Shown here: positions 1 to 41,936 of the stretch, piece by piece
Layout of the letters: every line of letters begins with the position of its first letter
How positions within the stretch are numbered: the stretch's first letter is position 1
DNA from: an archaeon
Lineage (GTDB): Archaea; Nanobdellota; Nanobdellia; Pacearchaeales; GW2011-AR1
NCBI GenBank assembly: GCA_030620045.1
Contig: JAUXAD010000005.1
Span: 1 to 41,936, forward strand
DNA length: 41,936 bases
Reading direction: 5' to 3'
Program-made: the position numbers and the translations under genes
The notes under the pieces: generated by a model
The model's input: only the letters and a program-made list of their open reading frames with translations
Told to the model about the DNA's origin: nothing
The model's database searches: none

Positions 1-1650
1 TATTGGACAAGAAATATATTTTGTATTGGTTATTATTCTGGAGAGGAATGGATTAAAATAAAGTGTGCAGATGAACTTACAAATTTTGAGAAAAGCATAG
101 AAACAGATGACGAAACTTATGTAAATGCAACTCTTTGGAAAAATGTTGTACTTAATATAGAAGGAAACAATTATGATTTTAGATTAGCAATAAATTATTA
201 TTTGGGACTTAATGATGAAAACTTATCTATAACTATGTCTGGAAAAAATACTGGAATAGACATACCAGTTGATTTAGGATTCGCTTGGAAAATTAAGGAT
301 GTAAATGTTCCCCCAGAACCCACAGATAAAATAATAATTAATGGTTCAGAATATGAGTTAGATGGAATTTATGATTTAAATTTCAAAAATATGACCCAAA
401 AATATAAACATACAAACTGGAATGAAACTTGTCTTGAAGAATGTAATACAAACTGGAATGAAACTTGTCTTGAAGAATGTGGAGTTGAACTATGTGTTCA
501 TTGTTTGATAAATCAAACAGATGTTTATGAACCTATCCCTTTCTATAAAATGTATGATAGAGAAACTGGTCTGTCTGGCAAGGAGAATTTTTTAAGAGTT
601 GATTGGAATGCAAATTTAGATTATACTGTTAAATTATATAGTGATGGAAGTCAGGAAAGTTCTTATGTTGCTCTTTTGATTGATGCAGGACACTTTAATC
701 CGGGACAAGAAAAATCAACCACATTTCAATGGATAGATGCTTTAACAGATAATCTTATTTCCTATTATAAACTCGATGAAAGCAGTGGAAATGCTGAAGA
801 CAGCCATGGGAGTAACACAGGAACTGTTGTAGGTGTTGATTATAGTGCTGGTGGGAAAATTAATACTGCTTTTAATTTTATTACTCTGAGTGATTATGTA
901 GATTTTGGAACAACTGCTTTTTCCTTTGATTATAATACTCCCTTTTCTATATCATTATGGTTTAGAGGAGATGCTACACAAGGTCAGGATTATAATGTTA
1001 TTTATAGTAAGATTAATACAGGAAACCCATATCAAGGAACTTTCATCAGTGCAAGCATAGATAATAACTATATCCATTATGTTATGCGGACTGCAGTGGG
1101 TGGTGATTTTATACATGTTCGAAATGCTGTAACATTAAATACTTTAACATGGTATCACATTGTCGTTACTTATGATGGTTCTTCTGATGTAAGTGGACTT
1201 AATATTTATGTAAATGATACTCTCACAACAAATAATGTTATAGAAAACACATTATCTTCTACAATTAATAATGGACCTTATCCTGCCAGGATTGGAGCAT
1301 GGCCTGGCATTAGAGGAATAGTGGATGAATGGGCTGCATGGAGTAGAGAATTAACTTCAGAAGAAGTTACTGAATTATGGAATGATGGAGATGGATTTGC
1401 TTATTCTTTTGATATTCCGACTTGCACATTCGCAGGTTATGTTTTTGATGAAAATAATAATGCTCTTGAAGGGGCTAATGTAACTGTTTTTAATCAATTT
1501 GATGTTACAGAATATTATGAAGACACAACAAATGCAAGTGGGTATTGGGCAGTAAATATTACAAGTTCAACAAATACTTATATGGCTTCAGCTTATTTCA
1601 ATAATACTTTAATAGGACAATTAAAACCATACATTTTAGGAACATGTTAG
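1..1650 (+). CDS. Cell-surface LamG/concanavalin-like protein with carboxypeptidase-regulatory-like C-terminal domain; 5' truncated by window edge
   Basis: Frame 1 is open from base 1 (YWTRNIFCIGYYSGEEW...), so the listed TTG start at 202 is probably internal. LamG-like segment NLISYYKLDESSGN...DYVDFG..FSISLWF...WYHIVVTYDGS...RIGAW...GIVDEWAAWSRELTSEEV; then TFAGYVFDENNNALEGANVTV...NASGYW. Confidence 0.85.
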   Translation, partial: YWTRNIFCIGYYSGEEWIKIKCADELTNFEKSIETDDETYVNATLWKNVVLNIEGNNYDFRLAINYYLGLNDENLSITMSGKNTGIDIPVDLGFAWKIKDVNVPPEPTDKIIINGSEYELDGIYDLNFKNMTQKYKHTNWNETCLEECNTNWNETCLEECGVELCVHCLINQTDVYEPIPFYKMYDRETGLSGKENFLRVDWNANLDYTVKLYSDGSQESSYVALLIDAGHFNPGQEKSTTFQWIDALTDNLISYYKLDESSGNAEDSHGSNTGTVVGVDYSAGGKINTAFNFITLSDYVDFGTTAFSFDYNTPFSISLWFRGDATQGQDYNVIYSKINTGNPYQGTFISASIDNNYIHYVMRTAVGGDFIHVRNAVTLNTLTWYHIVVTYDGSSDVSGLNIYVNDTLTTNNVIENTLSSTINNGPYPARIGAWPGIRGIVDEWAAWSRELTSEEVTELWNDGDGFAYSFDIPTCTFAGYVFDENNNALEGANVTVFNQFDVTEYYEDTTNASGYWAVNITSSTNTYMASAYFNNTLIGQLKPYILGTC

Positions 1651-2057
1651 GTAAAAAATATCTTTTAGTGATTATTGTGCTTGGAATAGTTGTGACATTA
1701 GGTTTTGCAACACCTTACACTCCTCCAATTTATAATTCAATAAACTTTACATTATGTTCAAGCTATACTCCTCCAATTTATAATTCAATAAACTTTACAT
1801 TAGGATTAGATGAACCTTGTGTAGTAGATACCTGTAATCCATCTTCACCTTTAACAGCCAATCATTTATTTAATTGTTCAGATAATTGTACCCAATTAAG
1901 TAACTTAGATGCTGGAGGATATAATATTTCAATTATTGGAGTGGGAACTTTCACTACTAATGTTAGCATATTTAATTGGACTGATGTTCATATTGAAGGC
2001 ATAAATTCAAGTGATAGATGTATAGTTACCTGTAAACAAGGTGGATGTTTTGATTAG
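1644..2057 (+). CDS. Small secreted/anchored surface protein
   Basis: N-terminal hydrophobic signal MLGKKYLLVIIVLGIVVTLGFA; many N-x-S/T sequons; internal tandem repeat. Confidence 0.7.
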   Translation: MLGKKYLLVIIVLGIVVTLGFATPYTPPIYNSINFTLCSSYTPPIYNSINFTLGLDEPCVVDTCNPSSPLTANHLFNCSDNCTQLSNLDAGGYNISIIGVGTFTTNVSIFNWTDVHIEGINSSDRCIVTCKQGGCFD

Positions 2058-2070
2058 AAAGAAATGGAAA

Positions 2071-3582
2071 ATGAAAAAGATATTATTTTTTATTATAGGA
2101 ATTCTTTTAATTCTACCTTTAGTCTCTGCTCTAGATTATGGATTGCCGATTTCGTGCGGAGGGGACGAACAACTGGTTATAATGTGTGGTCCGGCCGATA
2201 TAAACCTAACTTGGTTGTCCAGAGAAGTTCCACCAGAAGTTTGGAGTGGAATAGGTGGCGGAGGAGTTGAAGTTGATATAGAAGATGAGGAAGAAGTTGA
2301 AGAGCCAGAAGAAGAAAAATTTATTTTTCCTTTATTTAGTATTCTTGGATTAGATAAAATAGAATATGATGATCCAGAATTTTGGGGATTTATGTTAATT
2401 TTATTCTTTTTACCAATTTTATTTATATTTATTTATAAAAAGAAAAAGAAGAAAAAACAAACAGAAGGAGAAAAAGAAGAGATTCCTACAAGAATAAAGG
2501 AAAAAGACAATATAATCTTTATTGTGATTGCAATAATAGTAGTAATATTTTTAGTAATCCTTTTCACATTTCCAGAAAAAGTAAAGGAGCCAGAAGAAAT
2601 TAGTAAAGGTCTTCATTTGAAAATTTATGATAAAGATGGAAATGAAATAGATATTCCTGAATGGTTTTTAACAATATCTGAGGATCCATTAGGGATTTTT
2701 TCTATAGTAAGACATCCACCAGCACCAGATTGTACAACAACAGATCAATGTTCTGGGCATGACACAAATCCAAACATTATGTGTTGGAAAGAAAAATGTG
2801 TTTTAGGAAATGTAGATAAAATGGATTTAGGTGTTAGTGTTGAGAATCCATCAGATTCAGAAGTAGCATTTACAAATGTTGCACCATCATCAGCTTCACC
2901 ATCAGCATTTTGGACTAATTTAGATAAAACTCCAGTTTCTAAGTTATCACCAGGAGACCCTATTAAAAGTTGGGTAACAACAACACCAATATCAGTAGGA
3001 ATTTGGGAAGGAACTACACAAACTTTTACTGTTGAAGTATCTGGAACAAATGAATATACAGGATTAACCTTTTCAACAAGTGACTCAATAACTCTTGCCA
3101 TTGATGCAGACCCTACAGGGGTACTTATAGCAAGTATAGTTTCACCAGTTCCTAGTATTGAAGATTGTATATTTCATGATTATTATAGTTGTTATAACAG
3201 TGATGTTTATTGGTATGATAGTTGTGGAGTAAGAGAAGACAAGAAAACAGAGTGTGGTTCAAGTGCATATACAGGAAGTAATTATTGTTATCTTAATGAT
3301 GTTTACAGAGATTATATAACAAGAGGATGTTCTGGTTCAAGTTGTACAGAATCTACATCAAAGATTAAACAGGTAGAATGTGGTGCTGTAGGCTGTTCAA
3401 ATGGAGTATGCTGTACTTCTCATACAAGTTATAGTTGTTATGATGATGATGTTTACTGGTATGATGGTTGTGGAGTAAGAGAAGAAAAGAAAGAAGAATG
3501 TGAAGGTGGATGTACTGGAAACAGATGTAGAGTATGGGTATGTGAAATAGTAATTTTATTTAAATATTGTAGGTGGGTGTAA
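2071..3582 (+). CDS. Secreted/membrane protein with Cys-rich repeats (YSCYxxDVYWYDxCGVREEKKEEC)
   Basis: Signal peptide MKKILFFIIGILLILPLVSA at 2071 (likely true start, not 2041), two TM segments, two copies of the Cys-rich repeat familiar from DPANN archaeal secretomes. Confidence 0.8.
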   Translation: MKKILFFIIGILLILPLVSALDYGLPISCGGDEQLVIMCGPADINLTWLSREVPPEVWSGIGGGGVEVDIEDEEEVEEPEEEKFIFPLFSILGLDKIEYDDPEFWGFMLILFFLPILFIFIYKKKKKKKQTEGEKEEIPTRIKEKDNIIFIVIAIIVVIFLVILFTFPEKVKEPEEISKGLHLKIYDKDGNEIDIPEWFLTISEDPLGIFSIVRHPPAPDCTTTDQCSGHDTNPNIMCWKEKCVLGNVDKMDLGVSVENPSDSEVAFTNVAPSSASPSAFWTNLDKTPVSKLSPGDPIKSWVTTTPISVGIWEGTTQTFTVEVSGTNEYTGLTFSTSDSITLAIDADPTGVLIASIVSPVPSIEDCIFHDYYSCYNSDVYWYDSCGVREDKKTECGSSAYTGSNYCYLNDVYRDYITRGCSGSSCTESTSKIKQVECGAVGCSNGVCCTSHTSYSCYDDDVYWYDGCGVREEKKEECEGGCTGNRCRVWVCEIVILFKYCRWV

Positions 3583-3632
3583 AGAAGAAAAAGTTTTATA
3601 AAGAGGAAAACCTTTTAATTATAAGGAGAAAA

Positions 3633-3716
3633 ATGGTAATCCTTGAATTTATTTTTATGGCTTGCACAGGAATATTTGGAATAGTTAGGGGGCTAATTGA
3701 CTTAAAAGAAAAATAA
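3633..3716 (+). CDS. 27-aa single-TM microprotein MVILEFIFMACTGIFGIVRGLIDLKEK
   Basis: AAGGAG RBS upstream, AAAGTTTTATAAAG promoter-like box at ~3590, tight spacing to next gene; not in ORF track. Confidence 0.4.
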   Translation: MVILEFIFMACTGIFGIVRGLIDLKEK

Positions 3717-3717
3717 A

Positions 3718-4140
3718 ATGGAATTAAAAAACTTTGAAAAGGGGGTTTTCCTAGTTAATGTATTAGGTATCGTCTTCGACACTAAAACAAGAAAAATTTT
3801 AATTGGAAAAAGAGAAGAAGACCCATCCATTTCAGAATTAAGTTGGTGTTTTCCAGGAGGAACTCCAAACTATGACGAAGAATTAGAAGATGCATTAAAA
3901 AAAGAGATAAAAGAAAAAACAGGATTAAATATTGAAAATTTAGGAGCAATCTTTGCAAAAACATATCCTGAAAAAAAAGAATTTTTGTCAGTCTATTATT
4001 TATGTGAGGCAATTAGTGGAGAAGCAAAACCTGAAGGAAGTTTTAAGGAATTAAAATGGGTAAGTGCTGAAGAATTAGAAAAATATTTTACAACTTCATT
4101 CCATCCAAGGTTGAAAGAATATATTATGAATTTAACATGA
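3718..4140 (+). CDS. NUDIX hydrolase
   Basis: Nudix-box-like GGTPNYDEELEDALKKEIKEKTGLN (slightly divergent from GX5EX7REUXEEXGU). Confidence 0.85.
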   Translation: MELKNFEKGVFLVNVLGIVFDTKTRKILIGKREEDPSISELSWCFPGGTPNYDEELEDALKKEIKEKTGLNIENLGAIFAKTYPEKKEFLSVYYLCEAISGEAKPEGSFKELKWVSAEELEKYFTTSFHPRLKEYIMNLT

Positions 4141-4171
4141 AAAAAGAAAATAAATATAGATTTAAGATAAG

Positions 4172-4393
4172 ATGGTTATTTCACTAGAAGAATTTATGAG
4201 GAATGCTAAAGATGTGAGTGATGTAGAGGGAGAAATTATTAAAAAGTTAGAAGCAGAAGAATATCCTTTTGCTATTGGACACAAAGCACAATTAGAAAGA
4301 GATAGAGATTGGAGTATATTAAATCAGAGATTAGTTACAGATCCTCTTGGAGAGGAATACCCTTTTCAGCATATACCTGATAAATATAAATGA
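4172..4393 (+). CDS. Hypothetical protein
   Basis: 73-aa ORF in strand-coherent run. Confidence 0.55.
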   Translation: MVISLEEFMRNAKDVSDVEGEIIKKLEAEEYPFAIGHKAQLERDRDWSILNQRLVTDPLGEEYPFQHIPDKYK

Positions 4394-4430
4394 AAAGGGT
4401 TGTTAAAAAAAGGAAACATAAAACTTGAAA

Positions 4431-4580
4431 ATGAACCCACAAAATGAAGATATTAGGATACTGAGGGCATTTCATAGAGATACACAAGAGCAAATCAAGG
4501 AAATGCGGAAAGACATTAATGACTTGAAACTGAAAGTAGGGGCAGTTTTCGAGAAACATTTTGATAAGAAAAAAGATTAA
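4431..4580 (+). CDS. Short helical protein MNPQNEDIRILRAFHRDTQEQIKEMRKDINDLKLKVGAVFEKHFDKKKD
   Basis: ORF below the track cutoff; coiled-coil-like; preceded by AAACTTGAAAATG junction. Confidence 0.45.
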   Translation: MNPQNEDIRILRAFHRDTQEQIKEMRKDINDLKLKVGAVFEKHFDKKKD

Positions 4581-4639
4581 TCACTTTTGAATAATTACAA
4601 AAATATAGAAAAGTTTATTAAGCAAGAGATGCTCTAATA

Positions 4640-4775
4640 TTATCACCTCTTTTTACCCGGGAGAGGCTTCAGGTTATACTATTTAAAAGAGTAAGAGGGG
4701 AGTAAGAAATGTCATACATTTCCGAAGTCTTATCTGCTTTGATCTGAAGAATCTCCTAGGGTTTTTAAATGATTA
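4640..4775 (+). ncRNA. Candidate structured RNA of unknown class
   Basis: AAAGTTTATTAA promoter-like box at ~4609; no ORF; perfect 7-bp hairpin GAAATGT-CAT-ACATTTC (4706-4722) inside an AGGGGAG...CTCCT outer pairing; ends near GTTTTT. Confidence 0.3.
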
Positions 4776-4833
4776 ATGAAAAATGGAAAAGAACACAATC
4801 TCAACGGGCTAACTTAAATTAGACGTTGAATAA

Positions 4834-5223
4834 ATGACTAAAAGTAAAAGAGAAAAGATAAAGAGAAAAATTTTAGATTCCTTGAATAAGGCAGAGCTTT
4901 CTAATAATCGAGGGATTTTTGAAAGAAGCAAATATATAAAACCAAATAAAAAAATTAGAAGACATTCAGGCAGAAGATATACTAAAATATTTGGACCACA
5001 GAGAATTCTTGATGAAGAAGGAATTTTTGTAGATTATTACTGGGATGACTGGGCAGATTACAGAGATGGTTGGAGGCATAATGGTAATATGACTCATTTA
5101 TTTAAGAATGGGAGAGGTTGTTCCTGTATGTCTCCAGAGGAAATAGAGGAGTCTAATAAGAAGATAAAGAAACAAATAGCGATAAGGAAGGCTAAGAAGA
5201 GGAAAAATAAAGAATTTAATTAG
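4834..5223 (+). CDS. Hypothetical basic protein
   Basis: 129-aa ORF with sensible composition, convergent with tnpB. Confidence 0.6.
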   Translation: MTKSKREKIKRKILDSLNKAELSNNRGIFERSKYIKPNKKIRRHSGRRYTKIFGPQRILDEEGIFVDYYWDDWADYRDGWRHNGNMTHLFKNGRGCSCMSPEEIEESNKKIKKQIAIRKAKKRKNKEFN

Positions 5224-5345
5224 ATATAGGTTGAGTATTATTGTTTGGCTCTAAATCCTCCATCATTGAAAGGGGGAGCAATCCACTTACAAGGTATTTT
5301 CCATTAGAAGTAATATATGCAGCAGATTCTCCAGTTTCACTAGAA

Positions 5346-6514
5346 GTGAACTACCACTCCGTAAACGAAGTGGCTTCTTGCTTCAACACAGACTCTTGCT
5401 GTTTCTCAACAGTAGAGGAGTCCACTCCACAAAGGCAAGTTCCTTGCCTACAAGTTTTTTTAATATTGATAGCGGCGTTTAAGTCCCTATCAATGATTAA
5501 ACCACATTTAGAACAATTAAATGTTCTATCAGATAGTTTAAGTTCTTTATTTATCCAACCACAACAAGAACACTTCTTACTTGTTGGTTCAAATCTATCA
5601 CACCGCCACACCTGACATCCAGCACTTTCAGCCTTGTATATCAGATATTTATTTATGAATGTAGACCATCCTGATTTCTGAAAATTTTTAGCATTATAAT
5701 ATCCCATCATCATGCCTTTAATACTTAAATCCTCTATTCCAATTAATTTACATTCCTTAACTAATTTATATGAAGTCTGATGATAGAAATTAACTTTTTG
5801 ATTATTTAATCTCCAATAATTTTTTTGTAATTGTTTTCTTGTTTTTAACCTATTCTTACTCCCTTTCTTTTTTCTTGATAAGTTTCTATGTGATTTTTTT
5901 AATTTCATTAATGTAACATCGATTTCTTTTAGCATACTTATTTTGACACCATCACTCCTTACCCCAAATTTAGATGGAGACATATCAATCCCTATCACTT
6001 TATCTCCACATTTTGTTTTTATTACAGCATCAGTAATAATTGTAACATACCATTTATCAATAGAATTTTTTATAGTAATTTGTTTTATGTTTCCTTCAAC
6101 TTCTCTATGGAGTTTTATTTTTATATTTCCAATTTTAGATAAACTTAATCTTTTATTTTCTTTATCTAACTTAAAACCTGATTGATTATAATTTATTGTT
6201 TTGAACCATCCTTTGCCTTTGAACCTCAATCTTCCAACCTTCTTTTTATTTTGTTTCAAAACCCTTAATGCTGATAAGTTTGAAAATAATCTATAACATT
6301 CGTATTGTAAAGTTTTAGAATAAACTCCTCTAAATTTTGGCTCACATATTTTCATATCAGGAAGCATTGCCTGAATTTGTGCTTTATCTATTACCACTTG
6401 CTCATTCAATTCTCCAAGCATCATATTATATGCTTGTCTGCAAGTATCTAAAGCAAACTCTAATTTTTCTGTTTGCTCTTTATTTGGATAAATTCTAAAT
6501 TTATATGCTTTCAT
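5346..6514 (-). mobile_element. tnpB: IS200/IS605-type element with TnpB (OrfB) nuclease gene; right end with hairpin
   Basis: ORF 5351-6514: N-term YKFRIYPNKEQ, RuvC-like D (IGIDMSPSKFG), E (GIEDLSIKG), D (DRDLNAAINI), zinc finger CSCCGWI...CSKCG; 3' hairpin CCACTtcgtttacggAGTGG followed by TAGTTCAC. Confidence 0.9.
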
Positions 6515-6609
6515 CTTCCTTGATTTTCAACATATTTTTTTAATTGGTCTAATGTAACTTGACCTGTTGTGATTAGACAATATGATGGCGACCATAAATG
6601 TCCGTTGTA
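6511..6609 (-). pseudogene. TnpA (Y1 HUH transposase) C-terminal remnant
   Basis: Frame reads [31 protein letters not shown], resembling IS200 TnpA C-termini ([10 protein letters not shown]...VKKYIENQ); stop overlaps tnpB start (ATGA). Confidence 0.75.
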
Positions 6610-6620
6610 TTATTTCTTTT

Positions 6621-6767
6621 TTATTTTTGCCTATCATCTGCTTTAACTTTGAAGAATCTTTCTAAAACATTTATCAATGCTTCTGATAAATTTGTATAGT
6701 CTTTCTCCAATTTATAAAACTTCAACTTCTTATTCAAATTGTTTGGTATATCTAATTGAATTATCAT
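6621..6767 (-). CDS. Ribbon-helix-helix-like 48-aa protein upstream of tnpB
   Basis: MIIQLDIPNNLNKKLKFYKLEKDYTNLSEALINVLERFFKVKADDRQK*; TATA-like CATTTAAATACTT upstream. Confidence 0.6.
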   Translation of the reverse strand: MIIQLDIPNNLNKKLKFYKLEKDYTNLSEALINVLERFFKVKADDRQK

Positions 6768-6783
6768 GATATGATTAACACCC

Positions 6784-6888
6784 TTAAGTATTTAAATGCT
6801 TTGGTTTTCTTACTTTCTTATAAGGGAATTTTTTATTTTTTTTCATACTATTTTTCTTGCTTGGTCTTCGTTCTTTATCTTTACTCAT
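6784..6888 (-). CDS. 34-aa highly basic microprotein MSKDKERRPSKKNSMKKNKKFPYKKVRKPKHLNT
   Basis: Starts just after the 6890 stop (GGATAAAATG junction); overlaps the promoter of the next unit. Confidence 0.35.
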   Translation of the reverse strand: MSKDKERRPSKKNSMKKNKKFPYKKVRKPKHLNT

Positions 6889-6889
6889 T

Positions 6890-7372
6890 TTATCCCATTA
6901 CCATTCTAAATGCGGCAAGGCCCTCTTTTGTCCTCCAACCTTTTGCTGTACGAAGGCTGTAGGGCAGAGTTTCTTTTAATAATCTTCTTGTTTCTTGTTC
7001 TTCTTCTAAGGTTTCTGCCTCCTTCCATTCGCTAATTAACTGTTCTTTCGCTATTTGTTCTGTTCTAATTGCTTCCTGTCGTGCAACCTCTTCTCTTGTT
7101 AATGCTTCTATTCTACTCTCAACAACACTAGTAGTTTTACTTTCTCCAACTGCTAATCTTGATGCCTGGATTCTTAGTTCATCTAAGTTATCTAAATCAA
7201 CCTCTTTTAATACTTTTTCTTCTATTTCAAAAGGTTCTGCTAATTGAATGGTCACATTTCTTTGAGGGCCCGTTAAACGATGTTTCCCCCTATGAGAAAG
7301 AACATCTTGAATATCTCCATAACTATGAAAAGCAATTTCTTCCCGTTCAAATAAGTCTTCCAAGCTTCCCAT
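6890..7372 (-). CDS. Hypothetical coiled-coil protein
   Basis: 160-aa ORF, Glu/Arg-rich helical. Confidence 0.65.
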   Translation of the reverse strand: MGSLEDLFEREEIAFHSYGDIQDVLSHRGKHRLTGPQRNVTIQLAEPFEIEEKVLKEVDLDNLDELRIQASRLAVGESKTTSVVESRIEALTREEVARQEAIRTEQIAKEQLISEWKEAETLEEEQETRRLLKETLPYSLRTAKGWRTKEGLAAFRMVMG

Positions 7373-7373
7373 T

Positions 7374-8075
7374 TTATTTTGATGCTGTCAAATAATTTGA
7401 AAGAAAGACTTTGTGGTTTCCATCAAGATTTGTATATTTAATTTTATTTTTAATTTGAGGATAAATTTGTTCTAAGATTTCCAGATGTGCCTGTGAGCAA
7501 CTCATATTATATTTCTTTTTTAAATCTCCAACAATTTCTTTAAACTCAGGAGATTTTTTCTTGAATTTTTTCCCTAATCTCAAAACCCAGGTTTTGTATG
7601 CATAGGATGTAGGTACAACTTTATAACTGCTATCAACGTGAGTTTTACTTAATATTTGAAAAACTTCTCCAAAAGCTTTCTTTGTAATTGAAATTGCCAT
7701 ATAATTTCCATATGGTTTCCCTTGGTTATCTTTTGTTTCAAAACTCTTTAAAACATAAAATGGAGAAAGGTTATATTTTTTCTGTAAAAACAATAATTCT
7801 GTTTTAACAAGTTCATATAAAATATTGTCGTAGTCAGCGTACACGACTTCCATAATACCTTCTTTCTCTGTCACTACCCTTGAAGTCCAACCTTTAACAA
7901 ATTCAAGTGGTCTTTTCCGACAATTAAATAAAACAGAATAATTTAACTTTTTATAATTTGAAGTACTCTCATATTTTTGTGCTAATTTTTTAACGTCATC
8001 AAGAAATAATCTGTAATTTTTTAAATCAAAATGAGCAATTATATCCTGTCCTAGTTCTTTCTTTTTTATTTCCAT
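7374..8075 (-). CDS. Hypothetical protein; weak resemblance to archaeal 'YADYDNI...' replication/primase-like families
   Basis: 233-aa ORF with VVYADYDNILYELVKTELLFLQKKYNLSPFYVLKS and YKTWVLRLGKK motifs; function not assigned. Confidence 0.6.
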   Translation of the reverse strand: MEIKKKELGQDIIAHFDLKNYRLFLDDVKKLAQKYESTSNYKKLNYSVLFNCRKRPLEFVKGWTSRVVTEKEGIMEVVYADYDNILYELVKTELLFLQKKYNLSPFYVLKSFETKDNQGKPYGNYMAISITKKAFGEVFQILSKTHVDSSYKVVPTSYAYKTWVLRLGKKFKKKSPEFKEIVGDLKKKYNMSCSQAHLEILEQIYPQIKNKIKYTNLDGNHKVFLSNYLTASK

Positions 8076-8149
8076 TTTTTATTCCCAACAGAACCTACTG
8101 TTATGACATACCTATAAAATACTTAATATTATATATTATTTAAAACTTT

Positions 8150-8341
8150 CTAATAATTTTTCTTTGCTTCTGGATGCTCTTTTTCATACCACTCTTGTTG
8201 CCTTTTTTCCATAAAGTAAAGTTTTTTATCCATTTTATCAAGTTTCTCAATGAGTTTGTCTATTTTTTTTAACATAACTCCAAGTCCCCACACGCGAATT
8301 TGTTCTTTTGGTGCTTCTCCTAATTCCTCTGTTTCTTCCAT
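8150..8341 (-). CDS. Small coiled-coil protein
   Basis: 63 aa, AAAGGAGGT RBS. Confidence 0.55.
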   Translation of the reverse strand: MEETEELGEAPKEQIRVWGLGVMLKKIDKLIEKLDKMDKKLYFMEKRQQEWYEKEHPEAKKNY

Positions 8342-8357
8342 TTTAACCTCCTTTCAA

Positions 8358-8597
8358 TTATTCCTCCAATCTAAAAATAAGTTCTTCAATAATCTGATAC
8401 AATTCTTTAGGAATTGCTTCTTTAGAAGAATCCCATTCTAAACTGTATTGAATCCAAGCATCTTTTAGATCCTTAATTCTCTCTTTATTAAAACACTTGC
8501 CTTCTTCTGCCATTTTTTCCTTTTTCCGAACTTCTTCTTCAGCAGGGTCTTTTCCATGGAACTCATCTTCTTCTCCGATATAATTTTCGTTTTCCAT
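8358..8597 (-). CDS. Small acidic protein
   Basis: 79 aa, GGAGGT RBS. Confidence 0.6.
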   Translation of the reverse strand: MENENYIGEEDEFHGKDPAEEEVRKKEKMAEEGKCFNKERIKDLKDAWIQYSLEWDSSKEAIPKELYQIIEELIFRLEE

Positions 8598-8627
8598 TAT
8601 TTTTAACCTCCTGTATTATTTAATTGA

Positions 8628-8873
8628 TTAATCTATAAAATATGTAATTGATGCAAGGGAACTTAAAATCAATAAAATCCACAATAATAGACCAATAATT
8701 CCAATCACTAGTCCTGCTATAGCAAATCCTTTGCCTGTCTTTTCATTATTATTTATTTGATATAATCCTACTCCACAAAAAACAATTGCTAATACTGCTG
8801 GGATTCCAAGCCATCCAAAAAAACTTAACACGAATCCTGCAATTGATAAACCACTAAGTTTTTCTTCTTTCAT
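8628..8873 (-). CDS. DUF4190-like membrane protein
   Basis: SGLSIAGFVLSFFG...LAIVFCGVGLYQINNNEKTGKGFAIAGLVIGIIGLL pattern. Confidence 0.75.
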   Translation of the reverse strand: MKEEKLSGLSIAGFVLSFFGWLGIPAVLAIVFCGVGLYQINNNEKTGKGFAIAGLVIGIIGLLLWILLILSSLASITYFID

Positions 8874-8921
8874 TTTTATACCTCCTTACAATTATTCCTC
8901 CAAATTTCCTTGAAAAGTTAT

Positions 8922-9006
8922 TTTTTTATTCATAAATAGATCAAATTCTTTTAAGCAGTTCTCACATAAATTTTTTATTCATAAATAGATCAAATTCTTT
9001 TAAGCA
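8922..9006 (-). repeat. ~35-bp direct repeat at 49-bp offset
   Basis: TTTTTTATTCATAAATAGATCAAATTCTTTTAAGCA at 8922 and 8971. Confidence 0.9.
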
Positions 9007-9144
9007 ATCATTACAAAGGTGTATACAATCATCATAACCAAAAGCAGTATTCCTTTTTTTAGTGAAATGCAATTCATTATCATCTGTTTGAACACCTTCT
9101 CCAATGTCTTTTCCACATCTATTACAAATTCTTTTATAAGTCAT
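8962..9144 (-). CDS. Zinc-ribbon protein, C-terminus affected by tandem duplication
   Basis: CNRCGKDIGEG...CIHLCNDCLKEFDLFMNKKFM*; GGAGGT RBS and conserved promoter at 9172-9224. Confidence 0.7.
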   Translation of the reverse strand: MTYKRICNRCGKDIGEGVQTDDNELHFTKKRNTAFGYDDCIHLCNDCLKEFDLFMNKKFM

Positions 9145-9171
9145 TTTAACCTCCTATTATTTATATTTTTT

Positions 9172-9224
9172 TAAGTAACAATAATAAACTAAAGTAAATT
9201 GAAGTATTTAAATTCTTTGTTTTC
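9172..9224 (-). promoter_or_regulatory. Conserved promoter copy 1
   Basis: On +: AAGTAACAATAATAAACTAAAGTAAATTGAAGTATTTAAAT; TATA-like ATTTAAATA upstream of - strand gene. Confidence 0.65.
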
Positions 9225-9233
9225 ACAGAAGAA

Positions 9234-9530
9234 TTAGTAATCTTGAAGTTCTTCAGATTCTTCTTCTGCTAAGTCTTCTTTAGGAACGTCTTTTTTAACT
9301 TCTTCTTTCATGTCTTCTTCTGTTATAGAATTAATCATTTCCTTAAATCTTGGGAAATCTGCTGCTAAAATTCTTACACCTGATTTTGTAAAACCAGTGT
9401 ATCTATCACCTGTAACAAATTCTCGTATTGTAAGTCCACGTTTATCTGCGAAATCATCAATTCTTAAAATGATATCTGTGACTGCTCCTTGATATTCTCC
9501 TTTACTTATTTTTCCAATATCTTTTTCCAT
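9234..9530 (-). CDS. Hypothetical acidic protein
   Basis: 98 aa with RBS. Confidence 0.6.
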   Translation of the reverse strand: MEKDIGKISKGEYQGAVTDIILRIDDFADKRGLTIREFVTGDRYTGFTKSGVRILAADFPRFKEMINSITEEDMKEEVKKDVPKEDLAEEESEELQDY

Positions 9531-9695
9531 TTTTTTTACCTCCTATTATTTAATTTAAATATTTTTTCCCTTTAAAATTCCAACAAGATTGACAAGGGAA
9601 TCTATTTGAGCATTCACTAATTTTCTAATCTGCATAGTATCTCCTGACTCAAACTCAATTACAATTTTATTAGATTCTTCTGTTAGTATCATTTT

Positions 9696-10241
9696 TTAAC
9701 CTCCTTTATTTATTTGAATATTTACTTTTTTACCATTAAGCTTAACAATTCTTCCAGGAGTGCCAACAATAGTACAATTATCTGGAACATTTTTGTTTAT
9801 TATAAAAGTGTCTGCTCCTATCTTAACATTATTCCCAACTTTAATTGGTCCTAAAAGTATTGCTCCCGTTCCTATCAATACATTATCTCCTATAGTTGGG
9901 TGCCTTTTTCCTTCATGCTTACCTGTCCCACCTAAAGTAACATTATGAAACAAAGTACAATTTTTTCCTATTTCTGTAGTTTCTCCTATAACTGTCCCCA
10001 TACTATGATTAATAAAAAAACCTTTTCCAATTTTTGCTCCTGGATGAATTTCTATTCCTGTCAAAAAACGCATTATTTGAGATATTAAACGAGGAATAAA
10101 AGGAATTTTTATTCTATATAGGGGATGTGAAATATAACGATGAACAATTATCGAGTGTAAACTGGGATAAAGTAAAAATTCAATATTTTTTGCTGCAGGA
10201 TCATTTCTAAAAATTGCTTTTATATCTTCGAACATTTTCAA
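9696..10241 (-). CDS. cysE: Serine O-acetyltransferase
   Basis: Left-handed beta-helix hexapeptides IEIHPGAKIGKGFFINHSMGTVIGETTEIGKNCTLFHNVTLGGTGKHEGKRHPTIGDNVLIGTGAILLGPIKVGNNVKIGA. Confidence 0.93.
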   Translation of the reverse strand: MKMFEDIKAIFRNDPAAKNIEFLLYPSLHSIIVHRYISHPLYRIKIPFIPRLISQIMRFLTGIEIHPGAKIGKGFFINHSMGTVIGETTEIGKNCTLFHNVTLGGTGKHEGKRHPTIGDNVLIGTGAILLGPIKVGNNVKIGADTFIINKNVPDNCTIVGTPGRIVKLNGKKVNIQINKGG

Positions 10242-10243
10242 TT

Positions 10244-10477
10244 TTATCTTCCCTTTAACCTCCTTTCAACTTTTTTCTTTATCCATTGATCTGTTAAAAA
10301 GAAAACTGGTTCATTCCACCCTATAAATTGAAAGACTACGGATAATGCAAAAATAATTGATGGTAATGGGAAAATTAATTTAAAAATAATTTGAAGAAGA
10401 AAAGTTATGCATCCAATTATCAATAATAAATATCCAACATGCTTACAAATATATTTTGGTTTGCTTGTTATTTTCAT
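10244..10477 (-). CDS. Small membrane protein
   Basis: Two TM segments; overlaps upstream stop. Confidence 0.6.
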   Translation of the reverse strand: MKITSKPKYICKHVGYLLLIIGCITFLLQIIFKLIFPLPSIIFALSVVFQFIGWNEPVFFLTDQWIKKKVERRLKGR

Positions 10478-11928
10478 CTTTTTTGCAACCTCCTTAACAT
10501 TTCAAAATGTGCTTTTGTTTGAGGTTCGTGCTCAATATCCCATATAATCTTCTTTGCATAAGCATGTATTGCCCTTTTAAACCATGGGTGGGAGGATTTA
10601 TTTATAAAAGAACCCTGTTTTACAGTGTAAAATTGTTTATGCATATCCATTAATTTTAGTTGAAGTTCATAAGGTGAAAAGTTTTTCGGCTCAACTATTA
10701 CATGGATTCCATCATATAAAAAATAATCTTTGGTTAATATTCTTCCTTGTTTGTCCATTTCCTCAGTAAAACGAGTTTTTGGAAGAGGAACAGGTGCAAA
10801 AAATTGAACACTATCAAGATTTTGCTTAGCCCATTTTAATTCTTCATCTAAAGATTCATTTGTATCTTCATCCCCCCCAATAATCATCATTCCATGAGTC
10901 CACAATTTAGCATTTCTAAAAGCTTTTACAGCAATTTTATTTCTTTCAGCAGTTGACGGTTTATTATATGATTTAAGTGTTTTTTCATTGATTGATTCTA
11001 TACCTAAATAAACACTGAAAAAACCAGCCTTGTTTAATAATTCTATAAATTCTGTGTCAATTTCATTTGTTTGTGGAGAAGTAAAGGCTGAATTAACACT
11101 TAACTGACAAGAATAACTCTTTTTATTTTTCTCAGATTTTATTATTTCTCTTAAAAGTTCTTTTGTAGCACTTTTATTTGCAGCGAAATTATCATCACTA
11201 AAAAAAACACTATGTGAATGTGTTCTAATTAAATTCAACTCTTCTAATATTTTTTTATTTGATTTTCTTCTATATTTATTACCATAAAGCTGAGTTACAC
11301 AACAAAAGTTACATGCATAAGGGCATCCTCGAGAAGTATTTATGATTCCAGTTGTTTTTTTAGGATATATAGAATAATCAGGAGCAGGCGAATCAGATAA
11401 TTCTTCTTCGCTTAAAAGTTCCCTACATTCATTATTAATAACTTCACCATTTACTTTATAACTGATTCCCTTGACATTTTCTAAAGATTCTTTTTTCTCT
11501 AATTTTTCTAACAACTCAACAAGAGTTTTATCTCCTTCATGCCTTACTACTATGTCTGCCCATTCCAAAGTTTCCTCAGGAGTAAATGTGGTATGGGGTC
11601 CGCCAACAATAATTTTTCCATTTGGGTTCGCTTTTTTGTAAATCTCTGCCAATTCTTTTGTTTGAGGAATGGTTCTTGTTATAGCTGAAAGAAGTAGATA
11701 ATCTGATGCTACAATTCTTTCCAAATTCATCTCTGTTAATTTCTTTTTTTTGTTTAAGTTTGGGTCAATACTTTCAACATCCTCATATCCTTTTTGCAAG
11801 AGAATAGCTTGAAGTAAGGGATTTGCTCTTGCTGGAAGTAAAGCTTTTGTATAAACATCTTTTACTTTTGGAGCATTTAATTTTCCAAAAGAAGTTGCAG
11901 GTAATTCAACAAGGGTTATCTTTTTCAT
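10474..11928 (-). CDS. B12-binding-domain radical SAM protein
   Basis: TSRGCPYACNFCCVTQLYGNKYRRKS (CxxxCxxC), N-terminal cobalamin-binding-like IIVGGPHTTFTPEETLEWADIVVRHEGD; likely start MKKITLVEL at 11928. Confidence 0.88.
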   Translation of the reverse strand: MKKITLVELPATSFGKLNAPKVKDVYTKALLPARANPLLQAILLQKGYEDVESIDPNLNKKKKLTEMNLERIVASDYLLLSAITRTIPQTKELAEIYKKANPNGKIIVGGPHTTFTPEETLEWADIVVRHEGDKTLVELLEKLEKKESLENVKGISYKVNGEVINNECRELLSEEELSDSPAPDYSIYPKKTTGIINTSRGCPYACNFCCVTQLYGNKYRRKSNKKILEELNLIRTHSHSVFFSDDNFAANKSATKELLREIIKSEKNKKSYSCQLSVNSAFTSPQTNEIDTEFIELLNKAGFFSVYLGIESINEKTLKSYNKPSTAERNKIAVKAFRNAKLWTHGMMIIGGDEDTNESLDEELKWAKQNLDSVQFFAPVPLPKTRFTEEMDKQGRILTKDYFLYDGIHVIVEPKNFSPYELQLKLMDMHKQFYTVKQGSFINKSSHPWFKRAIHAYAKKIIWDIEHEPQTKAHFEMLRRLQKR

Positions 11929-11929
11929 T

Positions 11930-12061
11930 TTAAAATAAATTATCACTCTTTTTAATTGTCTCATGAAACACTATTGTGTTTAGTAAAACTTCTTTATCAT
12001 CTTCATTTAATTCTCCAAGTTCATTTTTAAACCTTTTTGTCCAATATTCTCTAATTTCCAT
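11930..12061 (-). CDS. 43-aa microprotein MEIREYWTKRFKNELGELNEDDKEVLLNTIVFHETIKKSDNLF
   Basis: Intact ORF overlapping the over-extended radical-SAM start. Confidence 0.45.
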   Translation of the reverse strand: MEIREYWTKRFKNELGELNEDDKEVLLNTIVFHETIKKSDNLF

Positions 12062-12211
12062 TTGTTTTTTAACTATTTTTCAAAGTATTCACAATTCTGC
12101 CAATGAACTTCTTTCATCTTATACTCTTTTTTCAACTTTGGCAAAACTTGTGTAATGAAGTATTCTGTATCTACATTATCTTCCAAGATTAACTCAACAA
12201 TGTTTTTTTCA

Positions 12212-12258
12212 TAAAATCTTAGGCAAGGATACCCAATCGCCTTTAGGCTTGGGAGGAA
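12212..12258. repeat. IS200/IS605-like terminal hairpin (solo end)
   Basis: TTCATAAAATCTTAGGCAAGGATACCCAA..GCCTTTAGGC.TTGGGAGGAATTGC, matching 41555-41605 outside the loop. Confidence 0.65.
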
Positions 12259-12509
12259 TTGCGAACCTCCTGTTTTAGTTTTAAAATAAGTTTCTTTATA
12301 ACTTCAGTAAAATTAAATGCTTTTACACTGTCTTTATGAACTTGATTGAATATTTTATATTTTATATCTAAATCAATAGACAAATCTCCTTTTTCTTTTT
12401 TATCTAAAATCTTTTGGATTTCATCAAAAGCCCATTTATTTCTACCTTTATAAAATTGTATTTGTGCTTCGTTTTCTTTTTCTAAATCTTCTATCTTTTT
12501 GTTTTCCAT
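12243..12509 (-). CDS. Hypothetical helical protein lying between two IS605-like hairpins
   Basis: 88 aa; C-terminal RNSSQA encoded by hairpin flank. Confidence 0.5.
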   Translation of the reverse strand: MENKKIEDLEKENEAQIQFYKGRNKWAFDEIQKILDKKEKGDLSIDLDIKYKIFNQVHKDSVKAFNFTEVIKKLILKLKQEVRNSSQA

Positions 12510-12514
12510 TTTCT

Positions 12515-12555
12515 TTATTGAATACCCCTGCCTTTAGGCAGTGGGAAGGTGTTAT
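12515..12555. repeat. IS200/IS605-like terminal hairpin
   Basis: GAATACCCCTGCCTTTAGGCAGTGGGAAGG palindrome. Confidence 0.55.
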
Positions 12556-13499
12556 TTTTTCTTGATGCATTTTTCGCATCTATTTCCTATATAACCAATA
12601 AGTTCTTTATTTTTAAAAAGTTGTGTAATCTCACATTCATTGGTGCAACCTGTTCCATAATATGTTTTAGTTGTAAATTCATTATTCATATTAAGAAATC
12701 CCTTGAATTTTGTTTTTTTAGGTCTATCTTCTAAAGACAGAATAGCCATCCCTATTGCTGTCAAAAAAGTTGAATATTTAAGGATAATTACTTTATGATT
12801 TAACTCTTTCTCTAAAGATTGTACAACAGATTTATTTAAAGATATTCCACCCCCAAAAATGTATGGTGGCTTTAATTCTTTATTTTTTGATAATGTATAA
12901 ATAAAATTCCGAACCAAACTTTCAGAGACTCCCATTAAAATATCTTCTATTTTTGAACCAGAGTTTAATTTAGATACACAATTTGAGGTACCAAACACAG
13001 CACATTTTCCACTAATTGAAATAGGGTGTGTAGACTTTAAAGCCATACCAGCAAAATCCTCTATTTTAATTCCAAATCTTACAGCCACATTCTCAAGGTA
13101 TGAACCACATCCTGCACTACAAATTGAATTCATAGTGAAATCTACTAAAACTTTATCTCTAATAATCAACATCTTCCCATCCTCTTGACCCATGTCCATC
13201 AAGGTATTAGCATTAGGTATAAAATGTAAACAACCAATAGAAAAAGCTAAAATCTCTGTTTTTAAAATATCTACTCCAACAATCTTACTGGCAAAATTTC
13301 TACCAGCGCCAGACATACCACAAGAAATTACATTAATATTTTTATTCCTTTTATAGATAATTTTTAATCCCTTTTGTAAGGTATTTATAATCCCCACATT
13401 TTTTAAGTAAACAGAGTCAATTACTTTCTTTTTTTCTGATAAAACAACTATCTTAATTGTTCCATTTCCAATGTCAAAACCCAATGCAACATCAATCAT
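12552..13499 (-). CDS. BcrAD/BadF-type ATPase (2-hydroxyacyl-CoA dehydratase activator family)
   Basis: FDIGNGTIKIVVL, MDMGQEDGKM, SAGCGSYLENVA, FGGGISLN motifs. Confidence 0.85.
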   Translation of the reverse strand: MIDVALGFDIGNGTIKIVVLSEKKKVIDSVYLKNVGIINTLQKGLKIIYKRNKNINVISCGMSGAGRNFASKIVGVDILKTEILAFSIGCLHFIPNANTLMDMGQEDGKMLIIRDKVLVDFTMNSICSAGCGSYLENVAVRFGIKIEDFAGMALKSTHPISISGKCAVFGTSNCVSKLNSGSKIEDILMGVSESLVRNFIYTLSKNKELKPPYIFGGGISLNKSVVQSLEKELNHKVIILKYSTFLTAIGMAILSLEDRPKKTKFKGFLNMNNEFTTKTYYGTGCTNECEITQLFKNKELIGYIGNRCEKCIKKK

Positions 13500-13500
13500 T

Positions 13501-14424
13501 TCATATACCCCTTCTTTTTAACATTTCAACAAATGCCTCAAGCCTATTAACTAAATTAACTTCTGATATGTTATCATCAATTGGAAACCTGTAAATTGGA
13601 ATTTTGTAGTCTTCACCGATCATATTCATTGGCATCTCGACCAATGTTTCGGCCATGCAGGACATCGGAAGTAAATGTATGACGCCATCAAAATTGTTTT
13701 TTGCATAATATATAGTATTGTAAAGACTTTCCCAACCATGACCTCCAATTCTTTTTGGAAAATATTTTTTCACTTCATTAACTATTTCTTTGTCCTCTTT
13801 TGTCAAATGAATTTGATGTTTCAGAAACCAAGAAAGAGTTAATGACATATGGACACCAACTCCCAATTTTTTCAGTTTATTGATTATATCATAATTTACG
13901 CTTTGTTCAAGTAGTGTGTAGATTTCCCCCACCAATCCTATATTAATATCTTTTTTTTCAAAACAATATTCTCTTTCTTCAATTTCCTTTATCTTGCTCC
14001 AGGTTTTTTTGATTGCTTTTAAAACTTGAAAATAAGATAGATTAGGATTAGTTCTTTTAAGAGATTGTAATATGTTAGTTCCTCCACTCATAATATATAT
14101 CATATCGAATTTATAACCTAATCTTTTTAGTATTTTTTCTTGAATATGGGAATAAAAATTAAACCTGCAAGTTTCCAGAACTCTCTTAGAAGGATTCACT
14201 CCAACACCAATAATGACCTCAGCACCCTTATCTAATCCCTGTATTAAATTTCCTAATGTTGTTTTAAAAGGGAAACAGACAAAATCAGAACTGTGTTTCA
14301 CACCCAATTTAATGGTTTCCTGTGTGGTTTTAGGAGGAGTTATTGGTTCATAACCTAATTCTCTTGTTAATGTTTCAAATGCTTCTGTGTAATGTCCCAT
14401 TCTTGGAAATGTTGCTTTTTTCAT
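13501..14424 (-). CDS. DUF2229 / acyl-CoA dehydratase-activase-associated protein
   Basis: FPRMGHYTEAFETLTRELGYEPITPPKTTQETIKLGVKHSSDFVCFPFKTTLGN... and HLLPMSCMAETLVE; paired with BcrAD ATPase. Confidence 0.75.
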   Translation of the reverse strand: MKKATFPRMGHYTEAFETLTRELGYEPITPPKTTQETIKLGVKHSSDFVCFPFKTTLGNLIQGLDKGAEVIIGVGVNPSKRVLETCRFNFYSHIQEKILKRLGYKFDMIYIMSGGTNILQSLKRTNPNLSYFQVLKAIKKTWSKIKEIEEREYCFEKKDINIGLVGEIYTLLEQSVNYDIINKLKKLGVGVHMSLTLSWFLKHQIHLTKEDKEIVNEVKKYFPKRIGGHGWESLYNTIYYAKNNFDGVIHLLPMSCMAETLVEMPMNMIGEDYKIPIYRFPIDDNISEVNLVNRLEAFVEMLKRRGI

Positions 14425-14615
14425 TCTCTATTTTTATTTATGTTTATATAATCATAAAGTAAAGTAGGATATAAAAACTTGTGAATTTTGGCGAAATAGA
14501 TAAGGCAATCAGAATATCCATCAAAATAATCTAATTTCCTTTCAAGAGGCAATTCTCTAACTTTCTCAAACACTCTTTGGTTCTCATCATTCCTAAGGTC
14601 TTCTTCCATTCTCAT
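14421..14615 (-). CDS. Small protein, paralogous N-terminus with 17384-17896
   Basis: RNDENQRVFEKVRELPLERKLDYFDGYSDCLIY vs RKEENQRIYDKIKYLDIEKRQLYLEAYNDALVY. Confidence 0.6.
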   Translation of the reverse strand: MRMEEDLRNDENQRVFEKVRELPLERKLDYFDGYSDCLIYFAKIHKFLYPTLLYDYININKNRE

Positions 14616-14874
14616 TTTTTTTCTTATATCTATGTTTTAATCCTAAAAAAGACTTTTCTCGTTTTATTTTATATGGTTGTATGGTGATATGCAAATGCAC
14701 TTTGTAATATTTTCCTTTTGGAACTTTTTCTACATGGTCTAAATCCAAATGGGAAAACTCTTTTCCGACCATTATCTCCAGAGCATCTCCCTCATCCATT
14801 TGGAAATCACTGCGCAAACAAATCTCTTTCTTGTTTTTGCAAATGTATCTTTCCATTTTTCTCCAATATTTCAT
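14593..14874 (-). CDS. Hypothetical protein
   Basis: 93 aa, overlapping gene run. Confidence 0.55.
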   Translation of the reverse strand: MKYWRKMERYICKNKKEICLRSDFQMDEGDALEIMVGKEFSHLDLDHVEKVPKGKYYKVHLHITIQPYKIKREKSFLGLKHRYKKKNENGRRP

Positions 14875-15401
14875 TCTTCCTCCTCCTGAATTCCGAATGA
14901 TGTAAGGAGCTCTTTTAATTTATTATGTAACTTAATCCCATTGACCCAGCCACCATCAGTTGTCGCTAATCTCATTTGTGACGGGAGTTTAATTTTATCA
15001 TAACTTGGACAATCACAAAATTTGTGGCTGCATTCATTACCTTCCATTTTATCTAATGAAAAATCCCTATGTTCTAAAAGGGAATGCCCACATATGCATT
15101 CAATATTATGTAAATCTTTCATAGGAATTGTATTATTGTGATTAATCCATTCATCTAACTTTTCAATCATCTCAAGAAATCTTTTTGTTTGAGATTTTCT
15201 GGTTTTTGATTCAATTTTATTTAAGTCATTCATTAACTTTCCACATTCTTCTTCTAATTTCTTTATTTCTTTATCTTTCTTTTCTATGGCGAGTTTGATT
15301 GCATCTTGCATCGCTAATTCACTAAAACCAACTTGTGTTTCACCACTCCATATCCTTTTAATTTCCTTCATAACTTCTTTGACTATTTTTTCTTTTTCCA
15401 T
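14871..15401 (-). CDS. Coiled-coil protein with CxCGHxxxxH...C..C.C zinc-binding motif
   Basis: CICGHSLLEHRDFSLDKMEGNECSHKFCDC. Confidence 0.65.
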   Translation of the reverse strand: MEKEKIVKEVMKEIKRIWSGETQVGFSELAMQDAIKLAIEKKDKEIKKLEEECGKLMNDLNKIESKTRKSQTKRFLEMIEKLDEWINHNNTIPMKDLHNIECICGHSLLEHRDFSLDKMEGNECSHKFCDCPSYDKIKLPSQMRLATTDGGWVNGIKLHNKLKELLTSFGIQEEEE

Positions 15402-15449
15402 ATTTATCTCTTATTCTCCCTTGTAGTTCTTTTTTTGTCTGGCAAACCA

Positions 15450-15647
15450 TCAACAAAATCTATTCCCCCTTATCTCATTATTTTTATCAAAATCAACAAC
15501 AATCCACAAACTATCATCAGAATGAGCAATCTCTTTATTTGTTAATCTTAAATAACATCCATTCTTATGACTTTTCAAATGCTTTGTTTTTTTCTGTCCA
15601 CAAGTTTCTAACCTTGCTTCTTTAAATTTCCTTAATATTTTTTCCAT
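15450..15647 (-). CDS. DUF2283-like protein, frameshifted C-terminus relative to 21749-21991 paralog
   Basis: First ~57 aa near identical to 21749-21991; GGGGG run shifts frame. Confidence 0.65.
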   Translation of the reverse strand: MEKILRKFKEARLETCGQKKTKHLKSHKNGCYLRLTNKEIAHSDDSLWIVVDFDKNNEIRGNRFC

Positions 15648-15660
15648 CTTTATCTTCTAC

Positions 15661-15900
15661 TTACTTTTTTAATTTGTTTAATAAACCTTCAATTTCTACT
15701 GCAACAATTAAACCATCTTTAGTTACATCAAATCTCATATCATTATCTACTTCAATAGTTGATTCTACTTTTCTATCTCCACCAAACCATAAATAAAAAA
15801 TATCATACTCCTTATCATAATCAATTTTTGGTTTTAATAACTTTTTCATCTGTTTTTGGTTTTCTTTCAATTTTTTTAAAAAGTTTTTTTCTTTTCCCAT
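15661..15900 (-). CDS. DUF2283-like protein
   Basis: YDKEYDIFYLWFGGDRKVESTIEVDNDMRFDVTKDGLIVAVEIEGL; paralog at 32030. Confidence 0.7.
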   Translation of the reverse strand: MGKEKNFLKKLKENQKQMKKLLKPKIDYDKEYDIFYLWFGGDRKVESTIEVDNDMRFDVTKDGLIVAVEIEGLLNKLKK

Positions 15901-15902
15901 TT

Positions 15903-16067
15903 TTATCTATTATCTTCAATTATTTTAAGTACTAAAAATGAAAGTAAAGTTGCTAAAGCAAATCCTATGGCTTCAATGGTTCTTGAATAAAGAAAACTTA
16001 TAAAACTCATACCTCCAATAAAACAGGTTATTATTGCCCACCATCCAATTTTATCTTCTTTTTTCAT
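15903..16067 (-). CDS. 54-aa two-TM microprotein
   Basis: MKKEDKIGWWAIITCFIGGMSFISFLYSRTIEAIGFALATLLSFLVLKIIEDNR; below track cutoff. Confidence 0.55.
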   Translation of the reverse strand: MKKEDKIGWWAIITCFIGGMSFISFLYSRTIEAIGFALATLLSFLVLKIIEDNR

Positions 16068-16069
16068 CT

Positions 16070-16474
16070 TTATTTTTTATGCCCCTTTATCTTACTGAAT
16101 GATGGTAATGGTTTCTTTGAAGCTTGTCTAACCTTGTCAGCATAAACATTCATTATTCCTTTATGTTTATTGAACTCATACATCATTACTTTGTAAATAT
16201 CATAAGCTTCCCTTATTTTATCTGGTAATTGTGGAGAATGTATTCCATATGAAGCATTGTACATTTCCAATTTAGGAAACATTTCTTTATGCAATTTTTT
16301 AAGTGTTTCTTCTGAAGGTTGTCTATTAATTCCAGATTTGTCCTTTTCAAAAGAAATATCTTTTAAATCATGAAACTGACCTGCTGATAACCTTGTATAT
16401 AAATCTAAAGCTAACATAATTATATCTGCTTGGTCTTTAGTTATTCTTAAATTATATTCTTGTATTGTCATCAT
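16070..16474 (-). CDS. Hypothetical protein (likely start MTIQEYNLRI)
   Basis: Upstream extension overlaps next gene; ORF with phage-like composition. Confidence 0.6.
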   Translation of the reverse strand: MMTIQEYNLRITKDQADIIMLALDLYTRLSAGQFHDLKDISFEKDKSGINRQPSEETLKKLHKEMFPKLEMYNASYGIHSPQLPDKIREAYDIYKVMMYEFNKHKGIMNVYADKVRQASKKPLPSFSKIKGHKK

Positions 16475-16475
16475 T

Positions 16476-16697
16476 TTATCTTTTATGAACTTCAATAGTG
16501 GCATTTAATCTTTCAGTAAATTCACAAGTAGCAAAGGACATTTCATACCATTTAACTTTCCCATTAACTCCTAAACAAGTTTTTTCAAAATGTTCATATT
16601 TCTCATTTTCGTATGATATAATAATAGATAATGCTAATACGATTGCTACCACTAAAATTAAAATAAATCCAATAGCCCTAATTTTTTTCTTTTCCAT
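16476..16697 (-). CDS. Single-TM protein
   Basis: IGFILILVVAIVLALSIII near N-terminus. Confidence 0.6.
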   Translation of the reverse strand: MEKKKIRAIGFILILVVAIVLALSIIISYENEKYEHFEKTCLGVNGKVKWYEMSFATCEFTERLNATIEVHKR

Positions 16698-16714
16698 CTT
16701 TATCTTCTAACTAC

Positions 16715-16834
16715 TTATTTTTTAATCTCCCCCAATATTTTTTTCAATAAATAAATAATCCAGAGTAAGAGAAGAAAACCAATCAATCCAAATGTTAATT
16801 TACTTAATTGAATTATAAGTTCTAATTTATCCAT
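16715..16834 (-). CDS. 39-aa single-TM microprotein
   Basis: MDKLELIIQLSKLTFGLIGFLLLLWIIYLLKKILGEIKK. Confidence 0.5.
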   Translation of the reverse strand: MDKLELIIQLSKLTFGLIGFLLLLWIIYLLKKILGEIKK

Positions 16835-17135
16835 TTTGTCTTTTATTCCTCCTAATTATTGAAGCATTATCCTTCCCTTTAATTACTTTTTTTGTTCGTT
16901 TTTTATTTTCTTTTTTCATATCTTTTTCAAATTCCTCTAATCTTTTTCTGCCTTCAATATCATAATTCTCATAAATTCTAACTAAGGAATTGGAAATAAG
17001 ATTTTTACCAGATTCTACTGCCTTACTATCTTCAATCATTCCTAAATCTATATTGTTTTTTATTGCTATATCTTTGATTACTTTATCTAATTTCTCTTCC
17101 AATTCAGTAGTCCATTGTGGTAATATAATTATCAT
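16827..17135 (-). CDS. Hypothetical protein
   Basis: 102 aa, RHH-like N-terminus possible, basic C-terminus. Confidence 0.5.
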   Translation of the reverse strand: MIIILPQWTTELEEKLDKVIKDIAIKNNIDLGMIEDSKAVESGKNLISNSLVRIYENYDIEGRKRLEEFEKDMKKENKKRTKKVIKGKDNASIIRRNKRQNG

Positions 17136-17144
17136 TTTTTTGGT

Positions 17145-17378
17145 TTACTTGTTATTTCCATCTTTATCTTTTACCTCCTTTTTTGATTGTGTTTTGTCTT
17201 TTATTATTTTAAATTTAATTTTATCTTGTTTTAATTTCATTACAACTCTATCATTAACAAAAAAGATTTCATCCTCTAGACAATTTGCACTTTCTCCAGA
17301 AGTCATTATTGAATAAAATCCTTCATCTTTATTTTTATTATTTCCAGTGATTTGTATTTTATACATTCCAATTTTCAT
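17145..17378 (-). CDS. Hypothetical protein
   Basis: 77 aa in run. Confidence 0.5.
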   Translation of the reverse strand: MKIGMYKIQITGNNKNKDEGFYSIMTSGESANCLEDEIFFVNDRVVMKLKQDKIKFKIIKDKTQSKKEVKDKDGNNK

Positions 17379-17383
17379 TTTAT

Positions 17384-17896
17384 CTATTTCGAAGGTTTTA
17401 TATTTTTATTCCTCCAAGATTTAAAATGAGGATTTTTCTTTCCACACATACTACAATAATTATCATCTCTTGATAATAAATTCATTTTACAAGAACATCT
17501 TTTTGATGGATGAGAAGACATACTTAATTTTATTTCTGGGCTAAAAGTATATGATGCTTCGCAATCTTTATTTGCACAATGGAGTGTCATCTCTCTCTTA
17601 CCCCATTCAAAATCATCTTTTATTGTAAATTTATCATTACCACAATCTTCGCATTTGAAATTTTTATGAGCTACCATTAACATTTTATTTATCCATTTTT
17701 CAATTTTTGATACTAATTCAACACGATTAGACCAGTATTGAAAATACAGATTTGAGAAAACTTGGTTTGTATAAACCAGAGCATCATTATAAGCCTCAAG
17801 GTAAAGCTGTCTCTTTTCTATATCAAGATATTTAATTTTATCATATATTCTTTGATTCTCTTCTTTTCTCAGCTGTTCTTCAAGTTTGGTTTTCAT
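17384..17896 (-). CDS. Zinc-ribbon protein
   Basis: CEDCGNDKF...CANKDCEAS...CSCKMNLLSRDDNYCSMCGKK. Confidence 0.65.
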   Translation of the reverse strand: MKTKLEEQLRKEENQRIYDKIKYLDIEKRQLYLEAYNDALVYTNQVFSNLYFQYWSNRVELVSKIEKWINKMLMVAHKNFKCEDCGNDKFTIKDDFEWGKREMTLHCANKDCEASYTFSPEIKLSMSSHPSKRCSCKMNLLSRDDNYCSMCGKKNPHFKSWRNKNIKPSK

Positions 17897-18678
17897 TTTT
17901 CAACCTCCACGATGTAATTTTCTCCACAGGAATATTCTACACAACCCCCACAAGGATATGTTCCCTCTTCATCAAAACAAATTAATTTTGATTCCTTTAA
18001 TTTTTTCCACTTTTCACATTCACAATTTATATCAAGCCAATCTATTGTTAAGCCTTGTTTTGAAATCGCCATCTTCTTTTTTTCATATTTAATTATATCA
18101 TATTCTTCCCTTCTTTTTGATTGAACAAAACCACTATAATTTTCTGGGGTTTCTCCTTTAAAATAGCATTTATTAAAACAAGTAAGTGTTCCTTCATCCC
18201 TAAAAACAAATTCTTCATATTCTCCCAAATCAATCTCTTCAACGTCTTTGAATTCGCAGATTTCTTCTATTTTTGTGTTAAATAAAGATTTGTCTATAAT
18301 CCCATCAAAAAAATAATCAACTAAACCCTTTTCCATTTTATTATAATCTTCTATATCTTGTACAAGTAATTCACATGGTTTAGAAGCATTAATCACCCCA
18401 TGTTTTGAGAGAACATCACATCCCAAATTATAATACCTATTCCAATTATTTTCCCATTCTTCCCAAATAATTTCCCCAAATTCATGTACTTCATAAAAAG
18501 AACCTTCATAATTAAAAAGGGTTTCATTCCTACACTCTTCTTTATAGATTGTAAAAGGTGGTTCATGATTAGAAAGGAATACAAATTTTATTATAAATAA
18601 AATTACAAAAACTGCTAAAATTGAAAGTAATATGTAAAAGGGTATTTTATTAATTTCTTTATCTTTTTTATTTTTCAT
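17893..18678 (-). CDS. TM-anchored Cys-rich extracytoplasmic protein, tandem paralog A
   Basis: N-term TM; C-term ISKQGLTIDWLDINCECEKW...YSCGENYIVEVEK. Confidence 0.65.
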   Translation of the reverse strand: MKNKKDKEINKIPFYILLSILAVFVILFIIKFVFLSNHEPPFTIYKEECRNETLFNYEGSFYEVHEFGEIIWEEWENNWNRYYNLGCDVLSKHGVINASKPCELLVQDIEDYNKMEKGLVDYFFDGIIDKSLFNTKIEEICEFKDVEEIDLGEYEEFVFRDEGTLTCFNKCYFKGETPENYSGFVQSKRREEYDIIKYEKKKMAISKQGLTIDWLDINCECEKWKKLKESKLICFDEEGTYPCGGCVEYSCGENYIVEVEK

Positions 18679-19424
18679 TTTTCAACCTCTACGATATATT
18701 CTCCACAGGAGTATTTTGAACAAAAAGTTCCTTTCCTTGTTGAAATCCATTCACCATTACATTCACAATTCTCATCAAGCCATTCTATTGTTAAGTCTTG
18801 TTTTGAAATTCTTTGTATTACTATAAAATCATAAACAGAAGAACAAAAAGACCAATTAATCTCTTCTATATAATCACAAATCTCTTGATAACACATTAAT
18901 ATATCTTTACTTAATCCAGATGGTTCATCTGCTTGTTCAAATCCTTCTTTACATTTGCCTAAAAATATTTCATCAACTTTCCCCAGTTCGCAAGATTGAC
19001 TCCCATTATAAAATTCCCCGCTAAAAGAATAAGAAATAGTTGTATTAAAATAATCACAATTCGTTCCATAATCATTCGTTCCTAAAATTGGGATTTTTTT
19101 ACACACTCTTTCTTCATTTACAATATCTCCTCTTATTGGCCAGATGGAACTAAAGTTTGTATCTTTATGTTTATCTTCAAAAATTCTATATGCCTTCCAA
19201 TAATCACCCCATCCCTCTTCCTTGTGCCTTATAATTGTGTAGGTGATAGTATCAGTTAGGGTTTCATAGTTATCAACACATTCTTCTTCATAAATCTTAA
19301 AATGTGGTTTTAAGAAACTATTAAACAAATAGGAAAAGAAAAGGACTAAAGTTATCACTCCAATAAAAACAAAAACCGTTATTAATACTACTCTTAAAAC
19401 ATTTTTCTTAGTTTTCTTTTTCAT
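18675..19424 (-). CDS. TM-anchored Cys-rich extracytoplasmic protein, tandem paralog B
   Basis: ISKQDLTIEWLDENCECNGEW...YSCGEYIVEVEK, shared with 17893 ORF. Confidence 0.65.
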   Translation of the reverse strand: MKKKTKKNVLRVVLITVFVFIGVITLVLFFSYLFNSFLKPHFKIYEEECVDNYETLTDTITYTIIRHKEEGWGDYWKAYRIFEDKHKDTNFSSIWPIRGDIVNEERVCKKIPILGTNDYGTNCDYFNTTISYSFSGEFYNGSQSCELGKVDEIFLGKCKEGFEQADEPSGLSKDILMCYQEICDYIEEINWSFCSSVYDFIVIQRISKQDLTIEWLDENCECNGEWISTRKGTFCSKYSCGEYIVEVEK

Positions 19425-19668
19425 CGTCTTTTCTTAAAATTTTATTTAATATATCTGAAAAAAGTATATATCCAATTACAATTCCAACTATAAAACAAGA
19501 AGCTCCCCACAGAATAAACAACCCTTCAAGATTCATTTTTTTCCCTCCTAATTTTTTTGCATTTTTCACAATATCTTGCAGTTCTGTGTGGAGTGTTAAA
19601 AAAATTCGAGCATTTTTTACAAGTTCTAGTGTAACTTTTTAGTTTTGGTCTAGCAGAACTTTTTGGTT

Positions 19669-19965
19669 TTAATCCCATATTAAAATTTTATTAATTTTAT
19701 TAAAATTTTTGAGGATTTCTTTGCCTTTTTTAGTTAATTTTACATGTCTTTCTCTTCCTATCTTGATTGTGGTAATCAAACCAGCTTCTTCAAATTCTTT
19801 TGTTATTTTAAAGCCACAACTGCCTACATAAATTCCAAAATATAATTTAGTTAAAGGCTTCTCTAAATTTTCTTGACGACCAATTTCTTTTAAAAATTTA
19901 ATCCTTCTTTTTCTCAAAAATAGTATTTCTTTTTTCATTTTATTTTTTGTGAATCTCTTCTTCAA
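19669..19965 (-). CDS. Winged-helix DNA-binding protein
   Basis: EFEEAGLITTIKIGRERHVKLTKKGKEIL wing pattern. Confidence 0.65.
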   Translation of the reverse strand: MKKRFTKNKMKKEILFLRKRRIKFLKEIGRQENLEKPLTKLYFGIYVGSCGFKITKEFEEAGLITTIKIGRERHVKLTKKGKEILKNFNKINKILIWD

Positions 19966-20072
19966 TTTTATTTATTACTAAAGCCATATCTGGAACTTCT
20001 TTTGGATATTGAAAATTATAATTTAATTGCATTTCTTTTAGGGTTCTAATTACAAAATCTATCTTTTTCATT

Positions 20073-20345
20073 TTATTTATTTTTCCTTATTTCCAAATCC
20101 AGATTTTCTATTATTACATCAAATATCTCCGCGCTTTTAACCAAATTTTTATACCAATTTTTTAATTTTTTGTATTTCACTTCCCTATTAATTGCTCTAT
20201 CTATGGACTCTTTTATTTTTTTTAAGTGATTTAACAAGGTAATCTTATTAAAACAATTCTCACAAATTGTATTTTGATGGCTGTTTGGTAAAAATGAAAT
20301 TCCACATTTCTTACAGGGTTTTTTGAGGAAGGATTTAATTCTCAT
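20073..20345 (-). CDS. Zinc-ribbon protein; paralog at 31596-31772
   Basis: KPCKKCGISFLPNSHQNTICENCFNKI. Confidence 0.7.
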   Translation of the reverse strand: MRIKSFLKKPCKKCGISFLPNSHQNTICENCFNKITLLNHLKKIKESIDRAINREVKYKKLKNWYKNLVKSAEIFDVIIENLDLEIRKNK

Positions 20346-20348
20346 ATT

Positions 20349-20507
20349 TTACTCATTTTTTGTTTTTTGACGGGTGTCAGTAGTATAAATTTTCCTACCA
20401 CACTCTGAACAAAATCCATCAAGATATTCCATTTTTATTTCCACTATTTCCCTACATTCGGTACAATATTTTCTACTATTTATGTTTCTCAATTTAATTT
20501 GTTTCAT
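20349..20507 (-). CDS. 52-aa zinc-ribbon microprotein; paralog at 31769-31924
   Basis: MKQIKLRNINSRKYCTECREIVEIKMEYLDGFCSECGRKIYTTDTRQKTKNE. Confidence 0.65.
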   Translation of the reverse strand: MKQIKLRNINSRKYCTECREIVEIKMEYLDGFCSECGRKIYTTDTRQKTKNE

Positions 20508-20509
20508 TT

Positions 20510-21391
20510 TCATTTGAATAAATCCATAGTCAAATATCGTTCTCCTCTATCAGGTAAAACAGTAACAATTTTTTTATATTTTTTGGATAACTTTAATGCA
20601 ATAAACATATTTGCACCAGAACTTATTCCTACCAATAACCCATATTTTTTTGAGAGTTCTTTTGCTGTTCTGATAGCATCTTCACTTTTAACAGTATAAA
20701 CACCATCAACCTTAGCCATATCTATTAATTGAGGTATAAAACCATCGCCAATTCCCTGAATTTTATGCTCCCTAATTCTAACATTACTTCCCCCAAACAT
20801 AACAGCTGCTTCTTCAGGTTCAACAGCAATTACTTTTAGTTTTGGATTAACTTTTTTTAAAACTTCTGAAATACCCATTAGTGTTCCACCTGTTCCAACA
20901 CCAGCAACAATAACATCTACTGCCCCAATTTCTTTTAAAATTTCTTCACCAGTTTTTTCCTGCGCCTTTATATTATTTAGATTACTAAACTGTCTTGCTA
21001 TAAATGTCTTAGGTCTTTTGGCAATCTTTTCTGCTTTTTTAATAGCTTCTTTAAGAGAGCCACTTTTTGAAGTTAAAATTAATTTAGCTCCAAATGCTTT
21101 CATCATTTGTTTTCTTTCTTCACTCATATTTTCTGGCATAACAATAAGTATTTTATAACCCTTAGCTGCCGCAATCATTGATAGTGAAATTCCAGTATTT
21201 CCACTACTTGCTTCAACTATTGTATAGCCTTTTTTTAGTTTCCCTTCTCTTTCAGCAGATTCAATTATTTCTAAGGCAACTCTATCTTTTATGCTTCCGC
21301 TAGGATTAACACTTTCTAATTTAGCGTAAACATTCTTTATTTTAATAAGGGGTGTGTTTCCAATGGCACCCAACACATTAATTTTTTCCAT
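20510..21391 (-). CDS. cysK: Cysteine synthase / O-acetylserine sulfhydrylase (PLP fold II)
   Basis: IGNTPLIKI, NPSGSIKDRVA (PLP Lys), EASSGNTGIS, GVGTGGTLMG, GISSGANM. Confidence 0.93.
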   Translation of the reverse strand: MEKINVLGAIGNTPLIKIKNVYAKLESVNPSGSIKDRVALEIIESAEREGKLKKGYTIVEASSGNTGISLSMIAAAKGYKILIVMPENMSEERKQMMKAFGAKLILTSKSGSLKEAIKKAEKIAKRPKTFIARQFSNLNNIKAQEKTGEEILKEIGAVDVIVAGVGTGGTLMGISEVLKKVNPKLKVIAVEPEEAAVMFGGSNVRIREHKIQGIGDGFIPQLIDMAKVDGVYTVKSEDAIRTAKELSKKYGLLVGISSGANMFIALKLSKKYKKIVTVLPDRGERYLTMDLFK

Positions 21392-21394
21392 TTT

Positions 21395-21487
21395 TTAATC
21401 CTCCAATAATTCATTGACTACAATTAAAAGTATTAATATTGTCAATAAATTCGTTTGTTGGAACAACATAAATCCAAGCAAATCCAT
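21395..21487 (-). CDS. 30-aa single-TM microprotein MDLLGFMLFQQTNLLTILILLIVVNELLED
   Basis: GGAGG upstream; C-term encodes the RBS of cysK. Confidence 0.4.
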   Translation of the reverse strand: MDLLGFMLFQQTNLLTILILLIVVNELLED

Positions 21488-21515
21488 TTTTTATTTCCTC
21501 CTTTCAATTTCTTTT

Positions 21516-21746
21516 TCATTTTTTAAACAGGATAAGAGACTCAATTTTATTTTTATAAAAACACATACATTCATCATTGAGACTGAACCATTTTCCGTCA
21601 GGAGTTCGTTTGTAATGAATTGCCCCTCTTTCTATACATGCTTTTTCACACATGACATTAGTCATTATACTTAAAATTATATTTACAATTACAATCAAAA
21701 TTACCATTCCTATCATTATCCAAAATATTATTTTACTTATTTTCAT
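21516..21746 (-). CDS. Single-TM Cys-containing protein
   Basis: MKISKIIFWIMIGMVILIVIVNII... Confidence 0.6.
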   Translation of the reverse strand: MKISKIIFWIMIGMVILIVIVNIILSIMTNVMCEKACIERGAIHYKRTPDGKWFSLNDECMCFYKNKIESLILFKK

Positions 21747-21748
21747 TT

Positions 21749-21991
21749 TTATTTTTTACCTCCCTTTGTAGTTCTTTTTCTGTCTGGTAAACCATCAACA
21801 AACTCTATTCCCACAATTTCATTATTTTTATCAAAATCTACAACAATATGTAAACTATCATCAGAATGAGCAATCTCTTTATTTGTTAATCTTAAATAAC
21901 ATCCATTCTTATGACTTTTCAAATGCTTTGTTTTTTTCTGTCCACAAGTTTCTAACCTTGCTTCTTTAAATTTCCTTAATATTTTTCCCAT
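21749..21991 (-). CDS. DUF2283-like protein (intact paralog of 15450-15647)
   Basis: DDSLHIVVDFDKNNEIVGIEFVDGLPDRKRTTKGGKK. Confidence 0.7.
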   Translation of the reverse strand: MGKILRKFKEARLETCGQKKTKHLKSHKNGCYLRLTNKEIAHSDDSLHIVVDFDKNNEIVGIEFVDGLPDRKRTTKGGKK

Positions 21992-21992
21992 T

Positions 21993-22208
21993 TTATTTAT
22001 TGCGAAGTTTCCTCCTTCGATTTTGTTCCTTTTTTGATTTTATCATCTTATCATGATATTCTATCTCAATAGGACAATCACATTTTTTACAATAATATGT
22101 TTCACTTGAACATTTCCTTTCTCCATTCTCATCCCAACCGCCCATTTTTTTAGATGATACTCTAAAATCAAATCTTTTTCCTCCACAGTTTGCGCAGATT
22201 AATTTCAT
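21993..22208 (-). CDS. Zinc-ribbon protein
   Basis: CANCGGKRFDF...CKKCDCPIE. Confidence 0.65.
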   Translation of the reverse strand: MKLICANCGGKRFDFRVSSKKMGGWDENGERKCSSETYYCKKCDCPIEIEYHDKMIKSKKEQNRRRKLRNK

Positions 22209-22504
22209 TTTATATCTATTTCTAAATGAATCTCTCCATTATAACCATCATAACTGCTATGAACCCAAAGATTATACTTTACTGTCTCTTTAAAGATTAA
22301 ATCAATTAAATTAGCAAATTTCTCAGAATTCCACCAAGTCTTAGCTATTTCTATAATGAGTTTTCTTCTTATTCTTCCGAATTCTTTTTCTTCAATTATT
22401 TTCACTTTCCAAAAAGTGTCCTTAACTTTACAAATCTTTTCCATCAAATTTTTAGCCTGTCTATAATCTAAAAATTGTTTTATTATTCCTTTCTTCTTAC
22501 CCAT
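22205..22504 (-). CDS. Hypothetical protein
   Basis: 99 aa. Confidence 0.55.
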   Translation of the reverse strand: MGKKKGIIKQFLDYRQAKNLMEKICKVKDTFWKVKIIEEKEFGRIRRKLIIEIAKTWWNSEKFANLIDLIFKETVKYNLWVHSSYDGYNGEIHLEIDIK

Positions 22505-22506
22505 CT

Positions 22507-22863
22507 TTATCCTTCCTGCACCTCTTCAGGTCCGGTTTCTTCATATTGGATTTCAGATGCCAATGCCTGTATTTCCCCCCAAGAATAATCAATTTCTTTC
22601 AACTTTCTAATTTGAGATTCAAAGCATAATGTCAATTCATCCATTATTTTTCGCCATTCCTTTCCGTCGTCTTCAATACTTTTAATTTTAAATTTCTTAT
22701 ACTTTTCAAATTTAGGAACTAATCTATAATCTGTCCATTCTAATTGTTTCATCACGCAATTCAAACACCATTTAACAGTATACCCTTTACGAAAAATAGG
22801 AATATCTAAAACTTCATCCCTTGCATAACTCTCCTCACATTCCCAACAATATTCTTGACTCAT
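22507..22863 (-). CDS. Zinc-ribbon-like protein ending ETGPEEVQEG
   Basis: CWECEESYARDEV...CLNCVMKQ. Confidence 0.6.
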   Translation of the reverse strand: MSQEYCWECEESYARDEVLDIPIFRKGYTVKWCLNCVMKQLEWTDYRLVPKFEKYKKFKIKSIEDDGKEWRKIMDELTLCFESQIRKLKEIDYSWGEIQALASEIQYEETGPEEVQEG

Positions 22864-22865
22864 TT

Positions 22866-23189
22866 TTATCTATTGCAAACTTCCATTAGTAGTATTTTCA
22901 TTTCTTGCCTTTTTTGTTTAATAAACTTTAATTCTTTTTCAATTCTCTCTAAAGCTTTTGTTTGAAGCTCAAGTTGTTTTATAATGTAGACTTTCTTTTC
23001 AGGCATAATAGCAACTTTCTTTTCTTTTATGCCTTCTCTTCTATGCCATTTGGAATCACCAAGATATTTGAAATTAGGAGTAATCCATCCTTCTTTTAAA
23101 GCAGTTAATAAATGGTTATCTGCTATTTTTATCTTTTGACCATTCTTCCCATAACAAGTATTTTTGCCTGTTCCTATTGCTTCAAACAT
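22866..23189 (-). CDS. Hypothetical protein
   Basis: 107 aa; GKNTCYGKNGQKIKIAD...ALKEGWITPNFKYLGDSKWHRREGI. Confidence 0.55.
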   Translation of the reverse strand: MFEAIGTGKNTCYGKNGQKIKIADNHLLTALKEGWITPNFKYLGDSKWHRREGIKEKKVAIMPEKKVYIIKQLELQTKALERIEKELKFIKQKRQEMKILLMEVCNR

Positions 23190-23194
23190 TTTAT

Positions 23195-23980
23195 CTACCT
23201 CACACTTTTAGGAGTAATCTTTAGTCGTTCTAAATTCTCCTTTAAATTTACTTTTGTAAATTTCTCAAGTTCTTTAATTAGTTGTTGAACTTTCTCCCAA
23301 GAAGGTTCTGGAAGATTCTTTCCTTTTGAATCTGCTCCTATGTTTACAAATTCTGGTTCAACATTTTTAATCATATGAACTAACTCAATTAAATCAAAAT
23401 CAATTAGAGGTTCCAGTGTCAAAAAAATTTTCATTTCTTTGATTTTTCCATTTTCCTGTAATTTATTCATGGCTTCAACCCTCTCTTTAACAGGAGGTGC
23501 TTCACTTATTTTGTTTAATTCCTCTTGTCTGTTAGTTTCAATTGTAGTTCCAAATAAAGAATTAACTGGAAAATGTTCTTTAAATTCTATAAATCTTTTA
23601 GGATTTTTTGTTTGAAATAAATAATTATTCTTTGGATATTTTCTTAAATGTTCTAATACTTTAATTATAAATTCTTTTGGAATATTATCAGCAAATAAAT
23701 CTCCCATATCTTGAACAAAAATAGTTTTGCCTTTTCCTTCATTCTTTTTTAATTCACTTTCTAATAATCTAATTTCTCCTGAATATCTTTCTTTTATATT
23801 TGGAAATTTGTTTTTAATTGAATTTATAAAACAATATTGGCATTTATGTTTACACTCACCACCTATAAAATTTCTTGTTTTATCTATAAATCCATACATG
23901 TTCCCTTTTCCTTTTTGTTTGTTCAATCCCATTTTATTTGTTGCTTCTACTTTATTTTTTGGCTGTAAATTTATAATCAT
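23195..23980 (-). CDS. Phage Gp37/Gp68 family (DUF5131), radical-SAM-like
   Basis: GECKHKCQYCFI (CxxxCxxC), FVQDMGDLFADNIP, LFQTKNPKRF, FGTTIETN, EPLIDFD. Confidence 0.82.
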   Translation of the reverse strand: MIINLQPKNKVEATNKMGLNKQKGKGNMYGFIDKTRNFIGGECKHKCQYCFINSIKNKFPNIKERYSGEIRLLESELKKNEGKGKTIFVQDMGDLFADNIPKEFIIKVLEHLRKYPKNNYLFQTKNPKRFIEFKEHFPVNSLFGTTIETNRQEELNKISEAPPVKERVEAMNKLQENGKIKEMKIFLTLEPLIDFDLIELVHMIKNVEPEFVNIGADSKGKNLPEPSWEKVQQLIKELEKFTKVNLKENLERLKITPKSVR

Positions 23981-23988
23981 TTTATCTT

Positions 23989-24207
23989 CTAACTATTTTC
24001 CTCCTTTTGTTTCTCAAATTTACTTGGATTAAATCTACAAGGATTAAAAGACCTAACTTTATTCAAATCATCTTCAGAAGGCAATAAATCGCATCTTAAT
24101 GAAACAAAACCTAAATCATTATCTGTATGAACACAATTGCTACATCTTTCTTCTCCTTCTGCTTCCTCTCCTCTTGCTACCCATCCTCTCATAAATTTAT
24201 CTTTCAT
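23989..24207 (-). CDS. Cys-rich protein
   Basis: CSNCVHTDNDLGFVSLRCDLLP...CRFNPSKF. Confidence 0.6.
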   Translation of the reverse strand: MKDKFMRGWVARGEEAEGEERCSNCVHTDNDLGFVSLRCDLLPSEDDLNKVRSFNPCRFNPSKFEKQKEENS

Positions 24208-24209
24208 CT

Positions 24210-24479
24210 TTATTTTTTCTGTACTTTTAAGTACAGTTTTTCCTCCATAAACTTCATAAAATCAATCCAAAATTTTCGTTGTTTATTGATATAATCTACA
24301 ATTTGTTCTTCCCAAGCTCCATCGTCTCCACTACCCACTCTAACTCTCTTTTTTTCAATTTCAATAAATTCATCCAATATTTTTTGATAATTCATTTTAT
24401 CTTCATCATCTCCAACTGGAATTAAAATATCTTCATTCTCTTTCCATTCCATTTCTCCCCCACAATGATTACATTTCAT
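24210..24479 (-). CDS. Protein with N-terminal CxxC
   Basis: MKCNHCGGEMEW. Confidence 0.55.
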   Translation of the reverse strand: MKCNHCGGEMEWKENEDILIPVGDDEDKMNYQKILDEFIEIEKKRVRVGSGDDGAWEEQIVDYINKQRKFWIDFMKFMEEKLYLKVQKK

Positions 24480-24601
24480 CTTTTATCTTCTTTAATTTTT
24501 ATCTTTTTATTTAATTTTTCTCTACAATTATCACATAATAATTTTTTATCTTCATCAAATCCACAAAACACAAAATTTTCTCCACAATCTTCACATTCCA
24601 T
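24476..24601 (-). CDS. 41-aa zinc-ribbon microprotein
   Basis: MECEDCGENFVFCGFDEDKKLLCDNCREKLNKKIKIKEDKR; ATGA overlap with next gene. Confidence 0.6.
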   Translation of the reverse strand: MECEDCGENFVFCGFDEDKKLLCDNCREKLNKKIKIKEDKR

Positions 24602-24617
24602 CTTTATCTTTATTAAA

Positions 24618-24818
24618 CTATTTGAAGTTCGGTATTTTTTCTACTTCCACAAAATCATCAACTACTTTGTATTTTATCCCAGATTTTGTCATACACCATT
24701 TACACAACCAAATACTTTTTCTTATTTTGCAATTTCCTATTTTAAAATTTATTATAAATTCTCCTAATTTACTTATGTGTCCGTACCTTCCACATTTATC
24801 ACAATTATAACAAGTCAT
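24618..24818 (-). CDS. Zinc-ribbon protein
   Basis: MTCYNCDKCGRYGH...WLCKWCMTK. Confidence 0.65.
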   Translation of the reverse strand: MTCYNCDKCGRYGHISKLGEFIINFKIGNCKIRKSIWLCKWCMTKSGIKYKVVDDFVEVEKIPNFK

Positions 24819-24826
24819 TTTATCTT

Positions 24827-25012
24827 TTACGCTCCTTTTATACTAGCAACTAAAATTCCCACTATTATAGTTATTCCACTTATCGCCATCATCGTCCAAA
24901 GTGCAATTTGCCTAAACTTAAAATTTCTATCATATTTTCTAAACACCTCTTTTGTATCTGCTGATTGCTTTCTGAATTTTCTATAACCACCTTCTAATTC
25001 TTCTTTGTTCAT
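24827..25012 (-). CDS. Single-TM small protein
   Basis: ALWTMMAISGITIIVGILVAS. Confidence 0.55.
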   Translation of the reverse strand: MNKEELEGGYRKFRKQSADTKEVFRKYDRNFKFRQIALWTMMAISGITIIVGILVASIKGA

Positions 25013-25050
25013 TTTTACCCCCCAATTTAAATTTATTTATCATTTGTCTT

Positions 25051-25514
25051 CTAAGCACTTTTAAGATGAGTGTTTAGTTCCTCCAATTGTTCTTCTATTT
25101 TTTTAACTCTAATTTCATAATTACCAATTTCATTAAAAGGGAGAATAAAAAAAACTTGAGGAATATTCTTTAAGATTGGAATTATTTCTGGAAGATGTTT
25201 GAATATTATTCTGTTCCTTTCAATTCCATAATCTGTGAAAGTATAATCATTATCAACAAAAGAAAAATGATAATTATAATTTCCAACAAATAATCTTATT
25301 TTTTCTTTAAAAATGAACCAGCCGATATATTTGGAAATATATAAGTGATTATATTTACTTGGTTCTATTTCTGCAAACCATTTTGAATTTTGTTTTTAGA
25401 TTCTTTATTAAATTCCCTAACAAATTCTTTCTTTCTTTTTAACTCTGAACATTGGTTTTTACCCTTCATTTTTACTAGGTAATTAATTTGTTCTTCTTGA
25501 TTTTCTATTATCAT
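25051..25514 (-). pseudogene. Frameshifted gene
   Basis: Start MIIENQEEQINYLVKMKGKNQ...NKESKNK in one frame; continues in -1 frame as QNSKWFAEIEPSKYNHLYISKYIGWFIFKEKIRLFVGNYNYHFSFVDNDYTFTDYGIERNRIIFKHLPEIIPILK...LKSA*. Confidence 0.6.
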
Positions 25515-25975
25515 CTTTTTTCCTGCACCTCTTCAGGTTCGGTTTCTCCCCGATATTCTTTTAGCATTTTGACAATATCTTCAACAGAAATGTTTTTTAA
25601 AGCGGGGCAATTCCTTGATTCAAATTCTAACAATTCTTCTATCTTTTGAGTATTCCACGTTTCAACGTTGTAGAAGACATGGTCTGGATAAGTATTACAG
25701 AAATCAGGTCTTTCTTCATCCCAAACTTTACACCAATATCTTCCATCTCTAAATTCTAACTGAGAGCAAGGAAATTTAAAACAAATCCCCTTTTCTTCAA
25801 TACCATCCCCAAATCTAAATGGAGTATCAAATGCTTTTATCTTCTTGTCCTCAATCCACATTAATCTGATTGCACAATTAGCATCGCAAGACATATTAAA
25901 TTCTTTACAACATTTCCCACACTTCTGACAAATTTCAGAAGTTACAAGCTTTGCTTTATTCCCTTTTGATACCAT
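25511..25975 (-). CDS. YkgJ/UPF0153-type Cys-cluster protein
   Basis: CQKCGKCCKEF...CDANCAIRL...CFKFPCSQLEFRDGRYWCKVWDEERPDFCNTYP. Confidence 0.8.
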   Translation of the reverse strand: MVSKGNKAKLVTSEICQKCGKCCKEFNMSCDANCAIRLMWIEDKKIKAFDTPFRFGDGIEEKGICFKFPCSQLEFRDGRYWCKVWDEERPDFCNTYPDHVFYNVETWNTQKIEELLEFESRNCPALKNISVEDIVKMLKEYRGETEPEEVQEKR

Positions 25976-25983
25976 TTTATCTT

Positions 25984-26121
25984 TTACGCTCCTTTTGTAG
26001 TAGTTCTTTTACTTGATATGATTATTTTTTTATTGCATTTAGGACAATTTATATTTTCAGTTTCGCAACATTCCAATTCATAAGGAAATATCTTATCACA
26101 TTTTGGGCATTTAAATTTCAT
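25984..26121 (-). CDS. 45-aa zinc-ribbon microprotein
   Basis: MKFKCPKCDKIFPYELECCETENINCPKCNKKIIISSKRTTTKGA. Confidence 0.6.
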   Translation of the reverse strand: MKFKCPKCDKIFPYELECCETENINCPKCNKKIIISSKRTTTKGA

Positions 26122-26123
26122 TA

Positions 26124-26300
26124 TCAATCCTGCACCTTGTTTAGGGCTTTATTTAATTTATCTAAAATCAATTTTTTTTGTTTAGCATTCTCAACTTCTT
26201 TCTTAAGATTAGTATATAATTCATATCTTAAAGCATCTACATCTATTAATCCTACCCTTGAAGGTAAATCATCATATTTTTTTATTCCACAATTTGCCAT
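26124..26300 (-). CDS. 58-aa hypothetical
   Basis: MANCGIKKYDDLPSRVGLIDVDALRYELYTNLKKEVENAKQKKLILDKLNKALNKVQD. Confidence 0.5.
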   Translation of the reverse strand: MANCGIKKYDDLPSRVGLIDVDALRYELYTNLKKEVENAKQKKLILDKLNKALNKVQD

Positions 26301-26308
26301 TTTATTTT

Positions 26309-26644
26309 CTAATTACTTTCCTCCTTTTGTTTTAGTCTTTCAGCTTTCTTCATTAATCCATAAGTTCTTGAATTCTCAATATAATATTTTCTATCTGTTT
26401 CTGAAGGTAATTCACACAATCCTTTTGATTCAGCTATGTGAAGCATTGTATGACATTCGGTACATAACCAAACTCTTCCTCTACCAAGTCCATCTTTTTT
26501 TCTTGGTATAATGTGGTGGTTGTCTTTACGATTTTTAAAATCTTTTTTATCACAGATTGCACATAATTCTTTAATGTCTTTATCTTTATTCAACTTTATT
26601 TTAAATTCAACTTCCATTTCAATTTTTTTATTTTCTTTTTTCAT
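26309..26644 (-). CDS. HNH endonuclease-like protein
   Basis: CAICDKKDFKNRKDNHHIIPRKKDGLGRGRVWLCTECHTMLHIAES. Confidence 0.8.
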   Translation of the reverse strand: MKKENKKIEMEVEFKIKLNKDKDIKELCAICDKKDFKNRKDNHHIIPRKKDGLGRGRVWLCTECHTMLHIAESKGLCELPSETDRKYYIENSRTYGLMKKAERLKQKEESN

Positions 26645-26805
26645 TAGTAACTATCATCATAAGGAATGCTTAAATCTTTATCATTTTCAAAACCATCTAC
26701 AACTACTTCTATATAATTCTCATCTATTGTTGGAAACATTTCTTTAATTTCTTCTACATTAAATTCATTTTCTTTTTTCATTTTAAATTATCCTCCTTCC
26801 AATTT

Positions 26806-26860
26806 TATTAGTAACCATAATAAACTTAAGTAAATTAACTATTTAAATGCTTTGGTTTTT
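26806..26860 (-). promoter_or_regulatory. Conserved promoter copy 2
   Basis: ATTAGTAACCATAATAAACTTAAGTAAATTAACTATTTAAATGCTTTGG on +. Confidence 0.65.
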
Positions 26861-26861
26861 C

Positions 26862-27224
26862 CTACGAACATCCAGTCATATTTTTTAATTCATCAATTTT
26901 ATATATTCCTTTGTAAAGTGTTCCATTAATAATCCAGGTAGGAATTGCTCCAATTTCTGCTGCAACGCATTTTTCTGGAGTTTTAGTACAATCAATTATG
27001 TTTAACATTTTATCACATTCCCCAAAAATTTCTTGTTGCCTTTCGCAATGTGAACATCCTTCTTGAACATATAAAATTGAATTATTTGCAATACATTTTA
27101 CAATTTCTTCTGAGGGATTTGGACAAGTAAGTAAAGATTTAATATATAATGCTACGAAGGCGATTAAAACTACTCCTACAATTATTCCAAGATTTATAAA
27201 AAGACTTTTTTTGTTTATATACAT
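26862..27224 (-). CDS. Membrane-anchored thioredoxin-like protein
   Basis: N-term TM; GCSHCERQ (CxxC); IGAIPTWIINGTLYKG (cis-Pro region). Confidence 0.8.
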   Translation of the reverse strand: MYINKKSLFINLGIIVGVVLIAFVALYIKSLLTCPNPSEEIVKCIANNSILYVQEGCSHCERQQEIFGECDKMLNIIDCTKTPEKCVAAEIGAIPTWIINGTLYKGIYKIDELKNMTGCS

Positions 27225-27421
27225 TTTATGATTTCTAATTTTATTCCCAAATCTTTTTGTAATCTTTTTTTCTCTTTTATTGCAAAAGTATATGTTCTAA
27301 AATATTGCAATTTCCCCTCATATTTAACAATTTTTTTAGTTTCTGAATTTGTTATTGCATATGTTTTTTGCTTATTCATTTTAGCCATCTTCAAATTTAA
27401 AATAATGAACAGTATTCCCAT
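27215..27421 (-). CDS. Small hypothetical
   Basis: 68 aa. Confidence 0.45.
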   Translation of the reverse strand: MGILFIILNLKMAKMNKQKTYAITNSETKKIVKYEGKLQYFRTYTFAIKEKKRLQKDLGIKLEIIKCI

Positions 27422-27944
27422 CTGCTATAATGTACCCACTTTCATCACTCCAAATACAAAACATGTGTCTTATTTCATATTCACCATATTCTCCATTATA
27501 TGTAAAATTTAAAGTTCCAGTATCTATACGAACTTCTTCAGTATAAAAACCAATTTCTTCTCCAACCAGACACCAGTATAGAGCCCAATCTTCACAAACT
27601 CCTCCATTTATTTTTAAAATTTCAAAATCAATATTTTTATCAATCTGAGATAAATTATACTTATAAAATGTTTTGGTTATCTTTTGTACACATTCAGCAG
27701 AATTAAAAAGAGAGTTATTTGAACATTTATTTATTATCTCTTTCACTTCTTTAGGGCTTATAATTAATTCTGAGGAAACAGGATTTTTTGAAAAATAGAC
27801 GGAACTTAGATAAATCAATCCAATTAAAATTATTGCCGAGCAGATTCCAATTAAGAACCCACGACTAAATTCTTTATTTTTTAATTCAACCATTTTCTGC
27901 TTGGGATACCTCTCTAAGTTGGCTTTTAATTGCAATTTTCCCAT
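27381..27944 (-). CDS. Membrane-anchored transglutaminase-like protein
   Basis: N-term TM; GGVCEDWALYWCLVGEEIGF ... HMFCIWSDESGYIIADG (Cys-His-Asp pattern). Confidence 0.6.
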   Translation of the reverse strand: MGKLQLKANLERYPKQKMVELKNKEFSRGFLIGICSAIILIGLIYLSSVYFSKNPVSSELIISPKEVKEIINKCSNNSLFNSAECVQKITKTFYKYNLSQIDKNIDFEILKINGGVCEDWALYWCLVGEEIGFYTEEVRIDTGTLNFTYNGEYGEYEIRHMFCIWSDESGYIIADGNTVHYFKFEDG

Positions 27945-27980
27945 TTTTTAGCATTATTCCAATTTTTGCTTCTGACATCT

Positions 27981-28124
27981 TCAATTTTGTTTATTTAATT
28001 TATAGCATGAATTACAATAGAACTTCCTTTTTATCATACCGTGAGCAGTTTTCCCACAGATGCAACATTTCTGTTTCCTAATGAATTTCCTTGCTTTTTC
28101 TGTTTTTAATTCATATTTAGGCAT
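27981..28124 (-). CDS. 47-aa zinc-ribbon microprotein
   Basis: MPKYELKTEKARKFIRKQKCCICGKTAHGMIKRKFYCNSCYKLNKQN. Confidence 0.6.
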   Translation of the reverse strand: MPKYELKTEKARKFIRKQKCCICGKTAHGMIKRKFYCNSCYKLNKQN

Positions 28125-28345
28125 TTTGTTTTTTACACTCCTTTTGTTTTTTAGCAATTTTTTCTACTTCTGCAATTTTATCTGTAAAAGGTGCATCTTC
28201 CATACAATATCTACAGATATAATGAATTTTACCATTAATAATTATAGCATAATGGTTCCAAGGTTCTCCTCCACAAACATCACAGTCCCAATCTCCACCT
28301 ACTCCAACCCTTCTTACTTCTATTTTGTTTTTATTTATTTTAATC
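28117..28345 (-). CDS. Zinc-ribbon protein without a standard start codon in frame
   Basis: Open frame VRRVGVGGDWDCDVCGGEPWNHYAIIINGKIHYICRYCMEDAPFTDKIAEVEKIAKKQKECKKQNA*. Confidence 0.5.
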
Positions 28346-28588
28346 TTCCTTTTTGTCCTCTGTGCTAAATACTTTAGTTATAATTAATATTCCGATGACA
28401 GAGATAATAGTTATTATTATTGCAGTAATAATTTTACCATGTAAGGGTGTTAATGCTGTTATTTTGTCTACTGCCTCCACAATCACATCTCTCCAAGCAA
28501 GAGATATTAAAAAACCAAAGGCAGCTACAAGTGCAGTTATGATGGATTTCTTAAATTCTGCTCTAAATTTCTCAACAGATTTTTTCAT
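28340..28588 (-). CDS. Two-TM protein, DUF5654-like
   Basis: KKSIITALVAAFGFLISLAWRDVIVEAVD...TIISVIGILIITKVF. Confidence 0.6.
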   Translation of the reverse strand: MKKSVEKFRAEFKKSIITALVAAFGFLISLAWRDVIVEAVDKITALTPLHGKIITAIIITIISVIGILIITKVFSTEDKKED

Positions 28589-28623
28589 TGTTTTTGCATT
28601 TTATTTTCATATTTTTTTATTCT

Positions 28624-29403
28624 TCATTCTTCTGCCTCTTGTTTAATTCTATAAAAAGTAGCCCTACTCCAACTAAAATTTTCAATTCTTTCTTTATCTG
28701 TTTTATATTTTTCTTTAAGTTTAAAATATTCAATTAATTTTTCATCAAATCCGACCATTTTCATAAACTTTTCCTTCCATTTTTCTGAATTGTCTCTAAA
28801 CAATTGTACGGCTTTAATATAGGTTCTAATACTTAGATTTTCTATTTTTTGGTAATTTTCTTTTATGAATTCATATATGCATTTTTCATTATCAGCTATA
28901 CTTTGAGACTTATTTATTTTCTCTATTTTCTTTAATATTTCTTTTTTGGAAGGAGCAAATTCAATAAAAAATCCTCTATCAATTATTGGAGCTAAATCTT
29001 TATTCTTTAAGTCAAATTCATTTAATAATATGCAAACATTACTTGTTGTCCTAAAGTTTTCTGGAGCATTACCAATTAATTTACTTGTAGTATTATAATT
29101 TAATTCTTTTATTGTTGAAGTATCTGCTAAAGATTTTAGCATTGAAACCATAATTTGGTTTCTTAATAAGGTATTTATATCATCAAAACATACCGGGCAA
29201 TCTCTATTCTCAAAAAGATTGATATAGGTTTTTAAGGGAGTACTATGTGTGTTTATGTAAATAAAGTCGGTTTTTCCCATAATCTTTTTAACTATGGTTG
29301 TTTTTCCAAGTCCTGCTCTTGACATAATAATCAATAAGTCACAACTTTGATTTTTGAACATTTCAATATATTCTTCTAACTCTTTATAATTTTTAATTAT
29401 CAT
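28624..29403 (-). CDS. AAA+ ATPase
   Basis: Walker A SRAGLGKTT, Walker B CPVCFDDIN; C-terminal HTH-like FSWSRATFYRIKQEAE. Confidence 0.8.
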   Translation of the reverse strand: MIIKNYKELEEYIEMFKNQSCDLLIIMSRAGLGKTTIVKKIMGKTDFIYINTHSTPLKTYINLFENRDCPVCFDDINTLLRNQIMVSMLKSLADTSTIKELNYNTTSKLIGNAPENFRTTSNVCILLNEFDLKNKDLAPIIDRGFFIEFAPSKKEILKKIEKINKSQSIADNEKCIYEFIKENYQKIENLSIRTYIKAVQLFRDNSEKWKEKFMKMVGFDEKLIEYFKLKEKYKTDKERIENFSWSRATFYRIKQEAEE

Positions 29404-29422
29404 TTTATTTCGTGAATATGAA

Positions 29423-29444
29423 CCCTCTCAAAAATTAAAGAGGG
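29423..29444 (-). terminator. Hairpin CCCTCT/AGAGGG followed by TTCATATTC (minus)
   Basis: Just past stop of 29456 ORF; related to 30223 and 39526 hairpins. Confidence 0.5.
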
Positions 29445-29455
29445 AAAAAATTAAT

Positions 29456-30169
29456 TTATTTTTCTTCGTCTTCTTCTGTGTCTTCTTCAGTAGTTTCTTC
29501 TTCTGATTCATCTGTGTCTTCGTCATCCTTTTCAATTTCTATAGCTTCTACTTTAAAGTGCTCATCTATCTTATTTCCAATCTTCTCAAGCATTTCTTTT
29601 GGGTCTTCATCACTTATAACTTCAATAGTTAAAGGGAACTCGCCAGAATCATGCTTTGAACTCATTGTAATTAAGATGTTTCCTTTCTCATCTCCAGTTG
29701 TATCTAATGAGATACCAATTTTGTAATCTTCATCTTTCTTTTTTTCTAAAGCCATTTGAATAGCCTTATCAAAATCGTCGTCCTTGTTTTCTTTATCTTC
29801 ATAAACTGATTCCCCATTCAAGTCCAAGAATAATACATTCTTGTAACCTAATTCACTGAAGACATCATAAATCTTTTTCAAGTAATCTGTTTGAGTCATA
29901 ACTTCTTCTTCCCATTCTTTGTCTCCAACAAATATTTTCTTTAACCATCCTTCTGCTTTTTCGTATTTCTCGGTTGTTCCAGTTAAATTAACTTTGATAG
30001 TTCCATAGAACTTATCCTCTTCATCATCATCGTAATCATAATAATCGTTTGCATGAGATGAACTAATAACTGAAGCCATAAGAGCAGCATTCATAGCCCC
30101 TGAGCATGCTACTGATGTTGTAGCGCATGAACAAGCGCAACTACTTGCGGGACATGCACATCCATTCAT
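29456..30169 (-). CDS. Protein with Cys/Ala-rich N-terminus and acidic C-terminus
   Basis: MNGCACPASSCACSCATTSVACSGAMNAALM...; 237 aa; GGAGGT RBS. Confidence 0.7.
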   Translation of the reverse strand: MNGCACPASSCACSCATTSVACSGAMNAALMASVISSSHANDYYDYDDDEEDKFYGTIKVNLTGTTEKYEKAEGWLKKIFVGDKEWEEEVMTQTDYLKKIYDVFSELGYKNVLFLDLNGESVYEDKENKDDDFDKAIQMALEKKKDEDYKIGISLDTTGDEKGNILITMSSKHDSGEFPLTIEVISDEDPKEMLEKIGNKIDEHFKVEAIEIEKDDEDTDESEEETTEEDTEEDEEK

Positions 30170-30222
30170 TTTTCCTTTACCTCCTTACAATTTGATTTTT
30201 CCATTTTGTTTTGTGAATATGA

Positions 30223-30245
30223 AGGGGAACAAAAATTAAACTCCC
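30223..30245 (-). terminator. GGGGA/TCCCC hairpin with adjacent GAATATGAA
   Basis: Follows stop of SPFH gene 30257-31120. Confidence 0.45.
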
Positions 30246-30256
30246 CCAATGTTAAA

Positions 30257-31120
30257 TTATTTTTCTAATGGCAATTTCCCAATTATTAATTGTGGAGTTA
30301 TTCCTTTTTCTGTTAAGATCACTTTAGAGTTCTTTTCAAGAGATGCTTGAGTTACTTCGAGCTTCTTTAAGATTTGTGCATTATCCTTAAATTCCTCATT
30401 AACTAATTTAAATGCCTTAGCTTTACCTTCTGCTTCAAGTATAGAAGCTTCTTTCTTTCCTTCTGATTTAAGTATAACTGCTCTTTTATTTCCTTCTGCT
30501 TCTTTAATAGATGCTCTCTTCATACCATCTGCTTCTGTTTCTCTTGCAGTTGCTAAATCATTTGCCGCTATCTTATCTTGTTCTGCCTTAACAACATTAT
30601 TCATAGACTCTTGAACATCCTCTGGTGGTTCAATTCTTTGAACTTCTACTCTTAAAACTTCAACACCATAAGCATCTGTTTCTTTATCTAAAACCCCTTC
30701 TACATCTGAGTTAATTTGATCTCTTTTTTGTATACACTCTTGTAGATTCATCTTTCCCATAACTGCTCTTAAAGTTGTTCTTGCCAATGAAGTTAATTGT
30801 ACTTTATGCCCATCAACGTTATATTCTGCTGCTTTAACATCTTTGACTTTGTAATAAACAACAGCATCAACAGTCATATTAAGCTTATCACTTGTAGTAA
30901 CCATTTGAGGGGGAACATCAACCATCTGTTCTGTTATGTTCACTTTAATCATCCTTTGTATTCCTGGAAATATCCAATTAAACCCCTGCTCAGCAGTTTT
31001 CTTATATTTTCCTAAAGTTTCTACTAATCCTTTTTCTACAGGTCTTACAATTCTTACTCCTAAACCAAAAATAACAACTACAAAACCTATAATTACATAC
31101 AAAATAGTTTGTCCTATCAT
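30257..31120 (-). CDS. SPFH/Band 7 (stomatin-like) protein
   Basis: VRPVEKGLVETLGKYKKTAEQGFNWIFPGIQRMIKVNITEQMVDVPPQMVTTSDKLNMTVDAVVYYKVKD. Confidence 0.92.
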   Translation of the reverse strand: MIGQTILYVIIGFVVVIFGLGVRIVRPVEKGLVETLGKYKKTAEQGFNWIFPGIQRMIKVNITEQMVDVPPQMVTTSDKLNMTVDAVVYYKVKDVKAAEYNVDGHKVQLTSLARTTLRAVMGKMNLQECIQKRDQINSDVEGVLDKETDAYGVEVLRVEVQRIEPPEDVQESMNNVVKAEQDKIAANDLATARETEADGMKRASIKEAEGNKRAVILKSEGKKEASILEAEGKAKAFKLVNEEFKDNAQILKKLEVTQASLEKNSKVILTEKGITPQLIIGKLPLEK

Positions 31121-31146
31121 TTTTATTTTATGCTACCTCCTTTCAA

Positions 31147-31200
31147 TTCTATTAGTTACCATAATAAACTGAAGTAAATCTGGCTATTTAAATATTTCCT
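31147..31200 (-). promoter_or_regulatory. Conserved promoter copy 3 (SPFH gene)
   Basis: CTATTAGTTACCATAATAAACTGAAGTAAATCTGGCTATTTAAATA on +. Confidence 0.75.
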
Positions 31201-31207
31201 TTTTCTC

Positions 31208-31438
31208 TCACCAATTCACAAAATCTTCCTTTTCTTTTTCTACTTCTTCATCTAAATTCTTCAAGTCATCTCTTAACATATCTTTAAACCCAAAAGCCAA
31301 CATTCTGTCGTCCACAACATCAAAATCTTTGCCTTTGAAAGCACAAAGCGATCCTATAAATTGGGCATTTCCTTTGTGCTTATTAACCCATCTTTCTATT
31401 GCTTCTAAGATATCATTCAATTCTTTACTTTCTTCCAT
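31208..31438 (-). CDS. Hypothetical protein
   Basis: 76 aa with GGAGGT RBS. Confidence 0.6.
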   Translation of the reverse strand: MEESKELNDILEAIERWVNKHKGNAQFIGSLCAFKGKDFDVVDDRMLAFGFKDMLRDDLKNLDEEVEKEKEDFVNW

Positions 31439-31449
31439 TTTTTTACCTC

Positions 31450-31584
31450 CTATGGTTTAGTTTTTTCTCTCCTAATTTTTTTACATTTTTCACAAATACG
31501 CCCATATTTGTGTGAGGTGTTAAAAAGATTCAAACAATTTTGACATCTTCTAGTGTAACTTTTTAGTTTTCTTCTTTTTTCCAT
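31450..31584 (-). CDS. 44-aa zinc-ribbon microprotein
   Basis: MEKRRKLKSYTRRCQNCLNLFNTSHKYGRICEKCKKIRREKTKP; paralog in 19.53-19.68 kb. Confidence 0.6.
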   Translation of the reverse strand: MEKRRKLKSYTRRCQNCLNLFNTSHKYGRICEKCKKIRREKTKP

Positions 31585-31595
31585 TTTATTTATGC

Positions 31596-31772
31596 TTATA
31601 ATTTTTTTACTTTTCTAATAGCATTCTCTACAGAATCTTTTATTCTTTTTAAATGCAGTATTAAATTTATTTTGTTACGGCAATTCTCGCAAATTTTACT
31701 TTGGTGGCTATTTGGCAAAAATGAAATTCCACATCTCGTACAGGGTTTTTTGAAGAATGATTTAGTTCTCAT
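31596..31772 (-). CDS. 58-aa zinc-ribbon microprotein (paralog of 20073-20345)
   Basis: MRTKSFFKKPCTRCGISFLPNSHQSKICENCRNKINLILHLKRIKDSVENAIRKVKKL. Confidence 0.65.
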   Translation of the reverse strand: MRTKSFFKKPCTRCGISFLPNSHQSKICENCRNKINLILHLKRIKDSVENAIRKVKKL

Positions 31773-31924
31773 ATTTTTATTTTTTGACGAGTGTCTATAG
31801 TATAAATCTTCCTACCACATTCTGTACATAATCCATCAAGCCCTTCCATTTTAATCTCTACAATTTCTCTACACTCAGTACAATATTTTTTACTATTTAC
31901 TCTTCTTAGTTTAATTTGTTTCAT
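31769..31924 (-). CDS. 51-aa zinc-ribbon microprotein (paralog of 20349-20507)
   Basis: MKQIKLRRVNSKKYCTECREIVEIKMEGLDGLCTECGRKIYTIDTRQKIKI. Confidence 0.65.
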   Translation of the reverse strand: MKQIKLRRVNSKKYCTECREIVEIKMEGLDGLCTECGRKIYTIDTRQKIKI

Positions 31925-32029
31925 TTTTTAATCCTTTAATAATTCATTAACTTCTGGAAATTGTCTTTTTAATTGTTCTGCAAACAACCAACCATTAAAT
32001 GTTAAGCTATATGTTTCTTCTTTTTCCAT

Positions 32030-32293
32030 TTATTTTCTAACTACTTTTTTTTGTAGTTTTTTTAATTTATTAAGCAATCCTTCAATTTCAACAGAAATAA
32101 TTAATCCATCTTTAGTAACATCAAATCTCATATCATTATCTACCTCGATTGTTGAATCTACTTCTCTATCTCTACCAAACCACAAATAAAAAATATCATA
32201 TTCTTCGTCAAAATCAATTTTAGGTTTCAATATTTTCTTCATTAACTTTTGTCTTTTTCTTAATTCTTTTAAAAAGTTTTTTTCTTTTCCCAT
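32030..32293 (-). CDS. DUF2283-like protein (paralog of 15661-15900)
   Basis: FDEEYDIFYLWFGRDREVDSTIEVDNDMRFDVTKDGLIISVEIEGLLNKLKK. Confidence 0.7.
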   Translation of the reverse strand: MGKEKNFLKELRKRQKLMKKILKPKIDFDEEYDIFYLWFGRDREVDSTIEVDNDMRFDVTKDGLIISVEIEGLLNKLKKLQKKVVRK

Positions 32294-32338
32294 TTTTATT
32301 GAATTTTAAATTCTTCTATTCAGTACCACTTATAAACT

Positions 32339-33007
32339 TCAGTAGATATTACCTAATAACTTATATAATTTTCTCATTCTTCTTTCTACTTGTTTGTTGT
32401 CGAAATCAATCAAATCTTTTTCAATTAAGTCAATCAATTCGTTTATTATCTGAACTTGACCAATACCAATGAACTTTTTTTGGTCTAGTTTTCCAGCATA
32501 AGTTCCTGCTAAATGCTTTAATTCACTTTTTAGAATATCTACTCCTTTAACTCCTCCTTTATCTCCGACAATTCTAATCATCCTTTTAGCCATGAATGGT
32601 TTTAATCTGTCATTTGGTATCCTTACTAATTCTGCTATCTTATTCTTGCTTACCTTTAATTCCTTCAACTTCAAAACGATCTTTGCTGTTTCTTGCGCTG
32701 AGAATTGTAAGCCATGAGAAGTGTTCAATTTCACCGATTCAATAAACATTTCTTTTTCACTTAAGTTTTCTAAGACTTCTGCTTGAATATGGGTTTCCCC
32801 ATTCATCCTGTTTGCCTCAATTCTATGAGCACCATCAATTAAGATGTATGTTCTCTTAACTTTTGCTACTGTTATTGGTGGAAATACTGCATCTGTTTTT
32901 AGAGCGCTAGAGTACCTTAGTGTCGTTATGTAATTTGTCTGATTCCGAGGATATAAATCATCCCTTCTCTTTATTTGTGAAATTTTCAATAATTGTTGCT
33001 TTGCCAT
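32339..33007 (-). CDS. ParB/Spo0J N-terminal-domain protein
   Basis: PPITVAKVKRTYILIDGAHRIEANRMNGETHIQAEVL followed by helical HTH-like region (LKVSKNKIAELVRI). Confidence 0.82.
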   Translation of the reverse strand: MAKQQLLKISQIKRRDDLYPRNQTNYITTLRYSSALKTDAVFPPITVAKVKRTYILIDGAHRIEANRMNGETHIQAEVLENLSEKEMFIESVKLNTSHGLQFSAQETAKIVLKLKELKVSKNKIAELVRIPNDRLKPFMAKRMIRIVGDKGGVKGVDILKSELKHLAGTYAGKLDQKKFIGIGQVQIINELIDLIEKDLIDFDNKQVERRMRKLYKLLGNIY

Positions 33008-33033
33008 GTTTATTTCTTTTACCTCCTTTCATT

Positions 33034-33082
33034 TCTATTAGTTACCATAATAAACTAAAGTAAATCTGGCTATTTAAATATA
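33034..33082 (-). promoter_or_regulatory. Conserved promoter copy 4 (parB-like gene)
   Basis: CTATTAGTTACCATAATAAACTAAAGTAAATCTGGCTATTTAAATA on +, AAAGGAGGT RBS downstream on -. Confidence 0.75.
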
Positions 33083-33090
33083 TCGTTTTT

Positions 33091-33960
33091 ATTCTTTCCT
33101 TTCCTTACCGAACCAAACAATACCATACGGGTCCAGAACGGGCCATACCTTGAATATAATTTTTGAAACCTTTCCTTTCCTCAACCCACCCTACAACACC
33201 GCACAGTACCGAACACTACCAGGCCTTGAATATAATATTTGATGTCCTTTCCTTACCGAACCAAACAATACCATATCGTACCAGCTTCAACCGAACCCAA
33301 CCAAACCATTAAATATGATTTTTGAAACCTTTCCTTACCGAACCAGGCCTAAGCAATACCTTACCCATCCACGCCCCAATAAATATGATTCCTAAGCCAT
33401 TCCTTATCTCAACTTACCGCACGTGACCACACTGCACCGAACCGCTTCAAACCATTGAATATGATTTTTGATTTCCTTTCCTCAAAATACCTTACCTTTC
33501 CTAATCTTTCTTCATCAATTCGAACCCTATCACACCACGAAACATGATTATGAAACCTTTCCTTGCCTTATCTTTTTCCGCAACGCATCTATCCCTATCC
33601 CTTCACACCGAATCTGTCCAGACCTTGAATATGATTTTTAATTTCCTTTCCTTATCTCTCCTCACCATTACTTATCTAACCGGAGCAAACCCCACCAGCC
33701 AAACCGCGAATATGAATATGATATCCTTTCCTTATCTCAACTTACCGCACGTGACCACACTGCACCGAACCGCTTCAAACCATTGAATATAACATTTAAT
33801 TCCTTTCCTTGCCTTACCTGATAGTACCATACCAAACCGAACTCCACCCGAGCTTAACTGTCCTTGAATATGAAATCCTTTCCTTTCCTTAGCATACCCC
33901 ACCACACCCCACCGAATTTTGTCACACCAAAACCCACCATAAATATGATTTAATCTACAG
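33091..33960. repeat. Degenerate array of ~11 units (~75-85 bp) with conserved TTGAATATGATTTTT..CCTTTCCTTACC core and variable G-poor inserts
   Basis: Direct reading: TTGAATAT(G/A)A repeats at ~33149, 33225, 33308, 33380, 33454, 33541 (degenerate), 33624, 33708, 33784, 33863, 33940, each followed by CCTTTCCTT-like box and an ACCGAACC-like box. Confidence 0.9.
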
Positions 33961-34204
33961 GGATGCAAACTTTTTGGTTTATATGTTTGTGTTTCTTGAA
34001 TTCTCTTTCTATTTCTTCTACTTTTTCTAATAATTCTTCTATTTTATCTTCTATATAACTAAAAGGATATCTTTTTTCTAATTCGTCATCTAATTCTTCA
34101 AATCTTTCATCATTTAGATCCTGGTTAAATTCATCAACTAATTCAGAAGTTTTCATATCTCTTCTCATTTTATCTTTTACATCTTTTGGTTTTTCTTTTG
34201 CCAT
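33950..34204 (-). CDS. Acidic coiled-coil protein
   Basis: 84 aa with GGAGG RBS. Confidence 0.6.
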   Translation of the reverse strand: MAKEKPKDVKDKMRRDMKTSELVDEFNQDLNDERFEELDDELEKRYPFSYIEDKIEELLEKVEEIEREFKKHKHINQKVCIPVD

Positions 34205-34270
34205 TTTTTCCTCCTTGGTTTATTTAATTAATTTTAAAGCATGTATGTGTCATTTTTCATTTTTTAAGTT

Positions 34271-34387
34271 TTATTTTAAGCCACATTTTATTTTACATTT
34301 AGGACAAACATAATTCCAATCATATTTCTCTCTTTCGTAATATAATCTTTCCCAATCACAAAAAACACATTTCTTTTCTTTTTTCAT
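34271..34387 (-). CDS. 38-aa zinc-ribbon microprotein
   Basis: MKKEKKCVFCDWERLYYEREKYDWNYVCPKCKIKCGLK. Confidence 0.55.
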   Translation of the reverse strand: MKKEKKCVFCDWERLYYEREKYDWNYVCPKCKIKCGLK

Positions 34388-34653
34388 TTTTTAAGTTTCT
34401 TCTTTTTAGAGTATTTTCTTATTTTATCTAAACAATCTTCACATCTATAAGTATAAATCATTTTAGGTTCTACTTTTTTTCCACATGAAGCACACAAATG
34501 TTTTTTCTTTCTTTCCTTTCTTAATGCCTTACGAACATTCACAAAATAATTATGTTTCCAATTAGCTCTATGATTTATTTTGCATTCCATTGTATGAACC
34601 GTTTTATTTATCCCACAAATACAATCATCCCAGATTTTATTTAGTTTTTTCAT
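34384..34653 (-). CDS. Zinc-ribbon basic protein
   Basis: CASCGKKVEPKMIYTYRCEDCLDKI. Confidence 0.6.
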   Translation of the reverse strand: MKKLNKIWDDCICGINKTVHTMECKINHRANWKHNYFVNVRKALRKERKKKHLCASCGKKVEPKMIYTYRCEDCLDKIRKYSKKKKLKK

Positions 34654-34814
34654 TTTTAAGTTTTGAATTAAAAGGTTGGAATTTTAACTCCTTTCATTTC
34701 TATAGTTAATCAAGTACATCTCTTAAAAAAGATTCTAAAGGTATTTCTTCATCTCTTTCTATTCCACTACAATCTGATCCACTAAAATAGACAATTTTAT
34801 TAAGTTTTCGTCCT

Positions 34815-36262
34815 GGCAAATTATTCAGTGACATCCTCTCCACGACTTCAGTCGAGGGTTTCCAGCACTTATTGGCATATTGCCTCACTGCATATAGTTT
34901 CTGCTTCAACGATACGAGCCTTCTCAGGAAGAGAAGGTCTTACAGTATCTCCACAGACTTGAAATTCCGTATGTCCTACGGTATTGTTTAATTTTTTTAT
35001 AGTTTCTTTTTTAATATTAAGTGAAGCATTTAAATCTCTATCAATTATTAATCCACAAACTTCACATTTGAAAGTTCTTTTATCCAAAGACATTTTTTGT
35101 TTATTACCACAACAACTACATTTCTGTGTTGTTGGTTCAAATCTTCCAATTTCAACTACCTCTCCTTCAAAAATTGTTTTATAGTATTTAAGGTAAGAAA
35201 AGAAACTTCCCCATCCAACATCAGAAATACTTTTTGCCAAACAATGATTTCTAACCATTCCTTTAATATTCAAATCCTCTACTCCAATATATTTTATTTC
35301 ACTTGCTAATATCCTCGCTAACTTCTTATGGAAATCTTCTCTTTGTCTTTTAATCTTGGTATGTTGTTTTGCTAATTTAATTATTGATTTTTTTCTGTTT
35401 TTTGAACCCTTTTTCTTTTTACTATGTCTTCGCTGAAGTCTTTTTAATTTTTTCTCACTTCTTCTTAAAAATTTAGGATTATCAAATTCTTCTCCATTTG
35501 AACAAACTAAAAACTTTTTAATTCCGACATCCAATCCCTCTACTTCTGATTTAAATTCTGTTTCTTGTTTTTCAATAGGGGCATTCTCACAAGAAAAAGT
35601 TGCATACCATTCGTCATTTTCTTTTTTGATTGTTAATGTTTTTATTGTTCCTTCAATATTCCTATGCTTGACTATTCTTAACATTCCAATTTTAGAGACA
35701 TATAACCTATTATTCGGATATATTTCTTGTTGATATTGTGGGAAAGTTATTGATGTGTAGAATATTCTTTTATGAAATTTAGGAAAGCCTGGAGTTTCTC
35801 CATTCTTTACTCTTCTAAAAAAATGTTTAAAAGCATCTGAAATTCTTTTTGGAATATTTTGTTTTACTTGTGAATGAAGTTGTTTTGTTTCAAAATCTTT
35901 TACAAGATTATTCATATCAAAATTAGATAGAGTTTCTTTTGTTCCTAAATATATCTGTTGATGGATATCCAATAATTGGTTATACAAAAAACATGCTTGG
36001 TCTAATGCTATCTCTAATTTCTTTTCTTGTTTCCTATTTGGATAGAGTCGATATTTAAATGATTTTTTACTTGACATTTTCTTTCATTAATCTATTTAAA
36101 ATTTCATCATAAGTCTCTCTTTTTGTAATCCTAAGTTTCTTTAACTTTTCTAAAGTTTTATGCTCAATCTGAATTGTTGTTCTTTGTTCCATACATAATA
36201 CAAACATAAGAAGTATTTAAATGTTTCGTCTGCTTTCATCCCACCTCTAAAGAGTGTGGATT
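34815..36262 (-). mobile_element. tnpB: IS200/IS605-type TnpB element with recognisable left- and right-end hairpins
   Basis: ORF 34869-36077: YKFRLYPNRKQEKKLE, D (EGLDVGIKKF), E (GVEDLNIKG), D (DRDLNASLNI), CSCCGNK...CEVCG. Right end CCCTCGACTGAAGTCGTGGAGAGGATGTCAC; left hairpin CCACACTCTTTAGAGGTGGG at 36241-36259. Confidence 0.9.
36067..36192 (-). CDS. Ribbon-helix-helix-like 41-aa protein overlapping tnpB start
   Basis: MEQRTTIQIEHKTLEKLKKLRITKRETYDEILNRLMKENVK*; its last codons overlap ATGTCAAGTAAA of tnpB. Confidence 0.7.
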   Translation of the reverse strand: MEQRTTIQIEHKTLEKLKKLRITKRETYDEILNRLMKENVK

Positions 36263-36291
36263 TTCTCGTTCGCAGGAGATAAATTTCATTT

Positions 36292-36615
36292 TCAAGTTAA
36301 AAATAATTTCTTTGCTCTTTTCACAACTTCCCTTGCTTTTTTGTTTAGTTCTTTTGCTTCGTGTACTTCTTTATCCGCTTTTTTATCAAATCTCTCTTGT
36401 TTTTTAAACCACTCCTCTTGCGCTTTTTCTCTTTCTTCTTCTGTTGGTTTTTCTTCTAATATTTTACGACATCTATTACAGACCCTCACTTTATATCCTG
36501 AAGAATGTGCCAAAGCCCAATAATGTTCTGCCCAATATGTTTTTTTGTGGGGGCATTTGCTTTGTAATTCCTTTACTTTTTTATCAAATTCTTTGCTTAA
36601 TTGGTTATAGGTTTC
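36292..36615 (-). CDS. Zinc-binding coiled-coil protein (likely start METYNQLSKEF)
   Basis: CPHKKTYW...CNRCRKILEEKPTEEERE; tail KKAREVVKRAKKLFLT. Confidence 0.65.
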   Translation of the reverse strand, partial: ETYNQLSKEFDKKVKELQSKCPHKKTYWAEHYWALAHSSGYKVRVCNRCRKILEEKPTEEEREKAQEEWFKKQERFDKKADKEVHEAKELNKKAREVVKRAKKLFLT

Positions 36616-36715
36616 CATTTTCAAGTTTTTATTAATATCATATATAAAATTATACATAAGACTATATAGACAATTATTTTCAACAAATTATTTAGTTTTT
36701 CCCTTTCATCCATTT

Positions 36716-36922
36716 TCAAGTTTCAGCCTCAACAAATTCTATCTTTCCATTCTTTAATATATTTGTGATGTTTTTTCTTCCAAGATATTCTATCGTATCA
36801 TCATCTGGTATTATTTTACCTACTACCACTTTACTATCATAATATATCCTTACTCTAAATTTCATTTTCAATTTTATGTCGGGATGTTTAATACAATAAT
36901 TTTCCTCATCCTTACGAAACAA
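36716..36922 (-). CDS. Hypothetical protein
   Basis: 68 aa; stop TGA embedded in AACTTGAAAATG junction. Confidence 0.55.
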   Translation of the reverse strand: MFRKDEENYCIKHPDIKLKMKFRVRIYYDSKVVVGKIIPDDDTIEYLGRKNITNILKNGKIEFVEAET

Positions 36923-36959
36923 GGTATCCCGACTATAATTTATGAATTCCCTTTAATCC

Positions 36960-37496
36960 TTAAAGCTCCTTGAACTCGATAACTTCAAAGCACCCATTAA
37001 AGCCCTTTTTTTGCGGACGTCCGTCTCCGATTCCGACACGTTCGCCAGCCTCAACTAAGATATCTTTCAACATATCTGGCTTATTGAAGTATTTCTCATT
37101 ATACACGATTTCAAATGTCGCTTTCCATCCTGTTGGTAATCTTGGTCTTACTCTCATAATTCGAGCACGCTGAACTACTACAGGTTGTTTATCTATTTCG
37201 TAATTCTTTACTCCGAAATCAATTTTTTCGGGCTCAATTCGAACTGTTCCTGCTAAAATTGTTGCAGCACTTTTTCTTCCTATTGTATAGAAAGAACTTG
37301 CAGAGATAATTGACTTATGTAACCAAATGTTTGGAAGATATAAGTTTTTCTTTCCAGTACTCATTCTGTAAACTCTTTTTTCTGCTTCTTCCTTATCGAC
37401 ATACTTCTTTTTGGTTCTTCCTCCACTTTCCTCCTCAGTGAATCTGTTGAAGAGAAGAGGAGTTGTTCCCCTGATTTTCACTAAAATTTTTTTCAT
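36960..37496 (-). CDS. Phage/MGE 'GTxPLLxxRF' family protein, possible RAMP/Cas7-like fold
   Basis: VKIRGTTPLLFNRFTEEE...LYLPNIWLHKSIISASSF...KQPVVVQRARIMRVRPRLPTGWKATFEI...GERVGIGDGRPQKKGFNGCFEV. Confidence 0.55.
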   Translation of the reverse strand: MKKILVKIRGTTPLLFNRFTEEESGGRTKKKYVDKEEAEKRVYRMSTGKKNLYLPNIWLHKSIISASSFYTIGRKSAATILAGTVRIEPEKIDFGVKNYEIDKQPVVVQRARIMRVRPRLPTGWKATFEIVYNEKYFNKPDMLKDILVEAGERVGIGDGRPQKKGFNGCFEVIEFKEL

Positions 37497-37940
37497 TTAT
37501 ATACACCTCCTTTCAATTATATTTAATAGAATATCTTTTAAAGTTATTCCATCTAAATAAAGAATTTCTGTTGGTTCTGTCTTTCTTTGAACTCTTAAGT
37601 TATCTCTACTATCTAACTTCTCGCAATAAATTTCTACACCTTTTTTACAGAAACCATGCTTATCACTACCAATACATCCATCATATTCAATACTGCAATT
37701 TTCAAATTCATGATAATAACTTAACACATGTTCTCTTGCTAACCAATTTTCATCAATTCCAAGTTTTTCAATAGGACTATCAAATACCCCAACAAGTGTA
37801 AAACTAATAAGTATCAATCCACACACAATCGATGTAATTAATATTGAATAGAGCCATTTCTCATCTTTATCCCATTGATTTCGGTGCCTTCTAATATAAT
37901 CAATGTAGTCTTCATATTCTTTTTTCCAGTTTGTTTTCAT
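37497..37940 (-). CDS. Single-TM extracytoplasmic Cys-containing protein
   Basis: WLYSILITSIVCGLILISFTLVGVF; C-rich ectodomain. Confidence 0.6.
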   Translation of the reverse strand: MKTNWKKEYEDYIDYIRRHRNQWDKDEKWLYSILITSIVCGLILISFTLVGVFDSPIEKLGIDENWLAREHVLSYYHEFENCSIEYDGCIGSDKHGFCKKGVEIYCEKLDSRDNLRVQRKTEPTEILYLDGITLKDILLNIIERRCI

Positions 37941-37967
37941 CTTATTTTACCTCCTTATACTTTTATT

Positions 37968-38060
37968 ATTATTTTTCCTTTCCTTAATCCAACCTACCTT
38001 AACTTTCCTAAGCCGTCCAAATACCTAACCCAACCATTGAATATTATTTTAATTTTATTT
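37968..38060. repeat. Solitary copy of the 33-kb array unit
   Basis: TTTCCTTTCCTTAATCCAACCTACC...CCCAACCATTGAATATTATTTTAATTTT. Confidence 0.75.
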
Positions 38061-38100
38061 TCATTTTATTTGTTTTTGTTTCATTTTATTATAAGCTCCA

Positions 38101-38424
38101 TTAATATCTATCCCAAAAAAATCTGCTAACAATAATCCAAATAACTATCATCCATATCCAAAAAGGAATACCCATAATCTTATCACCAAAAAGATCAAAA
38201 GTTCCATAATCATCTTCTCCTTCAGTTTCAGAGGCATTTTTCCCGTTATTATCTAAATTTGGTTCGTTGAGAGTATCATCAAAAGAACCAGAAGGAGAAC
38301 TATCACCCTCTGTTGAGATAATAGTAACAAAAATAGTAGCAATAATTAAAAATGAAACTATAACTAAGCATATTATAACTCTTTTACTCAAAATTGGTTT
38401 TTTATTTTCTTTTTCCATCTTCAA
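38101..38424 (-). CDS. Two-TM protein
   Basis: VIICLVIVSFLIIATIFVTII ... IPFWIWMIVIWIIVSRFFW. Confidence 0.6.
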   Translation of the reverse strand: MKMEKENKKPILSKRVIICLVIVSFLIIATIFVTIISTEGDSSPSGSFDDTLNEPNLDNNGKNASETEGEDDYGTFDLFGDKIMGIPFWIWMIVIWIIVSRFFWDRY

Positions 38425-38738
38425 TCGAAAAATAATTTCTTTGCCTCTTTTACAACTTTTTCTGTTTTACTATTAAATTCTTTCGCTTTTTGTCTTTTTT
38501 CTTCTGCTTTTTTATTAAATTCTTTCTCTCTTGTTCGTTTTTTTAAATGATTTAAATGTTTCATTAGATTTTTTTCTAACCCTTCAAGCTTATCTTCTTT
38601 TAATCCTAAATGTAAATGCAATATTGCATATTCATAACCAACATCAAAAAAATGTGTGTCTCTTTCTGCCTGTGTTAAATTCATTTCGTCTATAAATTGA
38701 ACCTTTATTTTATCTTTTTCCATCTTCAATCTCCCCAA
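38421..38738 (-). CDS. Helical protein with KKLFF tail
   Basis: FNKKAEEKRQKAKEFNSKTEKVVKEAKKLFFD. Confidence 0.6.
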   Translation of the reverse strand: MGRLKMEKDKIKVQFIDEMNLTQAERDTHFFDVGYEYAILHLHLGLKEDKLEGLEKNLMKHLNHLKKRTREKEFNKKAEEKRQKAKEFNSKTEKVVKEAKKLFFD

Positions 38739-38941
38739 TTATGCAACCATTGAATAGCATTAGTTAATTTATTTTTATTATTACGAATTAAAAACTCTTT
38801 ATTCTCATTTTCTGATGAAACTTTCATGCCTTCTAAAAACGAAGCAACATTTTTAATATCTCTTATAGCAATCATAAATTTTTCTTTTATAACCATTACT
38901 TTTTCTTTATTTTTCTTTTCTGTTTTAATTTCTTTTTTCAT
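38726..38941 (-). CDS. Small helical protein
   Basis: 71 aa. Confidence 0.5.
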   Translation of the reverse strand: MKKEIKTEKKNKEKVMVIKEKFMIAIRDIKNVASFLEGMKVSSENENKEFLIRNNKNKLTNAIQWLHNWGD

Positions 38942-39066
38942 TTTTTAAGTTTAAATTTTTTACATTTACAAAGATTAACACCGCATCTTTCATAGTTAAT
39001 TCTTGGTGCTTTTATATGCTGTTTTCTCTTATGCCCACATTCACATATTTCATTTTCTTTTTTCAT
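38938..39066 (-). CDS. 42-aa CxCGHxxxxH microprotein
   Basis: MKKENEICECGHKRKQHIKAPRINYERCGVNLCKCKKFKLKK; ATGA overlap. Confidence 0.6.
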   Translation of the reverse strand: MKKENEICECGHKRKQHIKAPRINYERCGVNLCKCKKFKLKK

Positions 39067-39239
39067 TTTTTAAGTTTTTTTAATATTTCATCTAATTTTT
39101 TTTCAATCCTATTAGCCTGTGCGCTATCAGACATTGTAGTTGTCCAAATCTCTTTTGAACACATACTTGTAACTTTTCCACATTCAGGACAATATTTATA
39201 TTTATGATATAATCTTAATCCACAATTATAACATTTCAT
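39063..39239 (-). CDS. 58-aa zinc-ribbon protein
   Basis: MKCYNCGLRLYHKYKYCPECGKVTSMCSKEIWTTTMSDSAQANRIEKKLDEILKKLKK; ATGA overlap. Confidence 0.65.
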   Translation of the reverse strand: MKCYNCGLRLYHKYKYCPECGKVTSMCSKEIWTTTMSDSAQANRIEKKLDEILKKLKK

Positions 39240-39255
39240 TTTCTTTTTTCATTTT

Positions 39256-39369
39256 TTAATTAAAAAGTAGCTTTGCTCTTTCCACAATTTCATCTGCTTC
39301 TTTATTTAGTTTTTCGGCTTCTTTTATTTCTTCTTCTGCTTCTTTATCCAATTTATCTTCTTTCTTCAT
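39256..39369 (-). CDS. 37-aa helical microprotein
   Basis: MKKEDKLDKEAEEEIKEAEKLNKEADEIVERAKLLFN. Confidence 0.5.
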   Translation of the reverse strand: MKKEDKLDKEAEEEIKEAEKLNKEADEIVERAKLLFN

Positions 39370-39490
39370 TTTTTTTCTTTTTGTCTTTATTAGATTTTCT
39401 CATAATTTTAAGCCAACAATTAACACATAATGTAGATCGCTTTGCGCCGTTCCTTGAAAACATTTTTCCACAATCTCTACAAAATGGCAT
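39353..39490 (-). CDS. 45-aa zinc-ribbon microprotein
   Basis: MPFCRDCGKMFSRNGAKRSTLCVNCWLKIMRKSNKDKKKKNEERR. Confidence 0.6.
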   Translation of the reverse strand: MPFCRDCGKMFSRNGAKRSTLCVNCWLKIMRKSNKDKKKKNEERR

Positions 39491-39525
39491 TTTTAAATAT
39501 TATTTTCTATCTTTTTAAATATGAA

Positions 39526-39547
39526 CCCCCTCAAGAATCAAAGAGGG
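39526..39547 (-). terminator. CCCTC/GAGGG hairpin plus TTCATATTTAAA (minus)
   Basis: Immediately after stop of SPFH gene 39559-40413. Confidence 0.5.
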
Positions 39548-39558
39548 AAAAAATAAAT

Positions 39559-40413
39559 TTATTGTTCTTCTACTTCGTCAAAACTGCTTAAATCAAAACC
39601 TATAAAAGGAATTCCACTTGTAACTTTAGGCAAAATTCCATCCCATTTCTCAATTGCTTCCCTTTGAACATCCAATGCCTTGCTTTTAACCTCAATTTCT
39701 CTTAATTCTATAAGGTCTGCTGATATATGTAGTTTTTGTAATCTTAATGCTTCTGCTTCAGCTTGTGCCTGAGTTATTTTTTGTTCTTTCTCAATCTTTA
39801 TTCTTTCTAAATCTCTATCAGCTTTCAATTTAAGTTGTTCAGCAACCATTTTTTCTTCAATAGCCTCATCAAATTTTTCTGAAAATTGGAAATTCACTAT
39901 ATTGAAGTCTTTTACTATAACATAGTATTTATCCAATTTTTCTTTCATAATATCTTGCATTTTAGCCCTTGCTTCAGGTCTTCTCTGTATTAAATCTTCG
40001 GCTTTAAATTGTGCTGTTGCGGCTTTTACCGCTTCTTGTATTGCCGGGTCTATAACCCTAACCTGATAATCTCTTCCAATCTCCTGATGTAACCTATTAA
40101 CTTTTCCAGGGTCTAAATAGAAATTCAATGCAATTGTGGTTTGAACATCCTGTAAATCAAGACTTGCACTATCTGCTTGAGTTTCTATCTTTTGAGTCCT
40201 CACTTCATATTTCTTAACTGTTTGGACAAAGGGTATTTTAAAATTAATTCCCTCTTGAGCGATAGTATCACTTGGTTTTCCAAAAGTAAGAAGAACTCCT
40301 CTATATCCTGCTGAAATTGTATATACACTCAAAAAAAGCAAAATCAAAATTATTCCCACAACTACTGCTAAAAAAACGTATTTTTCTGGTCTAAATTCAA
40401 TTTCTTTTCTCAT
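39559..40413 (-). CDS. SPFH/prohibitin-like protein
   Basis: TISAGYRGVLLTFGKPSDTIAQEGINFKIPFVQTVKKYEVRTQKIETQADSASLDLQDVQTTIALNFYLDP. Confidence 0.92.
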   Translation of the reverse strand: MRKEIEFRPEKYVFLAVVVGIILILLFLSVYTISAGYRGVLLTFGKPSDTIAQEGINFKIPFVQTVKKYEVRTQKIETQADSASLDLQDVQTTIALNFYLDPGKVNRLHQEIGRDYQVRVIDPAIQEAVKAATAQFKAEDLIQRRPEARAKMQDIMKEKLDKYYVIVKDFNIVNFQFSEKFDEAIEEKMVAEQLKLKADRDLERIKIEKEQKITQAQAEAEALRLQKLHISADLIELREIEVKSKALDVQREAIEKWDGILPKVTSGIPFIGFDLSSFDEVEEQ

Positions 40414-40447
40414 TTTTACCTCCTTTCATTTGTATTTAATTTTAATT

Positions 40448-41557
40448 TCATAAATCTATCCTATCAATATTAACACAAACAGGAAATCTTGGAACCTTCT
40501 CTTTCTCTGATAAATTCTGATACCTTATCGTTGCAAATTTTCCAATTAACTTAGATTTATTTTTTAATAAAAATTTATAATAATCTTCTTCTCCTCTAAT
40601 TCCTGAAGAAAATTCCTTTCCATTTTTCATTTTTAGAACTAAGTTTCCAGCCATTCCACTCCTATTTCCAATTCCTTCAACAACATCAACTATAACAAAT
40701 TCTTCATCCAAGAAGTGTTTATATTTAAGAAGATTTCTACTTCTTTTATTTTCATAAGCAGAACCCGAAATTCTTACTATTAATCCTTCATATCCTAATG
40801 AAACAACTTTATCGTGATGTTCTTCAATCTCTTTATGCGAATTTACTTTTACTGGATTAATAAATTTGATATGTTTGCTTTTTCCAATTATTTTTGTTAT
40901 CGCTTGTTTTATTAATTTAAATCTCTCTTCAAATCCCAACTCCCTGTCGTCAGTCACTCCATCAAAAATATAAATTTTAACTATTTTTTCAGATTCTTTT
41001 AAGTCTTGTGTAGTTGGTTTACTTTTTCTAACCACGCTCATAATTTTTTCAAATGGAATATCGTGGGAGTAAATTTCTCCATCCACTATCCAATCAGGAT
41101 ATTTTTTAAAAAATGGCTTAAATAATTCGTGGATATGAGGACAAGAGACAAACTTCTTTCCGTTTCTAGTAAATAATCCTTCTTTTTGAATTATCATTCG
41201 AGAGCCGTCTATTTTACATTCCACTAATACTGGAAACTCTATCTTGTCTTTACGATCTAAATATTTATGTGCCAACATCGGAGCAAAGAATTTTTTTGCC
41301 GTATCTATTTTTTTAATATCCTCGGAATATCCTTCATCTATTTTATGCTGAAATTTACTTCCTGCTTCTTTTTGTGCTTGTTCATGGGCAGAAGTTTCGT
41401 TTGACCTTCCTTTGTTTTTGCCCTTTACAAAAGTTTTGTTGGATTGTGTTATTGTTCCACTCAGTAACCCTGATTTTGTGTAGAAACTATTACCTTTAAC
41501 TATAATTTCCCACTGATTTATAGTTCCATTAGAATTTTTTTTGTAAAGTGTTTTCAT
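40448..41557 (-). CDS. ATP-dependent DNA ligase with N-terminal WGR-like domain (phage type)
   Basis: Ligase motif I ECKIDGSRM, DGEIYSHDIPFEKIMS, GYEGLIVRI, LLKYKHFLDEEFVIVDV; N-term LYKKNSNGTINQWEIIVKGNSFYTKSG...GKNKGRSNETSAHEQAQKEA. Confidence 0.9.
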   Translation of the reverse strand: MKTLYKKNSNGTINQWEIIVKGNSFYTKSGLLSGTITQSNKTFVKGKNKGRSNETSAHEQAQKEAGSKFQHKIDEGYSEDIKKIDTAKKFFAPMLAHKYLDRKDKIEFPVLVECKIDGSRMIIQKEGLFTRNGKKFVSCPHIHELFKPFFKKYPDWIVDGEIYSHDIPFEKIMSVVRKSKPTTQDLKESEKIVKIYIFDGVTDDRELGFEERFKLIKQAITKIIGKSKHIKFINPVKVNSHKEIEEHHDKVVSLGYEGLIVRISGSAYENKRSRNLLKYKHFLDEEFVIVDVVEGIGNRSGMAGNLVLKMKNGKEFSSGIRGEEDYYKFLLKNKSKLIGKFATIRYQNLSEKEKVPRFPVCVNIDRIDL

Positions 41558-41605
41558 AAAATCTTAGGCAAGGATACCCACTGATTTATCTGTGGGAGGA
41601 ATTGC
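41555..41605. repeat. IS200/IS605-like terminal hairpin in the 5' region of the ligase gene
   Basis: TTCATAAAATCTTAGGCAAGGATACCCAC-TGATTTATC-TGTGGGAGGAATTGCC; matches 12212-12258 outside the stem. Confidence 0.65.
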
Positions 41606-41936
41606 CTCTACCTCCTTTCATTTGTTTTTGTTTCATCTCGTTTAAAGAATTTAAGTTCTCCAAAGCAAGCCGAACCATATTTGAATTTTCTTCTATAATT
41701 TTTGAAATTTTAAATAAATAAGAATACATTCCATTAACATCTTCTTTGTTGATTTTGTTATGACAACTCTGACAAAGAGGGATTAGAATATTATTAACTG
41801 GTTTTTGGTGTTTAGGCAATGCATGGTGGGAAGTTAGCCTCCTATGTTTTCCACACATCCAACATTTATCTTCTTCTATTTTTAAAACTATTTTGTTATT
41901 ATTTTTAATTTTATGTAGTTCTCCTATTTCTTCTCT
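41586..41936 (-). CDS. HNH endonuclease-like protein, truncated at right edge of window
   Basis: Frame open to window edge: REEIGELHKIKNNNKIVLKIEEDKCWMCGKHRRLTSHHALPKHQKPVNNILIPLCQSCHNKINKED. Confidence 0.8.
   Translation of the reverse strand, partial: REEIGELHKIKNNNKIVLKIEEDKCWMCGKHRRLTSHHALPKHQKPVNNILIPLCQSCHNKINKEDVNGMYSYLFKISKIIEENSNMVRLALENLNSLNEMKQKQMKGGRGNSSHR

Follow-up and report, generated by a model that had tools for sequence, protein, structure and literature searches.

The window (the whole stretch of 41,936 nucleotides analysed here) carries on its minus strand, in this order, a degenerate repeat unit, a 147-aa ORF, vipr, small ORFs together with a TnpB gene, an array of 11 repeat units (33091-33960) and a ParB-like gene (Table 1). 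The array is oriented as (TNNGG)n on the minus strand, lies 3 kb downstream of vipr on the same strand, and ends 84 bp from the start codon of the ParB-like gene. The 147-aa ORF (37497-37940) gave no significant family match. A TnpB insertion probably parts vipr from its array. Two TnpB (IS200/IS605-type) genes were observed on the contig, at 5351-6514 and 34869-36077, both on the minus strand, and no TnpA was recognized among the contig proteins scanned. The window also contains an intergenic 25-bp tandem repeat of 3.4 copies at 8920-9002.

Table 1. Features of the putative VIPR locus, with the best reading of each guide unit
Feature	Position	Strand	Observation
vrRNA array, 11 guide units	33091-33960	-	5-nt period, z of about 9; same build in viral and archaeal loci
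Unit layout in the array			(TNNGG) about 9-13 times, then 3' conserved TAAGG-AAAGG, then 11-18 nt AT-rich tail/spacer
vrRNA unit v1	33866-33940	-	Target search: none found
vrRNA unit v2	33785-33865	-	10 consecutive NN match a 394-aa coiled-coil ORF (G000:C21)
vrRNA unit v3	33708-33784	-	Guide identical to that of v7
vrRNA unit v4	33627-33707	-	10 consecutive NN match hisS (G000:C41); conserved in relatives
vrRNA unit v5	33540-33626	-	First 7 NN match the Endonuc_Holl gene (G000:C27)
vrRNA unit v6	33457-33539	-	Guide-internal 8-NN match to a TrmB-like gene; probably chance
vrRNA unit v7	33381-33456	-	Duplicate of v3
vrRNA unit v8	33311-33380	-	8/8 variable NN match the diphthamide synthase gene (G000:C41)
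vrRNA unit v9	33228-33310	-	First 9 NN match a Rad50/SbcC-like gene (G000:C8)
vrRNA unit v10	33152-33227	-	Target search: none found
vrRNA unit v11	33098-33151	-	3' guide half common to v9; no target found
12th, degenerate vrRNA-like unit	37977-38038	-	Upstream of the vipr operon
vipr gene	36960-37496	-	178-aa RAMP protein (HMM, PDB profile match, fold)
ParB-like gene	32339-33007	-	222 aa; probably an accessory of VIPR (vap), with predicted DNA binding
147-aa ORF immediately preceding vipr	37497-37940	-	Probably same operon
TnpB (OrfB_IS605) gene between vipr and array	34869-36077	-	Probable insertion

Structure of the array

The first-pass annotation had described about 11 units with an AT-rich core and a box, GC-richer than their surroundings, nearly lacking G on the plus strand, devoid of a convincing ORF and lying beside a ParB-like gene; this description proved accurate, but it overlooked the period of the inserts, the near-identical copies among them and the 12th unit. 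The 11 units are spaced 70-87 bp apart (core-to-core distances of 76, 83, 70, 76, 83, 87, 81, 77, 81 and 75 bp), and every unit has an AT-rich core (AATATGATTTTT or a variant) and a CCTTTCCTTACC-type box. The GC content is about 0.41, compared with 0.23-0.34 nearby, G accounts for 81 of the 870 plus-strand bases, and no coding explanation fits the array; the product of the neighbouring gene (32339-33007, minus strand) matched a PHROG ParB-like partition protein with E = 2e-9.

The inserts of the array have a strict 5-nt period, as CC-to-CC lags of 5, 10 and 15 were enriched relative to dinucleotide-preserving shuffles (z = 8.7, 9.2 and 6.7, respectively), and no comparable CC period was found elsewhere in the window. 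The plus-strand consensus is (ACCNN)n, equivalent to (GGTNN)n, that is, TNNGG, on the minus strand; CC..A is fixed and two bases are free. The scaffold letters C, C and A occupy 75%, 88% and 70% of their positions, and both N positions are mixed. Each unit comprises 10-15 NN steps, some with an imperfect GG, and 8 of the 11 units show no phase slip, the NN phase of three units depending on the slip that is fitted. Most relatives have a more regular GG scaffold, suggesting that some units here may be decaying, and the near-identical insert copies at 33381-33456 and 33708-33784 indicate that duplication occurs. The pentamer TTCGG recurs at approximately the fourth position of many units (window 33091-33940), above the expectation for free NN, which may reflect shared descent or constraint. 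No Rfam family matched the window, and the 3' tails of four units folded no better than shuffled sequences. As explanations for the 5-nt period, TRAP-like RNA rings, primase sites, G4/telomere-like DNA, Rho sites and PAM decoys were weighed and then rejected.

A Vipr protein and a ParB-like neighbour

According to the main text of the report describing it in 2026 (PMC13142463, doi 10.64898/2026.04.26.720920), VIPR is an inter-phage weapon and a proposed ancestor of CRISPR, in which a RAMP protein, Vipr, acts with vrRNAs of 9-16 YNNGG repeats; GGY is fixed and NN is variable, and the vrRNA genes are intergenic, near vipr and on the same strand. In SUSP1, the same text places one vrRNA tract on one side of vipr and several on the other (PMC13142463). 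We built a Vipr HMM from 25 array-adjacent proteins, with the window and SUSP1 left out, and it matched exactly one ORF in the window (36963-37496, minus strand; E = 2.7e-45). SUSP1 (KT454805), used as a positive control, also yielded exactly one ORF (28474-29061), with GGT/NN tracts in the gaps flanking its vipr, distributed between the two sides as in the published description. Searched against the PDB, the Vipr family profile (A2) matched entry 36pp, 'SUSP1 Vipr protein', with E = 1e-32. The AlphaFold2 model of the window Vipr (pLDDT 90.9, pTM 0.85), as modelled a single-domain RAMP, found its best Foldseek matches among Csm3-type CRISPR RAMPs (probability 1.0, TM 0.55-0.66) and also matched a viral "Cas system-associated RAMP". 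Viral contigs searched with the single window Vipr protein gave no match.

The array build is shared well beyond this contig. Of 207 genomes from the order, 2 contain the pattern ACCNNACCNNACCNNACCNNACC, against zero in the control, and an 18-base version of this type of pattern was found in at least 120 IMG/VR stretches. Approximately 40 loci carry arrays of the same build, although the conserved spacers differ among loci, and many of these arrays adjoin a protein of approximately 185-210 aa with an N-terminal G-x-x-PL-x-x-H/N motif. Vipr itself is rare, being present in 8 of 380 genomes of the phylum. A second, divergent Vipr was observed in the same genome, on contig C9 (vipr 14845-15375), and the one degenerate tract after it has the form YNNAG/YNNRG in place of YNNGG (L171:1441-2125). 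In a Thermoplasmata VIPR locus with a ParB-like gene, the scaffold is the variant YNNTG (TACTG TACTG TGTTG ...; L175:6530-6880).

Taken together, the window contains a Vipr RAMP homologue, a YNNGG guide tract and vrRNAs near vipr on the same strand, and the computations described below are consistent with 1-nt-skip reading. The structured 3' tail, which the VIPR report describes for the SUSP1 clade and not as a hallmark of all seven VIPR types (PMC13142463), was not seen in the four window units that were folded. The locus is therefore almost certainly a VIPR system, with the array as its vrRNA genes. Under the criteria for CRISPR, the inserts would be unrelated spacers between identical repeats, whereas here they have a common 5-nt frame; moreover, no CRISPR repeats were recognized, and Pfam scans near the array found no cas families except TnpB-type domains. 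Nevertheless, to call the resemblance to CRISPR merely superficial, as the first-pass annotation did, misses the spirit of the locus, which is almost certainly a guide array that a RAMP protein related to CRISPR reads.

Relatives of the ParB-like gene adjoin vipr in a viral locus (L058), in Thermoplasmata (L175) and in Fibrobacteres (L178). When viral contigs were searched with the ParB alignment alone, 30 loci were recovered, comprising 21 short ParB-like ORFs and 9 long or remote proteins (L183 and L184 seem to represent a single locus twice). A Vipr HMM match lay within approximately 1 kb in 18 of the 21 short viral loci, compared with none beside the 9 long or remote proteins, and two short loci that end at the contig start (L192 and L195) kept their pentamer tracts. 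Tract and genes share a strand in nearly all loci from this search. A single-protein viral-contig search with the window ParB gave no match, and neither did the array and ParB against a phage collection (DNA search and tblastn). Because the short relatives are tied to vipr, we regard the gene as very probably a VIPR-linked accessory and not as evidence of partition, and a family filed under "partition protein" in phage annotation is here re-assigned to VIPR, whose accessory genes vap1-6 are described as DNA-binding or enzymatic (PMC13142463). The array and its link to a ParB-like gene withstood comparison with other contigs, as the same build and ParB-like relatives recur in many unrelated ones.

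A centromere or partition site (parS) bound by the ParB-like protein would account for the adjacency of that gene and for the repeated AT-rich core. However, vipr genes and vrRNA tracts accompany this ParB-like family, which adjoins tracts with quite different tails; at a 5-nt period, one box and the next would face opposite sides of the helix; the core is no palindrome; and no ParA-type family match was found among the neighbouring proteins scanned in a parABS test; a parS function is thus very improbable.

Decoding of the guides and their matches

In SUSP1, reading with a 1-nt skip has been shown experimentally, the skipped base lying mostly at the codon wobble position, and RNA-guided DNA binding with transcriptional repression has been shown as well (main text of PMC13142463). 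A skip at the wobble base predicts that the NN pairs fit codon positions 1-2. The window guides fit these positions of local genes best, ahead of positions 2-3 by a log-likelihood of +12.9 and of positions 3-1 by +18.5, and the fit exceeded that of letter shuffles (P = 0.004 for the window; combined z = 6.9 for 19 other loci). In the viral arrays L058 and L060, the NN pairs misfit codon positions 1-2; these guides may have non-coding targets or use a different register.

We scanned 814 kb of the same genome (a metagenome bin, 90% complete), including C9 and the window, for guide targets. Under a 1-nt skip, exact runs from the first NN onwards reached 10 pairs for v2, 10 for v4, 9 for v9, 8/8 for v8 and 7 for v5, the last being a short match. 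Summed over ten guides, the 5'-anchored runs came to 68 for skip 1, compared with 47, 47 and 50 for skips 0, 2 and 3, respectively, and with 52.1 +/- 2.2 (maximum 60) in 300 order shuffles. The decoding choices preceded the five target matches, with constant 3' pairs dropped in some scans; the 5'-prefix test, run on the full guides, is the one least affected by these choices. A first target scan, over mostly non-host loci, showed no excess for skip 1.

Pfam identified four of the matched genes as those for histidyl-tRNA synthetase (HisRS), diphthamide synthase, a Rad50/SbcC-like ATPase and a Holliday-junction-type endonuclease (Endonuc_Holl); the coiled-coil ORF matched by v2 has no Pfam family. 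All five guides (v2, v4, v5, v8 and v9) are antisense to the matched ORF, and the skipped base falls at the wobble position in four of the five matches and at codon position 1 in that of v2. The v4 match ends just before the 3' handle, with its skips at the wobble position. Across 370 genomes, the v4 pattern was matched exactly over 18 bases in three members of the family, the window's own genome included, at the same histidyl-tRNA synthetase codons; an estimated 0.009 exact matches would be expected by chance over the whole set.

The remaining guides (v1, v3/v7, v6, v10 and v11) had no convincing host match in the own-genome scan. Host runs of v6, v1 and v3 begin inside the guide and were treated as chance. 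Against 370 genomes with up to one mismatch, v1 and v10 found nothing; v3 had only chance-level two-mismatch matches in 143 relatives, and none of the window guides targets contig C9. An archaeal vrRNA from another genome (G046) had no match in its own genome, indicating that self-targeting is not general. On sequence grounds, five of the ten distinct guides are likely to have genuine matches in host genes.

The conservation described above is phase-specific, with GG and Y fixed and NN free, the NN pairs carry a codon-phase signal, and gene matches emerge only under skip 1. All of this speaks against a neutral decayed minisatellite or an iteron origin, for which the duplication seen in two near-identical units could be cited and which we consider even less probable than parS. 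The 5-nt period, the neighbouring Vipr gene, the same-strand placement in relatives and the guide-to-gene matches together point to guide RNAs, and the centromere or iteron origin proposed in the first-pass annotation is unsupported. Its further suggestion of a transcribed C-poor RNA array came close: the RNA array stands, with the RNAs now read as probable guides.

Rivalry with other viruses or plasmids offers a different account of the matches, in which the guides act mainly on competitors carrying similar genes and the host matches are by-products. Competing phages and prophages are the targets in the main text of the VIPR report (PMC13142463), and v3 has one exact 9-NN match in phage contig L169, with the skip at the wobble position; however, about one such match is expected by chance, the v2 and v4 patterns had no match in IMG/VR, and the matched genes include hisS, diphthamide synthase and a Rad50-type gene, all with housekeeping roles. 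We therefore consider this account unlikely.

Possible role and comparison with known systems

The array-bearing half of the contig has a long-ORF density of 0.57 and a strand bias of 0.93, whereas most chromosomal contigs have a density of approximately 0.9-1.1, and the contig carries a virus-size 369-aa DNA ligase as well as HNH and TnpB genes. The low density and the strand bias resemble those of mobile elements and make host takeover by such an element the leading reading, with endogenous regulation as its main rival. In the latter, the array would belong to the cell's own chromosome and regulate the archaeon's genes, forming a CRISPRi-like network with no viral weapon involved. The five matches to genes of the same genome would suit such a network, as would the PALP, BadF and radical SAM-B12 metabolic genes of the window and its k-mer composition, which is typical of its genome, and the contig could be chromosomal or mis-binned. 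Against it stand the ORF density and strand bias, the ligase, HNH and TnpB genes and the confinement of vipr to 8 of the 380 genomes; overall, an endogenous network is possible but doubtful.

For the locus as a whole, we favour with considerable confidence a multi-guide VIPR vrRNA array in a DPANN (Nanoarchaeota-related) archaeon, riding on a virus- or plasmid-like element and likely serving to silence host genes, as far as sequence can tell. The minus strand of the array would be transcribed towards the ParB-like gene and the transcript cut into vrRNAs of approximately 75 nt, each a TNNGG tract with a short AT-rich tail. Vipr would coat the vrRNA, with the GG-pyrimidine triplets as scaffold, and the NN pairs would be matched to the target with a 1-nt skip, a rule taken from SUSP1 (PMC13142463) that has its statistical signature here. 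The ParB-like protein may serve as a DNA-binding accessory. Programmed silencing of the host's own genes is the likely role, given that five of the ten distinct guides match chromosomal genes from the first NN on, and opinion leans slightly towards an element that silences host genes. More tentatively, and just short of an even chance, the VIPR array of a DPANN mobile element may silence host translation and DNA-repair genes, which would amount to an RNA-guided takeover through non-contiguous pairing. Given that each of the five matching guides is antisense to its gene, the substrate of the Csm3-like Vipr may be mRNA or the non-template strand, and this bias raises the question of whether DNA or mRNA is the target.

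These results suggest that VIPR guides may also be directed against essential genes of the host itself, in archaea that are hard to culture. In an archaeal group with few known virus-host links, guide-to-gene matches could assign an element to its host, in the manner of CRISPR spacers but in the reverse direction.

Among known systems, type III CRISPR has RAMPs (Csm3/Cas7) whose predicted fold is common with that of the window Vipr, although identity is only 12-18% and the VIPR guide is read two bases in three. A viral VIPR locus (L067, IMGVR_UViG_3300025122_000199) is similar in its Vipr, approximately 40% identical, its array of approximately 1.2 kb and its AT-rich spacer, and its handle TAAGGAATGG resembles TAAGGAAAGG of the window; it differs in that no ParB-like gene was found in the stretch examined. 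This array (L067:2214-3404) contains more than 10 vrRNAs, has the tail and handle closest to those of the window and fits codon positions 1-2 strongly. With the VIPR of Escherichia phage SUSP1 (PDB 36pp), the window shares the Vipr RAMP, YNNGG repeats, same-strand guides and the 1-nt skip, and its 12th unit beyond vipr is reminiscent of the single vrRNA on the other side in SUSP1. In contrast to SUSP1, the window belongs to a DPANN archaeal genome, has a ParB-like accessory and packs 11 guides into a single compact array, in which the AT-rich tails are short and unstructured. Unlike the targets given in the main text of the VIPR report, the matches in the window are host chromosomal genes, all antisense; relative to that text, the kind of system is known, and host targeting appears to be new.
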